From: Cryptobacterium curtum DSM 15641
GTDB taxonomy: Bacteria > Actinomycetota > Coriobacteriia > Coriobacteriales > Eggerthellaceae
Length of the DNA: 64,000 bases
Direction: 5' to 3'
Assembly (NCBI RefSeq): GCF_000023845.1
Contig: NC_013170.1
Location: forward strand, 868,001 to 932,000
Within the stretch, counting starts at the first letter, position 1. The number at the start of each line of letters is the position of its first letter. The position numbers were made by a program, and so were the translations under genes. This document shows positions 1 to 64,000 of the stretch, in pieces. The notes beneath the pieces were generated by a model that was not told the origin of the DNA, did no database searches, and saw nothing but the letters and a program-made list of their open reading frames with translations.

Positions 1-1292
1 CCGGGAACAGGTGAAAAGATGCGCACACCCTGCGATGCCATAGCGAGTGCAATGTCATCGGTAAGGCCCGTAACACGACTGACGCGCACACCAGAAGGAA
101 GCGCCACCTTAAAGAGGGTGACCGTTGGGCCAGCAGCCCACCCTTCAACCGAAACGTCCACGCCAAAATCAGCAAGCGTATCTTGCAATAACTGCGCTGT
201 CTGGCGCAGGGTTTCTTCCCCTTCACCATCTGACGTTCGGGGGTCTTTTCGCATGAGCAAACTTGCCGCGGGAAGCTCGAAACCCTCTGACGGATGTGGA
301 ACAGCACCAGCACTGCGAGCAGGTGTCGATTGACCTCCCGCCGATTTGCTGGCGCTTTTCTTTTTGCCTAATGTTCGGGTAAGCGCCTGGGTGTCAGAAC
401 GCCCGACAGCGGCAGCAGCGCGCGAAAGCGGAGAGAGCGGTTCGGTTGGCGAAGCAGCAGAAGCGCGACCGCGCACAATACGTGCCGTTGGCATGGCATC
501 TTCACCTTTTTGCTGCCCGGTTGCCCCTGCGCTGTTGGCAGCACGGCGTACCTTGCGCGTACGCGTCTGATACGGTTCCATGCCATTGGCTGATGCATTT
601 TTATTTTCCGCCTGCTCTTCAGCAACTTTCTGTTGACGCATCGATCGTACTTTTTCAACCAAGCCATTAACGGAAAACCCAATAACGATAAGCGCGATGA
701 GTATGGCCCCAATAGCCACCACGGCGGCTGCTTGCTGCCCGAAGAGCGTTAAAAGAACCCACGCGATCAGCGCGCCGGCATAGCCGCCTTGGGCGATAAG
801 ATGCCTCTCCTGAAAGAGCACATCAGAAGACGACGATGCAACATTCGGCGTAAAGACAGCAAACAACGTCAGCAACGAGAAAAAGAGGATAATAAGGCCA
901 AGCGCAACGCGTACGCTCATTTTTTCGCCCACGCGTCCGATAAAAAGCACCGCTGCGATAAGCAGAAGAACAATTGGCAGTAGAAAAGCGCCGATACCTA
1001 ATCCAATATGGAGCATATTGGAAAGCCATTCAGTCACCAGGCCGTTCGATGGTAAACAGGCTGCCAAAAACAGGACAATACCCGCAACCGCACAAATAAC
1101 GCCCGCTATATCACGGCGCGACTTTTCATCAAGAAGATGATCGACATCGCCAACGCGTGCGGCCCGACTAGCTGATTGAGCCTTACGCGGTTGACGAGAA
1201 GCTGTCCGTGTATTCTTGCGCGCGGCTGCTTTTCCCTTGGCTGAACGAGCCAAACCCTGCTCCTTTATCCACGGTGCCGCCATGTGCAGCAC
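1..1292 (-). CDS. ftsK: DNA translocase FtsK, N-terminal part (3' end outside window)
   Basis: The reading frame is open from about 1292 to the window edge, so only the N-terminal ~430 residues are present. A short basic N-terminus (about 50 residues) is followed by four or five hydrophobic membrane segments within about residues 50-200, then a Lys/Ala/Ser/Pro-rich linker. The last stretch resembles the FtsK alpha domain, with a DDIAL-type motif and an IFSPVPG end. The ATPase motor and gamma domain would lie beyond position 1. FtsK anchors at the division septum and pumps chromosome termini. I prefer GTG at 1292 because AGGGGAG lies about 5 nt upstream; ATG at 1283 is the alternative. It sits 34 bp after rnj and is probably cotranscribed. 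Confidence 0.88.
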   Translation of the reverse strand, partial: MLHMAAPWIKEQGLARSAKGKAAARKNTRTASRQPRKAQSASRAARVGDVDHLLDEKSRRDIAGVICAVAGIVLFLAACLPSNGLVTEWLSNMLHIGLGIGAFLLPIVLLLIAAVLFIGRVGEKMSVRVALGLIILFFSLLTLFAVFTPNVASSSSDVLFQERHLIAQGGYAGALIAWVLLTLFGQQAAAVVAIGAILIALIVIGFSVNGLVEKVRSMRQQKVAEEQAENKNASANGMEPYQTRTRKVRRAANSAGATGQQKGEDAMPTARIVRGRASAASPTEPLSPLSRAAAAVGRSDTQALTRTLGKKKSASKSAGGQSTPARSAGAVPHPSEGFELPAASLLMRKDPRTSDGEGEETLRQTAQLLQDTLADFGVDVSVEGWAAGPTVTLFKVALPSGVRVSRVTGLTDDIALAMASQGVRIFSPVP

Positions 1293-1326
1293 CCGTTCTC
1301 CCCTACGTATTGTTTAATGCTCTTAT

Positions 1327-3222
1327 TTACAGTTCAATCAGGTTAACGATAACCATTGGACGCTGTTTAATACTTTCCCACATAAAGGACTGAAGTGCCT
1401 GACGACAGGCCTTTTCATAATCGCGCCGCTTACGTGACCCGTCGGTAATAACCTTCTCAAGCGCCCGCTTGACAGTAGTGGCTGCATCCTCCGCCAAATA
1501 GGCATCGTCGCCACCAGTAATGCCACGCATCTGCACCTGTACACTACCACGAACCGAACCAGAAGACCGATCGATAGCGCAGGCAATTGTAGCAATTCCC
1601 TGTTCAACCAGAGCGCTACGTTCGTCGAGGACATCCTGACTCGTATCACCAACTGACAGACCATCAACGAAAACAATACCGCTTTGTACAGGGTCGCCTT
1701 CGCGTACATTGCCCCCTGATAGCACAAGTGATTCACCATTTTCGAGAATGAATATCTTGTCAGGATCAATGCCTACCGCACGTCCCAATTGAGCATGAGC
1801 CCGCAGATGTGCCGCTTCACCATGAACCGGCATGAAGGCACGTGGCTTCACGATAGAAAGCATGATTTTTAATTCTTCAGCGCCCGCATGCCCTGAAACA
1901 TGAACGCGCGCACGGTTTTTGTCGTAGACATCGGCTCCAACCTTGGCAAGCAGGTTAACAACGCGCGTTACCGCCTTTTCGTTGCCCGGTACCGGAGTTG
2001 CGCTGATGATAACAGTGTCGCCCGCTTCGATAGAGATGGTTTTGTGCTCTCCCGCCGCAATGCGCGCTAAGGCAGAAAGGGGCTCGCCCTGCGACCCGGT
2101 ACACATGACAACGACTTTCTCGGGTGGAATACCCTTGAGATCGTACGCATCAATGATGTCAGAATCGCGTACATCGAGATACCCGAGCCGGCGCGCGATA
2201 TCGGTGTTCTGCACCATTGAACGCCCGGTAACAACCACCTTGCGTCCCGCTTCAACAGCGGCATCACAAATTTGCTGCATGCGATGAATATGGCTTGCAA
2301 AGCTCGCAATGATCACGCGGCCCTTTGCATGTCTGATGATATCGCGCAGCACCTTGCCAACTTCAGCCTCGCTCGGTGTGAAAGCCGGCACATTTGCATT
2401 CGTGGAGTCGCTCATCATAAGGTCGACGCCCACTTCGCTCGCACGAGACAGCGCGCCAAAATCGGTCGTAATGCCATCAATCGGTGTCTGGTCGAGTTTA
2501 AAGTCACCCGTATGCAGTACATTAGCTGCCGGCGTTTGGAAAAAGATACCGACAGCACCAGGAATGGAATGGTTAACCGAAAAGAAGTCACACGTGAAGA
2601 AGCCAAGCTTAATGCGCTGACCGGGCTTAATTTCGATAAGCTTCGCATTTTTGATCTTATGCTCGGCAAATTTGCCTTCGATTAAACCGAGTGTGAGCTT
2701 AGTAGCATAAATCGGTACCTCGCAGTCGAGATCCTTCATCAAATATGGCAGCGACCCGGTGTGATCTTCATGTCCGTGCGTAATGACGATGCCGCGCAGT
2801 TTGTCGGCGTTCTCAAGAACATAGGTGTAATCAGGCAAAATAAGATCAATACCGGGATGGTCATCGTCGGGAAACATAATGCCTGCATCATCAAGTATCA
2901 TGTCGTTTCCGCATTCGAAAACGGTCATGTTCTTGCCGATTGCGTCGAGCCCTCCTAAGGGAATTACCTTAAGTTGTGCCTTAGGATCTTTTTTGGGAGA
3001 CAAAATACCCGATACTTCATTGCGCGAAGAGAATGCTCCCTCCCGAATTGATGGTGAACTCTGGCGACGATGAGAACTCCGCCGTTTTGCAGACCCTTTT
3101 ACCGAATCTTCTGCTTGCGTGAGCTTCGGTCGTTCATGTTCGATGTGGGCGTGCTTATACGACTGTGAAGGCGCACGCCGCTTAGAGTCCGTAGTGGACT
3201 TACTTTCTTGGTTATTGCTCAT
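1327..3222 (-). CDS. rnj: Ribonuclease J (metallo-beta-lactamase/beta-CASP RNase)
   Basis: 631 residues. RNase J has endonuclease and 5'-3' exonuclease activity in mRNA decay and rRNA maturation. The first ~82 residues are a basic, Ser/Arg/His-rich extension. The catalytic core starts near residue 83, with the metal-binding HGHEDH motif at 149-154, an HSIPGA stretch, and beta-CASP elements such as the GSQGEP and HVSGHAG motifs. The C-terminal region ends in a dimerisation-type domain. The start has AAAGGAAAGGT just upstream. It follows dapA by 15 bp and precedes ftsK, so dapA-rnj-ftsK look like one transcript. The extension is longer than in Bacillus RNase J1 but resembles basic tails seen in actinobacterial homologues. 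Confidence 0.95.
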   Translation of the reverse strand: MSNNQESKSTTDSKRRAPSQSYKHAHIEHERPKLTQAEDSVKGSAKRRSSHRRQSSPSIREGAFSSRNEVSGILSPKKDPKAQLKVIPLGGLDAIGKNMTVFECGNDMILDDAGIMFPDDDHPGIDLILPDYTYVLENADKLRGIVITHGHEDHTGSLPYLMKDLDCEVPIYATKLTLGLIEGKFAEHKIKNAKLIEIKPGQRIKLGFFTCDFFSVNHSIPGAVGIFFQTPAANVLHTGDFKLDQTPIDGITTDFGALSRASEVGVDLMMSDSTNANVPAFTPSEAEVGKVLRDIIRHAKGRVIIASFASHIHRMQQICDAAVEAGRKVVVTGRSMVQNTDIARRLGYLDVRDSDIIDAYDLKGIPPEKVVVMCTGSQGEPLSALARIAAGEHKTISIEAGDTVIISATPVPGNEKAVTRVVNLLAKVGADVYDKNRARVHVSGHAGAEELKIMLSIVKPRAFMPVHGEAAHLRAHAQLGRAVGIDPDKIFILENGESLVLSGGNVREGDPVQSGIVFVDGLSVGDTSQDVLDERSALVEQGIATIACAIDRSSGSVRGSVQVQMRGITGGDDAYLAEDAATTVKRALEKVITDGSRKRRDYEKACRQALQSFMWESIKQRPMVIVNLIEL

Positions 3223-3237
3223 ACCTTTCCTTTGCGG

Positions 3238-4140
3238 TTAGACAGAGAGACCAACACTGCGCATTACCTGCGCTAATGCAGCTGATTCTTCTCTGGTTGC
3301 CCGCAGAAGCGGAAGCCGCACGCCCCCCACATTGAATCCGCTCAGATTCAATGCTTCCTTAACCAGAATGGGGTTGGACGTCGCGAACAGCCCTCGCATG
3401 AGGGGCAACAAGTTTTCATTTTCAGCGACTGCTTCAGTCCATAGACCTTGCGCCGCATACTCCACAATTTTCTTCATGCGCGCCGGGGTAACATTAGCGA
3501 TAGTTGAAATAACGCCTGCCCCTCCGCACTTCATAACATCGACGGTTAATGCATCATCACCCGAATACACCGTAAAATAATCCGGAGCATCAGCGGCGAT
3601 TTGGGCGATCTGCTCAAGATCACCCGAAGCTTCTTTAACAGCAACAATATTGTGATGCTCACGGGCAAGCGCAAGCGTCGTTTCTGCTTCCATATTGATC
3701 CCACAACGCCCTGGGATGTTATAAAGAATTATCGGCAGGTCAACTGCGTTGGCAAGAGCAGAAAAATGTGCAAACAGGCCGGTTTGAGGTGGCTTGTTAT
3801 AGTACGGCACCACCGCCATAAGACCATCGACACCCACTTCTTCAGCACGACGCGCAAACGCGATGGTATCAGCGGTGCAGTTATTGCCAACATTAGCGAT
3901 AATCGGCACCGTTAACGACTGGTCAGCAACAAGTGCCCCAAGAACGTCAATCTTTGCATCAGCGCAAACAGTAGGGCCCTCCCCTGTTGTTCCGAAGATC
4001 AGCAGAGAATCGCAGCCGCCATCGACAAGACGTCGCGCAAGAGCACGAGTCTGCGCTATATCGACATGTAACTCATCGTCGAATGGTGTCACCATTGCCG
4101 GAATAAGCCGACCAAATAATGGCTGTGTGCTCTGGGACAT
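3238..4140 (-). CDS. dapA: 4-hydroxy-tetrahydrodipicolinate synthase
   Basis: 300 residues. DapA condenses pyruvate with aspartate semialdehyde, the first committed step to diaminopimelate and lysine. Family hallmarks are visible: the TT pair at 51-52 in GTTGEG, the catalytic Tyr140 in LYNIPGR, and the Schiff-base Lys169 in AVKEASGD. An in-frame upstream ATG at 4278 would add 46 residues without family resemblance. ATG 4140 is preceded by GGAGG at ideal spacing, so it is chosen. dapB, the next enzyme of the pathway, lies upstream on the same strand but is separated by two tRNA genes and a terminator. Confidence 0.95.
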   Translation of the reverse strand: MSQSTQPLFGRLIPAMVTPFDDELHVDIAQTRALARRLVDGGCDSLLIFGTTGEGPTVCADAKIDVLGALVADQSLTVPIIANVGNNCTADTIAFARRAEEVGVDGLMAVVPYYNKPPQTGLFAHFSALANAVDLPIILYNIPGRCGINMEAETTLALAREHHNIVAVKEASGDLEQIAQIAADAPDYFTVYSGDDALTVDVMKCGGAGVISTIANVTPARMKKIVEYAAQGLWTEAVAENENLLPLMRGLFATSNPILVKEALNLSGFNVGGVRLPLLRATREESAALAQVMRSVGLSV

Positions 4141-4573
4141 GCAATTCGCCTCCGAATCAAATAAATGGGCTACTTTATCCGATTTATTATCCCATCTCTT
4201 GAAGACTCTGTAGCGAAGTACGTTAAACCTACGCAAGGCGAAAGCCCATGTCGGATGAAGCTCAATGTGCGCACTCATTCACACGCTGGGAAGTGCGATC
4301 TCTATGCAAATATTGAGCTTTCATTCTCATACTGCGTAACTGAACGCTATCCGTTCGAATAAGTATGAAAATTCCGGAGGCCCACCTCGAATTCCGTTCT
4401 AGGCGCATCAACGTTTATTTACCTAGAGGAACGTGCGGGGATTTATTCAAATAAGGAAGAATGTGTGCGCTCGTTCGCCTACCGACGCGTGTGGATGTTT
4501 GCTTCGAGAACTTAAAACTTCGAACAGCTTTGAGCAGAGAAAAAGCGCTCAATCACATTCAGTCACATGCATG
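4141..4573. other. Intergenic stretch upstream of dapA with an imperfect hairpin leader
   Basis: No convincing gene lies here. Read on the minus strand this is the dapA upstream region. A 9-bp inverted repeat (AAGCTCAAT at 4258-4266 and its complement at 4312-4320) encloses a 45-nt segment that itself contains a 5-bp GCACT/AGTGC stem. This gives a two-tier hairpin about 120 nt before the dapA start. No T-run follows, so it is not a simple terminator. I could not assign it to a known riboswitch. Confidence 0.35.
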
Positions 4574-4606
4574 AAAACAGGTCAGGAACTTTACGCTTCT
4601 GACCTG
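4574..4606 (-). terminator. Intrinsic terminator after tRNA-Val
   Basis: On the minus strand CAGGTCAG, a 13-nt loop and CTGACCTG are followed by TTTT. It lies 10 nt beyond the CCA end of tRNA-Val and should end the tRNA transcript before dapA. Confidence 0.75.
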
Positions 4607-4615
4607 CAATGTCGA

Positions 4616-4690
4616 TGGTGGGCGTTACAGGGTTTGAACCTGTGACCTCTTCCGTGTGAAGGAAGCGCGCTCCCGCTGCGCCAAACGCCC
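4616..4690 (-). tRNA. tRNA-Val (anticodon CAC)
   Basis: A complete cloverleaf can be folded. The acceptor stem GGGCGTT pairs with AACGCCC, the anticodon stem CTTCC/GGAAG frames the loop TTCACAC with anticodon CAC, and the T arm contains GGTTCAAACC. Discriminator A is followed by an encoded CCA. It lies 37 bp downstream of tRNA-Asn and is probably cotranscribed with it. Confidence 0.95.
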
Positions 4691-4696
4691 GTAGAA

Positions 4697-4714
4697 AAGG
4701 GCCTTATGGCCCTT
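4697..4714 (-). other. Hairpin between the two tRNA genes
   Basis: AAGGGCC and GGCCCTT form a 7-bp stem with a 4-nt loop in the spacer between tRNA-Asn and tRNA-Val, followed on the minus strand by TTTTC. It may be a weak terminator or a processing signal for the dicistronic tRNA precursor. Confidence 0.4.
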
Positions 4715-4727
4715 GAGGTATATCAAA

Positions 4728-4802
<75 letters not shown>

Positions 4803-4831
4803 ATTTTTAGTGCGCTGTTGCGCAAGAGAGA

Positions 4832-4859
4832 ATTATACCGAAAGCAACCCTGTTGGCAA
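4832..4859 (-). promoter_or_regulatory. Sigma-70-type promoter for the tRNA-Asn/tRNA-Val transcript
   Basis: On the minus strand TTGCCA, a 16-nt spacer and a perfect TATAAT lie about 30 nt before the tRNA-Asn 5' end. Position and quality suit a stable-RNA promoter. Confidence 0.7.
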
Positions 4860-4876
4860 GCGACATTTTGAAGTCT

Positions 4877-5644
4877 TCAAGCCATAAGGTTTTCAAGTCC
4901 AATAATAAGGCCCTCTCGATCGATAACAGCACGCACTGCTAACAACACGCCCGGCATATAACTGGCACGATCCCATGAGTCATGCCGAATAGTTAACGTC
5001 TGTCCCATTGAACCAAATATAACCTCTTGCGAAGCAGAATAACCATTGCTGCGTACCGAGTGGACCGGCACCCCTTCGACCAGCGCCCCTCGAGCACCCT
5101 GCCCATCAGCAACTTCGGTTTCGCGACCTGGTGCCAACGAGGTATGATCACGTGCTGCGGCAATACGACGAGCCGTATTCATCGCGGTGCCACTGGGGGC
5201 ATCTTTCTTATGACAATGATGGAATTCGATAACTTCTGCTTCGGGGAAATACTTTGCGGCCATCTCGGCAAATTGCATCATCAACACCGCACCGATAGTG
5301 AAGTTGGGTGCATAGAATAAGCACGTATTGTCGCATACCTGTTCGGCTAACTTTTCAAGATCGGCTGGGGTAAGACCGGTCGTTCCCACGACACAATTGA
5401 TATGAGCCGCCAGACAGCTGCGAATATTGTCTGCAACTGATGACGGCTCGGTAAAGTCAATCAAGACATCAATAGTATCCTGCGCGGCAAGAGCCTCGGG
5501 AACACTTTTGTAGACGGGAAATGCGGCAGGTGTCTGGTGCGGGTCGATACCGCATACCAAGTCCATATCGTCGGCAGCTAAGACAGCAGCAACTACCGTA
5601 GCTCCCATCCGTCCAGCACAGCCACTTACCGCAACATGTATCAT
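4877..5644 (-). CDS. dapB: 4-hydroxy-tetrahydrodipicolinate reductase
   Basis: 255 residues. DapB carries out the NAD(P)H-dependent second step after DapA in diaminopimelate/lysine synthesis. The dinucleotide-binding motif GCAGRMG is at 8-14, and the substrate-binding and catalytic signature HHCHKKDAPSGTA at 142-154. A longer in-frame ORF runs into pnp, but ATG 5644 is preceded by GGGAG at 7 nt and gives the family's usual length. It follows pnp by 22 bp, and the tRNA promoter lies just beyond its stop. Confidence 0.95.
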   Translation of the reverse strand: MIHVAVSGCAGRMGATVVAAVLAADDMDLVCGIDPHQTPAAFPVYKSVPEALAAQDTIDVLIDFTEPSSVADNIRSCLAAHINCVVGTTGLTPADLEKLAEQVCDNTCLFYAPNFTIGAVLMMQFAEMAAKYFPEAEVIEFHHCHKKDAPSGTAMNTARRIAAARDHTSLAPGRETEVADGQGARGALVEGVPVHSVRSNGYSASQEVIFGSMGQTLTIRHDSWDRASYMPGVLLAVRAVIDREGLIIGLENLMA

Positions 5645-5666
5645 GTCATTCTCCCAACGTCGTATG

Positions 5667-7895
5667 TTAATCGCGCTTACGTGACCGAGAACGGCGATGA
5701 TCGCCTTGCACACCTTGGTCACCTGGGCGGCGACCAGACTGACGGCGTTCATGCTGCCCGCGATCGCTACGACTGTCAATATCGCGGCGTGGACGTGAAG
5801 AGCCTTGCGGTGCATCGGGTTTATCAATGCGATCAAGACTGATTTTGCCGTTGTCGCCAACTTCGATAACTTCAACCTTGACAGCATCGCCCAGGTTAAG
5901 CACATCTTCGACCTGACCCACACGACCATTGGCCATGCGGCTGATATGAAGCAGGCCATCTTTACCAGCTGTCAGCTTAACAAAGGCGCCAAAGTCTTTG
6001 ATACCTACCACTTCGCCGTCGTATATTTCGCCAACTTCAGGCTCTTTAATAATGTCAAGAATAGCCTGCTTAGCTGCCTCGCCAGCAGGGCCTTCAACGG
6101 CAGCAATATGAACCGTACCGTCTTCTTCGACCTCAATCGTCGCACCGGTTTCGTCTTGGAGGCCGCGAATAACTTTGCCACCCGTGCCAATAACGTCGCG
6201 AATCTTTTCAACCGGAATCTTGATAGTCTCGATACGCGGCGCAAACTCAGACAGTTCAGCACGTGGCTCGGAAATTTGCTCAAGCATAGCAGACAGGATA
6301 AAGGCACGTCCTTCCTTCGCCTGCGCAAGCGCCCTGCCAAGAATTTCAGTCGACAGACCGCGCGCCTTGTTATCCATCTGTAGAGCCGTGATACCACGAG
6401 CGGTGCCAGTTACCTTGAAGTCCATATCTCCGAGGAAGTCCTCAAGACCCTGGATGTCAGACAGGATGACCGTTTCGTCTCCTTCTTTGATAAGGCCCAT
6501 TGCAATACCGGAAACAGGAGCCGTAATGGGCACGCCAGCGTCCATAAGGGCAAGCGTTGATCCACAGGTAGATGCCATAGAGCTTGACCCGTTGGACTCA
6601 AGAATCTCAGAGACAACACGAATGGCATAGGGAAAATCATCTTCGCTGGGAAGCACGGGAATAAGAGCCCGCTCAGCAAGGGCACCATGGCCAATTTCGC
6701 GACGCTTTGGCGCTCCTATACGACCAACTTCGCCCGTGCAATAGGGCGGGAAGTTGTACTGGTGCATATAGCGCTTGCCCTCGGATGGGTCAATCGTGTC
6801 AAGCCGCTGTCCTTCGCGCAATGTGCCCAGTGTGCACACTGAAAGTGCCTGCGTCTGGCCACGCTGGAACAAGCCCGAACCATGTACACGCGGAAGATAT
6901 CCCGGGCGGATATAAAGAGGACGAATCTCGTCGGCAGCACGCCCATCGACCCGCTCGCCCGTTTCGATAATCATGACACGCATCGCCCGCTTCTCGAGCG
7001 CCTTCAGAGCAGCGGCAATATCGGAAGCCCACGCAGCGCGCTCTTCGTCGCTGAAATCACTTTCGCGTACAGCTGCTTTAAGCGCCTCAACCTTTGCGAT
7101 ACGCGAAAGCTTATCAGCATCACGCAGAGCAGCAGCCATCTCGGCTTCGTGAGCGTTAACGCGTTCGGCAATACGCGGATCAGCGGTATGAATGGCATAT
7201 TCAAGCGGCGTACAATCGAGCTGGTCGAGAAAACGCTGTTGGGCGTCGCAGAAGGCGGCAATGGCTTCTTGTCCGAAGTTCATTGCGGCAAGCATGTCTT
7301 CTTCGCTTACTTCATTGGCACCTGCTTCAACCATGCTGATGTAATCGGCAGTACCAGCAATCGTTAGCTCAAGATCGCTTTCTTCCTGTTCAGCATAGGT
7401 GGGGTTAACGATAAATTCGCCCGTTTCCACGTTGCGGGCAATACGCACACAAGCAGCAGGACCATCAAACGGTGCACCGCCAGCAAGCAAAGCCGCCGAA
7501 GCGCCGCCAACGCAAATGCAATCAGGTGGATTTTGGCCGTCAGCAACAAACGTCGTAGCAACAATATGTACTTCTTGCTTAAATCCATCAGGAAAGCCCG
7601 GACGAATAGGACGGTCGATCATACGAGCCGTGAGCGTACCCTTGTCGGAAGCTTTTCCTTCGCGCTTCAAATAACCACCTGGAATGCGGCCAACCGCGTA
7701 CATCTTTTCCATGAAGTCGACGGTCAGTGGGAAGAAGTCATAATCTTTTTCTTCCTTCGAAACGACCGCTGTTACCAAGCAGGTTGTTTCACCCTGTGTC
7801 ACCAGCACGGCACCCGTTGCCTGCTTTGCCAATTCGCCTGTTTCAAGACGATAGGATTTACCATAGAGTTCGAATTCTTCAACAACTTTTTTCAT
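5667..7895 (-). CDS. pnp: Polyribonucleotide nucleotidyltransferase (PNPase)
   Basis: 742 residues. PNPase is a phosphorolytic 3'-5' exoribonuclease of mRNA turnover. Two RNase PH-like domains are separated by a helical domain. A KH domain with the IGTGGK loop lies around 560-605, followed by an S1 domain around 625-695 (GEIYDGEVVGIKDFGAFV). The last ~45 residues are an Arg/Asp/Gly-rich tail likely to bind RNA. It is downstream of rpsO, the classic bacterial pairing, with a strong hairpin in the 154-bp gap. The leader contains further hairpin-forming sequence, so autoregulation at the leader is possible. Confidence 0.96.
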   Translation of the reverse strand: MKKVVEEFELYGKSYRLETGELAKQATGAVLVTQGETTCLVTAVVSKEEKDYDFFPLTVDFMEKMYAVGRIPGGYLKREGKASDKGTLTARMIDRPIRPGFPDGFKQEVHIVATTFVADGQNPPDCICVGGASAALLAGGAPFDGPAACVRIARNVETGEFIVNPTYAEQEESDLELTIAGTADYISMVEAGANEVSEEDMLAAMNFGQEAIAAFCDAQQRFLDQLDCTPLEYAIHTADPRIAERVNAHEAEMAAALRDADKLSRIAKVEALKAAVRESDFSDEERAAWASDIAAALKALEKRAMRVMIIETGERVDGRAADEIRPLYIRPGYLPRVHGSGLFQRGQTQALSVCTLGTLREGQRLDTIDPSEGKRYMHQYNFPPYCTGEVGRIGAPKRREIGHGALAERALIPVLPSEDDFPYAIRVVSEILESNGSSSMASTCGSTLALMDAGVPITAPVSGIAMGLIKEGDETVILSDIQGLEDFLGDMDFKVTGTARGITALQMDNKARGLSTEILGRALAQAKEGRAFILSAMLEQISEPRAELSEFAPRIETIKIPVEKIRDVIGTGGKVIRGLQDETGATIEVEEDGTVHIAAVEGPAGEAAKQAILDIIKEPEVGEIYDGEVVGIKDFGAFVKLTAGKDGLLHISRMANGRVGQVEDVLNLGDAVKVEVIEVGDNGKISLDRIDKPDAPQGSSRPRRDIDSRSDRGQHERRQSGRRPGDQGVQGDHRRSRSRKRD

Positions 7896-8016
7896 GTGTC
7901 TACTTTCTCGTTCCTTTAGGCCGGAGTGCCTAAAGCTTCTTTGTAGTAGGGACCTCCCCCACTACCCGAGCAGCCACGCCCTGCGCGACCGACCGTGTTC
8001 GCTCTGGTGGAAAAGC

Positions 8017-8043
8017 AAAAGCCCGCACAAAAATGCGGGCTTT
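8017..8043 (-). terminator. Bidirectional hairpin terminator/attenuator between rpsO and pnp
   Basis: The minus strand reads AAAGCCCGCA, a short T-rich loop, TGCGGGC and a TTTTG tail, 6 nt after the rpsO stop. Partial read-through would lower pnp relative to rpsO, as known for rpsO-pnp operons elsewhere. Confidence 0.8.
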
Positions 8044-8049
8044 AGGCAT

Positions 8050-8337
8050 TTACACGTTATCGCGGATACCGAGCCTTTTAATAAGGTCACGATAATGCTC
8101 GATGTCACGGTTCTTGATGTAACGCAAAAGACCACGACGCTTACCAATAAGCATCATCAGACCACGACGAGAATGGTTATCCTTCTTGTGGGTCTTCAGA
8201 TGTTCGGTAAGATTACGGATACGCTCCGTCAGAATGGCGACCTGCACCTCCGCACTACCCGAATCGTGTTCGTTTTTGCCATATTCGCGCATCAATTCTG
8301 CAGTGCGCTCTTTGGAGATACTCAGCTTGTCAGCCAT
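8050..8337 (-). CDS. rpsO: 30S ribosomal protein S15
   Basis: 95 residues, close to the usual length of S15, a primary 16S rRNA-binding protein of the platform. The sequence shows the conserved [29 protein letters not shown] and RRGLLRYI stretches. ATG 8337 is preceded by AAGGTGGG. A longer frame starting 39 bp upstream is rejected. It has its own promoter candidate and a leader with two short hairpins, in line with S15 autoregulation. Confidence 0.97.
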
Positions 8338-8356
8338 GATCCCACCTTTCTCTTCG

Positions 8357-8459
8357 GGACGTGACGTCCACAACAATTCGCTTCCCGCCGAGCGTCATGC
8401 GGTGGGCGCGTGCGCGCCAAGCAGGAAGTAGTCTGTCACCAGACAGCTTGTCCATTATA
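8357..8459 (-). promoter_or_regulatory. rpsO promoter (-10) and structured leader
   Basis: On the minus strand a perfect TATAAT (8454-8459) is followed by a leader of about 110 nt. A GTCTG-GTGA-CAGAC hairpin (8431-8444) and a GGACG-TGA-type hairpin (8357-8369) sit upstream of the Shine-Dalgarno. No good -35 box is visible. The hairpins are candidates for S15 feedback binding. Confidence 0.5.
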
Positions 8460-8555
8460 GGCGCTTCGTGCACTGATGCATTCTCGATCAGGTGATTCTA
8501 TCGTCTGCACACAAGCGGCCTCTGCTTCAAGTGAACACCCCCTTTTCACGCTGCC

Positions 8556-9326
8556 TTAAAAGAGTCCGCAGGAAAGAAGAAAATTCATCGATTTCAGGTT
8601 AACCCCCAAGGCACCACGCAGCCAACTATGACACAGATGCAGCACGTGAAATGCGGTGTCGATATCGCAATCAGCCTGTTCCACCTCGTCAAAGGTCATC
8701 AATGACAATGCGTGTGCCCAGTTGAGGGTATGCAGAGAAAGCGCCACATGGACATGGGATGCGGCACAGTCGTAGCAAAGCGCCCCGCCGTCGATATATG
8801 AAAAGCGCACTTCGTCTGTTGGATTGTCTTCCAAAAGCGACTGTCCACAATCGATGCAGGTGTCAAGCGAAGGGCGAAATCCCAGGAGTGCAAACAGCTT
8901 CAAAAGATAGGCAGCCGTCAGCGGACATAATACTATCTCTTCGCAGGTCGATAGATGGTCAAGAATGGATTCGGTCATAGGAAATAGGCGAGGAACCGGA
9001 AGATCCTCATGTGCACAGCGACGCAGCGCATCAAGAATAGGAGCCGCCGCAGCATTGCGAATGATGTCACTACGCAATGGAGCATGGGCAGCCGCAAGAC
9101 GCGCTTCGCTGACAATTGCCAACCCACGACTCGGCGCAAGCATGACATCACATACCCCAAAGAGATCAAGACGTGCCGCAAACGGATTAGAAGGCTTTAA
9201 GGCACCGCGTGCCACAAAACTGATACGGGACCCATCTTCAATGAGCGCATCGACAATAGCGTCGCTTTCACGCAAGCGATTGCGATGCAAGACGATAGCG
9301 CGCTCATGCTGTGCAGGACGACCCAT
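8556..9326 (-). CDS. recO: DNA repair protein RecO
   Basis: 256 residues. RecO mediates RecA loading on SSB-coated DNA in the RecFOR pathway. It has an N-terminal OB-like domain (about 1-80), a helical domain, and a zinc site formed by CIDCG and CYDC pairs. Its start overlaps the era stop in TAATG, so the two are translationally coupled. The era-recO pairing is common in Gram-positive bacteria. Confidence 0.93.
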   Translation of the reverse strand: MGRPAQHERAIVLHRNRLRESDAIVDALIEDGSRISFVARGALKPSNPFAARLDLFGVCDVMLAPSRGLAIVSEARLAAAHAPLRSDIIRNAAAAPILDALRRCAHEDLPVPRLFPMTESILDHLSTCEEIVLCPLTAAYLLKLFALLGFRPSLDTCIDCGQSLLEDNPTDEVRFSYIDGGALCYDCAASHVHVALSLHTLNWAHALSLMTFDEVEQADCDIDTAFHVLHLCHSWLRGALGVNLKSMNFLLSCGLF

Positions 9327-10273
9327 TAAATGCCTTCGCCGTAACCAAACCGTCTGATCTGATTGAGATCGCGCCGCCAGTTCTTTTTGACTTTCACATG
9401 TAAGTCCAAATACACCCGACAGCCAAGCAACTGTTCAAGATCTATGCGCGCAGCCTGCCCGATAGCTTTTAGGGCTGCCCCGCGTTTGCCAATAATAATG
9501 CCCTTTTGACTTTCATGTTCAACAAAAATCGTGGCAAAAACGCGTTCGAGATCTTTGCGTCGTACGTATTCCAATTCGTCAACCACCACGCCAATAGCAT
9601 GGGGTACTTCATCGTAAAAGCTGCGCAGAATTTTTTCGCGAATGAATTCAGCAACCACCACTTCAAGGGGCTGATCGGTTTCCATATCGGCAGGAAACCA
9701 GCGTGGGCCTACCGGGAGTAGCGATGCCATTTTGTTCAGGAAGAATTCAACGCCCTCGCCGCTTACGGCAGAAAGTTGAATTTTTGCATCCCAATCAGCA
9801 AGTGCTGACGCCGCTTCCATCTGCGCATCAATCGTATCTTGATCGATGAGATCAATCTTGGTGATAACCAGTACCTTTTTTGCCTTGATAGGAGCAATTA
9901 TGCGAGACACCCATTCGTCCCCCGTGCCGACAGGTTTAGTACCGTCGACAAGAAAAGCAACCACATCGATACCGTCAAGCGCTTGGATGGCTGATTCATT
10001 GAGTTCTTGGCCAAGCGCATCATGTGGCTTATGAATGCCTGGCGTATCAATAAGCACCAGCTGAAAGGTATCGGTAGTTTTGACCGCGCGAAAGCGATGG
10101 CGCGTTGTCTGAGCGGTATCGCTGGTAATAGCCACTTTTTTGCCCATGATAGCATTGATAAGTGTTGACTTACCTGCATTGGGACGACCGACAAGGGTGA
10201 CAAACCCCGATTGAAACGATGTGTCATCACCAGATTGTGATTCAGAGTGTGATAGCGTGGTTTGAGTAGTCAT
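9326..10273 (-). CDS. era: GTPase Era
   Basis: 315 residues. Era is a GTPase that binds the 3' end of 16S rRNA during 30S assembly. The P-loop GRPNAGKST is at 29-37, with DTPG and TKID motifs after it. The C-terminal KH domain carries the IIGKRGA loop. ATG 10273 gives a short N-terminal tail; a 24-residue upstream extension was rejected. It overlaps recO by one base and follows dgkA by 17 bp. The ybeY-dgkA-era order is a standard Gram-positive cluster. Confidence 0.95.
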   Translation of the reverse strand: MTTQTTLSHSESQSGDDTSFQSGFVTLVGRPNAGKSTLINAIMGKKVAITSDTAQTTRHRFRAVKTTDTFQLVLIDTPGIHKPHDALGQELNESAIQALDGIDVVAFLVDGTKPVGTGDEWVSRIIAPIKAKKVLVITKIDLIDQDTIDAQMEAASALADWDAKIQLSAVSGEGVEFFLNKMASLLPVGPRWFPADMETDQPLEVVVAEFIREKILRSFYDEVPHAIGVVVDELEYVRRKDLERVFATIFVEHESQKGIIIGKRGAALKAIGQAARIDLEQLLGCRVYLDLHVKVKKNWRRDLNQIRRFGYGEGI

Positions 10274-10290
10274 TGATTCACCCACTGAAG

Positions 10291-10668
10291 CTAACAAAAA
10301 AACGAAATAATATGAGGAACAAACACGAGCAGCCCAATAATGCAAGAAGCTATCGACAGGGCGAGCACGGCACCAGCAGCAAGATCTTTCGCAACGCCCG
10401 CCTGCTCATCAAAATGAGGGCATGACAAATCGATAGCCTGCTCAAGAGCAGTATTGAGACATTCAGCCGCCAGTACAGCGCCAATGCACAGAACGATAAG
10501 ACACCATTCAACGGGGCTAAGAGCACAGAGAACTCCAGCAAGGACAACCACCAAAGCAACCACGGTCTGCACGCGAATGTTAAGACCCAGTCGATACGCC
10601 TGAACTATGCCACGAGCCGCATATCGAAAAGAAGAAACAAACGGCGTGGGAGTCCCATCGGGCTTCAT
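10291..10668 (-). CDS. dgkA: Diacylglycerol/undecaprenol kinase, small membrane enzyme
   Basis: 125 residues with three hydrophobic helices. The DgkA signature is clear: AAECLNTALEQAIDL followed by AKDLAAGAVL, residues that bind lipid substrate and ATP/Mg. Gram-positive members mainly phosphorylate undecaprenol for cell-wall lipid recycling. ATG 10668 has GGAGG at 8 nt and overlaps the ybeY stop in ATGA. Confidence 0.93.
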   Translation of the reverse strand: MKPDGTPTPFVSSFRYAARGIVQAYRLGLNIRVQTVVALVVVLAGVLCALSPVEWCLIVLCIGAVLAAECLNTALEQAIDLSCPHFDEQAGVAKDLAAGAVLALSIASCIIGLLVFVPHIISFFC

Positions 10669-11138
10669 AGGGAATTCCTCCACGCAGCGAGCAGCTCATC
10701 TTCGCGCGCTTCCATTACCTGAGCTTCTTCTTCAACCATATGATCATATCCACAAAGATGAAGCAGACCATGGCACACCAAGAGCTCTATTTCCTCTGCC
10801 AACGTCGTGCCAAAAAGAGCCGTCTGTCGTTCGGCCACATCAACTGCCACAACAATGTCGCCCAATTCGTAGGGAATCTCCCCCACCTGATCAGCTTCGT
10901 TGTTGACGCTGAAATCGTCATCATACCCGTCGCACTCAAAGCTTAATACGTCGGTTGGACCCACTTTGCCGCGATATGCTTCGTTCAGCTCAGCAATACG
11001 GTCATCGTCGACAAAGCTGATAGAAACCTCGGTAGAGGCCGGCTTGCCTTCAGCGGCGATAATAAATTGCGCAAGACTTTCAAGAGGCATGCCCTCAACA
11101 CGTTCACGTCCATAGTCATAATTGATTGTGATATCCAC
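10665..11138 (-). CDS. ybeY: Endoribonuclease YbeY (16S rRNA maturation)
   Basis: 157 residues. YbeY is a zinc-dependent RNase for 16S 3'-end maturation and ribosome quality control. The metal motif HGLLHLCGYDH places His at 123, 127 and 133. Translation starts at GTG 11138 behind AAAGG. It overlaps dgkA by 4 bp. The usual upstream partner phoH is absent here; mtaB takes that place. Confidence 0.94.
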   Translation of the reverse strand: MDITINYDYGRERVEGMPLESLAQFIIAAEGKPASTEVSISFVDDDRIAELNEAYRGKVGPTDVLSFECDGYDDDFSVNNEADQVGEIPYELGDIVVAVDVAERQTALFGTTLAEEIELLVCHGLLHLCGYDHMVEEEAQVMEAREDELLAAWRNSL

Positions 11139-11210
11139 CGTTTCAGCCTTTCATAAGTGCACCGCACGCTGAAAATGCTTTCAAGAATTCTGGGGCTATT
11201 ATAAAGCGCA

Positions 11211-12440
11211 TTAAACCTGAAACGTCCCGTGAGAATCAAAGCTCTTCAAATGCATGCGCGCCAGAGAACCGCGCGGTATCGCCGGGTCAACCGAAACGGG
11301 ATAATACGATTCACTCATTCCCAAACCATGTGATTCAACAAGTACGTCTTCGCTTGTTCCGATGCGTCGAGTGGCTTCTTGCCAGCGCACCTCACGCGCC
11401 AGCTCTGAAAGAATATGCGAACGGTTAGCACTGACCAGTGAATCTATTTGATCAGTGCGCGCTGCTGCTGGTGTTCCCGCGCGCTTCGAGTAACGAAATA
11501 CGTGGACTTTCGAAAAGCGACACGCACGCACCATATCAAGGGTTGCTTGAAAGTCCTGATCAGTTTCACCGGGAAACCCAACAATAATATCGGTCGACAA
11601 CGATACCTCGGGAACAGCTGTGCGAATACGCTCAACAATCGACAAAAACTGCTCGGCACTATACGGGCGCGCCATTTCGTGTAAGACCTTCGACGACCCT
11701 GATTGAAGAGGCAGATGAAGATGACGACACACACGCCCCTCTTGACGGGAAAGCACCTCTATCAATTCATCCGTTGCATGAAGTGGTTCAATGCTCGAAA
11801 TACGTACTCGCAGCTTCGGCATCTCGTCAATAAGCTGCTGAGCCACCTTTGCTAAGTTGGCATTGTTACTGGTATAGGTTCCCAGGTTAATGCCGGTTAA
11901 AACTACCTCGCGCACGCCCGCATCGTACAGCTCGTGTGCTTCGCGCAGTACATCAGGAAGAGGTCGTGAGAACGCTTTTCCCCGCGCAACATGAACAATA
12001 CAGAACGTACATGCCGCGCTACACCCATCCTGTATCTTAAGGCCAACACGGGTAGGAAAATCTCCCCCAAAACGCAGGTGACGGCGCACTTCCTCGGCAA
12101 TAAGCGGCTCTTCGTGAACTGCTTCAAAACAGGTATCGGCAACCTGATTCTTTCCGCATACAACAACGCGCTCATCCATGGATAAAAATTCATCTGGATC
12201 AAGTGCGGCTGCACAACCGGTAACAACAACCGACCGAGCGCCCATAAAATCACGCAAGGCACGGCGCACGGTTTTTCGTGTCTTTTTTTCTGCTTCGCCC
12301 GTAACGGTACACGTGTTGATAACAACAACATCGGGATACCTGTCGTCGGTAATGGCTCCCCGATCCTCGAGCTGAGCAGCGATGGTATCCGACTCGACCC
12401 GATTAACCTTGCACCCTAAGTTAATGATGGTGTATCTCAT
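11211..12440 (-). CDS. mtaB: tRNA ms2t6A37 methylthiotransferase MtaB
   Basis: 409 residues. MtaB is a radical-SAM enzyme that methylthiolates t6A at position 37 of ANN-decoding tRNAs. The N-terminal UPF0004 domain has the cysteines in NLGCKVN, NTC and VTGC. The radical SAM motif is CSAACTFC, with the LTGINLG segment after it and a C-terminal TRAM-like region. Its start overlaps the rsmE stop in ATGA. The dnaJ-rsmE-mtaB-ybeY arrangement matches Gram-positive heat-shock/RNA-modification clusters. Confidence 0.93.
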   Translation of the reverse strand: MRYTIINLGCKVNRVESDTIAAQLEDRGAITDDRYPDVVVINTCTVTGEAEKKTRKTVRRALRDFMGARSVVVTGCAAALDPDEFLSMDERVVVCGKNQVADTCFEAVHEEPLIAEEVRRHLRFGGDFPTRVGLKIQDGCSAACTFCIVHVARGKAFSRPLPDVLREAHELYDAGVREVVLTGINLGTYTSNNANLAKVAQQLIDEMPKLRVRISSIEPLHATDELIEVLSRQEGRVCRHLHLPLQSGSSKVLHEMARPYSAEQFLSIVERIRTAVPEVSLSTDIIVGFPGETDQDFQATLDMVRACRFSKVHVFRYSKRAGTPAAARTDQIDSLVSANRSHILSELAREVRWQEATRRIGTSEDVLVESHGLGMSESYYPVSVDPAIPRGSLARMHLKSFDSHGTFQV

Positions 12441-13219
12441 TGCAGGACACCCAGAGTCGACAGAGCAAGCGCTGGCGCCACAATACCCGCTGTTTCAGTG
12501 CGCAAGATGGAAGACCCCAGAGTTACGGCGTAAGCCGGTGGTCCCATATGCAAGAAATAATCCACTTCATGTTGCGTCAGACCACCCTCAGGGCCGATGA
12601 CAAGCGCAACGCGAGCGTGGGCAGCCGTCTGTCCACTCAACTGAAGTGCTTGAGCAATTGCCTCAGACACGCCAACGCCATGTGCTTCTTCCCAACAAAT
12701 AAGGATACACGTAGCATCTGAAAGTATCTCTGCCACTTCGTCGCAGCGATACGGAAGAGTAACTTCAGGTATACGCGGCTGCCCTGATTGCATAGCGGCA
12801 CTTTTGGCAATCGCACGCCACCGACCGACCCGCTTGTGTGCTTTATCACCGTCAAGTTTCACCACACTTCGCTCGCAGGCTAACGGTACAAACTGCGTTA
12901 CACCGAGCTCGGTCGCGTGCCGTATAACAACATCAACCTTGTCACCTTTTGAAATACCCTGCAACAGACATACCTGGGGACGGTCGACAGAAGCAGAATT
13001 ATGCGCCGCAATACGCACGCACATGCCTGCTGCATAGAAGGAAACAATCTCGCACTCAAAGTAGTCTTGTGCCGCATCAACAACAGCCACATGTTCACCA
13101 GCTGCAAGACGCAAGACCCGCGCGTGGTGTTCATCTTCGGCAGAAAGACGCAAAATAAAGGGACTTTCCTGTTCACAGGCAAGCACCTGAGAAGGAAGAA
13201 AGAAGCGTGCCAAGCTCAT
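12437..13219 (-). CDS. rsmE: 16S rRNA m3U1498 methyltransferase RsmE
   Basis: 260 residues. RsmE is a SPOUT methyltransferase acting on U1498 of 16S rRNA. It has an N-terminal PUA-like domain, then the SPOUT knot with VIGPEGGL and LGSSILRTETA. ATG 13219 follows AGGA at 6 nt, just after the dnaJ stop (7-bp gap); the 45-residue upstream extension overlapping dnaJ is rejected. Confidence 0.93.
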   Translation of the reverse strand: MSLARFFLPSQVLACEQESPFILRLSAEDEHHARVLRLAAGEHVAVVDAAQDYFECEIVSFYAAGMCVRIAAHNSASVDRPQVCLLQGISKGDKVDVVIRHATELGVTQFVPLACERSVVKLDGDKAHKRVGRWRAIAKSAAMQSGQPRIPEVTLPYRCDEVAEILSDATCILICWEEAHGVGVSEAIAQALQLSGQTAAHARVALVIGPEGGLTQHEVDYFLHMGPPAYAVTLGSSILRTETAGIVAPALALSTLGVLQ

Positions 13220-13226
13220 GAGATTC

Positions 13227-14348
13227 CTAGTTAAACGCGTCTTTGATCTTCTGGAAGGGTGTTCTCTCTTCGGTGTATCCCTCGCCCATTTCTTCTGCAA
13301 GCGCTTCAAGCAATTCTCGTTCGCGCTTCGAAAGCTTTTTCGGAATGACCACATTCACATGCGTAAACAAATCGCCTCGCGCTTCGCTTTTGAAGCGTGG
13401 CATACCATACCCTCGCGTCCGAACAACCTGTTCGCTCTGACAGCCTTCAGGAATAACAACGGTTACTTTTTCACCTTCGAAAATGCCATCAACTTCAACT
13501 TCAGCGCCAAGTGCGGCTTGCACCATTGAAATGCTCACGCGCGTATGCAAATTGTCGCCATCGCGCTTGAAATAATCATGAGCGACGATACGGCACGTCA
13601 CAATAAGATCGCCCGCGCTGGCTCCTTGCATGCCCGCTTCGCCAAAGCCAGAAAGGCGCAATTGCTGACCGTCGCGAATACCAACGGGTACCTCAACGGT
13701 AATGCGCTGACGGTCGGGAACTCGTCCCTGCCCTTCGCATTCTGGACAAGGATCCGTCACAATAGTGCCGGTGCCGTTACAGCGCGGACAGGTCGAAGCG
13801 GTCTGCATGTCTCCTAAAAAGGTACGCTGAACGGTAACAACACGGCCTTGTCCATGGCAATCGGGACATGTAGTTTCCTTTCCATCAGGACCCAATCCGC
13901 TGCCGCCGCATTCGGGACACGGCGCAAGGCGATCGTAGACAATTTCTTTCTTCACACCAGCGGCCACTTCTTCAAGCGTAAGCCGCAAGCCCACGCCCAT
14001 ATCACGCCCCTCACGCCGCATACGCACGCCACCTTGACCGCCGCCAAAGAAGCTGCTGAAGATGTCGCCCATGCTGCCGAATCCGCCAAACAGATCGTCG
14101 AGATCGACATATGGTGCATTGCCACCAGCACTACCAGGGATAGTGCCAAACCGATCATACTGAGCACGCTTAGCCGGATCGGAAAGCACGTCATATGCTT
14201 CGTTTAATTCTTTGAACTGTTCCTCGGCATCATCCGCTTTATTGACATCAGGATGAAGTTGCCGTGCACGACGTCGGAACGCCTTCTTGATCTCGTCATC
14301 GGTGGCTGTCTTTTCAACCCCGAGTACTTCGTAGAGATCTTTGGACAT
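13227..14348 (-). CDS. dnaJ: Chaperone DnaJ (Hsp40, type I)
   Basis: 373 residues. DnaJ is the co-chaperone that stimulates DnaK ATPase. The J domain carries HPD at 32-34, followed by a Gly/Phe region, four CxxCxGxG-type zinc repeats (about 143-215) and C-terminal substrate-binding domains. It lies 65 bp after hrcA and should be under HrcA control through the shared promoter. dnaK and grpE are not in this window. Confidence 0.96.
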   Translation of the reverse strand: MSKDLYEVLGVEKTATDDEIKKAFRRRARQLHPDVNKADDAEEQFKELNEAYDVLSDPAKRAQYDRFGTIPGSAGGNAPYVDLDDLFGGFGSMGDIFSSFFGGGQGGVRMRREGRDMGVGLRLTLEEVAAGVKKEIVYDRLAPCPECGGSGLGPDGKETTCPDCHGQGRVVTVQRTFLGDMQTASTCPRCNGTGTIVTDPCPECEGQGRVPDRQRITVEVPVGIRDGQQLRLSGFGEAGMQGASAGDLIVTCRIVAHDYFKRDGDNLHTRVSISMVQAALGAEVEVDGIFEGEKVTVVIPEGCQSEQVVRTRGYGMPRFKSEARGDLFTHVNVVIPKKLSKRERELLEALAEEMGEGYTEERTPFQKIKDAFN

Positions 14349-14413
14349 GAAACGTTCTACCTTCCTTTACCGATCCAACGCTACCATCTTTACAAGAGCG
14401 CTAGCTGTCTTCC

Positions 14414-15424
14414 TTATGCGTCTGTGTCACCCAAGGCGCTCTGCGCTGTGCGCACCGCCTTGATAACTTGTGCGTAATTCATTCGTGTTGGCCCAATGAC
14501 TGCCACAATTCCTTCGCTGTGGCCACGACCGTAACGACCAGCCACCACCGACACTCCCGCAAGAGAGGCGGCTCCGTTTTCGCTTCCGATACGCACTGTG
14601 GTATTCCCATCGCTATCAACATCGTGCAGTATACGCAACAAAATCGTATCGTCTTCAAGCACTTCAAGTACGGGCATCAATGCCTGTGCCTGCGCAAATT
14701 CGGGTTGTCGGACCAACGCTTTGAGACCTTCTTGATGAGCACGCCCTGCCGAGCCTTCTTCAACAAGGCGTAGCGTCTCGCGTATAAGAAGGCGTGTTAA
14801 ATGGTCGGGAAACTGTTCCTCGTCAATATGATGCGGTATATCATCTGGTTGTTTATCGACAATCAGCGCGTTTAAGGTCTCCTGCACGGCATGTACTTCA
14901 TCAGGTGATACTTCGCAGGGACATTCCACCTGACGATCAAGCACCTGTCCTTCTTCAGTTACCACCACAATCATGACGCGCCGCGCTGAGAGCGCCACGA
15001 GTGTAATCTGTCGCACTGACAGCGAAAGTGTTTGTGGGGGCAATACGATCGATAAGCATTCTGTCAGGCGAGCCAACGCCGACGTGGTGCGATCCATCAA
15101 ATCGTCGAGTTCAAGCGCTGAATCTTTCAGCGCCCGCGCCGCACGGCGAGAATCTTCATCAAGGTCTTCTTCGGTAACATACGAGCCCAACAAGTCATCG
15201 ACAAATGCGCGATACCCGAAATCGGTGGGAATGCGCCCAGCGGACGTATGCGGCTGCTTAATATAGCCTGCATCTTCCAACACTGATAGTTCGTTGCGCA
15301 CCGTTGCTGAACTGACGCCCAAACGATAGTTCTCAACCAGCGTGCGCGAACCAACCGGCAGGGCGTGCGATATGTATTCTTCGATCAGTGCAGCAAGCAC
15401 CCGTTGGCGCCTATCAGAAAGCAT
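14414..15424 (-). CDS. hrcA: Heat-inducible transcription repressor HrcA
   Basis: 336 residues. HrcA represses class I heat-shock genes by binding CIRCE. An N-terminal winged helix (RQRVLAALIEEYI, VSSATVRNEL) is followed by the IRTP-type GRIPTDFGYRAFVD segment and a GAF-like domain ending IGPTRMNYAQVI. It is first gene of hrcA-dnaJ; a degenerate CIRCE lies about 140 bp upstream, consistent with autoregulation. A GGAG lies a little far (about 12 nt) from the ATG. Confidence 0.95.
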   Translation of the reverse strand: MLSDRRQRVLAALIEEYISHALPVGSRTLVENYRLGVSSATVRNELSVLEDAGYIKQPHTSAGRIPTDFGYRAFVDDLLGSYVTEEDLDEDSRRAARALKDSALELDDLMDRTTSALARLTECLSIVLPPQTLSLSVRQITLVALSARRVMIVVVTEEGQVLDRQVECPCEVSPDEVHAVQETLNALIVDKQPDDIPHHIDEEQFPDHLTRLLIRETLRLVEEGSAGRAHQEGLKALVRQPEFAQAQALMPVLEVLEDDTILLRILHDVDSDGNTTVRIGSENGAASLAGVSVVAGRYGRGHSEGIVAVIGPTRMNYAQVIKAVRTAQSALGDTDA

Positions 15425-15805
15425 CTTTGGTTCACGCTCCTTTCCGGTTACTCTTCGCAGCTACTTCGCGACTGTTTGGTGAAAGGCTCTTCAAAAACTC
15501 GTCAGCTGTTTTTACAACCATCACCAAAATACGCTTTGCGACATACTTTGCTGAAAGGGCATTCTAGCAGCCAAGCCTATCGAGTGCTGATACTGTCTTC
15601 CAAAAGATACCAATATGTCACCAGGAGAACAGTCAACGTCGATGTATCGACGTGTTTAACACCATGAGGCGCACGCTGTTACCAAGGAATCCTCCGATGC
15701 AGATGAAATATATCAACCTGTTGAACGCCGTGAGGCGCACGCTGGCATACGCAATGATCGTGTTAGTACCCATGCTGGCTAGAGCGCTAAAAGTGCCCAT
15801 GCTAA
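15425..15805. other. Intergenic hemW-hrcA region with short direct repeats
   Basis: No gene is supported. Besides the CIRCE-like site it holds a 24-bp direct repeat with three mismatches (15655-15678 and 15721-15744, 66 bp apart). A shorter pair shares cccatgct (around 15765 and 15792) near the hemW stop. Confidence 0.5.
15564..15590 (-). promoter_or_regulatory. Degenerate CIRCE operator with overlapping hrcA promoter
   Basis: In plus-strand orientation CTAGCAGCC, 9 nt and GAGTGCTGA match the CIRCE form TTAGCACTC-N9-GAGTGCTAA at 6 of 9 and 8 of 9 positions. On the minus strand a TAGAAT (15561-15566) overlaps it as a plausible -10 for hrcA-dnaJ. Confidence 0.6.
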
Positions 15806-16912
15806 TTAGGGTGCCAAATCAAGAAGTGCTCCATAGAGTTCATTGCCAAGCAGCCATCCTTTTTCGCTTGACTGCCATACGCCATCCGTATGTTCAACCA
15901 GACCGAGCGAGACAAGCGATGAAAACGTATTTGGTGCCTGCGGTAGCAACTTCGCCGCTTCATTAAGACGTATATCGGAAATACCCTTTGTTAGGCGCAT
16001 ACCTAGCATGAGATCTTCTGCTTCGCGCTGATAGCGATCGAGTCGCTCAAGAATATATCCATCCTGACTGCGCCAACGTCCCTCGTCGTTCTGTTCCATA
16101 CTAACGGCTCCCGACCCTATACCGAGATACGGTACTCCTGTCCAGTAGGAACAGTTATGGCGGCATTCATATCCCATACGAGCATAGCTTGCTACTTCAT
16201 ATCGATAGAAACCAGCCTGCTTAAGTATACGTGAAGCATCTATCATGGCATCAGCTTGTTCATCTTCGTCAATAGCAGCAAGCAGCCCTTTACTATATAG
16301 GCTATAGAATGGTGTGCCTTCTTCGATGGTGAGCGGGTAAATACTAATATGCGAAACACCGAGCGCGATAGCTTCCTGCACACTTGAAAGAAAACTTCCA
16401 GGCGTTTGACCAGGAATACCACATATCAAATCGATTGATACATTGTGAAAGCGATCATGCGCATCGTCGATTGCACGGCGCGCATCATCAGCTGAATGAG
16501 GACGCCCCAATATACCGAGCACCGTATCGTCAAAACTCTGTACACCAAGGGAAAGCCGATTGGCTCCCAGCGCCCACAGATCACGCACCATACGCCGTGT
16601 CAGACTTTCAGGATTTGCCTCAATAGTGCATTCAACCGTATCGGTTAGGTGCATTGAAAGAGATAGTGCATACAGTAACTGAGTAAGGCGGGCAGGTCCT
16701 AGAAATGTTGGTGTGCCCCCACCAAAATAGACGGTTTCAATATCACTCAACAACCCGTCGCGCCCACGGGCACGCAGGGCAAGCACAACCGCTTCAACAT
16801 ATGCATCCATTTCGCTGTTGTGTCCTGGAACATGTGATGCAAAATCGCAATACGAACATTTTGCCCGACAGAACGGAACATGCACATAGAGCGCTTTGAA
16901 AGGATCGTTCAT
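15806..16912 (-). CDS. hemW: Radical SAM heme chaperone/oxidase-like protein HemW
   Basis: 368 residues. The radical SAM cysteines are C15, C19 and C22 in CRAKCSYC, followed by YFGGGTPTFL and the GANRLSLGVQSF and IDLICGIPGQT stretches typical of HemW. HemW members bind heme and act in heme trafficking; they are often mis-annotated as coproporphyrinogen oxidase HemN. The N-terminal CxxxCxxC without the extra HemN Cys supports HemW. It overlaps dusB by 4 bp (ATGA). Confidence 0.9.
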   Translation of the reverse strand: MNDPFKALYVHVPFCRAKCSYCDFASHVPGHNSEMDAYVEAVVLALRARGRDGLLSDIETVYFGGGTPTFLGPARLTQLLYALSLSMHLTDTVECTIEANPESLTRRMVRDLWALGANRLSLGVQSFDDTVLGILGRPHSADDARRAIDDAHDRFHNVSIDLICGIPGQTPGSFLSSVQEAIALGVSHISIYPLTIEEGTPFYSLYSKGLLAAIDEDEQADAMIDASRILKQAGFYRYEVASYARMGYECRHNCSYWTGVPYLGIGSGAVSMEQNDEGRWRSQDGYILERLDRYQREAEDLMLGMRLTKGISDIRLNEAAKLLPQAPNTFSSLVSLGLVEHTDGVWQSSEKGWLLGNELYGALLDLAP

Positions 16913-17904
16913 TGCGCATCCTCACGCATTTCAAGTTCGTCGAGACGGCGATCCATTTCGTCAAATGCAGCCTCAAATTCTGCAAGCGACCGGCATCGAT
17001 TCAACGCTTCGCGCGCCTGTGAGGCACCTGGTTGACCCTTGCAGTACCAACTCCCCTGCTTGCGCATACGCACCAGTGTACGCGGCTCCCACCTATAGAG
17101 CTCTCGCGCATGGCGTCGAGCAAGCGCGACGCGCTCGCGTAAGCTGGGTGGTTGTGGTGCTGGCTTACCAGCGAGTGCTGCTGCCACGTCGGCGAACACC
17201 CATGGATTTCCTTCAGCTGCTCGTGCAATCATGATGGCATCGCACGCAGTTTCACGCATAAGCGTAACCGCATCAGCGCCACAACAGACATCCCCATTGC
17301 CAACCACCGGAATCGCAACCGCTTCTTTTACGCGACGAATAGTCGCATGGCAGGATGTGCCGCGGTATAACTGCTGCGCAAATCGCCCATGAACCGTTAC
17401 CCCCGCAGCTCCTGCCTGCTCAACACGACGTGCTAGATCACCCGCAGTCTCGCAGCCAAGCGCGAACCCGCGCCGCATCTTAACGGTAACCGGAACATCG
17501 ACGGCGTCAACAACAGCAGCAACAATGTGTACAGCACGGTCGGGCTGCTGCATAAGAGCCGATCCATCGCCTTTGGTAATAATTTTTCGGGCAGGACAGC
17601 CCATGTTGATGTCGATAACAGCAAGCGCTTCGCCAAGCATTTCGCGTACACGTGCTGCCTGGTGGGCCATGGTAGCAGGCTCATGTCCAAAGAGTTGCAC
17701 GCCAACCTGTGTCTCGTCTGGAGAAAGCGTTAAAAGGTCTTCAGTGCGCTGATTTTCATACGACAGCCCTTTAGCGCTTACCATTTCGGTAAACGTAAGA
17801 GAAGCGCCCTGTTCAAGACAGAGCTTACGCATAACTGGATCGGTTACGCCAGCCATAGGAGCTAACATAACCGGATGCGTTGCCATAAATGCCGGCCAAT
17901 CCAC
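16909..17904 (-). CDS. dusB: tRNA-dihydrouridine synthase (DusB family)
   Basis: 331 residues. It is an FMN-dependent enzyme reducing uridine in tRNA. The TIM-barrel motifs are APMAGVTDPV, catalytic Cys in INMGCPARKI, VTVHGR and GNGDV. GTG 17904 is chosen because AGGG lies 7 nt upstream, overlapping the stop of the small upstream gene, and because it restores the usual N-terminus; ATG 17886 is the alternative. It is in an operon with lepA, the small membrane protein and hemW. Confidence 0.9.
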   Translation of the reverse strand: MDWPAFMATHPVMLAPMAGVTDPVMRKLCLEQGASLTFTEMVSAKGLSYENQRTEDLLTLSPDETQVGVQLFGHEPATMAHQAARVREMLGEALAVIDINMGCPARKIITKGDGSALMQQPDRAVHIVAAVVDAVDVPVTVKMRRGFALGCETAGDLARRVEQAGAAGVTVHGRFAQQLYRGTSCHATIRRVKEAVAIPVVGNGDVCCGADAVTLMRETACDAIMIARAAEGNPWVFADVAAALAGKPAPQPPSLRERVALARRHARELYRWEPRTLVRMRKQGSWYCKGQPGASQAREALNRCRSLAEFEAAFDEMDRRLDELEMREDAQ

Positions 17905-17912
17905 CTGATGCC

Positions 17913-18107
17913 CTATACGGTTTTCGATAGACTCAGGGCACCCATAAGCCCTAAGACACCGATAATCACCATTAAAAGAATGGCCAGAAAGCATCCACAG
18001 CCAATTGCTGCTTTGCTCGAACCAGCCATGCGCCGCGTTGGCGGCCGCCTGTCATCAAAGGCCTCGTCAATCCAACTGCGTTCGGTATCGTCTTGTGTAT
18101 CTGCCAT
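17913..18107 (-). CDS. Small single-pass membrane protein, unknown function
   Basis: About 64 residues. An acidic then basic N-terminus (to about residue 38) is followed by one strongly hydrophobic segment starting at a GCGC stretch and ending near the C-terminus. I do not recognise the family. It sits between lepA and dusB, starting within about 12 bp of the lepA stop and ending 8 bp before the dusB start, so it is placed like a real operon member. GTG 18122, overlapping the lepA stop, is an alternative start. Confidence 0.6.
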   Translation of the reverse strand: MADTQDDTERSWIDEAFDDRRPPTRRMAGSSKAAIGCGCFLAILLMVIIGVLGLMGALSLSKTV

Positions 18108-18118
18108 ATAGTTGCCTA

Positions 18119-19921
18119 TCACTCGTCGACCTTCAATATGGCCATAAATGCTTCTTGGGGAACCTCAACATTGCCGATTCCCTTCATGCGTTTCTTACCT
18201 TGCTTCTGCTTTTCCAACAGCTTGCGCTTACGACTGATGTCGCCGCCATAACACTTGGCAAGAACATCCTTACGTTTAGCACTGACTGTTTGACGCGATA
18301 AAACACGCCCACCAACAGCAGCTTGGATGGGCACTTCAAACATCTGTCGGGGAATAATTTCCTTGAGTTTTTCAGTGAGCACCCGCCCACGATCGTAGGC
18401 TTTATCTTTTTGAACGATAAAACTCAGCGCGTCAACAGGCTTGCCCGCCAGCAAGATATCAAGCCGAACCAACTTGCTTGGCTTATAGCCATCAAAGTCA
18501 TAGTCGAGACTTGCGTATCCTCGTGTATTCGACTTCAGCTTATCGAAATAGTCCATAATGAGTTCCGACAAGGGAATCTCCCAAACCATTTCGACCGTCG
18601 TCGGGCTGAGGTAGTTCATCGTAATAAATTCACCGCGACGCGCCACCGTTAAATCCATAACAGCACCGACATAATCAGGCGGAATAAGTATCTTTGCCTT
18701 GAGATACGGCTCTTCAATATGATCGATTTCACCCGGATCGGGCATCTCTTGCGGCGAACGCAGGCTTACCATTTCTCCCGATGATTTGTAGACGTGATAT
18801 TCCACACTTGGCGCAGTTGCAAGCAAATCAAGACTGAATTCACGCTCAAGCCGTTCCTTAACAACTTCCATGTGTAAAAGTCCCAAAAAGCCTACGCGGA
18901 ACCCAAAGCCAAGCGCATGCGAGGTCTCAGGTTCCCAAATAAGGGCTGGATCATTAAGGGAAAGCTTTTCAAGCGCTTCTTTAAGCGGCTCGTACTGGTC
19001 GCCATCAATCGGGAAAAGCCCCGTAAAGACCATGGGTTTCGCTTCACGATAGCCCGGGAGTGGCTCGACGGTTGTGTTTTCAGTAGCTGTGATGGTGTCG
19101 CCAACTTTTACCTGTGCGATATCCTTCAATCCCGTCACAAGATAGCCAACCTCGCCCATGCTAAGACATTCCAACGGCTCTTCCGCCGGATGACGTGCGC
19201 CAACTTCTTCAGCGATCATCTCGGCATCGGTAGCCAGCAGACGCAGGTGTTGTCCACAGGTAAGCTGCCCGTCAACAATGCGCACGAGCGCTACCACACC
19301 ACGATACGCATCAAAATAACTGTCAAAGATAAGCGCGCGCAGTGGCGCGTGTGCATCGCCCGTAGGAGCGGGAATGTCATAGACAATGGCTTCGAGCAGA
19401 TCATGCACGCCGACACCCGTTTTACCACTGGCAAGCACGGCATCATCAGCGGGGATAGCAAGGCCATCTTCAATTTCTGCTTTGACACGCTCAGGTTCGG
19501 CAGCCGGTAGATCAATCTTGTTGATAAGAGGAATAACAGCCAGATTTGCATTCATAGCCATCATCGCATTTGCGACCGTCTGTGCTTCGACCCCTTGAGT
19601 TGCATCAACCACCAACACAGCGCCTTCGCAGGCGGCAAGACTGCGACTGACTTCGTAGGTAAAGTCAACGTGCCCCGGTGTATCAATCAGATTGAACTGA
19701 TACGTTTCACCATCATCGGCGGTATAACTTACCCGTACTGCCTGACTTTTGATGGTAATGCCACGCTCACGTTCGATATCCATGTTATCAAGCAGCTGCG
19801 AGCGCATATCGCGCGCAGCAACCGTACCGGTCTGTTCCAGAATACGGTCGGAGAGCGTCGATTTACCGTGATCGATGTGCGCAATAATGCTGAAATTCCT
19901 GATATGGGAAGGATCGGTCAT
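18119..19921 (-). CDS. lepA: Elongation factor 4 (LepA)
   Basis: 600 residues. LepA is a ribosome-associated translational GTPase involved in initiation/30S assembly. The G domain shows [17 protein letters not shown] and NKID; domains II-V and the LepA-specific C-terminus ([18 protein letters not shown]) are intact. ATG 19921 gives the family's normal length; the 66-residue upstream extension is rejected, although no strong Shine-Dalgarno is visible. It heads the lepA-dusB-hemW run, divergent from rpsT. Confidence 0.95.
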
Positions 19922-20585
19922 AGCTGCTTTCTTTACTGCTGTTATACCCCTGCCCTTCCGATTAAACGTGCAAGGGGTGTGATCAAATATCCCGCGTAAA
20001 CGGAACTCATATTGTATCGTGAAATAGAACGCGTATCGGCACCCTCTACTGAAGCGCCAAATCTCACCGCGGTGCTTCTTAGTTGAAACACCATCAACAT
20101 GACTGCTCTGCTGCAGCAATGTTGTTGGAAATATCTTGAAATACCGCTGCAGCAGTTGCCCGCAGGCGTGCAGGAGATGGAAAATATATCGGTTACGCTG
20201 CCATAAGAACTCATCGCTGCAGCTTGCCCGCAGGCGTGCAGGAGATGTGCATTTGTACGCGCTTTTCTTCCTTCACACGCCACCGTATGGCCAAAATCTG
20301 GTAACCTGATGCATCGCGTATCCGGCAAGACGTTCGCAAAGCACACTGCTTATGCGGATCTGCAGACAAGGCTGCATGGGATCATCGTTACGTCGGGTGG
20401 CTAACGGCCGCATGAACGGAAAATCCTGACCGTTCAATCTATCGCATTTCGGCACAGGTTCTGAAATGCGTCGGATAAGACCGTATTCCACCTGGCCTTA
20501 AGACTCCACCCCGCATTTTCTGCATGCCGCATAGGTAGACAATACGCCGCGTTGCGGCAGAAGGCGGAATTAAAGGAGTTCCAGC
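19922..20585. other. Divergent lepA-rpsT intergenic region with repeat pair and hairpins
   Basis: This 664-bp stretch carries no supported gene. It contains a direct repeat of about 35 bp (starting at 20145 and 20215; core ttgcccgcaggcgtgcagg) and two consecutive hairpins at 20413-20470. A GCCGC-GTT-GCGGC hairpin lies close to the rpsT Shine-Dalgarno. Small minus-strand ORFs here show no family features. Confidence 0.5.
20413..20470 (+). ncRNA. Candidate structured RNA or rpsT leader (two adjacent hairpins)
   Basis: TGAACGG pairs with CCGTTCA across a 10-nt loop (20413-20436). Six nucleotides later CGCATTTC pairs with GAAATGCG across a 12-nt loop (20443-20470). Neither is followed by a U-tract. 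The element lies about 115 nt before the rpsT start and could be part of its 5' UTR. No known RNA family was recognised. Confidence 0.35.
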
Positions 20586-21104
20586 ATGGCAAATATCAAA
20601 AGTCAGAAGAAGCGTATTCGTACCAATGAAAAGGCGCGTCTGCGTAATCGCGCCGTCAAAAGCGAACTAAAGACGGCTATTCGTGTCGTTAAAGATGCTG
20701 TTGCGGCCGGCAATGGCGCTGCTGCACTGGCTGGCGCCCATCATGCCTGCAAGCTGCTTGATCGTGCGGCTTCAAAGGGAGTCATCCATAAGAACCAAGC
20801 GGCTAACCGTAAAAGTGGCATTATGAAACTTGCTAACACCGTCGTCACCGATGAGATTCGTGCTGCCTACAAGGCACCGGAGAAGCGTGCTACCGAGCCA
20901 AAGGGTGGTACCAAGAAGGCTGCACGTCGTGCTGAACGTCAGAAGGCCTATGAAGAAGCCGCCAAGGTAAAGGAAAAGAATCGCAAGGCCACCAAGAAGG
21001 CTCAAGCTGCTGCGGAAGCTCGTAAGGCCGCTGAAGCGGCTGAAGCCGAAAAGGCAAGCGAGGCTGAAGAAGCTGAAGAGTCCACTGAAGAGGCTGCTGA
21101 ATAA
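20586..21104 (+). CDS. rpsT: 30S ribosomal protein S20 with long charged C-terminal extension
   Basis: 172 residues. The first ~87 residues are ordinary S20, a 16S rRNA-binding three-helix protein ([28 protein letters not shown]). The remaining ~85 residues are a Lys/Ala-rich stretch turning into an Ala/Glu tail and are likely helical or disordered. Normal S20 ends near residue 88, so the protein is almost double length. AAAGGAG sits at good spacing. It is monocistronic with a strong terminator, divergent from lepA. Confidence 0.93.
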
Positions 21105-21146
21105 CCGAGCTGAATACGTTTCAACTCAATACATACAGTACAAACA

Positions 21147-21182
21147 CTCGAAAAAGGGAGGCTTACGCCTCCCTTTTTCGAG
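21147..21182 (+). terminator. Strong intrinsic terminator after rpsT
   Basis: AAAAAGGGAGGC, a TTAC loop and GCCTCCCTTTTT form a long stem with A/T tails on both sides. It is likely bidirectional, though holA ends 200 bp further on. Confidence 0.9.
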
Positions 21183-21383
21183 GTGGACCTCCGGACGATT
21201 TCTTGGACACATCAGGCCACATATCCTAAGAACAGTCGATACTCTTCTGGGCTTTTTTACACCTAAAAGCTGATCCGTTTGACTTTGAGGCTATAAGCAG
21301 AGATATGTACCTACATCCGCTTAGCAGCGCAGATTAACTAACTTGTTTGCCGACAAATTATTCGAAGTTTCATGACAGATGTC

Positions 21384-22352
21384 TTATCGACAGACGACAC
21401 CAAGCCACCAGGACTCAAAAGATTCTTCAGGATTGGCACCGCTTTTCATAGCTAATTCGGTGTCACGGGCGCTTTCAAGTGCTCGGTGAAGTTCTGACAC
21501 TGAAAACCCGCGCGCCCAGGTAACATGATTTTTTACCCGCCAAGCAGGAAGATGCAATAAATCAGGAAGTGTTTGAACTTGACCTCGATTAACGAGCGCC
21601 TTCGTCATGATAAGTTCGCGAATGCGCGTAACACACAGGGCAAGCAAGCGATAGGCTGAAATATCTCCAAGCTGCGCTTGAATAACAAGACAGCGCTCAA
21701 CATTGCGACTTGAAAAAGCGTCGACAAATTCCCATGGCTTAGCTTCATTCGTACGGCTTACAAGCGCTCGCACTTCATTTTCATTGATTGCATCGCTTCC
21801 CCAGTGAGCAAGCGCGAGTTTGCGTATCTCGGCGTTGAGAGCGACGGTGTTTTCTCCCACAAGATCAATCAGGGTACCAATGGCAGCTTGGGTAATAGAT
21901 ACCCCTTGTGAAGCTGCTAAAGCCGAAACTTTCTTCGGTAAATCACGGCGGGTTGGCGGCGCACAATCAATAACTGCCTGAGCACCTAACTTTGCCACCG
22001 CTTTATACAGGCGCGTATTTTTGGCGAGCCCGGTTGCCACCAGGCAGAGAACTGTCTGGTTATTGGGCGCCGCGAGATACTCAATGACCTGGGCAACGTC
22101 GCTCCCCTTCAAGCGATCAGCTGCAAACACCTCAACAAGGCGAACAGGGCTAGCAAAGGGAAGCGTATTGCAAGATGCCACGATAGCTTCACCCTGAGCC
22201 TGTGCCCCGTCAAATTCATCACGATTAAATGACAGGTCGCCTTCACGGGCAATGCGCTCATGCAGACGACGGATAACTGCCTCTTTCTTGAGGTCATCGG
22301 TGCCCGTAACAAGATAAGCGGGAAGCAAAGGTGTTGTCGATGCTGAAGTCAT
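21384..22352 (-). CDS. holA: DNA polymerase III subunit delta
   Basis: 322 residues. HolA is the delta subunit, the clamp-loader wrench that opens the beta clamp. An N-terminal AAA+-like domain (AYLVTGTDDLKKEAVI) lacks a functional P-loop, as normal for delta, and is followed by the helical collar domain. It directly follows comEC, the classic comEA-comEC-holA order. ATG 22352 is adopted; ATG 22376, overlapping comEC by 20 bp, is possible, and neither has a strong Shine-Dalgarno. Confidence 0.9.
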   Translation of the reverse strand: MTSASTTPLLPAYLVTGTDDLKKEAVIRRLHERIAREGDLSFNRDEFDGAQAQGEAIVASCNTLPFASPVRLVEVFAADRLKGSDVAQVIEYLAAPNNQTVLCLVATGLAKNTRLYKAVAKLGAQAVIDCAPPTRRDLPKKVSALAASQGVSITQAAIGTLIDLVGENTVALNAEIRKLALAHWGSDAINENEVRALVSRTNEAKPWEFVDAFSSRNVERCLVIQAQLGDISAYRLLALCVTRIRELIMTKALVNRGQVQTLPDLLHLPAWRVKNHVTWARGFSVSELHRALESARDTELAMKSGANPEESFESWWLGVVCR

Positions 22353-22356
22353 ATCG

Positions 22357-24792
22357 TCATGGTACGCGATCCGCATTGATGTACATTGTGTCCGGCAACA
22401 ATCTGCATACAACATCCCCGCATGTATCAGTTTTGTACAGAAGGACATCGCTCTTCTTTTGTTTATCTACCCGACTGGTTGCGTGAGCAGTCATGTGACG
22501 TGAATCACCTGTTGAAGACGAACCTATCAAATCACTTCCCGCTTCATTTGTTCGAACGAGTCCTTCCATAATGACACGTGGATGAATTTCTTTTGCGATG
22601 CGCTCGTCACGACTGCTATCAACCCGCGGTTGCAAACTAACAAGAACATCTATCGGTCCATTGCTCTTCAGACAATGTGCTCTTTCAAGCGTTGGCTTGA
22701 AATGCTCGTCAGTAATAAGTGCTGTTACATCAGCCGTTCCATCGCCATTCGTATCGGCTGTTAACTGAAACAGCACCCCCGAAATGCCCTGCCCGTTTTC
22801 GCTTTCGTGCTCATCCGAGGAATTAGATATACCAGTCACATCAGACATGCTCGTCAATCGCAAATGACCTATTGAACAGTATCCGTTTCCCGCCCCGCAT
22901 GAATTCGGTAAAGAGCTTTCAAGTAACAGGCCATTGATCTGTGTGTTCTTGTTATTTGGTGCGATGGTATCTTCCTTTGTCTGCGTGTAACCCTGCCCAA
23001 ACGCAATAACATGATCAATGCCTATTCCACCACAGACCGCATCAAGTACGCGCGTATGCGCGGATGCATCCGTTACCACAAGTGCATCAAGATGATTAAC
23101 ATCATGTCGAGCAAGTGCCTTAAGCAGACGGGGACCAGATGACCCTGTCCCAATAAGCACCGCTGAAGGACCATCGCGGACCAGTACGGCACTATCCCCT
23201 TCAAGATCTAAAAGCACCAGTTCACTCGCATGCAAAGCAGGGGGCACAATAAGAATGCATACCAAAGCGCCTGTTGCCAGACAGGCAGCACTAATGGCAG
23301 CTGGCAGTGAAGGTGTGGGCCACAGAACATACAGTACGCCAAACACAGTAAGCGTTGCACAGAGCAATACGGGAAGTTCAAAGGCGACAGGAATACTCGC
23401 ACAGGGAATGTGTGCACAGAGATGGGCAACATCACAAAGCGCTTGGGCACAGAAACACGGTATACCAAGTACACTCGAAAGAGGCGGAATAAGAGCCGCG
23501 ATAGGCACCAGTATTGAAGCGATTGTACAGGTAAGCGCAAACAACGGCGTAGCAAGCACATTAGCCAGTGGAGACACAAGGGGAAACTGACCGAATACGC
23601 TTATTGAAAATGGCAGAGTCGCTAAACTGGCTGCAATCGTAATGCCAAGAACATCGGCTATGGGTTGTGCATGTCCAAAAAGGAGTACCCCAATCCACTG
23701 CGCAAAATAACGACCAAACAGAATAATCCCCAGTGTTGCAGCAGCCGAAAGTTGAAACGATGCTGATAGGGCATTCGGCGGCCACAAAATAACAAGTACC
23801 CCAACACACCAGGCCCAAGCGGAAAGACCGCTTGCCCGCCGCCGCGACGCAAAAGAGAGCAATACAACCGCTGACATGGCACACGCTCTCAGAGCCGATA
23901 TCGGCACACCCGCAAACACCACATAGATACCCGCAAGAGCAAGCACCAGCATATTACGAGGTCCTTTTGCAAGACGAATGCGTGCGAGAATGGCAGCAAC
24001 CATCCCAGCAAAAACCGCCAGATGCGACCCACTTACCGCAACTAAGTGAGCAAGCCCACATGATCGCACTGCACGATAAACGCTACTCCCCGTCAGGTCA
24101 GATCGGTCAGCGCAGATAAGCGCCTTTAACAGAAGAGTACCCTCTCCCCCTTGATTGCTCAGCGCTGAAAGACAAGCATGCCGTGCGGTATAGGGCAACG
24201 CAGCAAAAGGCGCTGGTCCCAACCGCTCAATTGTCTGGGCATGTACATCACCAGCAAGCCCTTGTTGTGTCAGGCGACCTCTTGAAGCTGGCTTTTCACC
24301 CCGTAATTCACCGTGGGCGGTGAATACTTCCCAACAGGAAAGCGATTCATTCTTATCGAATATAACCGAGACCCGCTCGAGGGAACCAGATTCAAGCACA
24401 CAGAGCGCCTCTACCGAAGAATTAAATTCGCCTGTATGGGAATCTTCAAGCGCACAGAACGTATGACTCTGCGCACCATCGTGCGCAATCTGATCGGCTT
24501 CTTCGTTAAGCACCAGAATAAACACCGTACTGATAGCAAGACCCGCGGCTGTACCAATCAGAAGCGAAAGAAAAGCACATAACAAATGTGACCGTACGCG
24601 CACGACAAACGGTACAAAAAGCACTAAAGCACCGAGTGATTCTCCCATCAAAAGGATTGGAGAAATATCAGGATCCGTATCGAGCCACCAAAGGGACACA
24701 CCAACTGCTGCCCACATGCCAAGCGCAGCACATACATGAGGCATGAGCGCCGGTCTTAAGGGAGTATTTTGCAAGGGACTCGTATTCACCAT
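22357..24792 (-). CDS. comEC: Competence protein ComEC (DNA uptake channel)
   Basis: About 811 residues. ComEC is the inner-membrane channel for single-stranded DNA uptake. It has N-terminal hydrophobic segments, a DUF4131-like soluble region, then the Competence domain with LVAVSGSHLAVFAG and SALRACAMS and many membrane helices. The C-terminus is a metallo-beta-lactamase-like domain, but where HxHxDH is expected it reads VVTDASAHT, so metal ligands seem lost. The start is uncertain: ATG 24792 is used; upstream in-frame ATGs exist at 24837 and further. Confidence 0.9.
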   Translation of the reverse strand: MVNTSPLQNTPLRPALMPHVCAALGMWAAVGVSLWWLDTDPDISPILLMGESLGALVLFVPFVVRVRSHLLCAFLSLLIGTAAGLAISTVFILVLNEEADQIAHDGAQSHTFCALEDSHTGEFNSSVEALCVLESGSLERVSVIFDKNESLSCWEVFTAHGELRGEKPASRGRLTQQGLAGDVHAQTIERLGPAPFAALPYTARHACLSALSNQGGEGTLLLKALICADRSDLTGSSVYRAVRSCGLAHLVAVSGSHLAVFAGMVAAILARIRLAKGPRNMLVLALAGIYVVFAGVPISALRACAMSAVVLLSFASRRRASGLSAWAWCVGVLVILWPPNALSASFQLSAAATLGIILFGRYFAQWIGVLLFGHAQPIADVLGITIAASLATLPFSISVFGQFPLVSPLANVLATPLFALTCTIASILVPIAALIPPLSSVLGIPCFCAQALCDVAHLCAHIPCASIPVAFELPVLLCATLTVFGVLYVLWPTPSLPAAISAACLATGALVCILIVPPALHASELVLLDLEGDSAVLVRDGPSAVLIGTGSSGPRLLKALARHDVNHLDALVVTDASAHTRVLDAVCGGIGIDHVIAFGQGYTQTKEDTIAPNNKNTQINGLLLESSLPNSCGAGNGYCSIGHLRLTSMSDVTGISNSSDEHESENGQGISGVLFQLTADTNGDGTADVTALITDEHFKPTLERAHCLKSNGPIDVLVSLQPRVDSSRDERIAKEIHPRVIMEGLVRTNEAGSDLIGSSSTGDSRHMTAHATSRVDKQKKSDVLLYKTDTCGDVVCRLLPDTMYINADRVP

Positions 24793-24965
24793 GCTCGATC
24801 GTTCTACCTGCGGCTCGCATTCAGCGAGTACATGCATGACCCACACGCGGCATGCGATCGCTCTGTACACAGCCGCGTTCCAGAACATGATTGTTCTGCG
24901 TACGGTCCACACATGATAGACACCAACGCTGGTCGTTCTGCACACTATTGCGGTCTGATACCCGA

Positions 24966-25733
24966 TCAAACAGTAATAAAGTCTGCCAGCGCGGCATATT
25001 TCTTTTCCCCAATACCCGATACCTGTTTCAAATCCTCCTTGGTGGCAAAACGACCCTCCGTTTGACGATACGTAATAATTTTTTGTGCCGTGCTTTGCCC
25101 TACCCCTGGTAGGCTGCATAGTTCATTAGCATCTGCTGTATTGATGTTTACTTTCTGCGTACGCGATGACCCAGCGCTACCCGCTGATTGTGATGAGCTC
25201 TTCGATGATGTCGATGTAGATGGCACAGAAGAAGATGCACCAGATTGATTGGTGGCAGTATCATCGGTTGCTAATCCTGGAACATATATCTGCTCGCCAT
25301 CTTGCACCACACGCGCTAGGTTCAATCCATTGGCATCGGCATCTTCACTCATGCCACCAGCAGCCTCCACCGCTGCTTCAACACGATCCGTTGGTGACAA
25401 TTCATAGACACCGGGGTTCACAACATGCCCGCTGACATGCACTATCACTTTCTTTTGATCGAATGCAGAATGGGCACGGCTTTCATTGGCTCCGTCAACC
25501 TCATCACTATCAACCGCATCATCAGACGAAATCGCTTCGGCCGCAGAAGGCGAAGATTGGGTTTGTGGTATCTCTTCAGAAAGCGCTTTGTGCGCCGCAC
25601 AGGCAACAATGTTATGAACCATCAAAACCAGCGCAACAAGCACCAGTAGTATCACGCCAGCCAGGGCAGGTCTACTTGCAGACGAAAGATGCAAGCGACT
25701 AGTGAGGCGCTCGGACGTGGCGATAAAGGGCAT
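24966..25733 (-). CDS. comEA: Competence protein ComEA (membrane-anchored DNA receptor)
   Basis: 255 residues. ComEA binds incoming double-stranded DNA and passes it to ComEC. One N-terminal transmembrane anchor lies around 24-45, followed by an acidic linker, an SLBB domain (VIVHVSGHVVNPGVYEL), a Ser/Thr-rich linker, and a C-terminal double helix-hairpin-helix (VNINTADANELCSLPGVG, VSGIGEKKYAAL). GGAGACCCT precedes ATG 25733. It stands 173 bp before the adopted comEC start. Confidence 0.94.
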   Translation of the reverse strand: MPFIATSERLTSRLHLSSASRPALAGVILLVLVALVLMVHNIVACAAHKALSEEIPQTQSSPSAAEAISSDDAVDSDEVDGANESRAHSAFDQKKVIVHVSGHVVNPGVYELSPTDRVEAAVEAAGGMSEDADANGLNLARVVQDGEQIYVPGLATDDTATNQSGASSSVPSTSTSSKSSSQSAGSAGSSRTQKVNINTADANELCSLPGVGQSTAQKIITYRQTEGRFATKEDLKQVSGIGEKKYAALADFITV

Positions 25734-25810
25734 AGGGTCTCCTCGGTAGAGATAATCCCTTCAAAAGGGTCCTTTAAACCTATCTCACGTTATGGACAAA
25801 CTATGCCGTT

Positions 25811-26053
25811 AAATGTTGCCGAAATATGGCATTTGTACGGCCGAGGAGTAGCCGCGTCATATGTAATATTCTTACATGGTGCAGAACGTGGTGACTGCGC
25901 AGCCGGGGAATAGTCAGTCTGTACAGCACGGCATCTAACATCCTTTACATGGTGTCAGAATGTGACGATTGTGCAGCCGAGGAATAGCCAGCGGGCGTTT
26001 AACATCCCCTACATGCTGTCGGAATGTAGCGACTGTGCAGCACGAGGCGGGCG
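25811..26053 (-). repeat. Four imperfect tandem copies of the thiI 3' end
   Basis: Units begin near 25811, 25874, 25947 and 26011 (spacings 63, 73 and 64 bp). The last unit is the true thiI terminus. In the thiI frame the adjacent copy still encodes AAQSSHSDTM and a stop, against AAQSLHSDSM in ThiI. The outer copies have decayed by substitutions and a one-base deletion. This is the whole of the comEA-thiI gap apart from about 75 bp. Confidence 0.8.
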
Positions 26054-27241
26054 ATAAGCTGGACAGGTGTAATCATGAACTTCGGCAGCTGCCACAATTT
26101 CCTTAACCCAATCGTCCTGCGGAAATTTTGCCTCTTCAGCAAGAACTTTATCCATCTTTGCATGTGTTTCGGGATTACGCGGCATAAAGAGTGTGCAGCA
26201 ATCGGGCGCATCCTGACTTGAAATAGGAAATGAACCCAGTCGCTGTGCGTCGGCAATAATCTCTTGCTTATCAGTGCCAATAAGCGGACGAAATATGGGC
26301 AGGTTAACAGCAGAAGCAGTTGCGAAAATATTATCGATCGTTTGCGAGGCAACCTGACCTAAGCTTTCGCCAGTTACCAGTGCCCGCGCACCCTCCTGAT
26401 TGGCAATCGCTTCGGCCACTTTAAACATAAGGCGTCGATACATAATAACTCGCAGTTCAGGAGCCACAGTAAGGGCAATTTCGCGCTGATAGTCACCAAA
26501 GGGCACAACATACACGCGTGCAATACACCCATCGTGCTCGAGCAGGTGGGCAATATCATCAACAAGAAACTCACTGGTGGCGCTCGTTTGAGGACGACCA
26601 CTAAAATGCACCGCTATACAAACAGCACCACGCCGCGCCATCCGCCAAAGCGCAACCGGCGAATCAATACCACTTGAAAGCAGCGCCACAACGCGTCCGC
26701 TCGATCCAACGGGCAGACCCCCCACCCCACGTATGCTACGTGCATACACATAGGCAGCCGATTGGATAACCTCAACACCAATCTGAATGTCCATGTCTTT
26801 CATCTTTACCGCTTTATCGGGAAACGCCTCGCATAAAGCTGCACCGACCAGCTGATTTATCTGCATGGAATCAATAGGGAAATCGGTGTGATTTCTTCGA
26901 GCAGCCACTTTAAACGATTGAAAATCGCCAACATCCACCAGCGCTTGACGAGCTGCTTCAGACATTTCCTCAATGGCGCGCTCGCACTTATATCCACAGG
27001 AAACCCGCGCTACACCAGGCACTTTAGCAATGGCTTCTTCGATGGCGCACGCAGTCTCAAAGGTGGTACCTTCTTCAATAAACACCAAAAGACGCCCAGA
27101 TATACGATGGATCGTAACAATAGGTTGATCGTGCAAAAGCGCCTCAAGATTGCGCAGCAAGCGCATTTCAAACGATGCGCGATTGTGACCTTTCAGGCCA
27201 ATTTCATGATAATGAACCAAACAGATGCGTTGAAATTCCAC
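26009..27241 (-). CDS. thiI: tRNA 4-thiouridine synthase ThiI
   Basis: 410 residues. ThiI adenylates U8 of tRNA for sulphur insertion and may act in thiazole synthesis. It has an N-terminal ferredoxin-like domain (RICLVHYHEIGLKGHNR), a THUMP domain, and a PP-loop written SSGIDSP (usually SGGIDSP). No C-terminal rhodanese is present. I choose GTG 27241 because AGGGG lies 7 nt upstream; ATG 27268 lacks a ribosome site and abuts the terminator hairpin. The final ten residues come from the tandem repeat unit. Confidence 0.9.
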   Translation of the reverse strand: MEFQRICLVHYHEIGLKGHNRASFEMRLLRNLEALLHDQPIVTIHRISGRLLVFIEEGTTFETACAIEEAIAKVPGVARVSCGYKCERAIEEMSEAARQALVDVGDFQSFKVAARRNHTDFPIDSMQINQLVGAALCEAFPDKAVKMKDMDIQIGVEVIQSAAYVYARSIRGVGGLPVGSSGRVVALLSSGIDSPVALWRMARRGAVCIAVHFSGRPQTSATSEFLVDDIAHLLEHDGCIARVYVVPFGDYQREIALTVAPELRVIMYRRLMFKVAEAIANQEGARALVTGESLGQVASQTIDNIFATASAVNLPIFRPLIGTDKQEIIADAQRLGSFPISSQDAPDCCTLFMPRNPETHAKMDKVLAEEAKFPQDDWVKEIVAAAEVHDYTCPAYRPPRAAQSLHSDSM

Positions 27242-27270
27242 GGTATACCCCTGCAAAGATTGGTACATGA

Positions 27271-27303
27271 AGAAACCCGCCTGCCCAAAAGGGCAACAGC
27301 GGG
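27271..27303 (-). terminator. Hairpin terminator/attenuator between rpoZ and thiI
   Basis: On the minus strand CCCGC..GCGGG encloses TGCCC-TTTT-GGGCA, followed by TTTCTTC. It lies about 30 bp after rpoZ and 30 bp before the adopted thiI start, so it probably lowers read-through into thiI. Confidence 0.65.
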
Positions 27304-27331
27304 CTGCTTGATTGTTTAAATATGGTGTGAC

Positions 27332-27592
27332 CTAGTGCGCCTGCGCATCAATGGTTGCAGGATCCCAGGAGACTTCCCCCTTGGATATTTCGTCAAACGC
27401 AATAGAGAGCGGCTTCTTGTTTGAAGCGCGCGCAATTTCAACAGCAGTCTGCAGCTGAATAGCACGATCGCGCTGACCGCGCAGCATGTCGTTAATATCA
27501 TGCGCCCGACGCGAAGCAATCGCACAAAGAAGGAACCGGTCGTTATCGGTTTCTTCAAGAAGCTGATCGATCTTTGGTTCGATAAGACTCAT
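27332..27592 (-). CDS. rpoZ: DNA-directed RNA polymerase omega subunit
   Basis: 86 residues. Omega aids folding and assembly of beta'. The sequence has the omega core (KIDQLLEETDNDRFLLCAIASRRA, then AIQLQTAVEIA and PLSIAFDEI). It is located 15 bp after gmk, the usual gmk-rpoZ pair of Gram-positive bacteria. Confidence 0.92.
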   Translation of the reverse strand: MSLIEPKIDQLLEETDNDRFLLCAIASRRAHDINDMLRGQRDRAIQLQTAVEIARASNKKPLSIAFDEISKGEVSWDPATIDAQAH

Positions 27593-27606
27593 AGTTTCTT
27601 TGATCC

Positions 27607-28176
27607 TTATTCTCGTTCCGCCAGCGATTCGATATAAGCGACCAGCTGGTCGGTCGCTTCATCAAGGTTGTCATTAACAACCGTGTAATCATACTTCTTT
27701 TTCTGCGCAAGTTCCACTTCCGCTGTCGCCATGCGTTCAGCGATCGCTTCAGGAGTTTCACTTCCCCGACCTTCGAGGCGCGCACGCAGCTCTTCCATAC
27801 TTGGAGGAGCTATAAAAACCAGATGGCACTCTGGCATATAGCGTTTAACCTGAAAAGCACCTTGTACATCTATTTCAAGAATAACTTGAACACCCGCAGC
27901 TAAGCGCTCTTCTACGCTTGCGCGAGGCGTACCATATCGCGCGGTGTGCACCGAAGCCCATTCAAGGAAGCCATCTTGCGCAATAAGATCGTCGAATTGA
28001 TCGTCAGAAAGAAAGAAATATGAGACACCATCAACTTCCCCGGCACGAGGGGCACGGGTTGTAGCTGAAATGGAAACCCATGCATCGGGGACGCGGTCAA
28101 GGACACGCTTTACGAGTGTGCCCTTACCCGCGCCCGATGGACCTGAGATAACGAACAGGTTGCCAGTTCGCGACAC
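27607..28176 (-). CDS. gmk: Guanylate kinase
   Basis: 189 residues. Gmk phosphorylates GMP to GDP. The P-loop GPSGAGKGT is at 12-20, followed by the GMP-binding SISATTRAPRAGEVDGVSY segment and the LID with RLEGRGSE. Its start overlaps the mihF stop by one base, indicating coupled translation. Confidence 0.96.
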   Translation of the reverse strand: MSRTGNLFVISGPSGAGKGTLVKRVLDRVPDAWVSISATTRAPRAGEVDGVSYFFLSDDQFDDLIAQDGFLEWASVHTARYGTPRASVEERLAAGVQVILEIDVQGAFQVKRYMPECHLVFIAPPSMEELRARLEGRGSETPEAIAERMATAEVELAQKKKYDYTVVNDNLDEATDQLVAYIESLAERE

Positions 28177-28484
28177 TAACCGAGACGCTCCAGCAGGGAA
28201 GCTTCCTGGCGCTCGCCGAGACCGCGCAAACGACGGCTTTCAGCAATGTGCAGCTCAGCCATAACTTTCTCGGCCTTAGCCTTGCCATAGCCGGGAAGTG
28301 TCTCGATCAAGGTAGAAACCTTCATGCGACCCACAACGGGATCGTCTTTCATACCAAGAACTTTTTCCAAGGTGAGCTTGCCGCTCTTCAGATCGTCGCG
28401 GATCTCAGCACGCTTGATACGTGCAGCCTTGGCCTTTTCCAGAGCAGCCTTGCGTTCTTCCGGGGTAAGCTGAGGAATTGCCAT
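28176..28484 (-). CDS. mihF: Actinobacterial integration host factor, mIHF
   Basis: 102 residues. It is a small nucleoid-associated DNA-binding protein typical of Actinomycetota, unrelated to IHF/HU. It has a helical N-terminus (TPEERKAALEKAKAARIKRAE) and an H2TH-like C-terminal domain with LPGYGKAKAEKVM. An AAAGGAG-rich ribosome site precedes it. The pyrF-mihF-gmk-rpoZ order recalls the actinobacterial pyrF/mihF/gmk/rpoZ cluster and is a good taxonomic marker. Confidence 0.93.
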   Translation of the reverse strand: MAIPQLTPEERKAALEKAKAARIKRAEIRDDLKSGKLTLEKVLGMKDDPVVGRMKVSTLIETLPGYGKAKAEKVMAELHIAESRRLRGLGERQEASLLERLG

Positions 28485-28667
28485 CTCCAGATCTCCTTTG
28501 CTTTCTCATATGGGCACCCTATTGCGCCTTACCCATAGTAATACAAAAAATCCCTGTTCGTAGCCTTAATTTTTCGCCCGCGGTAATTACACATCCTCAA
28601 CTGGCATAAATTAACTGTCAGCGGACGGTAAAATCATTCGTTATCTGGCGGTTTCTAGCCTTTTGTA

Positions 28668-29396
28668 TTATTCCAAACTCGAAACAATTTCCTCAAATGC
28701 GGCAACGGGATCGCTCGCCTGCGTAATGGGGCGACCAATAACCAGATGCGAGGCGCCCTGAGCAATAGCAGAAGCTGGATCAGCCACACGGCTCTGATCG
28801 TCGAGAGCCGATCCACGTGGTCGTACACCAGGTGTCACAATATATGCATCGGGCCCAAGTAGTACACGCAGAGCTGACGCTTCCTGGGGAGACGCAACCA
28901 CACCGTGTGCCTGCGCGGTATATGCCAAGCGCGCCATGGCTTGCACTTGATCGGCAATCGGCAGAGCAATATTAAGCGATGAAAGAGCAGCTTGATTCAT
29001 GCTCGTAAGCACCGTAATGCCAAGCATGACGGGAGGTTCACTCCCCCCTTCAGCAGCTGCCTTATTGGCACCCTGTACCGCAGCGCGCATCATTTCTTCG
29101 CCGCCTAAGGTATGCATGGTCAACATATCGGCACCGGCATGCGTAGCGGATGCCGCAGCACCAAACACCTGATGTGGAATATCATGGAACTTCAGATCGA
29201 GAAATATATTGAAGCCACGTTCTTTTAAATCGTGAATGATAGAAGGACCAAGCGCATAAAAGAGCGTCATGCCAACTTTCAGCCACCGTGCGTGACCAGC
29301 AAGTATATCGGCAAGTTCAAGCGCGCGGTCTTTTTCACAATCAAGCGCCACGATAATGCGCTCACGTGCTGGTGCGTTTTGCCATGGAATTAGCAT
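28668..29396 (-). CDS. pyrF: Orotidine 5'-phosphate decarboxylase
   Basis: 242 residues. PyrF makes UMP from OMP, the last de novo step. The catalytic motif DLKFHDIPHQV is present, with VALDCEKD near the start and GVRPRG at the phosphate loop. Its start overlaps the pyrD stop by 7 bp. A 183-bp gap separates it from mihF. It is the last gene of the pyr operon. Confidence 0.95.
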   Translation of the reverse strand: MLIPWQNAPARERIIVALDCEKDRALELADILAGHARWLKVGMTLFYALGPSIIHDLKERGFNIFLDLKFHDIPHQVFGAAASATHAGADMLTMHTLGGEEMMRAAVQGANKAAAEGGSEPPVMLGITVLTSMNQAALSSLNIALPIADQVQAMARLAYTAQAHGVVASPQEASALRVLLGPDAYIVTPGVRPRGSALDDQSRVADPASAIAQGASHLVIGRPITQASDPVAAFEEIVSSLE

Positions 29397-30307
29397 TGCA
29401 ACCCCCCTACTAAATCGTTGACATCGTCAACACCCTGACGTTCGCAGTAGGCTTGAATACCATCTATCACCTGCTGTGTTGCAAAGGGGTTCATGAAATT
29501 TGCCGTCCCGACTGCTACTGCTGTTGCCCCAGCAAGCATGAATTCCACCGCATCGGTGCCATTGGTGATACCGCCCATACCAAGCAGCGGCAGTGAAACA
29601 GCGCGGCTCACTTCCCACACCATGCGCAGCGCCACTGGCTTGACGGCTGGACCAGACAAGCCACCCACCACACGGGCAAGAACCGGCGTGCGACTGTCTG
29701 CATCAATAGCCATACCGAGCAGAGTATTAATGAGTGAAATAGCATCGGCGCCCGCCGCTTCTGCAGCACGCGCGATTTCAGCAATATCCGTCACATTAGG
29801 AGAAAGCTTAACGATCATCGGGCGATTGGTTACAGCACGACAGCCTGACACTACCGTTTCGACGCCATCACACGTCGTCCCGAACGTCATACCACCTGCA
29901 TCAACATTCGGACAACTGATATTTACCTCGTAAGCACTCACCCGGTCGTCTTCTTCAAGCGCCTCAATAACCTGCACATATTCCTGCGGACTATGACCAG
30001 ATACATTCACGATAACCGGCACGTCATACTGCGCCAGCCAGGCAAGATCGCCAGCACGCAGAGCAGCAACGCCGGGGTTTTGCAATCCAATGGAATTAAG
30101 CATGCCGGAAGGAGTTTCCGCAATACGAGGTGCATCATTTCCCGCCCAGCCTGAAAGGGATACGCCCTTTGTCGTAACCGCACCAAGGATGTCAACGGAT
30201 ACAAACGGATGATATTCACGACCAGCCGCATACGTCCCCGACGCAACCGTCACGGGGTTTTTCATCGCTAGGCCGCCGAGATTAACCGCGAAATTAACCG
30301 CTGTCAT
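29390..30307 (-). CDS. pyrD: Dihydroorotate dehydrogenase, class 1B catalytic subunit
   Basis: 305 residues. PyrD oxidises dihydroorotate to orotate with FMN. Motifs include NPVTVASGTY, catalytic Cys in VNISCPNV, and GMGGI and ATAVAVGTAN for FMN phosphate. Pairing with PyrK defines the NAD-dependent 1B class. ATG 30307 overlaps the pyrK stop in ATGA; a GTG two codons upstream is in frame but unnecessary. Confidence 0.95.
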   Translation of the reverse strand: MTAVNFAVNLGGLAMKNPVTVASGTYAAGREYHPFVSVDILGAVTTKGVSLSGWAGNDAPRIAETPSGMLNSIGLQNPGVAALRAGDLAWLAQYDVPVIVNVSGHSPQEYVQVIEALEEDDRVSAYEVNISCPNVDAGGMTFGTTCDGVETVVSGCRAVTNRPMIVKLSPNVTDIAEIARAAEAAGADAISLINTLLGMAIDADSRTPVLARVVGGLSGPAVKPVALRMVWEVSRAVSLPLLGMGGITNGTDAVEFMLAGATAVAVGTANFMNPFATQQVIDGIQAYCERQGVDDVNDLVGGLQC

Positions 30308-31092
30308 GACCACACCACCTCACGTGCATTAAAGATAGGGCCATCAACACAGGCGCGTTGTCTTCCTTTCGATGTTTCAACCACACAGGAAAGGCAGGCG
30401 CCCACACCACATGCCATGCGACGTTCAAGCGATACTTCGCAATAAACGCCTGCCTGATGTGCTGTATCGGCAATGCGGCGCATGAGTGGTTCAGGTCCGC
30501 AGCACGCAACCAGATCATAGTGATGAGCTTCGAGCAATTCAGCAGCAGGAATGGTGCAGAATCCCGCCACACCAGAGCTACCGTCATCGGTAGCAACATG
30601 AATGTGTGCTCCCGTTGCTTCAAAGCGATCAAGCGTTACAAGGGTATTCTTTGTTTGAGCGCCAAGCACTACATCAACTACTACCCCAGCGCTCACAAGT
30701 ACTCGCGTTTGCATAAGCAATGGTGCGGCACCCACGCCGCCTCCCACAATAAGCACCCGCGTGATGTCTTGTGGCAGTGACCACCCCCGACCAACTGGCC
30801 CGATATTATCAACCAGCTGGTTTGCAACAAGGTGTGTCATATGGCGGCTACCAAACCCGCGCTCTTGATAGAGAACATCAAGGCAGCCAGACGGAACAAC
30901 GACATCGTAAATCGAAAAAGGTCGCCGCAGAATATGGCCCTCCATACCCGGCACGCGCAGGTGGATAAACTGTCCCGGTTGAACTGTTTGGGCAATGCGC
31001 GGTGATTCGATACGCATGACATACAGGTTTGGACCAACCGCGCTGTTCTCGATAATGCGACCCGTCTCACAGACGAGTTCGGCTCTCTCCAT
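30304..31092 (-). CDS. pyrK: Dihydroorotate dehydrogenase electron-transfer subunit PyrK
   Basis: 262 residues. PyrK passes electrons from PyrD to NAD through FAD and a 2Fe-2S centre. FAD motif RRPFSIYD, NAD-binding GGGVGAAPL and 2Fe-2S cysteines in CGVGACLSC plus a later Cys near CVDGP are all visible. AAGGGGAAGC precedes ATG 31092. A 191-bp gap with a hairpin separates it from pyrC. Confidence 0.94.
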   Translation of the reverse strand: MERAELVCETGRIIENSAVGPNLYVMRIESPRIAQTVQPGQFIHLRVPGMEGHILRRPFSIYDVVVPSGCLDVLYQERGFGSRHMTHLVANQLVDNIGPVGRGWSLPQDITRVLIVGGGVGAAPLLMQTRVLVSAGVVVDVVLGAQTKNTLVTLDRFEATGAHIHVATDDGSSGVAGFCTIPAAELLEAHHYDLVACCGPEPLMRRIADTAHQAGVYCEVSLERRMACGVGACLSCVVETSKGRQRACVDGPIFNAREVVWS

Positions 31093-31119
31093 TGCTTCCC
31101 CTTAGGTTTTTCTACTGAT

Positions 31120-31150
31120 GGTGGGTATTCATCACTTCAGAATACCCACC
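31120..31150 (-). other. 11-bp hairpin in the pyrC-pyrK gap
   Basis: GGTGGGTATTC and GAATACCCACC form a perfect 11-bp stem with a 9-nt loop, 27 nt before pyrK. No U-tract follows, so a processing or stability role fits better than termination. Confidence 0.55.
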
Positions 31151-31283
31151 AGTTATCCCGTATGCGGGCATGTGCTCGCCTTAAACAAGCCCTGGTCACT
31201 GCCGATAATGTGCGCCACTATCGCCTCTATCCACTGCAAGCACGCTTACGCTTAAGACAGATCTCAGTACGTGTTTCTCCTAC

Positions 31284-32576
31284 TTAGACAAGAATTTTGC
31301 CGTCCTGCATCTTGGCAACGCCAGCAACATACACATCAGTTGCGCGACCATGCAGCTGAGCGCCGATAAAACCGGAGTTTTTCGCCTTGCTCTGGAAGTC
31401 TTCGACCGTGACGGTCCAATTGGCTTCAGGGTCGAAAACCGTCAGGTCAGCTGGACTGTCTGGCTGAATCGATACTTGCTCAACCTGAAGAATACGGCGA
31501 GGGGCGATAGCCATCGCTTCCACCATACGAGAACAATCGATAACACCCGTTTCGACAAGCTGGGTCCAAACAAGCGCGAGCGATGTTTCAAGACCGGTCA
31601 TGCCAAAAGCAGCAATCTCAAATTCGCAATCCTTTTCCCAATCGGTATGGGGCGCATGGTCGGTAGCAATAGCATCAATCGTGCCATTAGCAAGCGCCGC
31701 GATAAGCGCGTCGTTGTCGGCCTGTGTGCGTAGCGGCGGGTTAACCTTCAAATTTGTGTTGTACGTTTCATCGAGCGCATCTTCATTCAAGAACAGATGA
31801 TGTGGAGTAACTTCACACGTAACAGGCAGGCCTTCGGCTTTTGCCCGACGCACCTCTTCAACACCGCGCGCGGTGGTAATGTGCTGAATGTGCAGATGAG
31901 TCCCGGTAAGGCGACAGAGGGCAATATCGCGTGCGATCTGGAGTTCTTCACCCGCTGCGGGCCAGCCAAGAATACCAAGGCGAGTTGACGCAGCACCTTC
32001 GTTGATTTGTCCCGCTCCAACGAGACCAGTATCTTGGCAGTGCGACATAACTGCTCGCCCGAACTGGTGCGCATAATCCATGACTAAGCGCATAATGCCC
32101 GCATCTTGTGGACTTCCCCCATCATCGGTGAATGCCACCGCACCGTGCTTGACCATATCTCCCATTTCGGAAATGATCTCACCCTTGCGACCATGCGTCA
32201 GAGTGCCAGAAACATGAACGCGACAAGCACCTTCGCGGGCGGCAATACCTTTAACCGCTTCGACCGCTACCCCATTATCAATGGCTGGTTCAGTGTTCGG
32301 CATACAGCAAACTGCCGTAAAGCCACCATGCACTGCTGCACGGGTACCGCTTGCAATATCTTCTTTCTGCTCGCCGCCGGGCTCGCGTAAATGAACATGC
32401 ATATCTACCAAGCCAGGGACAAGATACTTACCTGACAGGTCACGTACGGTCGCACCTTCTGTCGCGAGGTCGTGGCCAACCTCGACAATACGGCCGTCTT
32501 CGATACGTACATCACACACGCCATCGAGCGCCACCTGCGGATCAACAACATGCGCTCCTTTAAGCAGTAAAGCCAT
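31284..32576 (-). CDS. pyrC: Dihydroorotase
   Basis: 430 residues. PyrC is the amidohydrolase that cyclises carbamoyl aspartate. The metal-binding DMHVHLREPG and the later ATDHAPH are present, as expected for type I long dihydroorotases. ATG 32576 has GGGAGGG upstream and lies inside the pyrB 3' end (17-bp overlap); a 19-residue upstream extension is rejected. Confidence 0.95.
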   Translation of the reverse strand: MALLLKGAHVVDPQVALDGVCDVRIEDGRIVEVGHDLATEGATVRDLSGKYLVPGLVDMHVHLREPGGEQKEDIASGTRAAVHGGFTAVCCMPNTEPAIDNGVAVEAVKGIAAREGACRVHVSGTLTHGRKGEIISEMGDMVKHGAVAFTDDGGSPQDAGIMRLVMDYAHQFGRAVMSHCQDTGLVGAGQINEGAASTRLGILGWPAAGEELQIARDIALCRLTGTHLHIQHITTARGVEEVRRAKAEGLPVTCEVTPHHLFLNEDALDETYNTNLKVNPPLRTQADNDALIAALANGTIDAIATDHAPHTDWEKDCEFEIAAFGMTGLETSLALVWTQLVETGVIDCSRMVEAMAIAPRRILQVEQVSIQPDSPADLTVFDPEANWTVTVEDFQSKAKNSGFIGAQLHGRATDVYVAGVAKMQDGKILV

Positions 32577-33504
32577 TTTCGCTCCCTCCCAGCAGCAGAT
32601 ACAGCGCTGCCATACGTGTGCAGATACCGGCATACACCTGATCGAGAATCATCGAACGACTCGGGTGATCTGCCATGTAACTATCAAGTTCAACACCGCG
32701 GTTGATGGGCCCCGGATGACAAATAATGGCATCAGGACGCATTAGTTGTTCGCGTTGACGCGTAAGTCCGAAAAGCATGTTGTACTCACGCAGACTCGGG
32801 AATGGTGCTCCCTCTAACCGTTCACGCTGAATACGCAGCATATATACGACATCCAGTTCAGGCAAAACCGCATCAAGATCGGCGGTAACCGCATCGGCAC
32901 CGAGCAATTCTGGCATAGCCGGCAACAAGGTATTCGGTGCAATCAAGGTGACGGTACAACCCATAATTTTTAACGCCGGTACAAGCGAGCCCGCAACTCG
33001 TGAATGACCGATGTCACCCACAATACCAACCGAAAGACCCTCAAGCGTTCCTTTCGCCCGCCAAATGGAAAACAAATCCAAAAGCGCCTGAGTGGGGTGA
33101 TTGTGCTTGCCGTCGCCTGCATCAATCACAGCCGCATCGGTATGCTGCGAAATTAAATGGGGAACACCAGCATGTTTGTCACGCACAATGACCATATCGA
33201 TTTTGTAGGCATCAAGCGTTTCAAGGGTATCAACAAGACTTTCGCCCTTCACTAACGACGTACTCTTGCCCCCAAAGTTCAAGCTATCGCACGATAAACG
33301 CTTTTCAGCCAGTTCAAAGCTTGAACGCGTACGGGTCGACGGTTCATTAAACATATTGACAACCGTCATGCCCTTGAGCAGCGGCACCTTCTTAATCTTG
33401 CGTTCATTGACTTCCATGAAGGAAACCGCAGTTTCAAGCAGTTGCATAATGTCATCTGCCGAATATTCGCGAATATCAATGAGATTCTTATGATTGAAAG
33501 CCAT
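32560..33504 (-). CDS. pyrB: Aspartate carbamoyltransferase catalytic subunit
   Basis: 314 residues. PyrB joins carbamoyl phosphate to aspartate. It carries the carbamoyl-phosphate motif NEPSTRTRSSFE and HPTQALLD. No pyrI regulatory gene is adjacent, as normal in Gram-positive operons. Its ATG overlaps the pyrR stop by one base (TAATG), giving coupled translation. Confidence 0.95.
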   Translation of the reverse strand: MAFNHKNLIDIREYSADDIMQLLETAVSFMEVNERKIKKVPLLKGMTVVNMFNEPSTRTRSSFELAEKRLSCDSLNFGGKSTSLVKGESLVDTLETLDAYKIDMVIVRDKHAGVPHLISQHTDAAVIDAGDGKHNHPTQALLDLFSIWRAKGTLEGLSVGIVGDIGHSRVAGSLVPALKIMGCTVTLIAPNTLLPAMPELLGADAVTADLDAVLPELDVVYMLRIQRERLEGAPFPSLREYNMLFGLTRQREQLMRPDAIICHPGPINRGVELDSYMADHPSRSMILDQVYAGICTRMAALYLLLGGSENGFTA

Positions 33505-34094
33505 TACTCATTCCCTCCCAAAGGAGCCGCACCGGCACGCGACCCCGGCTCAACGGTAAAAACGTCCACCTCAGATCGTCCGTCGACTTCCTCAAGGAAC
33601 AGACGCACGCTTTCATCAGCTGCTGATGGCACGTTTTTACCAACGTAGTCAGCACGAATGGGCAGCTCGCGATGACCACGATCAACAAGCACGGCAAGCT
33701 GTACGGTCTGTGGGCGTCCAAGGTCCATGAGCGCATCGAGCGCTGCACGGATCGTGCGACCGGTAAAGAGAATGTCATCGACAAGCACAATATGCTTGCC
33801 GTCGATATCAAAGGGGATGTTTGTACCATGTACCTCGGGGGCAAGGTGAGTAAGATAATCGTCGCGATAGAAGCTGATATCTAGATGGCCTAAGGGAATG
33901 TCCACCCCCTCAATATCTGCTATCTTACGAACGAGTTTTTCAGCTAGCATGTCACCACGTGTGACGATACCAACCAGCGCCAAATCCTTGGTGCCATGGT
34001 TCACTTCCAGCACTTGATGTGCAATACGTGTCAGCGAACGTTCGATTTCTGCAGCATCCATGCACACAGAACTCGCTTGTCGGTTTCTGTTCAT
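33504..34094 (-). CDS. pyrR: Bifunctional pyrimidine regulator / uracil phosphoribosyltransferase PyrR
   Basis: 196 residues. PyrR binds pyr mRNA in a UMP/UTP-dependent manner and may salvage uracil. The PRPP loop [20 protein letters not shown] is diagnostic. ATG 34094 follows GAGAGGAG at 5 nt; GTG 34100 is possible. As first gene of the operon, downstream of an attenuator and PyrR-type hairpin, it should control its own operon. Confidence 0.95.
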
Positions 34095-34324
34095 ACACAC
34101 TCCTCTCAGTCATGAGTGCGTACAGAACGACCTTGTGCCGATGGGACGCCCCCGCTCCATCGTGCCCGCCGCAGGGCATAAAAAATGCCTTTGCGACAGA
34201 CAAAGGCTCCTCGTTCAAGAAAGACGCTTTAGCTTTTACTACACGCGCCTTGCAAGCCTTGTCGGTCTCTCTGTACCGCTTTTAAAGACGCTTGCATATA
34301 ACCACAGATAGGCGCGCTTGGCAA
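34095..34324 (-). promoter_or_regulatory. pyr operon promoter and PyrR-binding leader
   Basis: On the minus strand TTGCCA (34319-34324), an 18-nt spacer and TATATG (34295-34300) form a promoter. The leader then forms CGGT-ACAGAGAG-ACCG (34263-34278). CAGAGAG and the later AGGCTTGCAAGG resemble known PyrR anti-antiterminator loops. The attenuator follows 55 nt later. The decamer AAGCGTCTTT occurs on both sides, perhaps as alternative pairing partners. Confidence 0.6.
34179..34207 (-). terminator. Attenuator terminator of the pyr operon
   Basis: GCCTTTG, a 7-nt loop and CAAAGGC are followed by ATTTTTTAT on the minus strand, 85 nt before pyrR. It fits PyrR-controlled transcription attenuation. 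Confidence 0.75.
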
Positions 34325-34326
34325 GG

Positions 34327-34359
34327 AAAAGCACGAAGATACAATATCCTCGTGCTTTT
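34327..34359 (-). terminator. Bidirectional terminator after the oxidoreductase operon
   Basis: AAAAGCACGA and TCGTGCTTTT pair around a 13-nt loop, with T-runs on both strands. It lies between the oxidoreductase gamma gene and the pyr promoter. The 34360-34530 stretch holds nothing else I can see. Confidence 0.75.
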
Positions 34360-34530
34360 ATTCTTTACCGCTGCTTTTCCGTACCATACAGGAATTCTTA
34401 TTAAGCAGTACCTACCTCAAGTTTGCGAAAGTCCCGTCATGTGCGCGTGTCCGCCAGACCCGTCAAGTAGGTAAGCAGCCAGTAAGATAGAGGACGCCAT
34501 CAAGTCCACCATGAGCAGCTATGACGAAAA

Positions 34531-35064
34531 CTACAGCTCTATCCCTAAGGCCAGTGCCTTCTGATTGGGCTCGAGCAGATTTTTTTTGCGCGCTGGGATA
34601 ACGGCGCGCAGCGCTTCATCAATACTTTCCCGCTTACAAAAGCCCGTCTCACGGAAGGCTTTACCCGTAAGAATGACGTTAGCGAGTTTTGGAAAACCGT
34701 TTTCTTCAGCCAGATGTGTCGCAGGCAGGCGATATATGGTGATGTCATCACGCCCATCGACCTCTTCAACAAGAGTGCTATCAACAATCAGCAACCCACC
34801 TGGTTTGATAGTCCCCATGAATTTCGCCACACTGGGTTGGTTCATGGCAATAACCACATCCGGATCGGTCACGAGCGGGCTGCCAATAGGCGTATCCGAA
34901 ACACAAACGCTACAGTTGCAGGTGCCACCACGCATTTCAGGACCATAACTTGGAAGCCAAGAGACTTCTCTTCCTTCCTGCAAGCCTGCCTGAGCAATGA
35001 TTTTACCTGCAAACAGAAGCCCCTGTCCGCCAAAACCAGCAAGGATGAATGAGGTCTGCGCCAT
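34531..35064 (-). CDS. 2-oxoacid:ferredoxin oxidoreductase, gamma subunit
   Basis: 177 residues. It is the gamma subunit of a four-subunit 2-oxoacid:ferredoxin oxidoreductase. The N-terminal AGFGGQGLLFAGKIIA and SYGPEMRGG stretches are family hallmarks. It lies 2 bp after the beta gene and is last in the ferredoxin-alpha-beta-gamma operon. Substrate class (2-ketoisovalerate or 2-oxoglutarate) cannot be settled from this subunit. Confidence 0.93.
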   Translation of the reverse strand: MAQTSFILAGFGGQGLLFAGKIIAQAGLQEGREVSWLPSYGPEMRGGTCNCSVCVSDTPIGSPLVTDPDVVIAMNQPSVAKFMGTIKPGGLLIVDSTLVEEVDGRDDITIYRLPATHLAEENGFPKLANVILTGKAFRETGFCKRESIDEALRAVIPARKKNLLEPNQKALALGIEL

Positions 35065-35066
35065 AG

Positions 35067-35882
35067 CTAGTCTTCCTTCTTGCCTGCCTGCGCACGAGCC
35101 GCAGCAGCATCGCTCGCAGTATCAAAACCTTCAGCAACAACGTCGCGGTACACCCCAAGCGGATAGTATGAAAGCATGTTGTCTTCCATCCAATTGATCG
35201 CCTCTAAGGGAGTCATACCCCAGTTGGTGGGACATGTACCGACAATTTCGATCATGGTATAGCCACGGTTTGCGAGCTGATATTCAAACGCTTTGCGAAT
35301 AGCGCGCTTGGCCTTCCGCACCTGTGCGGGATTACCCACCGAAACACGTTCGAGATACGCAACGCCGTCAAGCTGAGCAAGCAGCTCACAAACGCGAATA
35401 GGAAATCCCGCTTCAGCCACATCACGCCCATAGGGGCTTGTCTGCGTTACTTGCTGCGGTAGTGTAGTAGGTGCCATCTGCCCGCCGGTCATACCATAGA
35501 TAGCATTGTTGTAAAAAATGACCGTAATATTTTCGCCACGGGTAGCAGCATGAATGGTTTCAGCCATACCAATGCTTGCGAGGTCGCCGTCGCCCTGGTA
35601 AGCGAATACGGCATTGTTGGGAAGTACGCGTTTGACAGCAGTTGCGACAGCGGGAGCGCGCCCATGTGCCGCCTCTATCATGTCGCATCCAAAGTAGTCG
35701 TATGCCATCACACTGCAACCGACCGGTGCTACGCCAACCGTCTTGCCTTCGATATCAAGTTTATCCATTGCTTCTGACACAAGACGATGAACGATACCAT
35801 GCCCACAGCCGGGGCAATAATGTGTTTGAACGGGCAACAGCGATGCTGGCCGCTCGAAAATAACTTTTTCTGTTTCTGCCAT
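35067..35882 (-). CDS. 2-oxoacid:ferredoxin oxidoreductase, beta (TPP) subunit
   Basis: 271 residues. It is the thiamine-diphosphate-binding beta subunit. The TPP/Mg motif runs from GDGDLASIG to the NN of FYNNAIYGMTGGQMAPTT. An N-terminal CPGCGHG is typical of this family and supplies cysteines for a 4Fe-4S cluster. It lies 2 bp after the alpha gene. It converts 2-oxoacid plus CoA to acyl-CoA, CO2 and reduced ferredoxin. Confidence 0.94.
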   Translation of the reverse strand: MAETEKVIFERPASLLPVQTHYCPGCGHGIVHRLVSEAMDKLDIEGKTVGVAPVGCSVMAYDYFGCDMIEAAHGRAPAVATAVKRVLPNNAVFAYQGDGDLASIGMAETIHAATRGENITVIFYNNAIYGMTGGQMAPTTLPQQVTQTSPYGRDVAEAGFPIRVCELLAQLDGVAYLERVSVGNPAQVRKAKRAIRKAFEYQLANRGYTMIEIVGTCPTNWGMTPLEAINWMEDNMLSYYPLGVYRDVVAEGFDTASDAAAARAQAGKKED

Positions 35883-35884
35883 GG

Positions 35885-36946
35885 TTACACCGTCCTCTCA
35901 GCCGCGCGCTCAATAGCGGCAAGAACGCCTTCAGGAGTAGGAATCATGCCACCCGTGCGACCATAGAACGAAACCGGACGTTCGTCGTGAATCGCTAAGC
36001 GAATATCATCAATCATCTGCCCCATGCTCATCTCAACGGAAAGAAATGCCTTCACATGGTCAAGCATTTCCTGCAAAGCATCGTTAGGATATGGCCAAAG
36101 CGTGATCGGACGCAGTAAGCCGGCTGATATACCTTCCTCACGTGCCTTCAAAACGGCACTGCGCGCAATACGAGCACTGGCACCAAATGCCACAACAACA
36201 TATTCGGCATCTTCAAGCATGAACCCTTCGAAGCGCTGTTCGGATTGTTCAATGCGTTCGTAGCGTTCGTAGCGTGCAAGTAAGCTTTTCTCGAGCTTAT
36301 CAGGCTTGAGATAGAGCGAGTTTGCAATATTATGCGGCCGAGCACCACCGTGTCCTGATGTCGCCCACGGCTTTTCGGGAAGCTCGCCTTTTTCTTCAGG
36401 CAACTTGACTGCTTCCATCATCTGACCCAGCAGCCCATCGGCAAGAATAATTACCGGCATACGATATTCGTCAGCTTTATCAAATGCCAAATAGGTCAGA
36501 TCAGCCATTTCTTGCACAGTCGACGGCGCGTAGACAATGTGTCGAGAATCACCATGACCCATGGCGCGCGTTGCTTGCCAGTAATCTTGCTGTGAGGGCT
36601 GAATACTGCCAAGACCTGGGCCGCCACGCTCAACATTGACGATTACACCTGGAAGATCGGCGCCAGCCATGTAAGAAATCCCTTCACCCTTTAAAGAAAT
36701 TCCCGGAGAAGAAGACGAGGTCATAGCTCGCGCACCTGCCGCCGCGGCACCATAGAGCATATTGATTGCTGAGATTTCGCTTTCTGCCTGCAAAAAGGCT
36801 CCACCAATACGCGGCATAACCTTGCTCATATAAGCAGCGATTTCTGTCTGGGGCGTAATGGGATAGCCGAAGTAAAAGCGACATCCGGCACGCAGCGCAG
36901 CAGCTGCGAGCGCTTCGTTACCTTTCATTAAAACCTTATCGCCCAT
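35885..36946 (-). CDS. vorB: 2-oxoacid:ferredoxin oxidoreductase, alpha subunit (VorB type)
   Basis: 353 residues. It is the alpha subunit holding the pyrimidine-binding and transketolase C-like domains. MKGNEALAAAALRAGC, FGYPITPQTEI and SSSPGISLKGEG closely match proteins named VorB in clostridia (2-ketoisovalerate class), though 2-oxoglutarate enzymes are related. ATG 36946 overlaps the ferredoxin stop by one base. A role in branched-chain amino-acid fermentation or biosynthetic carboxylation is inferred. Confidence 0.9.
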   Translation of the reverse strand: MGDKVLMKGNEALAAAALRAGCRFYFGYPITPQTEIAAYMSKVMPRIGGAFLQAESEISAINMLYGAAAAGARAMTSSSSPGISLKGEGISYMAGADLPGVIVNVERGGPGLGSIQPSQQDYWQATRAMGHGDSRHIVYAPSTVQEMADLTYLAFDKADEYRMPVIILADGLLGQMMEAVKLPEEKGELPEKPWATSGHGGARPHNIANSLYLKPDKLEKSLLARYERYERIEQSEQRFEGFMLEDAEYVVVAFGASARIARSAVLKAREEGISAGLLRPITLWPYPNDALQEMLDHVKAFLSVEMSMGQMIDDIRLAIHDERPVSFYGRTGGMIPTPEGVLAAIERAAERTV

Positions 36947-37158
36947 TATCGACTCCTTACGACCGTGATGGCCACATCTGGGCACATCGTTGCACAGCTT
37001 GAACAGGCTGTACAGGCTGCTTCATTGGTCAAAATGGCCGGATGATACCCTTTTTCATTGATGCGATCATCTGCTAAGGCGACGATACCTTCAGGGCAGG
37101 CATCGACGCACAGACCACATCCTTTGCAATAGGATTCATCAACGATGATTAGAGACAC
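36946..37158 (-). CDS. 2-oxoacid:ferredoxin oxidoreductase delta subunit (2[4Fe-4S] ferredoxin)
   Basis: 70 residues with two full CxxCxxCxxxCP motifs (CKGCGLCVDACP and CTACSSCATMCP). It acts as the built-in electron carrier of the oxidoreductase. It starts at GTG 37158 behind GAGGGTG and is coupled to the alpha gene by a one-base overlap. A 65-bp gap separates it from the MinD-like gene. Confidence 0.93.
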   Translation of the reverse strand: MSLIIVDESYCKGCGLCVDACPEGIVALADDRINEKGYHPAILTNEAACTACSSCATMCPDVAITVVRSR

Positions 37159-37223
37159 GTCTGCACCCTCTTATATAGTTAGCTTCGATATGCGCGTCTG
37201 CTTAAGCGCACGGTAGGGCAAAT

Positions 37224-38084
37224 CTACACCCTGCCCCAAGGCGTATCCCAAGGAGCTTTGACGTATAGTCGCACACCAAAGCGACTTTCGCCGGCGACAG
37301 TGTCGCTTTTTTGGGAAACGTCCGTGTAATTTTCACCGGAAACGCCCATTTCGGTGTCCTGCTCCGCCAACAACACGGATTCTTGCAGCATTTCAAGCGG
37401 ATAGGTAGTTGTCACCAAGGGAAGGCTCAACTTCGTGGACACCACGCGCGCAAACCGCTCCCCTTCTGCAATGACTGCCGCTGTTGTTTCACCAGCAAGA
37501 TGCGCATTGCTAATCACACCCGTTGCCTGCAAGCGCGCCGCTTCCTCAAGGCTTTGAAGCATTTGCACTGCGGCATCAGCGTCGGGATGTTCTTCACGAC
37601 AGGCATTGACCACATAGAAAAATTCATAGGAATCGCGTGCGATTGAGGCAGCTAAACGTCCCAACACGCGCGCACCAGCATCGTCGCCACCCGCATCAAG
37701 CACCAGTAACCCACCTGGCCGCATACGCGCTGCATCAATGGCCGCCTCGACCTGACCCGAAACAACGGGTGTATCAAGTGACGTTCCGGCAAACGGAGGT
37801 GCAATAAGATCAACACTGTGAGTATGTAATACCTCGACACTATCACTTGAGCGGAAATACGGATTCACCACATCAAGATCAGCCAACACTACCTGCCGAC
37901 CAGCGCGTGCAGCTGCAATAGCTAAGTTAAGCGAAAAGGTTGTCTTGCCAACACCGTAATAGCCGCACACCACAACAATTGAGGGTAGATTACCAAGAGA
38001 TGTCGGTAGCGTTGGAAGAGCCGCTAGTGCATCGACCTCTGGCATTTCTTTCTTGGCTCTGTTAAATAGCGAAACCTCAGACAT
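37224..38084 (-). CDS. MinD/ParA-like P-loop ATPase linked to oxidoreductase operon
   Basis: 286 residues. A deviant Walker A (CGYYGVGKTTFSLNLA, in place of KGGxGKT) is followed by DLDVVNPYFRSSD and Walker B-like LVLDAGGDDAG. It keeps the SIMIBI fold pattern of MinD/ParA/NBP35 ATPases but has no obvious DNA-binding or membrane helix. It is the first gene before the ferredoxin/alpha/beta/gamma genes, so a role in maturing, positioning or regulating the complex is possible. Function is not known to me. ATG 38084 follows a GGGGGTGG site. Confidence 0.8.
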   Translation of the reverse strand: MSEVSLFNRAKKEMPEVDALAALPTLPTSLGNLPSIVVVCGYYGVGKTTFSLNLAIAAARAGRQVVLADLDVVNPYFRSSDSVEVLHTHSVDLIAPPFAGTSLDTPVVSGQVEAAIDAARMRPGGLLVLDAGGDDAGARVLGRLAASIARDSYEFFYVVNACREEHPDADAAVQMLQSLEEAARLQATGVISNAHLAGETTAAVIAEGERFARVVSTKLSLPLVTTTYPLEMLQESVLLAEQDTEMGVSGENYTDVSQKSDTVAGESRFGVRLYVKAPWDTPWGRV

Positions 38085-38346
38085 CAACCCACCCCCTTCA
38101 AAGCGTATGGCAATGGCGATACCGAACGTATTCCACTATTCCTCACGCTATCGCGTAAATGATATGTGGGCGGTAACATAGCACAGGCAGTCCGATCGAG
38201 ACAATCCTTGAACTGCCAAAAACAGCTCTGCGTGAAAAATCGACGCAGCCACTATCTTTGCGCAAATAGACAATGAAAATGAATTAAAATCAAAAAACCG
38301 CAAGCTATAGGCAAGTAGACAGACGAGACTACGAAGGGGGTATGCG

Positions 38347-38931
38347 ATGAACATCGACACACAAGAGGTCGCGCGCCGTATTTGTGCACTGCGCGAGGAC
38401 ATGGGCATCTCCCTGCCAGAGATGGCTCAAGCAACCGGCCGTTCAATTGAAGAGTACATCGCACAAGAAAGCGGTGTGCGTGACTTAACCTTTACCTTTT
38501 TAAGTAAAGCAGCTGATCGACTGGGCGTAGATGTTGTCGAATTGCTCACGGGTGAAGCCCCCCATTTGAATGGATACACCCTTACACGTGCCGACGAGGG
38601 TCTTTCTATTAAACGGCGCGCCCAATTTGAATACCTTCATAAAGCGCCGTACCTCCACGGCAGAATGTGCGAACCGTTTGTGGTAACAGCACCGTACTCA
38701 GCCGGTGAACAGGATAAACCTATCCATCTATCCAATCATGCTGGTCAGGAATTCGACTATGTCATCAGTGGGCGTCTACGCTTTCAGCATGATGAACATA
38801 TCGAAGAGCTCGGACCTGGAGATAGCGTACTATACGATTCAGGACGTCCACACGGAATGATCGCCATTGATGGCCAACCGTGCGTCTTCCTTGCCTTGGT
38901 TATGAAACCCCGCGGACAGCAGATTCTCTAG
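38347..38931 (+). CDS. XRE-family regulator with C-terminal cupin sensor
   Basis: 194 residues. An N-terminal HTH (about 5-70; ICALREDMGISLPEMAQATG) is followed by a cupin barrel (about 110-190; HAGQEFDYVISGRLRFQ, LGPGDSVLYDSGRPHGM). Such proteins usually sense a small metabolite in the cupin and regulate adjacent genes. It lies 91 bp before the acyl-CoA synthetase on the same strand and is divergent from the MinD/oxidoreductase operon, so it may control both. Confidence 0.9.
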   Translation: MNIDTQEVARRICALREDMGISLPEMAQATGRSIEEYIAQESGVRDLTFTFLSKAADRLGVDVVELLTGEAPHLNGYTLTRADEGLSIKRRAQFEYLHKAPYLHGRMCEPFVVTAPYSAGEQDKPIHLSNHAGQEFDYVISGRLRFQHDEHIEELGPGDSVLYDSGRPHGMIAIDGQPCVFLALVMKPRGQQIL

Positions 38932-39022
38932 GCGCCTACCGTTTTGGTTGCGCGCCGCTACCGCCACTCATCCCTATCTGCACACATCAGGGGTTATCCC
39001 CCTCTGTCCTGAAAGACATACT

Positions 39023-40807
39023 ATGAGAAACATCAACTTGCACTATGTTGACGAGTCGTTTGACGAAGACGGCATGCTTACCCGCTTCCGCGTTCATTAC
39101 CCCGATACCTTCAATTTTGGCTATGACGTGGTTGATGATATCGCCGAGGCTGACCCCGCTCGTCCGGCTATGATCTGGTGTAATCCTGAAGGTGAAGAAC
39201 ATCGCTTTACCTTTGCCGACATGAAGCGCTGGTCGGACAAAACCGCAAATATGTTTGCTGAACACGGTATCGGATCAGGCGACATGGTTTTAGTTATCGT
39301 ACGTCGGCATTATCAATTCTGGTTTATTGCAACCGCGCTTGCCAAGCTTGGTGCGGTCATGGTTCCTGCCACCTTTATGCTGAAGGAACATGATCTTATC
39401 TATCGCATCAATCGCTGTGAAGCCAAGGCGGTTGTCTGCACTTCATGTGGCGACATTGCCGAGGTTACCGATGCAGTTGTCAGCGAATGTCCCAGTTTAA
39501 AGGCACGATTTATCGTCAACGGCGCCGGCGGCGGCATGATGGACGCTCACGCAGTACGCACAGCTGGCTATGGAAGTGCCTTGTCAGGACCGGACGGTAT
39601 CTGCAAAGCAGCTGAAGCGCGACCGGGCTGGATCGACTTTAACACCGCTGTACGCGCGGCAAGTGAGCACTTCTCTCGCCGTCAGACAGCTGCAGCAGAC
39701 CCGATGCTCATGTACTTCTCAAGCGGCACGAGCGGTCAACCAAAGATGGTTATGCACGATTCAGGCTATGCCGTCGCGCATATCTTAACCGCTAAACATT
39801 GGCACAATGTCAAAAGTGACGGCGGACTGCACTTTACCATTGCTGATACCGGTTGGGGTAAAGCGGTCTGGGGCAAGTATTATGGCCAATGGTTTATGGA
39901 AGCATGCGTACTCACCTATGATTTCGACCGCTTCCATGCCGATGAAATTCTTTCATTGATCGCACGTTATCAGGTAAGCACACTCTGCTGCCCACCAACG
40001 ATGTATCGCATGTTCCGCGAAGTGGATCTTGACGCTTTCGACCTGTCCAGTCTTACCTATTGCACCACGGCCGGCGAGGCACTCAACCCTGATTTATTTG
40101 ATTTCTGGAAGCAACACACCGGTCTTGAAATCTTTGAAGGCTTCGGCCAGACCGAAACACCGCTTACCGTTGCAAATCTTACCGGCATGACACCACGCTT
40201 AGGCAGCATGGGCAAAGCGGTGCCGCAGTACGAAGTTGAGATTCATCATCCCGATGATACCACCTGCCCAACAGGGGAAACGGGTGAAATCTGCATTCGA
40301 ATGGATACGAGCACCCACGGTATTATGATGGGCTATTATCGCGACCCTGAAAAGACCGACGCAGCCATCTGCAATGGCTGGTATCACACAGGCGATACTG
40401 CTTGGAAAGACGAAGATGGCTACTTCTGGTACGTTGGGCGCAACGACGATGTTATCAAGAGCTCTGGCTATCGCATTGGGCCCTTTGAAATCGAAAGCAT
40501 CCTTTTGCAGCATGAAGCGGTACGCGAGACAGCAGTTACCGGCATCGCCGATCCACTGCGCGGCTTTGCAGTTAAAGCAACGGTAGTACTTGCTGATGGG
40601 TTCGAGGGCACCGATGAACTGACGAGCGAACTGCAACAATGGGTAAAAAATCTGACGGCACCCTACAAATATCCACGCATCATCGATTATGTCGACAAGC
40701 TTCCCAAAACTGTTAACGGCAAAATTCGTCGTGTTGCTATCAGGCGCCACGACGAACAAGCAGCGGGTCTCCCTGCCGAAGCTGATAAGAAAGATGGCTT
40801 AATCTAG
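39023..40807 (+). CDS. AMP-forming acyl-CoA synthetase, MACS (medium-chain) type
   Basis: 594 residues. It activates a carboxylate to acyl-CoA through an acyl-AMP. Motifs in order are the P-loop MYFSSGTSGQPKM, the EGFGQTETP adenylate site, YHTGDTAW, GRNDDVIKSSGYRIGPFE and the C-terminal KLPKTVNGKIRR with the catalytic Lys. Length and motifs fit MACS/ACSM enzymes. Together with the divergent 2-oxoacid oxidoreductase it suggests handling of branched-chain or short acyl groups. A 25-residue upstream extension is dropped; the ribosome site is weak. Confidence 0.9.
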   Translation: MRNINLHYVDESFDEDGMLTRFRVHYPDTFNFGYDVVDDIAEADPARPAMIWCNPEGEEHRFTFADMKRWSDKTANMFAEHGIGSGDMVLVIVRRHYQFWFIATALAKLGAVMVPATFMLKEHDLIYRINRCEAKAVVCTSCGDIAEVTDAVVSECPSLKARFIVNGAGGGMMDAHAVRTAGYGSALSGPDGICKAAEARPGWIDFNTAVRAASEHFSRRQTAAADPMLMYFSSGTSGQPKMVMHDSGYAVAHILTAKHWHNVKSDGGLHFTIADTGWGKAVWGKYYGQWFMEACVLTYDFDRFHADEILSLIARYQVSTLCCPPTMYRMFREVDLDAFDLSSLTYCTTAGEALNPDLFDFWKQHTGLEIFEGFGQTETPLTVANLTGMTPRLGSMGKAVPQYEVEIHHPDDTTCPTGETGEICIRMDTSTHGIMMGYYRDPEKTDAAICNGWYHTGDTAWKDEDGYFWYVGRNDDVIKSSGYRIGPFEIESILLQHEAVRETAVTGIADPLRGFAVKATVVLADGFEGTDELTSELQQWVKNLTAPYKYPRIIDYVDKLPKTVNGKIRRVAIRRHDEQAAGLPAEADKKDGLI

Positions 40808-40841
40808 TACGTCCATACTGAAATATGTGCACAGAATTTTG

Positions 40842-41075
40842 CGGCTCGATCTGAAACGCTAGGAATAGAGAGACTGCTCCCACGCTTCACTGAATCGAGC
40901 TGCAAACATTCGGGTTCGATTAAATCGTGTCAAGTGCTGAGCCAACGACCTGCAAGTTTCATCTGAATCAAGCCGCAATACTAATTGAGATTGCAATAAG
41001 AAAACCTGCAGGAAGAAAAACAACCTGCAGGTTTCTCGTTCGATCGAGCTGCCATGCGATAAGCAAGCTGCAATA
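40842..41075. repeat. Dispersed short repeats in the acs-glpX convergent gap
   Basis: A motif like ATCRAGCYGCAAWAC recurs at about 40893, 40967, 41043 and 41062, with a weaker relative near 40847. The main spacing is 74-76 bp. A terminator hairpin lies between copies. No coding frame is supported. Confidence 0.5.
41002..41034. terminator. Bidirectional terminator between acyl-CoA synthetase and glpX
   Basis: AAACCTGCAGG and CCTGCAGGTTT pair across an 11-nt loop. It can serve both convergent genes; glpX ends at 41081. Confidence 0.75.
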
Positions 41076-41080
41076 CGATC

Positions 41081-42052
41081 CTAGAGGTGAATCTGACCAG
41101 TCTCTCCGCGGTGGCAGCTCCGAATAATACGAGCCGACGAATCATACGCATTGAGCACAAGCGTTTCAATGGATTGCGCACCATCAGAAAACACCTGAAC
41201 ACCCTTGAGTAATTCAGAATTAGTAACACCCGCGCCGATAAACAGTGCATCGTCACTGCGTACTAAATCATCCATCGACAAGACTGCATCAAGATCGATG
41301 TCAGTCATCTTTTCAGCACGAGCGCGTTTTTCAACGCCGTCAGGGTCAACTTCAAAACCCAACCGAGCCGAGAAGGCACCACCAACCGCTTTGAGGCCAC
41401 ACGCCGAAAGCACCGCTTCGGGCGATCCGCCAGCACCCATAACGGCATCGACACCGCTGCCCGGCAGTGCAGTGGCAATACACCAGTACACATCACCATC
41501 GTCGATAGTCTTCACGCGACATCCCGTTTTATGAAGCTCGGCAATCATGTCAGCATGGCGCGGACGATCGAGAATGCATACGCATACCTCTGAAATGGGC
41601 TTATTCAGCGCCTGGGCGATAGCAGCTACGTTATCGGATGGTGATGCATCCACGCTGATCTTCCCGCGACAAGCAGGACCAGCAGCAACTTTCCACATGT
41701 AGGTATCCGGCGCATAGAGTAAAGCACCGCGTGGAGCGACTGCAATAGTGCACCACGCAGCAGGGCGGTCGTAGGCGCACAAGTTTGTGCCTTCCAGCGG
41801 GTCGACTGCGATATCAATTTCCTCGCCACCACGACCAAGCTCTTCGCCAATAAAGAGCATGGGCGCTTCATCGCGCTCGCCTTCGCCGATGACAATGCGC
41901 CCAGAAAAGTCGATGCTATTAAATGCCTCGCGCATAGCTGTCGTAGCAGCCTGATCGGCAGCAACTTTATCGCCTCTGCCACACCAGCGCTCACAAGCGA
42001 GAGCAGCCGATTCTGCTACGCGCACGAATTCCATGATACGTTCGGCTTGCAT
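41081..42052 (-). CDS. glpX: Class II fructose-1,6-bisphosphatase
   Basis: 323 residues. GlpX is the gluconeogenic fructose bisphosphatase of the GlpX type. Metal and phosphate motifs include GEGERDEAPM, DPLEGTNLCA and GAGGSPEAVLSA. ATG 42052 lies behind a GGAAGGATGG region; a 17-residue extension is rejected. It follows rsmB by 86 bp. Confidence 0.94.
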   Translation of the reverse strand: MQAERIMEFVRVAESAALACERWCGRGDKVAADQAATTAMREAFNSIDFSGRIVIGEGERDEAPMLFIGEELGRGGEEIDIAVDPLEGTNLCAYDRPAAWCTIAVAPRGALLYAPDTYMWKVAAGPACRGKISVDASPSDNVAAIAQALNKPISEVCVCILDRPRHADMIAELHKTGCRVKTIDDGDVYWCIATALPGSGVDAVMGAGGSPEAVLSACGLKAVGGAFSARLGFEVDPDGVEKRARAEKMTDIDLDAVLSMDDLVRSDDALFIGAGVTNSELLKGVQVFSDGAQSIETLVLNAYDSSARIIRSCHRGETGQIHL

Positions 42053-42138
42053 GAAGTTCCATCCTTCCCAATGGCGCAAAGGCGCCCTTCTATCAGCCCA
42101 CAAAACGAGTTTATTTAGGCAATTTATTATACGCTTCT

Positions 42139-43641
42139 TCAGTTAATCCGCCGCAGGCGGCAAGCGAAATGCGCGTCACATCCCCCAGCGGTTAATGTTG
42201 TCTTAAAAAAGAGCTTCGAAGCACCCCCCACGGGCGTGGGTACAATACGCCACTGCTTACCCGTATCCGAAGCGAGAAATCGTTTTATCACACCTTCGTT
42301 TTCTGCGGCACTGACCGTACAGGTTGCATAGGTCAACTGCCCAAAGGGCACCACCAAGCGAGCAGCAGCTGTTATGAGGTCCAATTCAAGTTCGGCAAGT
42401 GCCGCAATATCGCGTGGTGCTAGCCGCCAACGTATTTCTGGATGACGGCGCAAGGTACCAAGCCCGGAGCAAGGCGCATCAACGAGCGCCGCTGCAAAGC
42501 CGGCATTGAATCGAGCAGGTGACAACGTGCGTCCATCAGCTACAAGCGGGTGTGAAATATGCGCACCATAGCGCTCTGCTCGACTTGAGGCGACATTCAT
42601 CTTGAATTCATGGTCATCCACACAGGTAAGATCCATCTGCGTGCCAAAACGGCGATACGCATTCGATTGCAGCAAGATGGTTTTCGTCCCGCGCCCTGAA
42701 CCGACCTCAAGAAACGATGTGGGAGCAACATCGGGTAGCGCCAGTAAAGCAACTGCTTGTGCCGCCGCATCACTAACGAGCAGCTGCCCCTGATCGAATG
42801 CACGACGCGCTACGTGCGATGTCACCGTCGAGGCATGTGGCGCCTCAAAACAGCCGGAAATCGTTACCGTTCGCGCAGATGATTCTGTATCGCCTGAAAA
42901 CTCCTTGTGGGTAGCGAATGCCCCGTGTAGAGAGGACGCCGTCTGTGTAGTAGGTGCTCTGTGGGTAGAGGGCATCCTCTGTGCAGATGATTCACCAGCA
43001 GATACAACGGGCAATGTCACCGGTTTAAGCGTAATCTTTTCGCGGGTAAACGCATTTTCAATTGCCGCATCCGACGTACAGAGCGCGTTTACACCAAAGT
43101 AAACCGATGCCGGTTCATTACTGGCTGCCATAAATTGTTCCGCTGACGTGCGACCCATCTCGGCGATAAACATCTGTGCCATCCAGAGTGGAAACCCGTA
43201 CAAGCGCGCAAGTGCAGCATCGTCAGTTTGTGGATCGCCAAAGGGAAACGACTTGCGAGCTGCCATAATGCGACGCAACACCGCATTAGCAAGACGGCGG
43301 GCGCGTGGCTGCACAAATGCAGCCAGTTCAACTCCCTGATCAACGGCCACATAGGCATCTTTATTCAGAAAGATAATTTCATAGGTACTCACACGCAGAG
43401 CATCACGCAGCTGCAGACCAACATCCCCTGCCCGATCAAGACAGCGTCCAATCACCTCATCAAGAGTGCCAACCGTTGCTACCACGCCAAGAACTAGCAC
43501 ACGGGTAAACGCACGATCAGCAGCATTCAAGCCGCTTTTACCCAATCGCGCATCAAGAAGATCCGAAGCAAATGCTTTGCGCTCACGCGCATCGCGGCCG
43601 ATCTCTACGGCAAGGCGCCGCGCGCAGGAAAGCTCAGACAT
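42139..43641 (-). CDS. rsmB: 16S rRNA m5C967 methyltransferase RsmB-like
   Basis: 500 residues. It has an N-terminal NusB-like domain (about 1-140) and a C-terminal Rossmann methyltransferase. SAM motif LEVGSGRGTKT, catalytic-site DAPCSGLGTLRRHPEIRW and TYATCTVSAAENE (the second Cys motif, here TCT) are visible. Around residues 205-265 there is a Ser/Thr/His-rich low-complexity insertion not expected in the fold. It overlaps the fmt stop by 8 bp. Confidence 0.9.
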   Translation of the reverse strand: MSELSCARRLAVEIGRDARERKAFASDLLDARLGKSGLNAADRAFTRVLVLGVVATVGTLDEVIGRCLDRAGDVGLQLRDALRVSTYEIIFLNKDAYVAVDQGVELAAFVQPRARRLANAVLRRIMAARKSFPFGDPQTDDAALARLYGFPLWMAQMFIAEMGRTSAEQFMAASNEPASVYFGVNALCTSDAAIENAFTREKITLKPVTLPVVSAGESSAQRMPSTHRAPTTQTASSLHGAFATHKEFSGDTESSARTVTISGCFEAPHASTVTSHVARRAFDQGQLLVSDAAAQAVALLALPDVAPTSFLEVGSGRGTKTILLQSNAYRRFGTQMDLTCVDDHEFKMNVASSRAERYGAHISHPLVADGRTLSPARFNAGFAAALVDAPCSGLGTLRRHPEIRWRLAPRDIAALAELELDLITAAARLVVPFGQLTYATCTVSAAENEGVIKRFLASDTGKQWRIVPTPVGGASKLFFKTTLTAGGCDAHFACRLRRIN

Positions 43642-44587
43642 CTAATGACTCCCAGGTGATAACCCCACTTTTGATATTTTGAATACCAGCTGCAAAATCA
43701 CGACCAGTCATTGTGCGCTTACCATCGGGACGAACTTCGTCGATCTCAAGCGCGCCGTCTGAAAATCCCAAGTAAAGTTTCTTTTGAAAAAGTACCGTAT
43801 GCCCTTCTGAAATGCGCATACGCTCGCGCAATAGACGGCTTGGCTCACGATGAGCACGCACAACCGTGCACGGACGCGACGCAATAAGACAGCGTGCCGG
43901 ATGCGCTGGCGACGAAGCCTGCACCTTACGGGTAGCGCGACGAACTTCATCGGCAGGTATTAAGTTGAGTTCGCCTTTACCAATTTTATCGGCATAGGTA
44001 CTAAAGAAATCATCTTGCGCGGTCCATTCAATATGACCCTCTGCAAGCAACGTCAATGCTGTTAAAAGCGCCTGCGAACCAAGGTCGGCTAATTCAGCGG
44101 TCAGTTCGACGGTTCCTTTACCGTTAATCTGTGTTGTTCGAACAACACAGTAGTCACCGGTATCAAGCCCCTCTTCCATACGCATAACGCAGACGCCCGT
44201 TTCCTCATCGTCGGCAAGGATAGCGCGCTCAATCGGCGCCGCACCGCGCCAGTGCGGCAACAAGGAAGCATGTACATTAAGACAGCCGTATCGCGGAAGC
44301 GACAAAATACGCGGCGGAAGAATTGCCCCATACGCCGCAACGCAAATTACCTCTGGTTGCAACGAAGCAATCACATCGTAGATGGCATTATCGCGCAGCG
44401 TGGTCGGTGTAAAAACAGGAATACCTGCCCGATCAGCCAACTCACGAACCGGACTCGGTTGAAGTTCACGTCCGCGACCACGCACCGCATCAGGGCGCGT
44501 AAAAACACCGACCACTTCGTGATGAGCTATAAGATTGTCCAGTATGGTCGCCGCATACTTTGGGGTGCCCATAAACACGATCCGCAC
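43634..44587 (-). CDS. fmt: Methionyl-tRNA formyltransferase
   Basis: 317 residues. Fmt formylates initiator Met-tRNA. The hydrolase domain has the HASLLPHWRGAAPIE signature, with Asn/His/Asp catalytic context and a C-terminal OB-like domain. It follows def by 31 bp, the standard def-fmt pair, with rsmB downstream. Confidence 0.96.
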   Translation of the reverse strand: MRIVFMGTPKYAATILDNLIAHHEVVGVFTRPDAVRGRGRELQPSPVRELADRAGIPVFTPTTLRDNAIYDVIASLQPEVICVAAYGAILPPRILSLPRYGCLNVHASLLPHWRGAAPIERAILADDEETGVCVMRMEEGLDTGDYCVVRTTQINGKGTVELTAELADLGSQALLTALTLLAEGHIEWTAQDDFFSTYADKIGKGELNLIPADEVRRATRKVQASSPAHPARCLIASRPCTVVRAHREPSRLLRERMRISEGHTVLFQKKLYLGFSDGALEIDEVRPDGKRTMTGRDFAAGIQNIKSGVITWESLDV

Positions 44588-44618
44588 GCGATCCTCCTCC
44601 TTGGCGTTTCAGTCGTGC

Positions 44619-45146
44619 TTAAGCAATGGCTACTTCGCCTGGCTGCGCACCAGCCGCTAAAGCCGCATCGTAGTCGCGCAATGCCGCAATACGTGTAATG
44701 GGGTCGCAACTTTCAAAGAGCGTTTTGCCATTGAGATGGTCAATTTCATGCTGCAGGCAGCGCCCGAGCAATCCATCACCTTCGATGGTGCACACATTGC
44801 CGTCCAAATCGCGGTATTCGACACGGGCAAACGCACGGCGACGGATAGGCACGGTAATGCCGGGTACTGAAAGGCAGCCCTCCCCTTCAGTTTCCCATTC
44901 ACCTGCAGTCTCTAAGATCACGGGATTGATAAGCGTAATAGGATTACGCTCTTCCGATTCGGTATCACAGTCGATAACAATAAGTCGCTTCAAGACACCG
45001 ACCTGCGGCGCAGCAAGACCACAGCCATTATTTTCATACATTGTCTCGGCCATTTGCTGTGCGAGACTTTTAAGGCTCTCATCAGCAATATCAGCTTCCT
45101 CCGCACGCTGACGAAGGATTGGATCGGGAGACAGGACGATTCTCAT
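44619..45146 (-). CDS. def: Peptide deformylase
   Basis: 175 residues. Def removes the formyl group from nascent chains. Motif 1 GCGLAAPQVG is at 41-50, motif 2 EGCLSVPG has metal ligand Cys91, and motif 3 HEIDH has His133 and His137. ATG 45146 gives the usual length; the 28-residue upstream extension lies in the promoter and is rejected. Confidence 0.95.
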   Translation of the reverse strand: MRIVLSPDPILRQRAEEADIADESLKSLAQQMAETMYENNGCGLAAPQVGVLKRLIVIDCDTESEERNPITLINPVILETAGEWETEGEGCLSVPGITVPIRRRAFARVEYRDLDGNVCTIEGDGLLGRCLQHEIDHLNGKTLFESCDPITRIAALRDYDAALAAGAQPGEVAIA

Positions 45147-45170
45147 AACCGTCACACCCCTTCTGTTCGT

Positions 45171-45199
45171 ATAGTAAAGCGCCTGCCGGCACTGAGCAA
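45171..45199 (-). promoter_or_regulatory. Probable promoter for def-fmt-rsmB
   Basis: On the minus strand TTGCTC, 17 nt and TACTAT lie about 25 bp before the def start, in the 153-bp gap after dnaG. Confidence 0.5.
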
Positions 45200-45299
45200 T
45201 TAACGCTGTTATTGTAGCGAATGAAGACAACGAACAGGCAGGACACCAGCGACAGCGCGAAAAGTCTCCACCAGACTGATGCCATCACGTAAGACGTCG

Positions 45300-47228
45300 T
45301 TACGTTTCCCCAAACGTAAACGTACTGCGATCGCGTTGAGCCTGCCTGCGCACCGCCAAATCACGTTGCATGCCCGCAACCGTCTGAAACAGGAGTTCCC
45401 GCTCTTGACTGTCGAGACCGTCTGGACGGGCGAGCTGACTCCGATATGCATCTATCGTATCTGACAAGTCACCTAAAGAAAGTTCTTCAACAAGGTATGC
45501 AGCAAAAGCAGCGATATCAGATGGATCGGGAGAACGACTTACTAATAACACCGTTGCATCAGGGGCACGTTGAGTAATGGCAGCAGCAGCTTCAGCTGGT
45601 GAAGCAGTCGGGTTTTTCGCCACACAATCTAAGAGAGCATCGGCAGCCTGCGCATGAAGTGCTTCATGCCAGTTTGTCTGAGCAAGCGCATCCGCATGGG
45701 TAAGCGTCAGGTGCGGATGATGAGCACAGACGCGTATCAGCGCGGCTTCAAAACGACGACGTGTCCGTTCGCTCTGCGGTAAAGCAGCAGGCTTGACCGA
45801 CGAGGTCGTTTGCGGTTGAGATGACAATGCAACCTGACGATCTTGATGATCTGCGTTGCGCGAAGAACTTGACGACGAAGCAACCTGCGCACGGCGAGGT
45901 GGCTGCAGGCGTGAAAGACGTTCAAGCGCATCATCTTCACGAAAATGAAGACGCCCCGCAATCTGCACAGCATAATCCTGCGCAAGCAGAGAATCCTTAA
46001 TAGGTGCAAGTAAAGCCAACGCATCAGCAAATGCAGCCGTCCGCCCCTCGGGCGTTGAAAGGTCAAACTGAGCAAGATGGCGATCGATACCGAAAGCGAT
46101 TAACGGTTTTGCCTGTTTAAGCTCCGCTCGTAATTCATCAGCACCATACTTGTCGACAAAATCGGCCGGATCAAGGCCATCAGGCAAAGTACAAGCCAGT
46201 AGGTCTATCCGAACCTTTCCCGCCTCAGGTGTCATAGATTCATCGATAAACCCAAGCGCACGATCCGTTGCTCGCTGACCAGCTTCATCGCCATCGAACA
46301 GGTATATAACGCGCTGACCAGCATGGCGTGATAATGAACGAATATGCTGTGTGGTCAACGCCGTTCCTAAGGTTGCCACCACGTTTTTAACCCCCGCCTC
46401 AGACAGCGCGATGACATCGGTATACCCCTCAACCACAATCGCCTGGCCGCTGGCAGTCATAGCTGCCTTAGCGGCATCAAGACCAAACAGAATATTTGAT
46501 TTATGGAACAAGGGAGTATCCTGGCTGTTGAGGTACTTCGGTTCGCCCGACCCAACAACACGCCCGCCAAAGGCAATACATTCCCCCTGTTCGTCGTGAA
46601 TGGGAAACATAATGCGATTAAAAAACCGATCACGGGGCGTCGCGTTGTCACGGGAAACAACGACATTGGCATCGACCATTTCTTTGACCGTATAACCGCG
46701 CGATCGCAGATGGCGCATAAGAACACCATGACCCGGTGCAAACCCTAAATGCCAGTGAGCAGGAACCTGACCGCCAAGACCGCGCGACGCAAGATAGCTC
46801 CGTGCCGCATCGGCTTCAGGAGATTTCAAGCGCATGAGCTGCTGATGATAAAAATCACGCGTTTCCTGACACACACCCCGCAGGCGTTCTTTGTAGCTGC
46901 GTGAAACCCCACCGCGGCCACCACTTTCATGTAGTTCAATGTGGGCACGATCAGCTAGACGACGTACCGCATCAGGAAAGTCAATGTCTTCAGTTTTCAT
47001 GACGAATGAGAACACGTCACCATGCTCGTGACACCCAAAGCAATAGAACTGCTGCGTGGCTGGATCTATCTTGCACGACGGCGATTTTTCGTCATGGAAG
47101 GGACAGCAACACCAGAAATCACGACCCCGCTGACGCAGGGGAACCCGCTCTGAAAAGAGTGAAACGAGATCCGTAGCGGCACGCACCTTTTGTATGTCTT
47201 CATCGCTGATGCCCGCCACGCGTGCCAT
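45300..47228 (-). CDS. dnaG: DNA primase
   Basis: 642 residues. DnaG makes replication primers. It has an N-terminal CHC2 zinc finger (CPFHDEKSPSC, CFGC), a TOPRIM core with EGYTDVIAL and DGDEAGQRA, and a C-terminal helicase-interaction region preceded by a Ser-rich linker around residue 450. It follows ribF by 17 bp. The usual partner rpoD is not in this window. Confidence 0.95.
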   Translation of the reverse strand: MARVAGISDEDIQKVRAATDLVSLFSERVPLRQRGRDFWCCCPFHDEKSPSCKIDPATQQFYCFGCHEHGDVFSFVMKTEDIDFPDAVRRLADRAHIELHESGGRGGVSRSYKERLRGVCQETRDFYHQQLMRLKSPEADAARSYLASRGLGGQVPAHWHLGFAPGHGVLMRHLRSRGYTVKEMVDANVVVSRDNATPRDRFFNRIMFPIHDEQGECIAFGGRVVGSGEPKYLNSQDTPLFHKSNILFGLDAAKAAMTASGQAIVVEGYTDVIALSEAGVKNVVATLGTALTTQHIRSLSRHAGQRVIYLFDGDEAGQRATDRALGFIDESMTPEAGKVRIDLLACTLPDGLDPADFVDKYGADELRAELKQAKPLIAFGIDRHLAQFDLSTPEGRTAAFADALALLAPIKDSLLAQDYAVQIAGRLHFREDDALERLSRLQPPRRAQVASSSSSSRNADHQDRQVALSSQPQTTSSVKPAALPQSERTRRRFEAALIRVCAHHPHLTLTHADALAQTNWHEALHAQAADALLDCVAKNPTASPAEAAAAITQRAPDATVLLVSRSPDPSDIAAFAAYLVEELSLGDLSDTIDAYRSQLARPDGLDSQERELLFQTVAGMQRDLAVRRQAQRDRSTFTFGET

Positions 47229-47245
47229 CCCTTTCGTTATCTGTG

Positions 47246-48175
47246 TTACACCTTCATATTATCGCGTACCCATTGAATATTACCCATGACGGTATCAATC
47301 AGCTCTTGGGTACTCGAGAAGCGCATCATCGGCCGTAAGCGGTGATGAAATTCCACCCAAATTGTCTCGCCATACATTTCTTGATCGAAGTCGAGAATAT
47401 GCACCTCGACATTAGCGGTGGTTGAATCGGCAAACGTTGGTGCAACCCCGTTGGAAATAGCTGCCGCATAGCGCTTGCCAGCTACGATAGCATATCCGGC
47501 ATACACCCCTTCAGCGACAACAAACCGCTCAGACGGCACCGTAAGATTTGCGGTTCGAAAGCCAAAATCGCGCCCATCCGAACGGCCTGGCCTCACCGTT
47601 TCGTGCAAGGCATAGGCACGCCCGATCAGGCGGTTCGCCTCTTCAACCCATCCATCAGCAAGAAGCCCTCTAATGCGCGTGGCAGTAATAATATCGCCAT
47701 CTGCTGATTTTAAATCATAGGCACAGATAGACGTACCCGATTGGTGTGCCCACGTTTGAAGGTCGTCAACCGTGCCTTGCGCGCGCGCTCCAAAAGCAAA
47801 GTCGCACCCAACATGCAGAAAAGCTGGCGAGTAGACACCAAATGTTTTCTCAAGAAAATCCTGCGGTGAAAGTGCTGCAAGGGTACGTGTAAACGGAAGC
47901 ACACACACCGCATTAACACCGGATTGAGCTAACAAAGCAAGGCGATCTTCGTTTGATAGCAATTTCTTGAGTTTATCGGGAGCAAAAATCTCATCAGGGT
48001 CACGATCAAACGTCAGTACGATGCTGCGGCTGCCTGCCTCGTGCGCCGCCTTTTTAGCAGCATCAATAAGAAACCGATGGCCGGTATGAACCCCATCAAA
48101 GACACCAAAGCAACAGGAAGACCCCGCGAAGAGAGTATGATCAAATGTCTCATCGACGGTATATATCGAACCCAC
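47246..48175 (-). CDS. ribF: Bifunctional riboflavin kinase / FAD synthetase
   Basis: 309 residues. RibF converts riboflavin to FMN and FAD. The nucleotidyltransferase half shows FGVFDGVHTGH and TRIRGLL; the kinase half starts near residue 180 with RSDGRDFGFRTANL in place of the usual GxxxGxPTAN pattern. Start GTG 48175 lies within the truB 3' end (26-bp overlap), behind GGGGGTG. The truB-ribF pairing is widespread. Confidence 0.93.
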   Translation of the reverse strand: MGSIYTVDETFDHTLFAGSSCCFGVFDGVHTGHRFLIDAAKKAAHEAGSRSIVLTFDRDPDEIFAPDKLKKLLSNEDRLALLAQSGVNAVCVLPFTRTLAALSPQDFLEKTFGVYSPAFLHVGCDFAFGARAQGTVDDLQTWAHQSGTSICAYDLKSADGDIITATRIRGLLADGWVEEANRLIGRAYALHETVRPGRSDGRDFGFRTANLTVPSERFVVAEGVYAGYAIVAGKRYAAAISNGVAPTFADSTTANVEVHILDFDQEMYGETIWVEFHHRLRPMMRFSSTQELIDTVMGNIQWVRDNMKV

Positions 48176-49172
48176 GATTCACCCCCGTTGCAAATCCACA
48201 GGCACTTTTAAATACGGCACAACTCGCATCGTATTCATAGATAGCAATAAGCTTATTGTCGGCAACGATACCAATCTGCTCCCCTGCAGAAACGGGCGTT
48301 TCGTCGAGAAAGAAGCCACTTGTGCAGGAAGAATTGTAAGCACCTATCGTATGCGCATCAAAGGCAACAAGCTGCCTGTTATCAATAACTAACGGACGCC
48401 CGTGTGCAACATCATTTGCTTGACCATCCCCGGCAAAGAGAATGCGCCTATTGAGTAACGTAAGCGGATCTAAAGCTGACGTGTGTGGATTGCGCTCAAT
48501 TTCATCAAGGGTCAAGCAATCCTCAACCGCTAAAGAGCCACTTCTTAACCGACGAAGACTACCCACATGAGCACAGGTTCCAAAGGCTAACCCCGCATCG
48601 CGTGCTATGGAACGCACGTACGTCCCCGCTGATACCTCTGCGCGCACGCACCACGACACCATGTCCTCGGTCTGTTCAAAACCCACGAGGTCAAGCTTGT
48701 AAATTTCAATGGGACGCAACGCTAATTCGATAACGTTGCCCCGACGCGCTTCAGCATACGACTTCTTGCCATTAACCTTAATAGCTGAATAGGCTGGTGG
48801 CCGCTGATGTTGAGTTCCCAACTGGCTATCGAAATAAGCACGAACTGCCGCTTCGTTTCCGACAGACACCGGAACAGGCAACTGTTCAATCACTCGACCC
48901 TGCGCGTCGTCAGTATCAGTTGCCGCACCAAACACTACGGTAAACTCGTATTCTTTTCGATGTCCCACGAGAAAACGATCAAGCCGTGTCGCCGGTCCAA
49001 CACACACCGCCAGAGCACCCGTTGCAGCCGGATCAAGCGTGCCGGTGTGTCCTACGCGGCGCTCTCCATAGATACGCCGTATGCGGTCAACCACATCGTG
49101 ACTTGTCATACCAGCCGGTTTATCCACCCCAATAACAAGAGAATATCCCGAGGCCTCACGCCTCTTTCCCAC
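48150..49172 (-). CDS. truB: tRNA pseudouridine-55 synthase
   Basis: 340 residues. TruB makes pseudouridine 55 in the T loop. Catalytic Asp47 is in GTLDPAATG, with KxYxA-type KKSYAEAR and the AEVSAGTYVRSIARD stretch. The C-terminus is longer than in minimal TruB, with a PUA-like tail. It starts 4 bp after nrnA. Confidence 0.94.
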   Translation of the reverse strand: MGKRREASGYSLVIGVDKPAGMTSHDVVDRIRRIYGERRVGHTGTLDPAATGALAVCVGPATRLDRFLVGHRKEYEFTVVFGAATDTDDAQGRVIEQLPVPVSVGNEAAVRAYFDSQLGTQHQRPPAYSAIKVNGKKSYAEARRGNVIELALRPIEIYKLDLVGFEQTEDMVSWCVRAEVSAGTYVRSIARDAGLAFGTCAHVGSLRRLRSGSLAVEDCLTLDEIERNPHTSALDPLTLLNRRILFAGDGQANDVAHGRPLVIDNRQLVAFDAHTIGAYNSSCTSGFFLDETPVSAGEQIGIVADNKLIAIYEYDASCAVFKSACGFATGVNRGFDIYRR

Positions 49173-49176
49173 GTTG

Positions 49177-50181
49177 CTATTCCCCTTCTGTTTCCCGAGA
49201 GGCTAACCGTGAAAACTCTGTTTCGATACGTGCACGTGCAGCGCCAAGTGATCCATTGAACGTAAAACCTGCAGCCGCCCGATGACCGCCGCCACCCAAG
49301 CTGCGGGCAATGACGCCAACATCAGTTTCGTCTTTTGCGCGCAGGCTGCCACGTACGGTAGAGCCCTTTTCACGCAGCATGCAAGCAACACGCACTCCAC
49401 GCACCGAGCGCAGCACATCAATAAGTGGTTCAGCATCGGCACGCACAGCCCCCGCCTCTTTGAAATCAGCTTCAGAGAGTACACTGACAACAAAGGCACC
49501 ATCATGAAAGTACTGGGCATGCGCAAGAGCGATCTGTTCCAAGCGCAGCGACGCACGCGAACGATTTTGAAATACTTGCATGGCAATATACCCCGGATTA
49601 GCACCGGCACGAACCATGGAAGCTGCCACATCAAACGCGTCTGCAGTAGCATTTTGAAAACTAAAACGCCCGGTATCGGTCATTAGACCGGTGAAACAAC
49701 AGGTTGCCATCGCCGCATCGCGATTGATATCCATCGCCTCAAGCAAATGCCATATCAGAAGTGAACAAGACGGTGCATCCGCATCGACGAAGTTCATCTG
49801 TGAAAGCGGACTTTCGCTTATATGATGGTCAATCGTCACCGTGGCAGGCGCTTTTGCATGCAAGTCGGCTGCAAACGAGCCCAAACGAGCAGCACTTGGC
49901 ACATCAACGGTGACAAAAAGGTCAATTGATCCTTTGAAGTGCTCAGCCGGCACGAAATCGGCAGCACCCGGAAGAAAACGCAGTCCATACTCAATTGGCT
50001 CGTCAGCCGCCAAGAGACAGATTGCTTCTTTTCCCGCTTGGCGCAAGCCACACGCAAGGGCAAGCTGCGAACCAATGCAGTCACCGTCAGGGCTCACATG
50101 CCCGCAGATGGCAATACGCTGTGCCCCAAGAATACGATCGGCAATCTGGGAAAGAGTGGCGTTCGTGGCTGTGTTATCCAT
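49177..50181 (-). CDS. nrnA: DHH-family oligoribonuclease / pAp phosphatase (NrnA type)
   Basis: 334 residues. Such enzymes degrade nanoRNA or cyclic-dinucleotide products. DHH motifs HVSPDGDCIGS, VDVPS and TIDHHISE, and the DHHA1 GGGGHRAAAGF motif, are all present. ATG 50181 overlaps the end of rbfA by 8 bp; ATG 50190 is an alternative and a 71-residue extension is rejected. The rbfA-nrnA-truB-ribF order is common in Gram-positive bacteria. Confidence 0.92.
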   Translation of the reverse strand: MDNTATNATLSQIADRILGAQRIAICGHVSPDGDCIGSQLALACGLRQAGKEAICLLAADEPIEYGLRFLPGAADFVPAEHFKGSIDLFVTVDVPSAARLGSFAADLHAKAPATVTIDHHISESPLSQMNFVDADAPSCSLLIWHLLEAMDINRDAAMATCCFTGLMTDTGRFSFQNATADAFDVAASMVRAGANPGYIAMQVFQNRSRASLRLEQIALAHAQYFHDGAFVVSVLSEADFKEAGAVRADAEPLIDVLRSVRGVRVACMLREKGSTVRGSLRAKDETDVGVIARSLGGGGHRAAAGFTFNGSLGAARARIETEFSRLASRETEGE

Positions 50182-50530
50182 GGGACGCATCTCGTTCCGC
50201 TTCGCGCTTGAGTGCTTCTTCGATACGCTGCGCCGCATCGACGCTTTCATCCCGTATAAAACGCAGATCAGGAGCAACACGCCACGAGAGCTGCTGAGCC
50301 ATAATCGAGCGAATACGTCCCCGTGCGGCAGCAAATGCCTGTGCAACTTCAGTATAGGACTGAGCGTCGCAGGTATAAAACACATTACAGGCACTGCGAT
50401 CGAAGCTCACTTCGCAGTCCGTTATTGTCACTAACGCAAGGCGCGGATCAGATATTTCGAACAGTAAAGCATTCGCAATAACCTCGCGAGCCTGTTGATT
50501 TACCTTCCGGCTGGAAGAACTCTGCTTCAT
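50174..50530 (-). CDS. rbfA: 30S ribosome-binding factor A
   Basis: 118 residues. RbfA is a KH-type assembly factor for the 30S 5' domain. EISDPRLALVTITDCEVS and LRFIRDESVD are conserved features. A near-perfect AAGGAGG precedes ATG 50530. It follows infB by 141 bp. Confidence 0.94.
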   Translation of the reverse strand: MKQSSSSRKVNQQAREVIANALLFEISDPRLALVTITDCEVSFDRSACNVFYTCDAQSYTEVAQAFAAARGRIRSIMAQQLSWRVAPDLRFIRDESVDAAQRIEEALKREAERDASHG

Positions 50531-50671
50531 AGGAAGCCTCCTTGCAACATGCCGCCTATGCCGAGCTACCAGCACTTACCTGTGACAGTAAGCAAATGAG
50601 TGGCACTTTATGCGACAGAAGAATGCTTAAAAGCCCCCACAAGCTGAGGTACCTGCAGAGGCTTAATGATT

Positions 50672-53461
50672 CTACTCGGTGCGCTCTACTTCAACCACCT
50701 GATAGCCTTCAATGGTGTCGCCCACCTTGATATCCTGGTATCCCTCGATCTGGATACCGCACTCATAGCCTGAACGAACGGTCTTAACATCGTCTTTGAA
50801 GCGACGCAAGCTCGCAATAGCACCTTCGAATACCACGGTACCATCACGCACGATACGCACCTTGTCGTCGCGACTGATTTCGCCTTCGACAACGTATCCA
50901 CCGGCAACCGTTCCAGCCTTAGGAACCTTAAATGTTTCGCGCACCTCAACGATACCCGTGTCTTTCTCAACAATATCGGGAGACAGAAGACCCACACGTG
51001 CAGCGTTAATATCTTCGATTGCTTGGTAGATAACCCGATATAGACGAATATCCACCTTTTCTTTTTCAGCGAGCGTACGACTTTTGCCCGTTGGGCGTAC
51101 GTTAAAGCCGATAATGATGGCATCGCTTGCCGCCGCAAGAGTAATATCGGTTTCCGTAATGCCACCAACCGCAGCATGAATAATATTAATCTTTACCTCG
51201 GACTGGTCCATCTTGCCAAAGGCATCACGCAGAGCTTCGATTGAACCCATCACGTCAGCCTTCACCACAAGGTTCAACTCAGTTGTCTTACCTTCTTCGA
51301 TATGACTAAAGAGTTCATCAAGACTCATATGACGTGACTCTTGCGCTTTAAGACGAGCGCGTAAGGCACGCTCTTCCGCCAGCTTACGGGCGTCGCGTTC
51401 GTCTTCGAATACACGGAATTCGTCGCCCGCAGCTGCAACGCTACCCAAGCCCAGTATCTCAACCGGATCAGAAGGCTTCGCTTCTTCTACCTGCTGGCCA
51501 CGCGTACCAACCAAAGCGCGCACGCGACCGTAGCTGGTACCAGCAACTACAGTATCGCCCGGACGCAAAGTGCCGCGCTCAACAAGCACGGTTGCCACCG
51601 GACCGCGACCTTTATCAAGATTGGCTTCAATAACATAACCGGATGCCAAAGCATCAGGATTTGCTTTTAGTTCAAGCACGTCGGCTTGCAAGAGAATAGC
51701 CTCAAGCAAGTCGTCAATATGCAAGCGCTGTTTAGCCGACACATCAACGAACATGTTTTGGCCACCCCACTCTTCGGGAATGATCTCATATTCGGTGAGC
51801 TCTTGCCGGACGCGATCAGGCGTTGCACCGGGTTTATCAATCTTATTAACCGCCACAACAATAGGAACGCCGGCGGCCTTTGCATGGTTGATAGCCTCTA
51901 TGGTCTGCGGCATAACACCATCGTCGGCAGCAACCACCAAAACAACCACATCAGTTACCTTAGCACCGCGTGCACGCATGGCAGTAAATGCCTCGTGACC
52001 AGGCGTGTCAATAAACGTAACCTGACGACCATTGAGGTTGACGACCGACGCACCAATCGCCTGAGTGATGCCGCCCGCTTCGCGTTCAGCAACACCCGTA
52101 TGGCGAATAGCATCGAGCAAGCTCGTTTTGCCGTGGTCAACATGACCCATAACCGTTACAACAGGCGGACGGGGCTTGAGATCTTCGTCTCGATCGTTAT
52201 ACACAACCGCAAACTCTTCTTCGGGCGATACCACCCGCACCTTGCGGTTCATATCATCAGCAATCAGTTCAATAAGGTCATCGCTCATACTCTGCGTTAA
52301 CGTGAGCGCCTGACCCAGCATGAACAGGCGTTTTACGATGTCATTTGGCGCAACGTCGAGTAATTCAGCAAACTTCTGAACGGTTGCACCCTGAGGAATT
52401 TCAACCACAGAATCATCGAGCACCAAGCTTGGGTCGAGACCCTTTTCGATTGCTTCCATTTCGGCGCGCTCGCGCGCTTCCGCTTCGCGCTTTTCCTTGC
52501 GCTTGCGGCGGCGTCCTTCACCTTCGCCACTTGCCGCTGCAACGGCCGCACGCGCTTCGGCAAGTACCTTGTCACGCTGAAGTTTTTCAGCCTGAACAGC
52601 CATGTGGGCATAGCGATCTTCACCCGATGCAGCAACCTGTGTGAGCTCGGGTACGTCTGGTTCGAATTCACGGTCATGCTGGCGGGCACGACGACTGCCC
52701 GCTGCCTGTTTGCGATCGCGACGATTCTGTTTCACCGCTGCTTTTTCACTCTGAATACGCTGCTGTTCGCTTTCGATTTGAGACAACAATGAATCGAACC
52801 GATTAGCCGCACCAGCTGCAGGTTTCGGTGCTGCCGTTTCGCGCGAGCTTGGTGCAGACACTGATACCGAAGATGCTGCCTGGCGCGGACGTTGATTTCC
52901 CCGCAGGCGCGCTTCAACCGCACGTTTCTTTTCAACATCGCGTTCAATTGCGGCTCGACGAGCTTTTGCTTCAGCTTCGGCCTTTTCACGCGCAACGCGT
53001 TCTTTTTCAAGTGCGATCTGATCGGCGAGATCAGCATAAGGAGACGGCGCTGACCTCGGCGTAGTATGATCAGCTGAAGGCTCATCAGCAGCGGTGGTAG
53101 AACCCGCAAACGCACCAGAGGCTCCCGCTGCCTGCTGCTCTTGCTGACGACGAGCACGTTCCGCTTCGCGCAGCGCGCGCTCCTTTTCAACAGCAGCACG
53201 TCTGGCGGCTTCTTCTTCAGCCTTTTTGGCGGCCTGATCTGCCTTCTCGCGCGCAAGCTCTTCAGCTTCCTTCTGATCGATAATGCCAGCCTGTGCCTTT
53301 TCTTCAGGCGCAAGGTTCTTGCGTATCTTCTGCACATAGGCATCATTGAGAACGCTTGCATGGCTCTTCGCGGGGATCTTCATCTCTGCCAAACGCTCAA
53401 GCAATTCTTTGCTTGACATGTTCAGCTCTTTTGCCAATTCATGTACTCGCATGCTGGCCAT
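50672..53461 (-). CDS. infB: Translation initiation factor IF-2
   Basis: 929 residues. IF-2 is the GTPase that places initiator tRNA on the ribosome. An N-terminal IF2N domain ([10 protein letters not shown]) is followed by a long Ala/Lys/Glu/Arg-rich helical region (about 60-350), then the G domain with [18 protein letters not shown] and NKIDK, and C-terminal domains. Three in-frame ATGs lie close together; ATG 53461 has AGGAG at 6 nt. The nusA-ylxR-infB-rbfA order is conserved. Confidence 0.96.
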
Positions 53462-53470
53462 TCGCATCTC

Positions 53471-53788
53471 CTAGTCTATTCCTGCACGCCGCTCGTGCTC
53501 TCTGAGCATGTCAGCGACGATCTGTTGCGCTGCGCGGTTATCAACCCGCGTCTTCAAAGCTCGCCCCATAAGGCCCTTGCGACAAGCCTCTTCAAGACAA
53601 GCCGGACTGCACACATAGGCACCACGACCCGGTGCACGTCCCGTTGGATCGAACGCTACCGTGCCATCAGCATGGCGCACAACTCGAAACAAGTCGGCTT
53701 TCTCACGCTTTGACGAGCACGTCATACAACGACGCGTACGCAACGGAGGCTCATGAGAGCGTCTTGTTGTCGCAGCAGCGTTCATCAT
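53471..53788 (-). CDS. ylxR: YlxR family RNA-binding protein
   Basis: 105 residues. YlxR is a small RNA-binding protein, reported to modulate RNase P in some bacteria. The signature RRCMTCSSKREKADLFRVVR and GRGAYVCSPAC matches YlxR. The Met pair at the start leaves 53785 as an equal alternative. It lies between nusA and infB, its universal position. Confidence 0.92.
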   Translation of the reverse strand: MMNAAATTRRSHEPPLRTRRCMTCSSKREKADLFRVVRHADGTVAFDPTGRAPGRGAYVCSPACLEEACRKGLMGRALKTRVDNRAAQQIVADMLREHERRAGID

Positions 53789-53794
53789 CGTACC

Positions 53795-55003
53795 TTACTT
53801 CTCTGCCTGAGAATGAATGCCGCAGAAGCGGCTGTTTGGACGCGCGTGGTTACGACAGCGCACGCCCTCTTCATCGATAAACTCACATTGTCCGGAAACA
53901 GCGTCATCGGGTTCTTCGTCGATCAGAATGTTTTCAGAAACAACCGGCTCGCCAGCAAATGACGATGATTTAATGTCGATATGCCAACCGGTAAGGCGAG
54001 CAGCTAATCGAGCATTCTGACCTTCTTTGCCGATCGCTAAAGAAAGCTGATCATCCGGAACGATAACGGTTGCGTAATGCGTTTCTTCATCGATATCAAC
54101 GTGAGAAACACGAGCAGGCGAAAGAGCGTTGCGCACATACGTTGCCGCATCATCACTCCACTGGATGACATCAACTCGTTCGTTGCGTAATTCTTCAACG
54201 ACCATACGCACACGAGAACCTTTAGGGCCAACACAGGCACCAACAGGATCAAGATGATTTTCGTGGCTAACCACTGCCACCTTGCTGCGTGCACCTGGTT
54301 CGCGCGCGATTGATTTAATTTCAACCACACCGTCATAGATTTCTGGAACTTCAATCTCAAAAAGACGGCGGATTAAGTCGGGATGGGTACGCGATACCAC
54401 GATAGACGGACGTGCCTGTTCGCCACGCTGCCGTGATTCTTCCGAATTGGGGTTTCGTACCTCGATAATAAGGGTTTTTAAACGCTGATTATGACGATAG
54501 CGCTCGTTAGCCGGACGTTCGTTACGTTCGTCAGGAAAACGCTTCTGATCGTAATGAGGTAGTTCCGCTTCAACGCCGTCACGAATCTTGATAATGGTGA
54601 AATCAGGAGTGCCCTGCAGGACGGTACCGGTGACTAAGTCGCCCACCCGCTGGCTAAACTCTTCGTAAATAGACTGACGACCCGCTTCACGCACAATGGC
54701 GTTGATAACACCTTTTGCATTCTGCGCCGCAATACGGCTAACATCATCAGGTGTCACATCGCGTTCTTCGAAATCGGTATATTCACCTGTTTCAGGATCG
54801 GGTTCGCCCTGCGGCACCAATTCATAAACGTAAATTTTGCCCGTGTTGCGATCGATTGTGACACGAGCATCCCATTCGAGATCGAGAATGTTCTGATAGC
54901 TCTTTGCCAGCGAAGCCTCTAAACGCTCGATCAGATAAAATTCATCAATCTTGCGTTCATGCGCTAAAGCATGTAATGCCTCGATAAGCTCAGAAGTCGC
55001 CAT
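53795..55003 (-). CDS. nusA: Transcription termination/antitermination factor NusA with C-terminal zinc-like tail
   Basis: 402 residues. An N-terminal RNA-polymerase-binding domain, S1 domain (GDLVTGTVLQG) and two KH domains (VGACVGPKGSRVR, AIGKEGQNARLAARL) are intact. The tail carries C373, C383, H386, C394 and H397 in a pattern (C-x9-C, C-x2-H) that looks zinc-binding. I do not expect this in NusA of model organisms. ATG 55003 is chosen over a 23-residue extension; AAAGGA is upstream. Confidence 0.94.
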   Translation of the reverse strand: MATSELIEALHALAHERKIDEFYLIERLEASLAKSYQNILDLEWDARVTIDRNTGKIYVYELVPQGEPDPETGEYTDFEERDVTPDDVSRIAAQNAKGVINAIVREAGRQSIYEEFSQRVGDLVTGTVLQGTPDFTIIKIRDGVEAELPHYDQKRFPDERNERPANERYRHNQRLKTLIIEVRNPNSEESRQRGEQARPSIVVSRTHPDLIRRLFEIEVPEIYDGVVEIKSIAREPGARSKVAVVSHENHLDPVGACVGPKGSRVRMVVEELRNERVDVIQWSDDAATYVRNALSPARVSHVDIDEETHYATVIVPDDQLSLAIGKEGQNARLAARLTGWHIDIKSSSFAGEPVVSENILIDEEPDDAVSGQCEFIDEEGVRCRNHARPNSRFCGIHSQAEK

Positions 55004-55022
55004 GGCAGTCTTATCCTTTCCC

Positions 55023-55499
55023 TTAAGAGTGAAAATCAACGGAACCCTTGAGATGAGCCCGTTTGATCGCATCGTAGTTTATTGATGTCACCTCATCGGC
55101 ACCATCCACCAGCAGAAGAACAGCTCCATCGGCGAAACCCTTCAGCATACCGGTGAATTTACTGCGCCCATCGATCGGTGCACGCAGCACAATCTGTGCT
55201 TCCTGACCGCTAAAACGCTGAAAGTGCTCAGGCGTACGCAGAGGTCTATCGATACCTGGGGAACTCACCTCAAGCATGTAGGCACCTGGAAACGGATCGA
55301 TGGCATCCATGATCTCGTTAATCCACGACTGAGCAGACGCAAGTGCATCAAAGCTAACACCATCAGGAGTGTCGATGAACACCCGAATTGTTGGCGCCTT
55401 GCGCGACCCAACAATCTCAATTGATACGATCTCGATACCCTTTTCACGAGCAGTTGGTTCAAGCGCCTCTAAAAGCCGCGTTTCTTTACCGGTGAGAAT
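55023..55499 (-). CDS. rimP: Ribosome maturation factor RimP, probable AUU start
   Basis: About 158 residues. RimP aids 30S maturation. The N-terminal domain shows LEALEPTAREKGIEIVSIEI, and VSSPGIDRPL is the RimP signature. No ATG/GTG/TTG sits at the expected place. ATT 55499 is preceded by AGGGGG at 6 nt, while the only upstream in-frame ATG (55598) would read through a terminator hairpin. It is first gene of rimP-nusA-ylxR-infB-rbfA. Confidence 0.88.
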   Translation of the reverse strand: MLTGKETRLLEALEPTAREKGIEIVSIEIVGSRKAPTIRVFIDTPDGVSFDALASAQSWINEIMDAIDPFPGAYMLEVSSPGIDRPLRTPEHFQRFSGQEAQIVLRAPIDGRSKFTGMLKGFADGAVLLLVDGADEVTSINYDAIKRAHLKGSVDFHS

Positions 55500-55520
55500 C
55501 TGGCACCCCCTTTTTCTCCC

Positions 55521-55552
55521 AGAACAAAAGAAAGCGGGACGAATCCCACTTT
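55521..55552 (-). terminator. Leader terminator upstream of rimP-nusA operon
   Basis: On the minus strand AAAGTGGGA, a TTCG tetraloop and TCCCGCTTT are followed by CTTTTGTTCT. It lies 22 nt before the rimP start, so the operon is probably attenuated, possibly by NusA itself. Confidence 0.75.
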
Positions 55553-55809
55553 CCAAGCTAGCGAAAGTTGTCCACATGCGAGCAAACCTCGTATGCATGA
55601 GTACGAATAGTACTCTTTTTTGGTCTCGTGCGCCACTATCGTGAAGACTTCCCCATAACCGCGCTATCCAGCCGTGATATGTCGTAGCTTTATCGCATAT
55701 ATATCCTTAATTGGCTATAATTTCTGGCAGATTGGTAAAAGAACCTGTTCATCTACTCGAGCAGTCGTTTGCGACAGGACAACAACAAGGCACTACCACA
55801 AGGGAGCTC

Positions 55810-56018
55810 ATGGGATTGCCGAAGGAGAAAACGCGTAAGCACAGGCAGCGCACTATTATTGCAGGACTTGCCCTTTTGATGATTGTCGCTGTTCTTGTAT
55901 CGCATTCGATAACGACCTGCAACAGGTCGTGACCGAGTACTACCACCTGTTCTATCACTACGATCTTAGCCAGGCTGACTACGATGCCTTAATGGCTAAT
56001 GCACTACCAAAGAAGTAA
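55810..56018 (+). pseudogene. Frameshifted small membrane-anchored protein
   Basis: The frame starts at ATG 55810 behind AGGGAG: a basic N-terminus and one membrane segment (GLALLMIVAVLV), then it stops at 55930. Shifting frame near position 55905 gives a smooth continuation (FDNDLQQVVTEYYHLFYHYD, ending LPKK) with stop at 56016. The two parts together would make about 70 residues. No family is recognised. A real single-base mutation, sequencing error or slippage cannot be told apart here. A terminator follows. Confidence 0.5.
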
Positions 56019-56071
56019 TGCTTACCTGTAAGGTAGTGAATAAGCAGTAAATCACTCATACATGTTTTAAG

Positions 56072-56132
56072 GGGCAGCGAGCATTCATGAGCCGAAACGG
56101 ATTCATGGATTCGCTGCCCGTTCGTTTGTTTC
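56072..56132 (+). terminator. Terminator after the small membrane-protein gene
   Basis: GGGCAGCGA pairs with TCGCTGCCC with inner CATGA/TCATG pairing, followed by T-rich sequence (GTTCGTTTGTTTC). Confidence 0.65.
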
Positions 56133-56221
56133 AGCTTGTTTCAAAAACGTTTGTTTCGAAAACGTCGGTTTGCTTCACGATGCCATACTCATACGTCATA
56201 TAGCATCGCTAATCATGCGAC

Positions 56222-57046
56222 TTACGAAGGTGAAAACGTGCCATCGTGGTAATCAATGGAATAACCCTTTGCGGCATTAAACACTATGACATGCTCGTCA
56301 ATACTACCGTCTGACGAGCGCATATCCACACTCACCGCGCGCGGAACCAGTTCGTCACCCACATACAACGGTGTCGCAGCATATTCGACTGTTTCACTCT
56401 GATGATCTTTGAGCCAATCTCTGACTTTTGTTTCTGGATACGCCATACCACCAGGTCGTGTTGATGAATTAGCGCCCACATTCTGCATGCGTGTGCCAGT
56501 AACTGCATTCTTTCGAACCGCATCACCACCAAGCGAGTCTGCTATTAGGTGCGAGCGATTCCAAAACCAGCCGTGATACACCCGCCCATCAGGTAAATCG
56601 ATGCCTACTTCGGCGTTATCGCCCCACCCACTTGGGTTATCACCAGCAGCAAACTTCTGCCGCCATCCAGCACTTTCCTCGATCATATCCCAATCGACCG
56701 TTGCCGCCGCCGACCCGGTCCGACCCAGTGCATCAAGTGGCGAATAATCAACCTGCCCAGCAGGAGGAATATCATCAGGTATTTGGGCAGGGCCTTCAAC
56801 TGTGTAATAGTCGGGGGCAGTTTGTTCATCCCACTGTGTCCAATCAACGGGACCATCACTTGTTGGCGCCGACATAAAGTTAGGAAATGAAGGAATGGAA
56901 CAACCTGAAGCAACAAGAACCAAAGAAAGCATCAGGAGCAGCATTACCGCGAACACGCCGCGTCGATAGCTAAACTGCACGTAATCATCTACTTTGTGTG
57001 CTGTTGTGTCACCTGTTACTGAAATAGTCCGCCTAAAAGACACCAT
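56222..57046 (-). CDS. DNA/RNA non-specific endonuclease, lipoprotein (DNA-entry nuclease type)
   Basis: 274 residues. A hydrophobic signal segment ends in VASGC, a plausible lipobox, so it is likely exported and lipid-anchored. The nuclease core has WNRSHLIADSLGG (catalytic His, replacing the DRGH form) and NAVTGTRMQNVG, as in the Endonuclease_NS_2 family. Related surface nucleases make single strands for transformation; comEA/comEC in this window make that role plausible, but nutrient scavenging is also possible. ATG 57046 follows GGGGAAGGA. Confidence 0.88.
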   Translation of the reverse strand: MVSFRRTISVTGDTTAHKVDDYVQFSYRRGVFAVMLLLMLSLVLVASGCSIPSFPNFMSAPTSDGPVDWTQWDEQTAPDYYTVEGPAQIPDDIPPAGQVDYSPLDALGRTGSAAATVDWDMIEESAGWRQKFAAGDNPSGWGDNAEVGIDLPDGRVYHGWFWNRSHLIADSLGGDAVRKNAVTGTRMQNVGANSSTRPGGMAYPETKVRDWLKDHQSETVEYAATPLYVGDELVPRAVSVDMRSSDGSIDEHVIVFNAAKGYSIDYHDGTFSPS

Positions 57047-57422
57047 CAGTCCTTCCCCGTTGTCATGTATGATTACCCACTCGATATCGTGCGCAAACGC
57101 TCTATATTGTAAGCAGCGCTCTTTACCACGCACGCATGTTCTTTTGCTCATTGATACCGTTTTAACAAGAAACGATATCTCGGTTATCAGCACCTATTGT
57201 ACCGAGCCAACCTTGCCGTAATGCAGCAGATCTTTCATACCATGTTGAACGAGCGGGTAAAAGCACAGTTCAAATTGCTTTATAGATTCGAATTGTCCTT
57301 ATATCAAACCTTTGCATTACGTAATACGCCCGCATTACATGCGCTGCTCGTCGAGCAAACCGCAACGCGCAAAGTCATATAGATTCGTAAAAATTGGGCA
57401 AGCCCATTACGCGCGCTATAGT

Positions 57423-58001
57423 CTAGCGAACCGTAACCCCTAAGTGTGGATACTCAGTATAGATTTCCCCTACGCGATCTGCATTGATACCAGCGCACAG
57501 AGAAGCAATTGTCTCAACGTGATAGCCCTGTTGCACGGCATCGCGTATCGTTGCGTCCACACAGTAATCAGTCGCAATGCCAACAATCACCAGATTAGTT
57601 ATACCTTGTGCGGTAAGAAAGGCATCCATCGACTGGCTAGAATCGCCGCGCAACACACCCTCAAAGCCGCTATAACTTGCGCATTGCATTCCTTTTATAA
57701 TGGATACAACTTTTTCAGACGGAGCTGTATTCAATGCATCACGCACGTCGGTAAAAAGCTCGCTTCCCCAGGTATCAGCCACACAATGAATGGGCCAGCT
57801 GTCACGAAAATCGGGTTGATCACTGAAATGAGAACCGGGATCAATATGCCAATCTTGCGTCGTCACGATGTAGTCGTAATCAGCCGCCTGCTCGCGTACA
57901 TATGACGCAATGGCACAGGCAACCTCTGGTCCATCCTCTACCGCAAGCGTACCAGTGCAAAAATCGTTTTGCACATCAACAAGTACCAATGCATTTGGCA
58001 C
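57423..58001 (-). CDS. pncA: Nicotinamidase / isochorismatase-family amidohydrolase
   Basis: 192 residues. The catalytic triad Asp9, Lys103 and Cys147 and metal ligands Asp50, His52 and His58 (QDWHIDPGSHF) match nicotinamidase, which deamidates nicotinamide for NAD salvage. GIATDYCV and the cis-peptide region agree. It is apparently a single gene: 376 bp from the nuclease start region, and about 250 bp from the mobile element. Confidence 0.92.
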   Translation of the reverse strand: MPNALVLVDVQNDFCTGTLAVEDGPEVACAIASYVREQAADYDYIVTTQDWHIDPGSHFSDQPDFRDSWPIHCVADTWGSELFTDVRDALNTAPSEKVVSIIKGMQCASYSGFEGVLRGDSSQSMDAFLTAQGITNLVIVGIATDYCVDATIRDAVQQGYHVETIASLCAGINADRVGEIYTEYPHLGVTVR

Positions 58002-58288
58002 GATAATCTCCCTTCAAGATTGAGCAGCAATCCCACCAAACCGATACACAACTATGTTTCTTACCTATCTATCGTTCCATTGAGACGGCAGCGTTATCTA
58101 TCTATCATCCCGTCAGGACGAAAGCTTCCACGCAAAGCCAATTCTTTTTCACATTCTCGTGGCGAACAATATTGGTAAAACCGGCTGCTGCATACCATCA
58201 GAAATCAACCGTATACGGTAACAATATATGCTTACGGCTCCGTTTGGGAAGATTTGTCAAGGACATAAACAAAATTTTTTTGATAAAT

Positions 58289-58453
58289 TTATATCTTCTC
58301 TGTTTCTCTCTTGATTAGCTTTAGTATTTTATCCTTGTATGTTTCCCCTGTACCTTGCTTGAAATGTAGGTTTACGGTGTATTTTGTTTTTCCAATATCC
58401 ATTATTAACTGTTTATGTTGTGGTTCTTTTATTACTCTTTTTTCTTCTTCCAT
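58289..58453 (-). CDS. tnpW: Transposon-encoded protein TnpW-like
   Basis: 54 residues with a perfect AAAGGAGG ribosome site. Lys/Glu-rich, with DIGKTKYTVNLHFKQG at the centre, resembling the small TnpW proteins of Tn4451-type elements. Function is unknown. It lies at the end opposite the recombinase, as expected. Confidence 0.7.
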   Translation of the reverse strand: MEEEKRVIKEPQHKQLIMDIGKTKYTVNLHFKQGTGETYKDKILKLIKRETEKI

Positions 58454-58560
58454 GTGTCCTCCTTTCCGTTTTTAAGCAAAGAAAAAACAGCAAACCTTTT
58501 TGATTTACTGCTTTCGTGTTAGCTTTTATTGAATTGTTAGTTTAGCAAGCTAAAAATATC

Positions 58561-59178
58561 CTACTTGCAATACTCTTTTATTTTATCGGCATATTCAGTC
58601 AAAAGATTCTTTGAATAAATTTTTTCATTTCTTGAATTTCTGACTTCTTTCCAAAGAATAGAAGCTACTTTTAATTTGTTTGAGTAGTTGCAACTATTTT
58701 CGTCTGCACAGAAATCCTTTAAAAATTGATTCCATTGACAAACCGAATTATCATACTTTGCATAATCTGATTTCCCATAATAAACTTTTAGCATATCTTG
58801 AATTGTAAAACTCAAATCATTTTCTCTTTTTACTTTTCTCCAAACTGTTGCCATATCAGCAGTAAATTTAAATGGTGAGATACCTGTTAAAACAGCGAAA
58901 TATTCTCTGAACTTTGCATTAAAAGAAAAACCACATTCAAGTAATGGTGTATCTAAAGTAATATTTTCCACTTGCTTCTTTTCATTTTTTATTGATGATT
59001 TTTTAATCAAATTACCCTTAAAGTATTGCTCAATAATATAATTGAGTTCCTGTTTTGTACCTCTATATTCTAATCCTAATGACTTGCATATCTGTGAAAG
59101 TTCTTCACGATACCAATAGTATTTAGTAAATTCATCAAACGATGTAATTTTGTCAAACTCAGGTCTACTTTCTATCAA
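58561..59178 (-). CDS. SAP-domain protein carried by the element
   Basis: 205 residues. An N-terminal SAP-like helix-extension-helix (about 15-55; YYWYREELSQICKSLGL and TKQELNYII) is followed by a domain with LLECGFSFNAKFREYF and KDFCAD seen in Firmicutes mobile-element proteins. SAP domains often bind DNA. Strong AT bias indicates transfer with the element. The precise role is unknown. Confidence 0.7.
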   Translation of the reverse strand: MIESRPEFDKITSFDEFTKYYWYREELSQICKSLGLEYRGTKQELNYIIEQYFKGNLIKKSSIKNEKKQVENITLDTPLLECGFSFNAKFREYFAVLTGISPFKFTADMATVWRKVKRENDLSFTIQDMLKVYYGKSDYAKYDNSVCQWNQFLKDFCADENSCNYSNKLKVASILWKEVRNSRNEKIYSKNLLTEYADKIKEYCK

Positions 59179-59190
59179 TTTTTTATCTCC

Positions 59191-59321
59191 TCAAAACCAA
59201 TTTACTTTTTCATCTCTAAATAATGGTGTTTCACTCTCTTTGTAAGGATTGTAGTTGTTACAATTACAACCAAACTCTTTCAACGCTTTTATCTTATTAT
59301 CGGCTGTCCAAATATTGTTTT
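59191..59321 (-). pseudogene. C-terminal remnant of an unidentified protein fused to the recombinase breakpoint
   Basis: In the frame other than the recombinase, about 43 codons read through to TGA at 59191: IWTADNKIKALKEFGCNCNN, then a short Pro/Glu/Phe-containing tail ending NWF. There is no start codon, and it overlaps the 3' end of the truncated recombinase. It marks an internal deletion junction. Confidence 0.5.
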
Positions 59322-60113
59322 ACCAAGTACAGTGTGTCCCATATATTCTCTTTTTTCTAAGATATAACCTACTGTGGTCGGTGTCCAAAAATACGGGTCT
59401 TCTATTCCTCTTTTCTTTGAGCTATGGTTATTTTCGGGATAATGTATTTCTGCATAGGCTGACGGAATAAGGATTTTATCTTTGGTTAGTATATCTGCTA
59501 TCTGTGTTACTCCATATCCCTCTATAACAAGATGGTAAATGCGTTTTACGACCTTTGCACTCTCTTTATCGACAAGTAACTGCTGTTTGTTCTTTGGGTT
59601 TCTATAATAGCCGTATGGAACGCTTGGAGATACTCTTTTACCCTCTTCCATTCTTGCTCTGAAGATAGATTGTATTTTTCTTGAGGTATCCCTTGCATAC
59701 CATTCGTTCATAATGTTTAAAAATGGGGTAAAGTCGCTTTCTGCTTGTTTCTCACTGTCTATTCCGTTATTGATAGCGATAAATCTTACTCCCTTTTCTT
59801 TGAAAAGTATTTCGGTGTAAAAGCCTACTTTGAGGTAATCTCTGCCAAACCTACTCATATCTTTTACTATCACAGTAGATACTTTGTTTTCTTCTACTGC
59901 TTTTATCATTTTTTGAAATCCCTCTCTATCAAAGGTTGTTCCGCTTACTCCATCGTCTGTATAGTGATAAATATTTACAAAGCCGTTTCTTTTGGCATAG
60001 CTTTCAAGTAGCTGCTTTTGATTGGTGATAGAATTGCTCTCTCCTTGCATTTCATCATCACGACTTAAACGCTCATAAAGAGCTGTTTGTCCTGTTCTTT
60101 TCGTATTTGACAT
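59289..60113 (-). pseudogene. tnpX: Truncated large serine recombinase (TnpX-like)
   Basis: 274 residues; full-length relatives have roughly 550-700. The resolvase catalytic domain is intact: Ser17 in YERLSRDDE, then TDDGVSGTTFDREGF and KDMSRFGRDYL. The Recombinase domain continues to GHTVLGKTI, after which the sequence diverges (FGQPIIR) and stops. The zinc-ribbon/coiled-coil DNA-binding part is missing, so autonomous transposition is unlikely. A GGAAAGGAGG site precedes the ATG. Confidence 0.85.
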
Positions 60114-60163
60114 GAGAATTACCTCCTTTCCAAGTTTTTGTTATTTTCTCTGTCCCTAAAAGG

Positions 60164-60412
60164 TTAATCCTTTTGGTGAGATTGACTCTTACATGCTGGG
60201 TCGATACGGATTTCTTCCCCATGACCACGCAAGACAACTTCATATCCCATAGCCGCCGCCATTGACACGAGTTCTTCAGCTTTCACATCGTCACGTTTAA
60301 AGCTAAACAAATCAAAGATAGTGGCATGCGTACAGCCAATAGCATTGGCAAGTTTCATTGCATTCATGCCACTTGAATCCAGCATTTTTGTTATAGCTGC
60401 AAGTAATTTCAT
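60164..60412 (-). CDS. Small HTH (XRE-like) DNA-binding protein
   Basis: 82 residues with base composition like the host, unlike the adjacent element. A helix-turn-helix is visible (about 14-45; GMNAMKLANAIGCTHATIFD), followed by EELVSMAAAMGYEVVLRG. It may be an orphan regulator or antitoxin-like protein. The element inserted just beyond its stop codon. The ribosome site is weak. Confidence 0.6.
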   Translation of the reverse strand: MKLLAAITKMLDSSGMNAMKLANAIGCTHATIFDLFSFKRDDVKAEELVSMAAAMGYEVVLRGHGEEIRIDPACKSQSHQKD

Positions 60413-60544
60413 AGTCTCGAGTATATACGAAGGATTGTCCTGCCAGAAAGATAGTACTCAGTAGTGGTTTGTAATCTGTTCTTAGTGAACGATTTAAAAC
60501 AGCGGAAGAAATCTACTTGCCGCCTTTTAATGTTGCACTACTAT

Positions 60545-60564
60545 AAGTTAGGTTAGCCAAACTT
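60545..60564 (+). promoter_or_regulatory. DtxR/IdeR-like palindrome
   Basis: AAGTTAGGTTAGCCAAACTT is a 20-bp inverted repeat (8 of 10 positions symmetrical), and its TTAGGTTAG half equals the IdeR/DtxR consensus half-site. It lies 265 bp before the efflux gene, making a metal-responsive operator plausible. Confidence 0.45.
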
Positions 60565-60621
60565 CAATGTGGAGTGTAAAAAATGGCAGGTAAAAGATAG
60601 CTATTCACCGTAGGGCTGAAT

Positions 60622-60745
60622 ATTCGGAATTGGTTACATGTATCACCTGGGCGTTCAGAGCTACTTGCATGTACTAACTGAACATTCAGAATTGCTTGCA
60701 TGTACTAACGAGATGTTCAGATTCGTTAACATACACTAACCGCTT
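60622..60745 (+). repeat. Four tandem repeats with exact 31-bp period
   Basis: Units start at 60622, 60653, 60684 and 60715. The shared core is TTCAGAATTGCTTGCATGTA followed by CTAAC; the second and third units are most alike. The period is close to three helical turns, which would put all copies on one DNA face. The array ends 83 bp before the efflux gene start. Confidence 0.8.
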
Positions 60746-60828
60746 GAAATTGACTATACAAATGTGCGGTAAGCATACAGAAACGAAAGGAATGCAAAAT
60801 AGGCACTGAACTGGAAATACAAATCGGC

Positions 60829-61938
60829 TTGAAGGCACGCAATCGCTCCATTCGTCAGGTAGCGCTTATCAACATTGCAGCAAACATCCTTCTCGTTGTC
60901 TTCAAGATGCTCGCTGGTCTGCTTTCCAATTCGGTCGCTATTATCCTGGGTGCTATCAATAATCTTTCCGATGCGCTTTCTTCCATTATCACGCTTATCG
61001 GTGCCAAGCTTTCCGAACGAAAACCCGACCGCAAACACCCGTTTGGCTATGGTCGTATCGAATATCTTGTCACCTTTCTGGTGGCTGGTATCGTGCTTTA
61101 TGCCGGTATTAATTCCATGCAGGAAGCTATCGCACGCATCATTACGCCAGAATCAACTACGTATGACTTTACGTCCCTCTTGATCGTTTCTGTTTCCATT
61201 GTTGCAAAGATGGTCTTAGGCACATTCACGATTAAGCGTGGCAAGCGTTTAGGCGCCGATGCCCTGGTTGGGTCCGGCATCGAATCACGCTATGACGCCG
61301 TCGTATCCGCTGCCACTCTCGCTTCAGCGGGTGTATACCTCGCGGGTGGAATTTCGCTTGATGGATGGGTAGGCGCGATTATTTCGCTGCTTATTATTAA
61401 AGCAGGGTTCGATATTCTTCGTGAAGCGGTCAGTAAAACGCTTGGTGAACGCGCTGAAGCACAGTTATCCCAAGCAGTACGGACAACCATCAACCAGATA
61501 GATGGTGTACATGGCGCCTACGACTTGGCTCTATATGACCATGGCCCAGGTGCTATTGATGGATGTGTTCATGTGGAAGTAGATGACACGATGACGGCCG
61601 CACACATGGATGCAATCAGCCGTCGCATTAGAAAAGAGGTCTACGAAAAACAGCATGTCCATTTGCTGGCGGTTGGTATTTATTCAACAAACACTCAAAG
61701 CAGTAAAGCAAGTGAAATACGCACGGGTATAGCAGACATCATTGCGCAGTTTCCCCACGTACACGACCTTCATGGATTCTATCTGAATGAGGAAACAGAA
61801 ACGGTGAGCTTCGACGTGGTTATTGGGTTCGATGACAAAGATCGATATGCCACCTTTAATGAAATATGTCGCCAAGCAGCGCAAAAGTACCCTCATTATG
61901 AGTTCAATGCCACGCTTGATGTCGATGCGACCGATTAG
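60829..61938 (+). CDS. Cation diffusion facilitator (CDF) efflux transporter
   Basis: 369 residues. Six membrane helices occupy about 10-210. TM2 carries NNLSDALSS, the loop HPFGYGRIEY is diagnostic, and TM5 has ESRYDAVVSA where other CDFs have HxxxD. The C-terminal cytoplasmic ferredoxin-like domain appears extended. The substrate is probably Mn, Zn or Fe. The start is odd: TTG 60829 lacks a good ribosome site, while AAAGGA lies near 60786 ahead of non-standard codons. Upstream repeats suggest regulation. Confidence 0.9.
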   Translation: MKARNRSIRQVALINIAANILLVVFKMLAGLLSNSVAIILGAINNLSDALSSIITLIGAKLSERKPDRKHPFGYGRIEYLVTFLVAGIVLYAGINSMQEAIARIITPESTTYDFTSLLIVSVSIVAKMVLGTFTIKRGKRLGADALVGSGIESRYDAVVSAATLASAGVYLAGGISLDGWVGAIISLLIIKAGFDILREAVSKTLGERAEAQLSQAVRTTINQIDGVHGAYDLALYDHGPGAIDGCVHVEVDDTMTAAHMDAISRRIRKEVYEKQHVHLLAVGIYSTNTQSSKASEIRTGIADIIAQFPHVHDLHGFYLNEETETVSFDVVIGFDDKDRYATFNEICRQAAQKYPHYEFNATLDVDATD

Positions 61939-62017
61939 CCGATCGTGCGTCCCTTGTCCCTTTACCTCTTTATCCTTTATGGCACCACCCTAACCACCCT
62001 AACCACAATTACACACG

Positions 62018-62052
62018 CCCGAAAAGGGCTTAAAGCGCCTTCGGAGGCGCTT
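62018..62052 (+). terminator. Weak hairpin terminator(s) after the CDF gene
   Basis: GCCC-GAAAA-GGGC-TT is followed at once by AAGCGCC-TTCG-GAGGCGCTT. T-runs are short on the plus strand. Confidence 0.4.
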
Positions 62053-62180
62053 GCAATAGGGGAAAACCATACACCACAGTCTCAAGTAGGCTTGAATTCT
62101 CTCAGTCGGACATAACAAAATGACACCCACAGACTGACTGTCAAAACGCCGATATGGATAGCTCTCAGTCAGGCATAACA

Positions 62181-62210
62181 AAAAACGGCTATCCCTGAGG
62201 GACAGCCGTA
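62181..62210 (-). terminator. Intrinsic terminator of dps
   Basis: On the minus strand ACGGCTGTCCC, TCA and GGGATAGCCGT are followed by TTTTTTG. A degraded copy of the T-tail and downstream sequence occurs 63 bp further. Confidence 0.85.
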
Positions 62211-62293
62211 TCAACCATGGTCTCGGTATTTCAGTCTTCCCTCGCATGTGCAGCCGACCAGTTGCGCACGTCAGCAAGAAAGAAAACACTTGC

Positions 62294-62725
62294 TTACATC
62301 TGTGATTGACCGATCATCCAGATATGCTTGGACAGCAGTGCAATGTGCTCGTCCATAGCTGCTGAAACCAGATAATTATCTTCAGCATCAGCATCTTTCT
62401 TGATGTCAGCAGCAAGACTCCGCAGCGATTCAAAGTCGCTCTTTACCGTTGCGAAGAGTGCATTCACTTCTTTGAAGCCATCTTCTGCTTCGTCAATTGT
62501 GGCAGCTTTAAGGAAGCCTGCCATCGAAGCGAGCGGCTGACCGCCATTTTGCAGCACCAGTTCGGCTACTTCGTCGATCTGATCAAACATCTGGTCATAG
62601 AACTCTTCGAGTTTGGCATGCGTGTTAAAGAAGGTGTGACCTTTGATGTACCAATGGAAGTTCTGGGTTTTGTGGGCTACTACTGCATAGTTTGCTAACA
62701 AAGTATTGAGCTTGTCGTTAATCAT
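62294..62725 (-). CDS. dps: Dps-family ferritin-like DNA-protection protein
   Basis: 143 residues. Dps is a dodecameric mini-ferritin that oxidises and stores iron and limits Fenton damage. The ferroxidase site at the dimer interface is visible: His24 in QNFHWYIKG, His36 in NTHAKLEEFYD, and the DQIDEVAE acidic pair. No basic DNA-binding tail is obvious. It has its own promoter with a palindrome just upstream of -35. Confidence 0.93.
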   Translation of the reverse strand: MINDKLNTLLANYAVVAHKTQNFHWYIKGHTFFNTHAKLEEFYDQMFDQIDEVAELVLQNGGQPLASMAGFLKAATIDEAEDGFKEVNALFATVKSDFESLRSLAADIKKDADAEDNYLVSAAMDEHIALLSKHIWMIGQSQM

Positions 62726-62770
62726 GAGATGCCCCTTTCATAGGATGTATCGATTAACTTGTACAAGCTA

Positions 62771-62818
62771 TCTATAACCGTGTGCAACTTTATTTTCAAG
62801 AGTGCGAGAACAATTCTC
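62771..62818 (-). promoter_or_regulatory. dps promoter with upstream palindrome
   Basis: On the minus strand TTGAAA (62794-62799), 17 nt and TATAGA (62771-62776) form a good promoter. GAGAA-TTG-TTCTC (62806-62818) lies 6 bp upstream of -35 and resembles a Fur/PerR-type operator or activator site. Confidence 0.6.
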
Positions 62819-62860
62819 ATATCCCCGTTCTCCAACGGTCTAAATTGTGCGGCGAACCGC

Positions 62861-63829
62861 TTATGACAACAGATCACCATTCGTATCAATAACCGTCACA
62901 TGCAGCGGGATGTCTTTTCCGCTTTGCTCTATCGCACGCCGCACCGCCATTTCAATACCGCCGCAACACGGCACTGACATACGCGCCACAACCACATCAC
63001 GTACGTCATTAAGTGAAAGAATGGCAGAAAGTTTTTCGGTGTAGTCAACGGCGTCAAGCTTCGGACACCCAATAAGTGCCACACGACCCGTCAGGTAATC
63101 GCGATGAAAATCAGCGTAAGCAAATGCCGTGCAATCTGCGGCAATTAACAAATGGCATCCTTGGAAAAATGAACTCGATGGTGACACGAGTTTGATTTGA
63201 ACCGGCCACTGAGAAAGTTCACTATCAAGTGCCCCATTGCGACGAACTCCAACGGTTGGCAGCGCATAGTTGCCACTAAAGGCAGCCGCTATATCAGCTG
63301 CATTGGAGGACTGCGACGGATTTTCGTCTGTTAACGATGACAGCACGCCGTTGAAGAAAGATACTGCCGATGAATTCACCGAAGATGGTTTCGGCACGGC
63401 AGTTGGTGAATTATATGGTGAGGACATTGATGCACGCTGGGGCGATCCAGCTAACGGGGTAGATACGCCCGATGACGGTACGTGTCGCTCGAACGTCATA
63501 GCGCGACTACCAGGACAGCCGCCAGCAGGCTCTGCAAACGCAACCGAAGTTGTCTTGACCGTCTGCGCCTGAGCGTTATCGACACGAGCACGTTCAAGCT
63601 TAGCCGCCAACACAGCTGCTTCGTTATACGGGGCGGCTTCACGTTCTTCCCAGGTGATAGCACCAGTGGGACATTCAGGCAAACAATCTCCCATGCCATC
63701 GCAATAGTCATCACGTAAAAGACGAGCTTTGCCGCCAACCAAGCCAATAGCGCCTTCATGACAAGCAGTTACACAAATGCCGCAGCCATCGCATTTCTCT
63801 TCATCAATCGTAATAATTTGTCGTTTCAT
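62861..63829 (-). CDS. 4Fe-4S cluster-binding protein with C-terminal unknown domain
   Basis: 322 residues. The N-terminal ferredoxin has CDGCGICVTACHEG (C13, C16, C19, C23), and a second site CDGMGDCLPEC with unusual C-x5-C-x3-C spacing. A Ser/Pro-rich linker (about 95-185) leads to a domain with WPVQIKLVSPSSSFF, LIAADCTAFAYADFH and VPCCGGIEMAVRRA, containing conserved Cys residues. Similar proteins occur in anaerobes, where an electron-transfer or metal-sensing role is only inferred. A GAGAGG site precedes ATG 63829. Confidence 0.85.
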   Translation of the reverse strand: MKRQIITIDEEKCDGCGICVTACHEGAIGLVGGKARLLRDDYCDGMGDCLPECPTGAITWEEREAAPYNEAAVLAAKLERARVDNAQAQTVKTTSVAFAEPAGGCPGSRAMTFERHVPSSGVSTPLAGSPQRASMSSPYNSPTAVPKPSSVNSSAVSFFNGVLSSLTDENPSQSSNAADIAAAFSGNYALPTVGVRRNGALDSELSQWPVQIKLVSPSSSFFQGCHLLIAADCTAFAYADFHRDYLTGRVALIGCPKLDAVDYTEKLSAILSLNDVRDVVVARMSVPCCGGIEMAVRRAIEQSGKDIPLHVTVIDTNGDLLS

Positions 63830-63883
63830 CGATTACCTCTCTCGTATGCATGCCGTATCGTACTGAGCCCCTTTCAGGTGGTA

Positions 63884-63899
63884 TGTTGCAAAAGCAACA
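63884..63899 (-). promoter_or_regulatory. Perfect palindrome upstream of the 4Fe-4S gene
   Basis: TGTTGC-AAAA-GCAACA is a 16-bp perfect inverted repeat 55 bp before the ATG. Its TTGC-N4-GCAA form recalls CRP/FNR-family half-site spacing. It is a candidate operator; no matching -35/-10 pair was clear. Confidence 0.4.
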
Positions 63900-64000
63900 C
63901 TCCACGATCTCGTCGTAACAACGCGTTCAACCGATACAAAGCGAAGTGATCGTGTTAACTTCACACCCATAAGAAGAGCAACTCCCGAAAGAAATACGAG

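Follow-up and report, generated by a model that had tools for sequence, protein, structure and literature searches.

Genes and features of the locus

The window, which is the whole stretch of 64,000 nucleotides analysed here, corresponds to bases 868001–932000 of the single-contig genome (1,617,804 bp) of Cryptobacterium curtum, which we take to be an oral Eggerthellaceae-type actinobacterium. A 416-bp gap lies directly 5' of a gene for a CDF-family cation efflux transporter, and both a tandem array of 31-bp units and an iron box are located in this gap. The features of the locus are as follows.

58289–60113, − strand: what is left of a Tn4451/TnpX-type element, encoding TnpW, a protein with a SAP domain and a truncated serine recombinase (274 aa)
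60164–60412, − strand: small gene for a Cro/C1-like HTH protein, divergent from the array and suspected to be a piece of the neighbouring element
60547–60562, no strand assigned: probable DtxR-type iron box, GTTAGGTTAGCCAAAC, with 11 of 12 positions matching GTTAGG-N4-CCTAAC
60622–60652, + strand: array unit 1, ATTCGGAATTGGTTACATGTATCACCTGGGC, which shares the strongest divergence with unit 4
60653–60683, + strand: array unit 2, GTTCAGAGCTACTTGCATGTACTAACTGAAC, with an exact TTGCATGTACTAAC inside
60684–60714, + strand: array unit 3, ATTCAGAATTGCTTGCATGTACTAACGAGAT, also with an exact TTGCATGTACTAAC inside
60715–60745, + strand: array unit 4, GTTCAGATTCGTTAACATACACTAACCGCTT, with a 16-mer at 60725, GTTAACATACACTAAC, that agrees with the iron-box pattern at 9 of 12 positions
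60829–61938, + strand: CDF-family cation efflux transporter, with NxxxD in TM2 and ExxxD in TM5; start uncertain
62294–62725, − strand: gene for a ferritin-like (Dps-type) protein, converging on the CDF gene

The CDF protein was assigned to its family by PF01545 (E 1.8e-37), PF16916 (E 3.9e-7) and TIGR01297 (190 bits), and it contains both the Cation_efflux domain and the cytoplasmic dimerisation domain. The NxxxD and ExxxD sequences are its site-A motifs, and the TM5 motif is DxxxD in its relatives. His-containing motifs are present in many Zn transporters, and Asn/Asp variants are present in some Mn carriers (PMC10932157). Because NxxxD and ExxxD are found instead of the His-containing motifs of Zn transporters, Mn and/or Fe is a reasonable guess for the substrate. 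No in-frame ATG or GTG is available as the start, which leaves TTG 60829 or ATA 60799; within 60754–60829, an AAAGGA Shine-Dalgarno sequence is located ~7 nt 5' of the in-frame ATA, and the TTG is without one. No sigma-70-like promoter was found by scanning the + strand from the array to the CDF gene. On the 3' side of the CDF gene (61984–62006 and 62099–62183), a short tandem of ACCACCCTA was observed, as was a pair of 22-bp CTCTCAGTCRGRCATAACAAAA copies lying 63 bp apart.

On the other side of the gap, the region 58289–60113 is, as judged from its genes, a decayed element of the Tn4451/TnpX type. At the DNA level, its SAP gene is ~76% identical to genes of streptococcal plasmids, and the G+C content is 32% in the AT-rich remnant upstream of the array. 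The HTH gene and the truncated TnpX-type recombinase gene lie in tandem on the − strand just beyond the array. The HTH protein resembles phage/Cro-type proteins (phrog_2339, E 3e-6), and its predicted fold is too poor for use (pLDDT 48.5). The original prediction offered this protein as a binder of the array, which is not supported by its setting beside a decayed TnpX/TnpW-type element, by the lack of a match to any metalloregulator family, or by its distribution (two weak relatives among 137 other genomes of the family).

Structure and distribution of the array

The array occupies 60622–60745 as 4 x 31 bp without gaps. Its units abut without spacers and differ pairwise at 8–15 of 31 bases (identities of 19, 21, 16, 23, 18 and 19 of 31), and the closest pairs are units 1 and 3 and units 2 and 3. 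The mean identity at period 31 was 0.651, while every other period from 20 to 44 gave 0.40 or less and the best of 150 dinucleotide (Markov) nulls reached 0.44. The array was also the top self-match of the window (lags 10–119, windows of 62 and 93 bases), and TRF independently reported a period of 31 with 2.3 copies at 60652–60721, which is the central part of the array. The four adjacent units with an exact 31-bp period were thus correctly predicted, with exact coordinates and far above the Markov nulls, and so was the intergenic position between the small HTH gene and the CDF transporter gene. The 14-mer core quoted for the units, TTGCATGTACTAAC, has an exact copy in each of units 2 and 3 but not in units 1 and 4. 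The blocks common to the units are TTNCATGTAYTAAC and TTCRGA, the latter being absent from the earlier description; as opposed to the linkers, the conserved blocks are TTCRGA and CATGTACTAAC. No significant dyad was found in the array unit (p = 0.59–0.83), and the conserved columns of the units were not significantly clustered (p = 0.165). With a 25-column window, the six trailing columns were more variable than the remaining 25 (p = 0.025, with no correction for four window sizes). The 'three helical turns' once read into the period are arithmetic and not evidence, because 31 bp corresponds to 2.95 turns at 10.5 bp/turn.

The array is single-copy in the C. curtum genome. The core pair at 31-bp spacing had three in-register matches in this genome, all of which are the array itself, and one match, with three mismatches, across the 395 other genomes of the class. 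The TTGCATGTACTAAC core with at most two mismatches was found at 5 other sites of the genome, versus 7 for the reversed control. Searches of 396 class genomes, 84,980 species genomes, plasmids and phages did not find the array, and nothing convincingly similar to the whole intergenic region was found in relatives, plasmids or phages; at the strain level, this comparison covers one C. curtum genome and no congeneric genome. A degenerate core pair gave one match in the GTDB species collection and two in viral contigs. The first, in Oxalobacter, is a chance match, the second is a 33-bp repeat of different sequence, and the third consists of pairs of palindromic TTGGTACATGTACCAA; all of them were judged unrelated to the array. 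Two pairs of palindromic TTGGTACATGTACCAAC surround a gene start in a viral contig (415–458 and 685–727), and these pairs are probably operators of a phage regulator.

The 400 bp upstream of the CDF genes were compared for 29 relatives (best 46–49% identical) and for the second CDF gene of C. curtum itself (47%). No such array was found upstream of these genes, period 31 gave nothing notable, and the self-match was at most 35/62, versus 44/62 at the array. An iron box scoring at least 10 was also found at none of them. The association with CDF orthologues considered in the original prediction is therefore not supported, the array being lacking at 29/29 relatives, the nearest of which are only 46–49% identical, and at the second CDF gene. 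This lack is one half of what the original prediction named as its refutation, the other half being an absence of regulatory change. No conserved regulatory use of the array was found among the 29 relatives and the paralogue, and searching the literature for tandem-repeat operators at CDF genes returned nothing. On sequence grounds, the array appears to be a real, lineage-specific feature, and a regulatory role is plausible but unproven.

Several known types of repeat were rejected. An iteron array had been proposed, and this was abandoned because there is no replication gene among the Pfam-scanned neighbours, no second copy, and no similar plasmid or phage DNA; the published C. curtum 12-3T genome is without an extrachromosomal element (PMC3035227). 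A CRISPR array does not fit units without spacers between them and with 8–15 differences in 31 bases, and 0 CRISPR repeats were reported for the published genome (PMC3035227). A phage or plasmid origin was matched neither by the DNA nor by the HTH protein.

The iron box and its companion sites

The iron box at 60547–60562 is located 60 bp 5' of the array, is new in this analysis, and is probably of the DtxR type. The pattern GTTAGG-N4-CCTAAC was suggested by comparing the window site with the upstream regions of feo and mntR. When at most one mismatch was allowed, 5 sites were found in the genome versus 1 for the reversed control. The four other sites (genome 1468975–1468990, 1469337–1469352, 397425–397440 and 1245991–1246006) are all intergenic, and they lie before feoAB (two sites), a gene for a ferric-reductase-like membrane protein (PF01794, below cut-off) and a flavodoxin gene (PF00258, E 3.5e-19). 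FeoAB, flavodoxin and ferric-reductase-type functions are classically iron-regulated. Since the feo and window sites helped to define the pattern, it is the flavodoxin and ferric-reductase sites that lend it independent support. The feoA gene has two boxes 29 bp apart.

An 11/12 box has a probability of P = 0.001 in a Markov region of 416 bp, the length of the gap. On the − strand, the iron box lies within the spacer of a promoter-like site facing the HTH gene, and on the + strand it directly follows a TATAAG hexamer facing the array and the CDF gene. With the 19-bp consensus of corynebacteria, TTAGGTTAGSCTAACCTAA, the window site was the sole match and the control was not surpassed, whereas the shorter pattern of the species itself was effective. 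Two PF01325 (DtxR/MntR-family) proteins, encoded at genome positions 1463959 and 1454485, are over the cut-off, and their best NCBIfam match is MntR. In the interval from the iron box to the array, a possible five-residue leader ORF (60584–60601, ATG GCA GGT AAA AGA TAG) follows a GGAG.

When the units were compared in register with GTTAGG-N4-CCTAAC, units 1 to 4 matched at 4, 7, 8 and 9 of 12 positions. In permutation, this likeness gave p = 0.057 for the best-register sum and p = 0.052 for the best unit. Units 2–4 thus resemble the iron box weakly, with p above 0.05, which is suggestive of boxes of the same kind.

Origin and possible function of the array

The array is tentatively best explained, with less than even confidence, as a lineage-specific operator array that was born by duplication and would serve metal-responsive control of the CDF exporter. 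It would have arisen when 31 bp of the promoter or leader region of the CDF gene were tandemly duplicated, giving a young, lineage-specific cis element. By analogy with the IdeR-bfrB and MntR-CDF systems, the array would most likely be a series of sites bound by a metal-responsive regulator, and the leading candidate for the binder is one of the two DtxR/MntR-type proteins of the genome. The array may act together with the iron box at 60547, by which the exporter, probably moving Mn(II) and/or Fe(II), would be tuned to intracellular metal. The analysis itself shows the array and its uniqueness, the box with its companion sites, the two regulators and the family of the transporter; binding of the array, the identity of its binder, its hold over the CDF promoter and the metal are inferred. 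This explanation is favoured by the array being above chance, the 11/12 box in the same gap, the two regulators of the MntR/DtxR family, the double box at feoA, the CDF motifs, the IdeR-bfrB and mneP/mneS precedents, the kept spacing and the likeness of units 2–4. Against it are the p values above 0.05 for the likeness, the 4/12 match of unit 1, the lack of a dyad, the unclustered columns, the lack of extra core copies over the control, the lack of an array or box at the relatives, and the lack of a + strand promoter.

Four tandem IdeR boxes activate bfrB in Mycobacterium tuberculosis (PMC9132128). The C. curtum locus is similar in having four tandem units before a metal-detoxifying gene in an actinobacterium, with a DtxR-type box in the gap. 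In contrast, its units are predicted sites that show a poor match to the iron box of the species, and its gene encodes a CDF transporter and not a ferritin. In Bacillus subtilis, MntR activates the CDF genes mneP and mneS (PMC9993123). C. curtum likewise has a CDF exporter and MntR-type regulators. We know of no 31-bp array at mneP or mneS.

The main rival to an operator array is a neutral minisatellite, in which slippage or unequal recombination in an AT-rich intergenic region made the copies, the copies drifted, and the period has no meaning; we hold this to be only slightly less likely than the operator array. Bacterial minisatellites and VNTR loci consist of head-to-tail copies, and the C. 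curtum copies are likewise head-to-tail, ~31 bp long and intergenic, but they are unusually diverged. Neutral origin would agree with the absence of the array at every relative tested, with the missing dyad and column clustering, with the AT-rich region beside a decayed mobile element, and with units 1 and 3 and units 2 and 3 being closest, as in stepwise duplication. It fits less well with the position of the array directly 5' of a metal exporter and 3' of an iron box, and with the more variable six trailing columns at their uncorrected p value. The 31-bp spacing was also kept at 38% divergence. About 32 substitutions were inferred among the units (star tree, Jukes-Cantor distances) without any indel, an outcome with a chance of 0.002, 0.04 and 0.20 at substitution:indel ratios of 5, 10 and 20, respectively. 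Because tandem duplication gives exact spacing free and this chance ranges from 0.002 to 0.2, the spacing argument is suggestive at best, and the selection on spacing that had been proposed is not established. The exact spacing weakly favours constraint, and the evidence overall leans slightly to constraint.

It is unlikely that the array represents operator or recombination accessory sites of the element remnant, used by the HTH protein or a lost protein, with its adjacency to the CDF gene being accidental. The nearby HTH gene and truncated recombinase, the phage/Cro-like character of the HTH protein, and the AT-richness common to the array and the element are in line with this. However, similar DNA is lacking in phages and plasmids, the best HTH homologue has no array, and no repeat is common to the array and the far end of the element. 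To our knowledge, serine recombinases of the TnpX type do not use such arrays, which also counts against it.

A cooperative long-period operator, on which DtxR/MntR-type dimers at 31-bp steps would occupy the same DNA face and bring about a lineage-specific activation of metal export, is distinctly improbable. Cooperative ParA operators of type Ia partition promoters contain regular direct repeats covered by dimers (PMC8465637). The C. curtum array also has several direct repeats at a regular distance, whereas the motifs of the ParA operator are hexamers with gaps of 13 and 28 bp; neither a ParA gene nor a partition gene was observed among the genes neighbouring the array.

There is very little likelihood that the array works at the RNA level, in a ~250-nt leader controlling folding or translation if transcription starts near TATAAG at 60541: this + strand hexamer abuts the iron box and the predicted fold of 60600–60830 is more stable than shuffles (z -2.1; 3/200 as good), but tandem repeats with CATG palindromes fold well unaided, the Rfam search gave no match, there are no homologues for covariation, and the promoter is a weak match unlisted by the promoter scan.

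If the operator array is functional, a metal-efflux promoter would gain a graded, cooperative response through a duplicated weak site, and multi-box activation of the IdeR-bfrB type would be extended to a transporter. The firmer result is the small, coherent iron-box regulon predicted for feoAB, flavodoxin, the ferric-reductase-like gene and the array locus, which concerns a poorly studied oral bacterium and offers a direct test.
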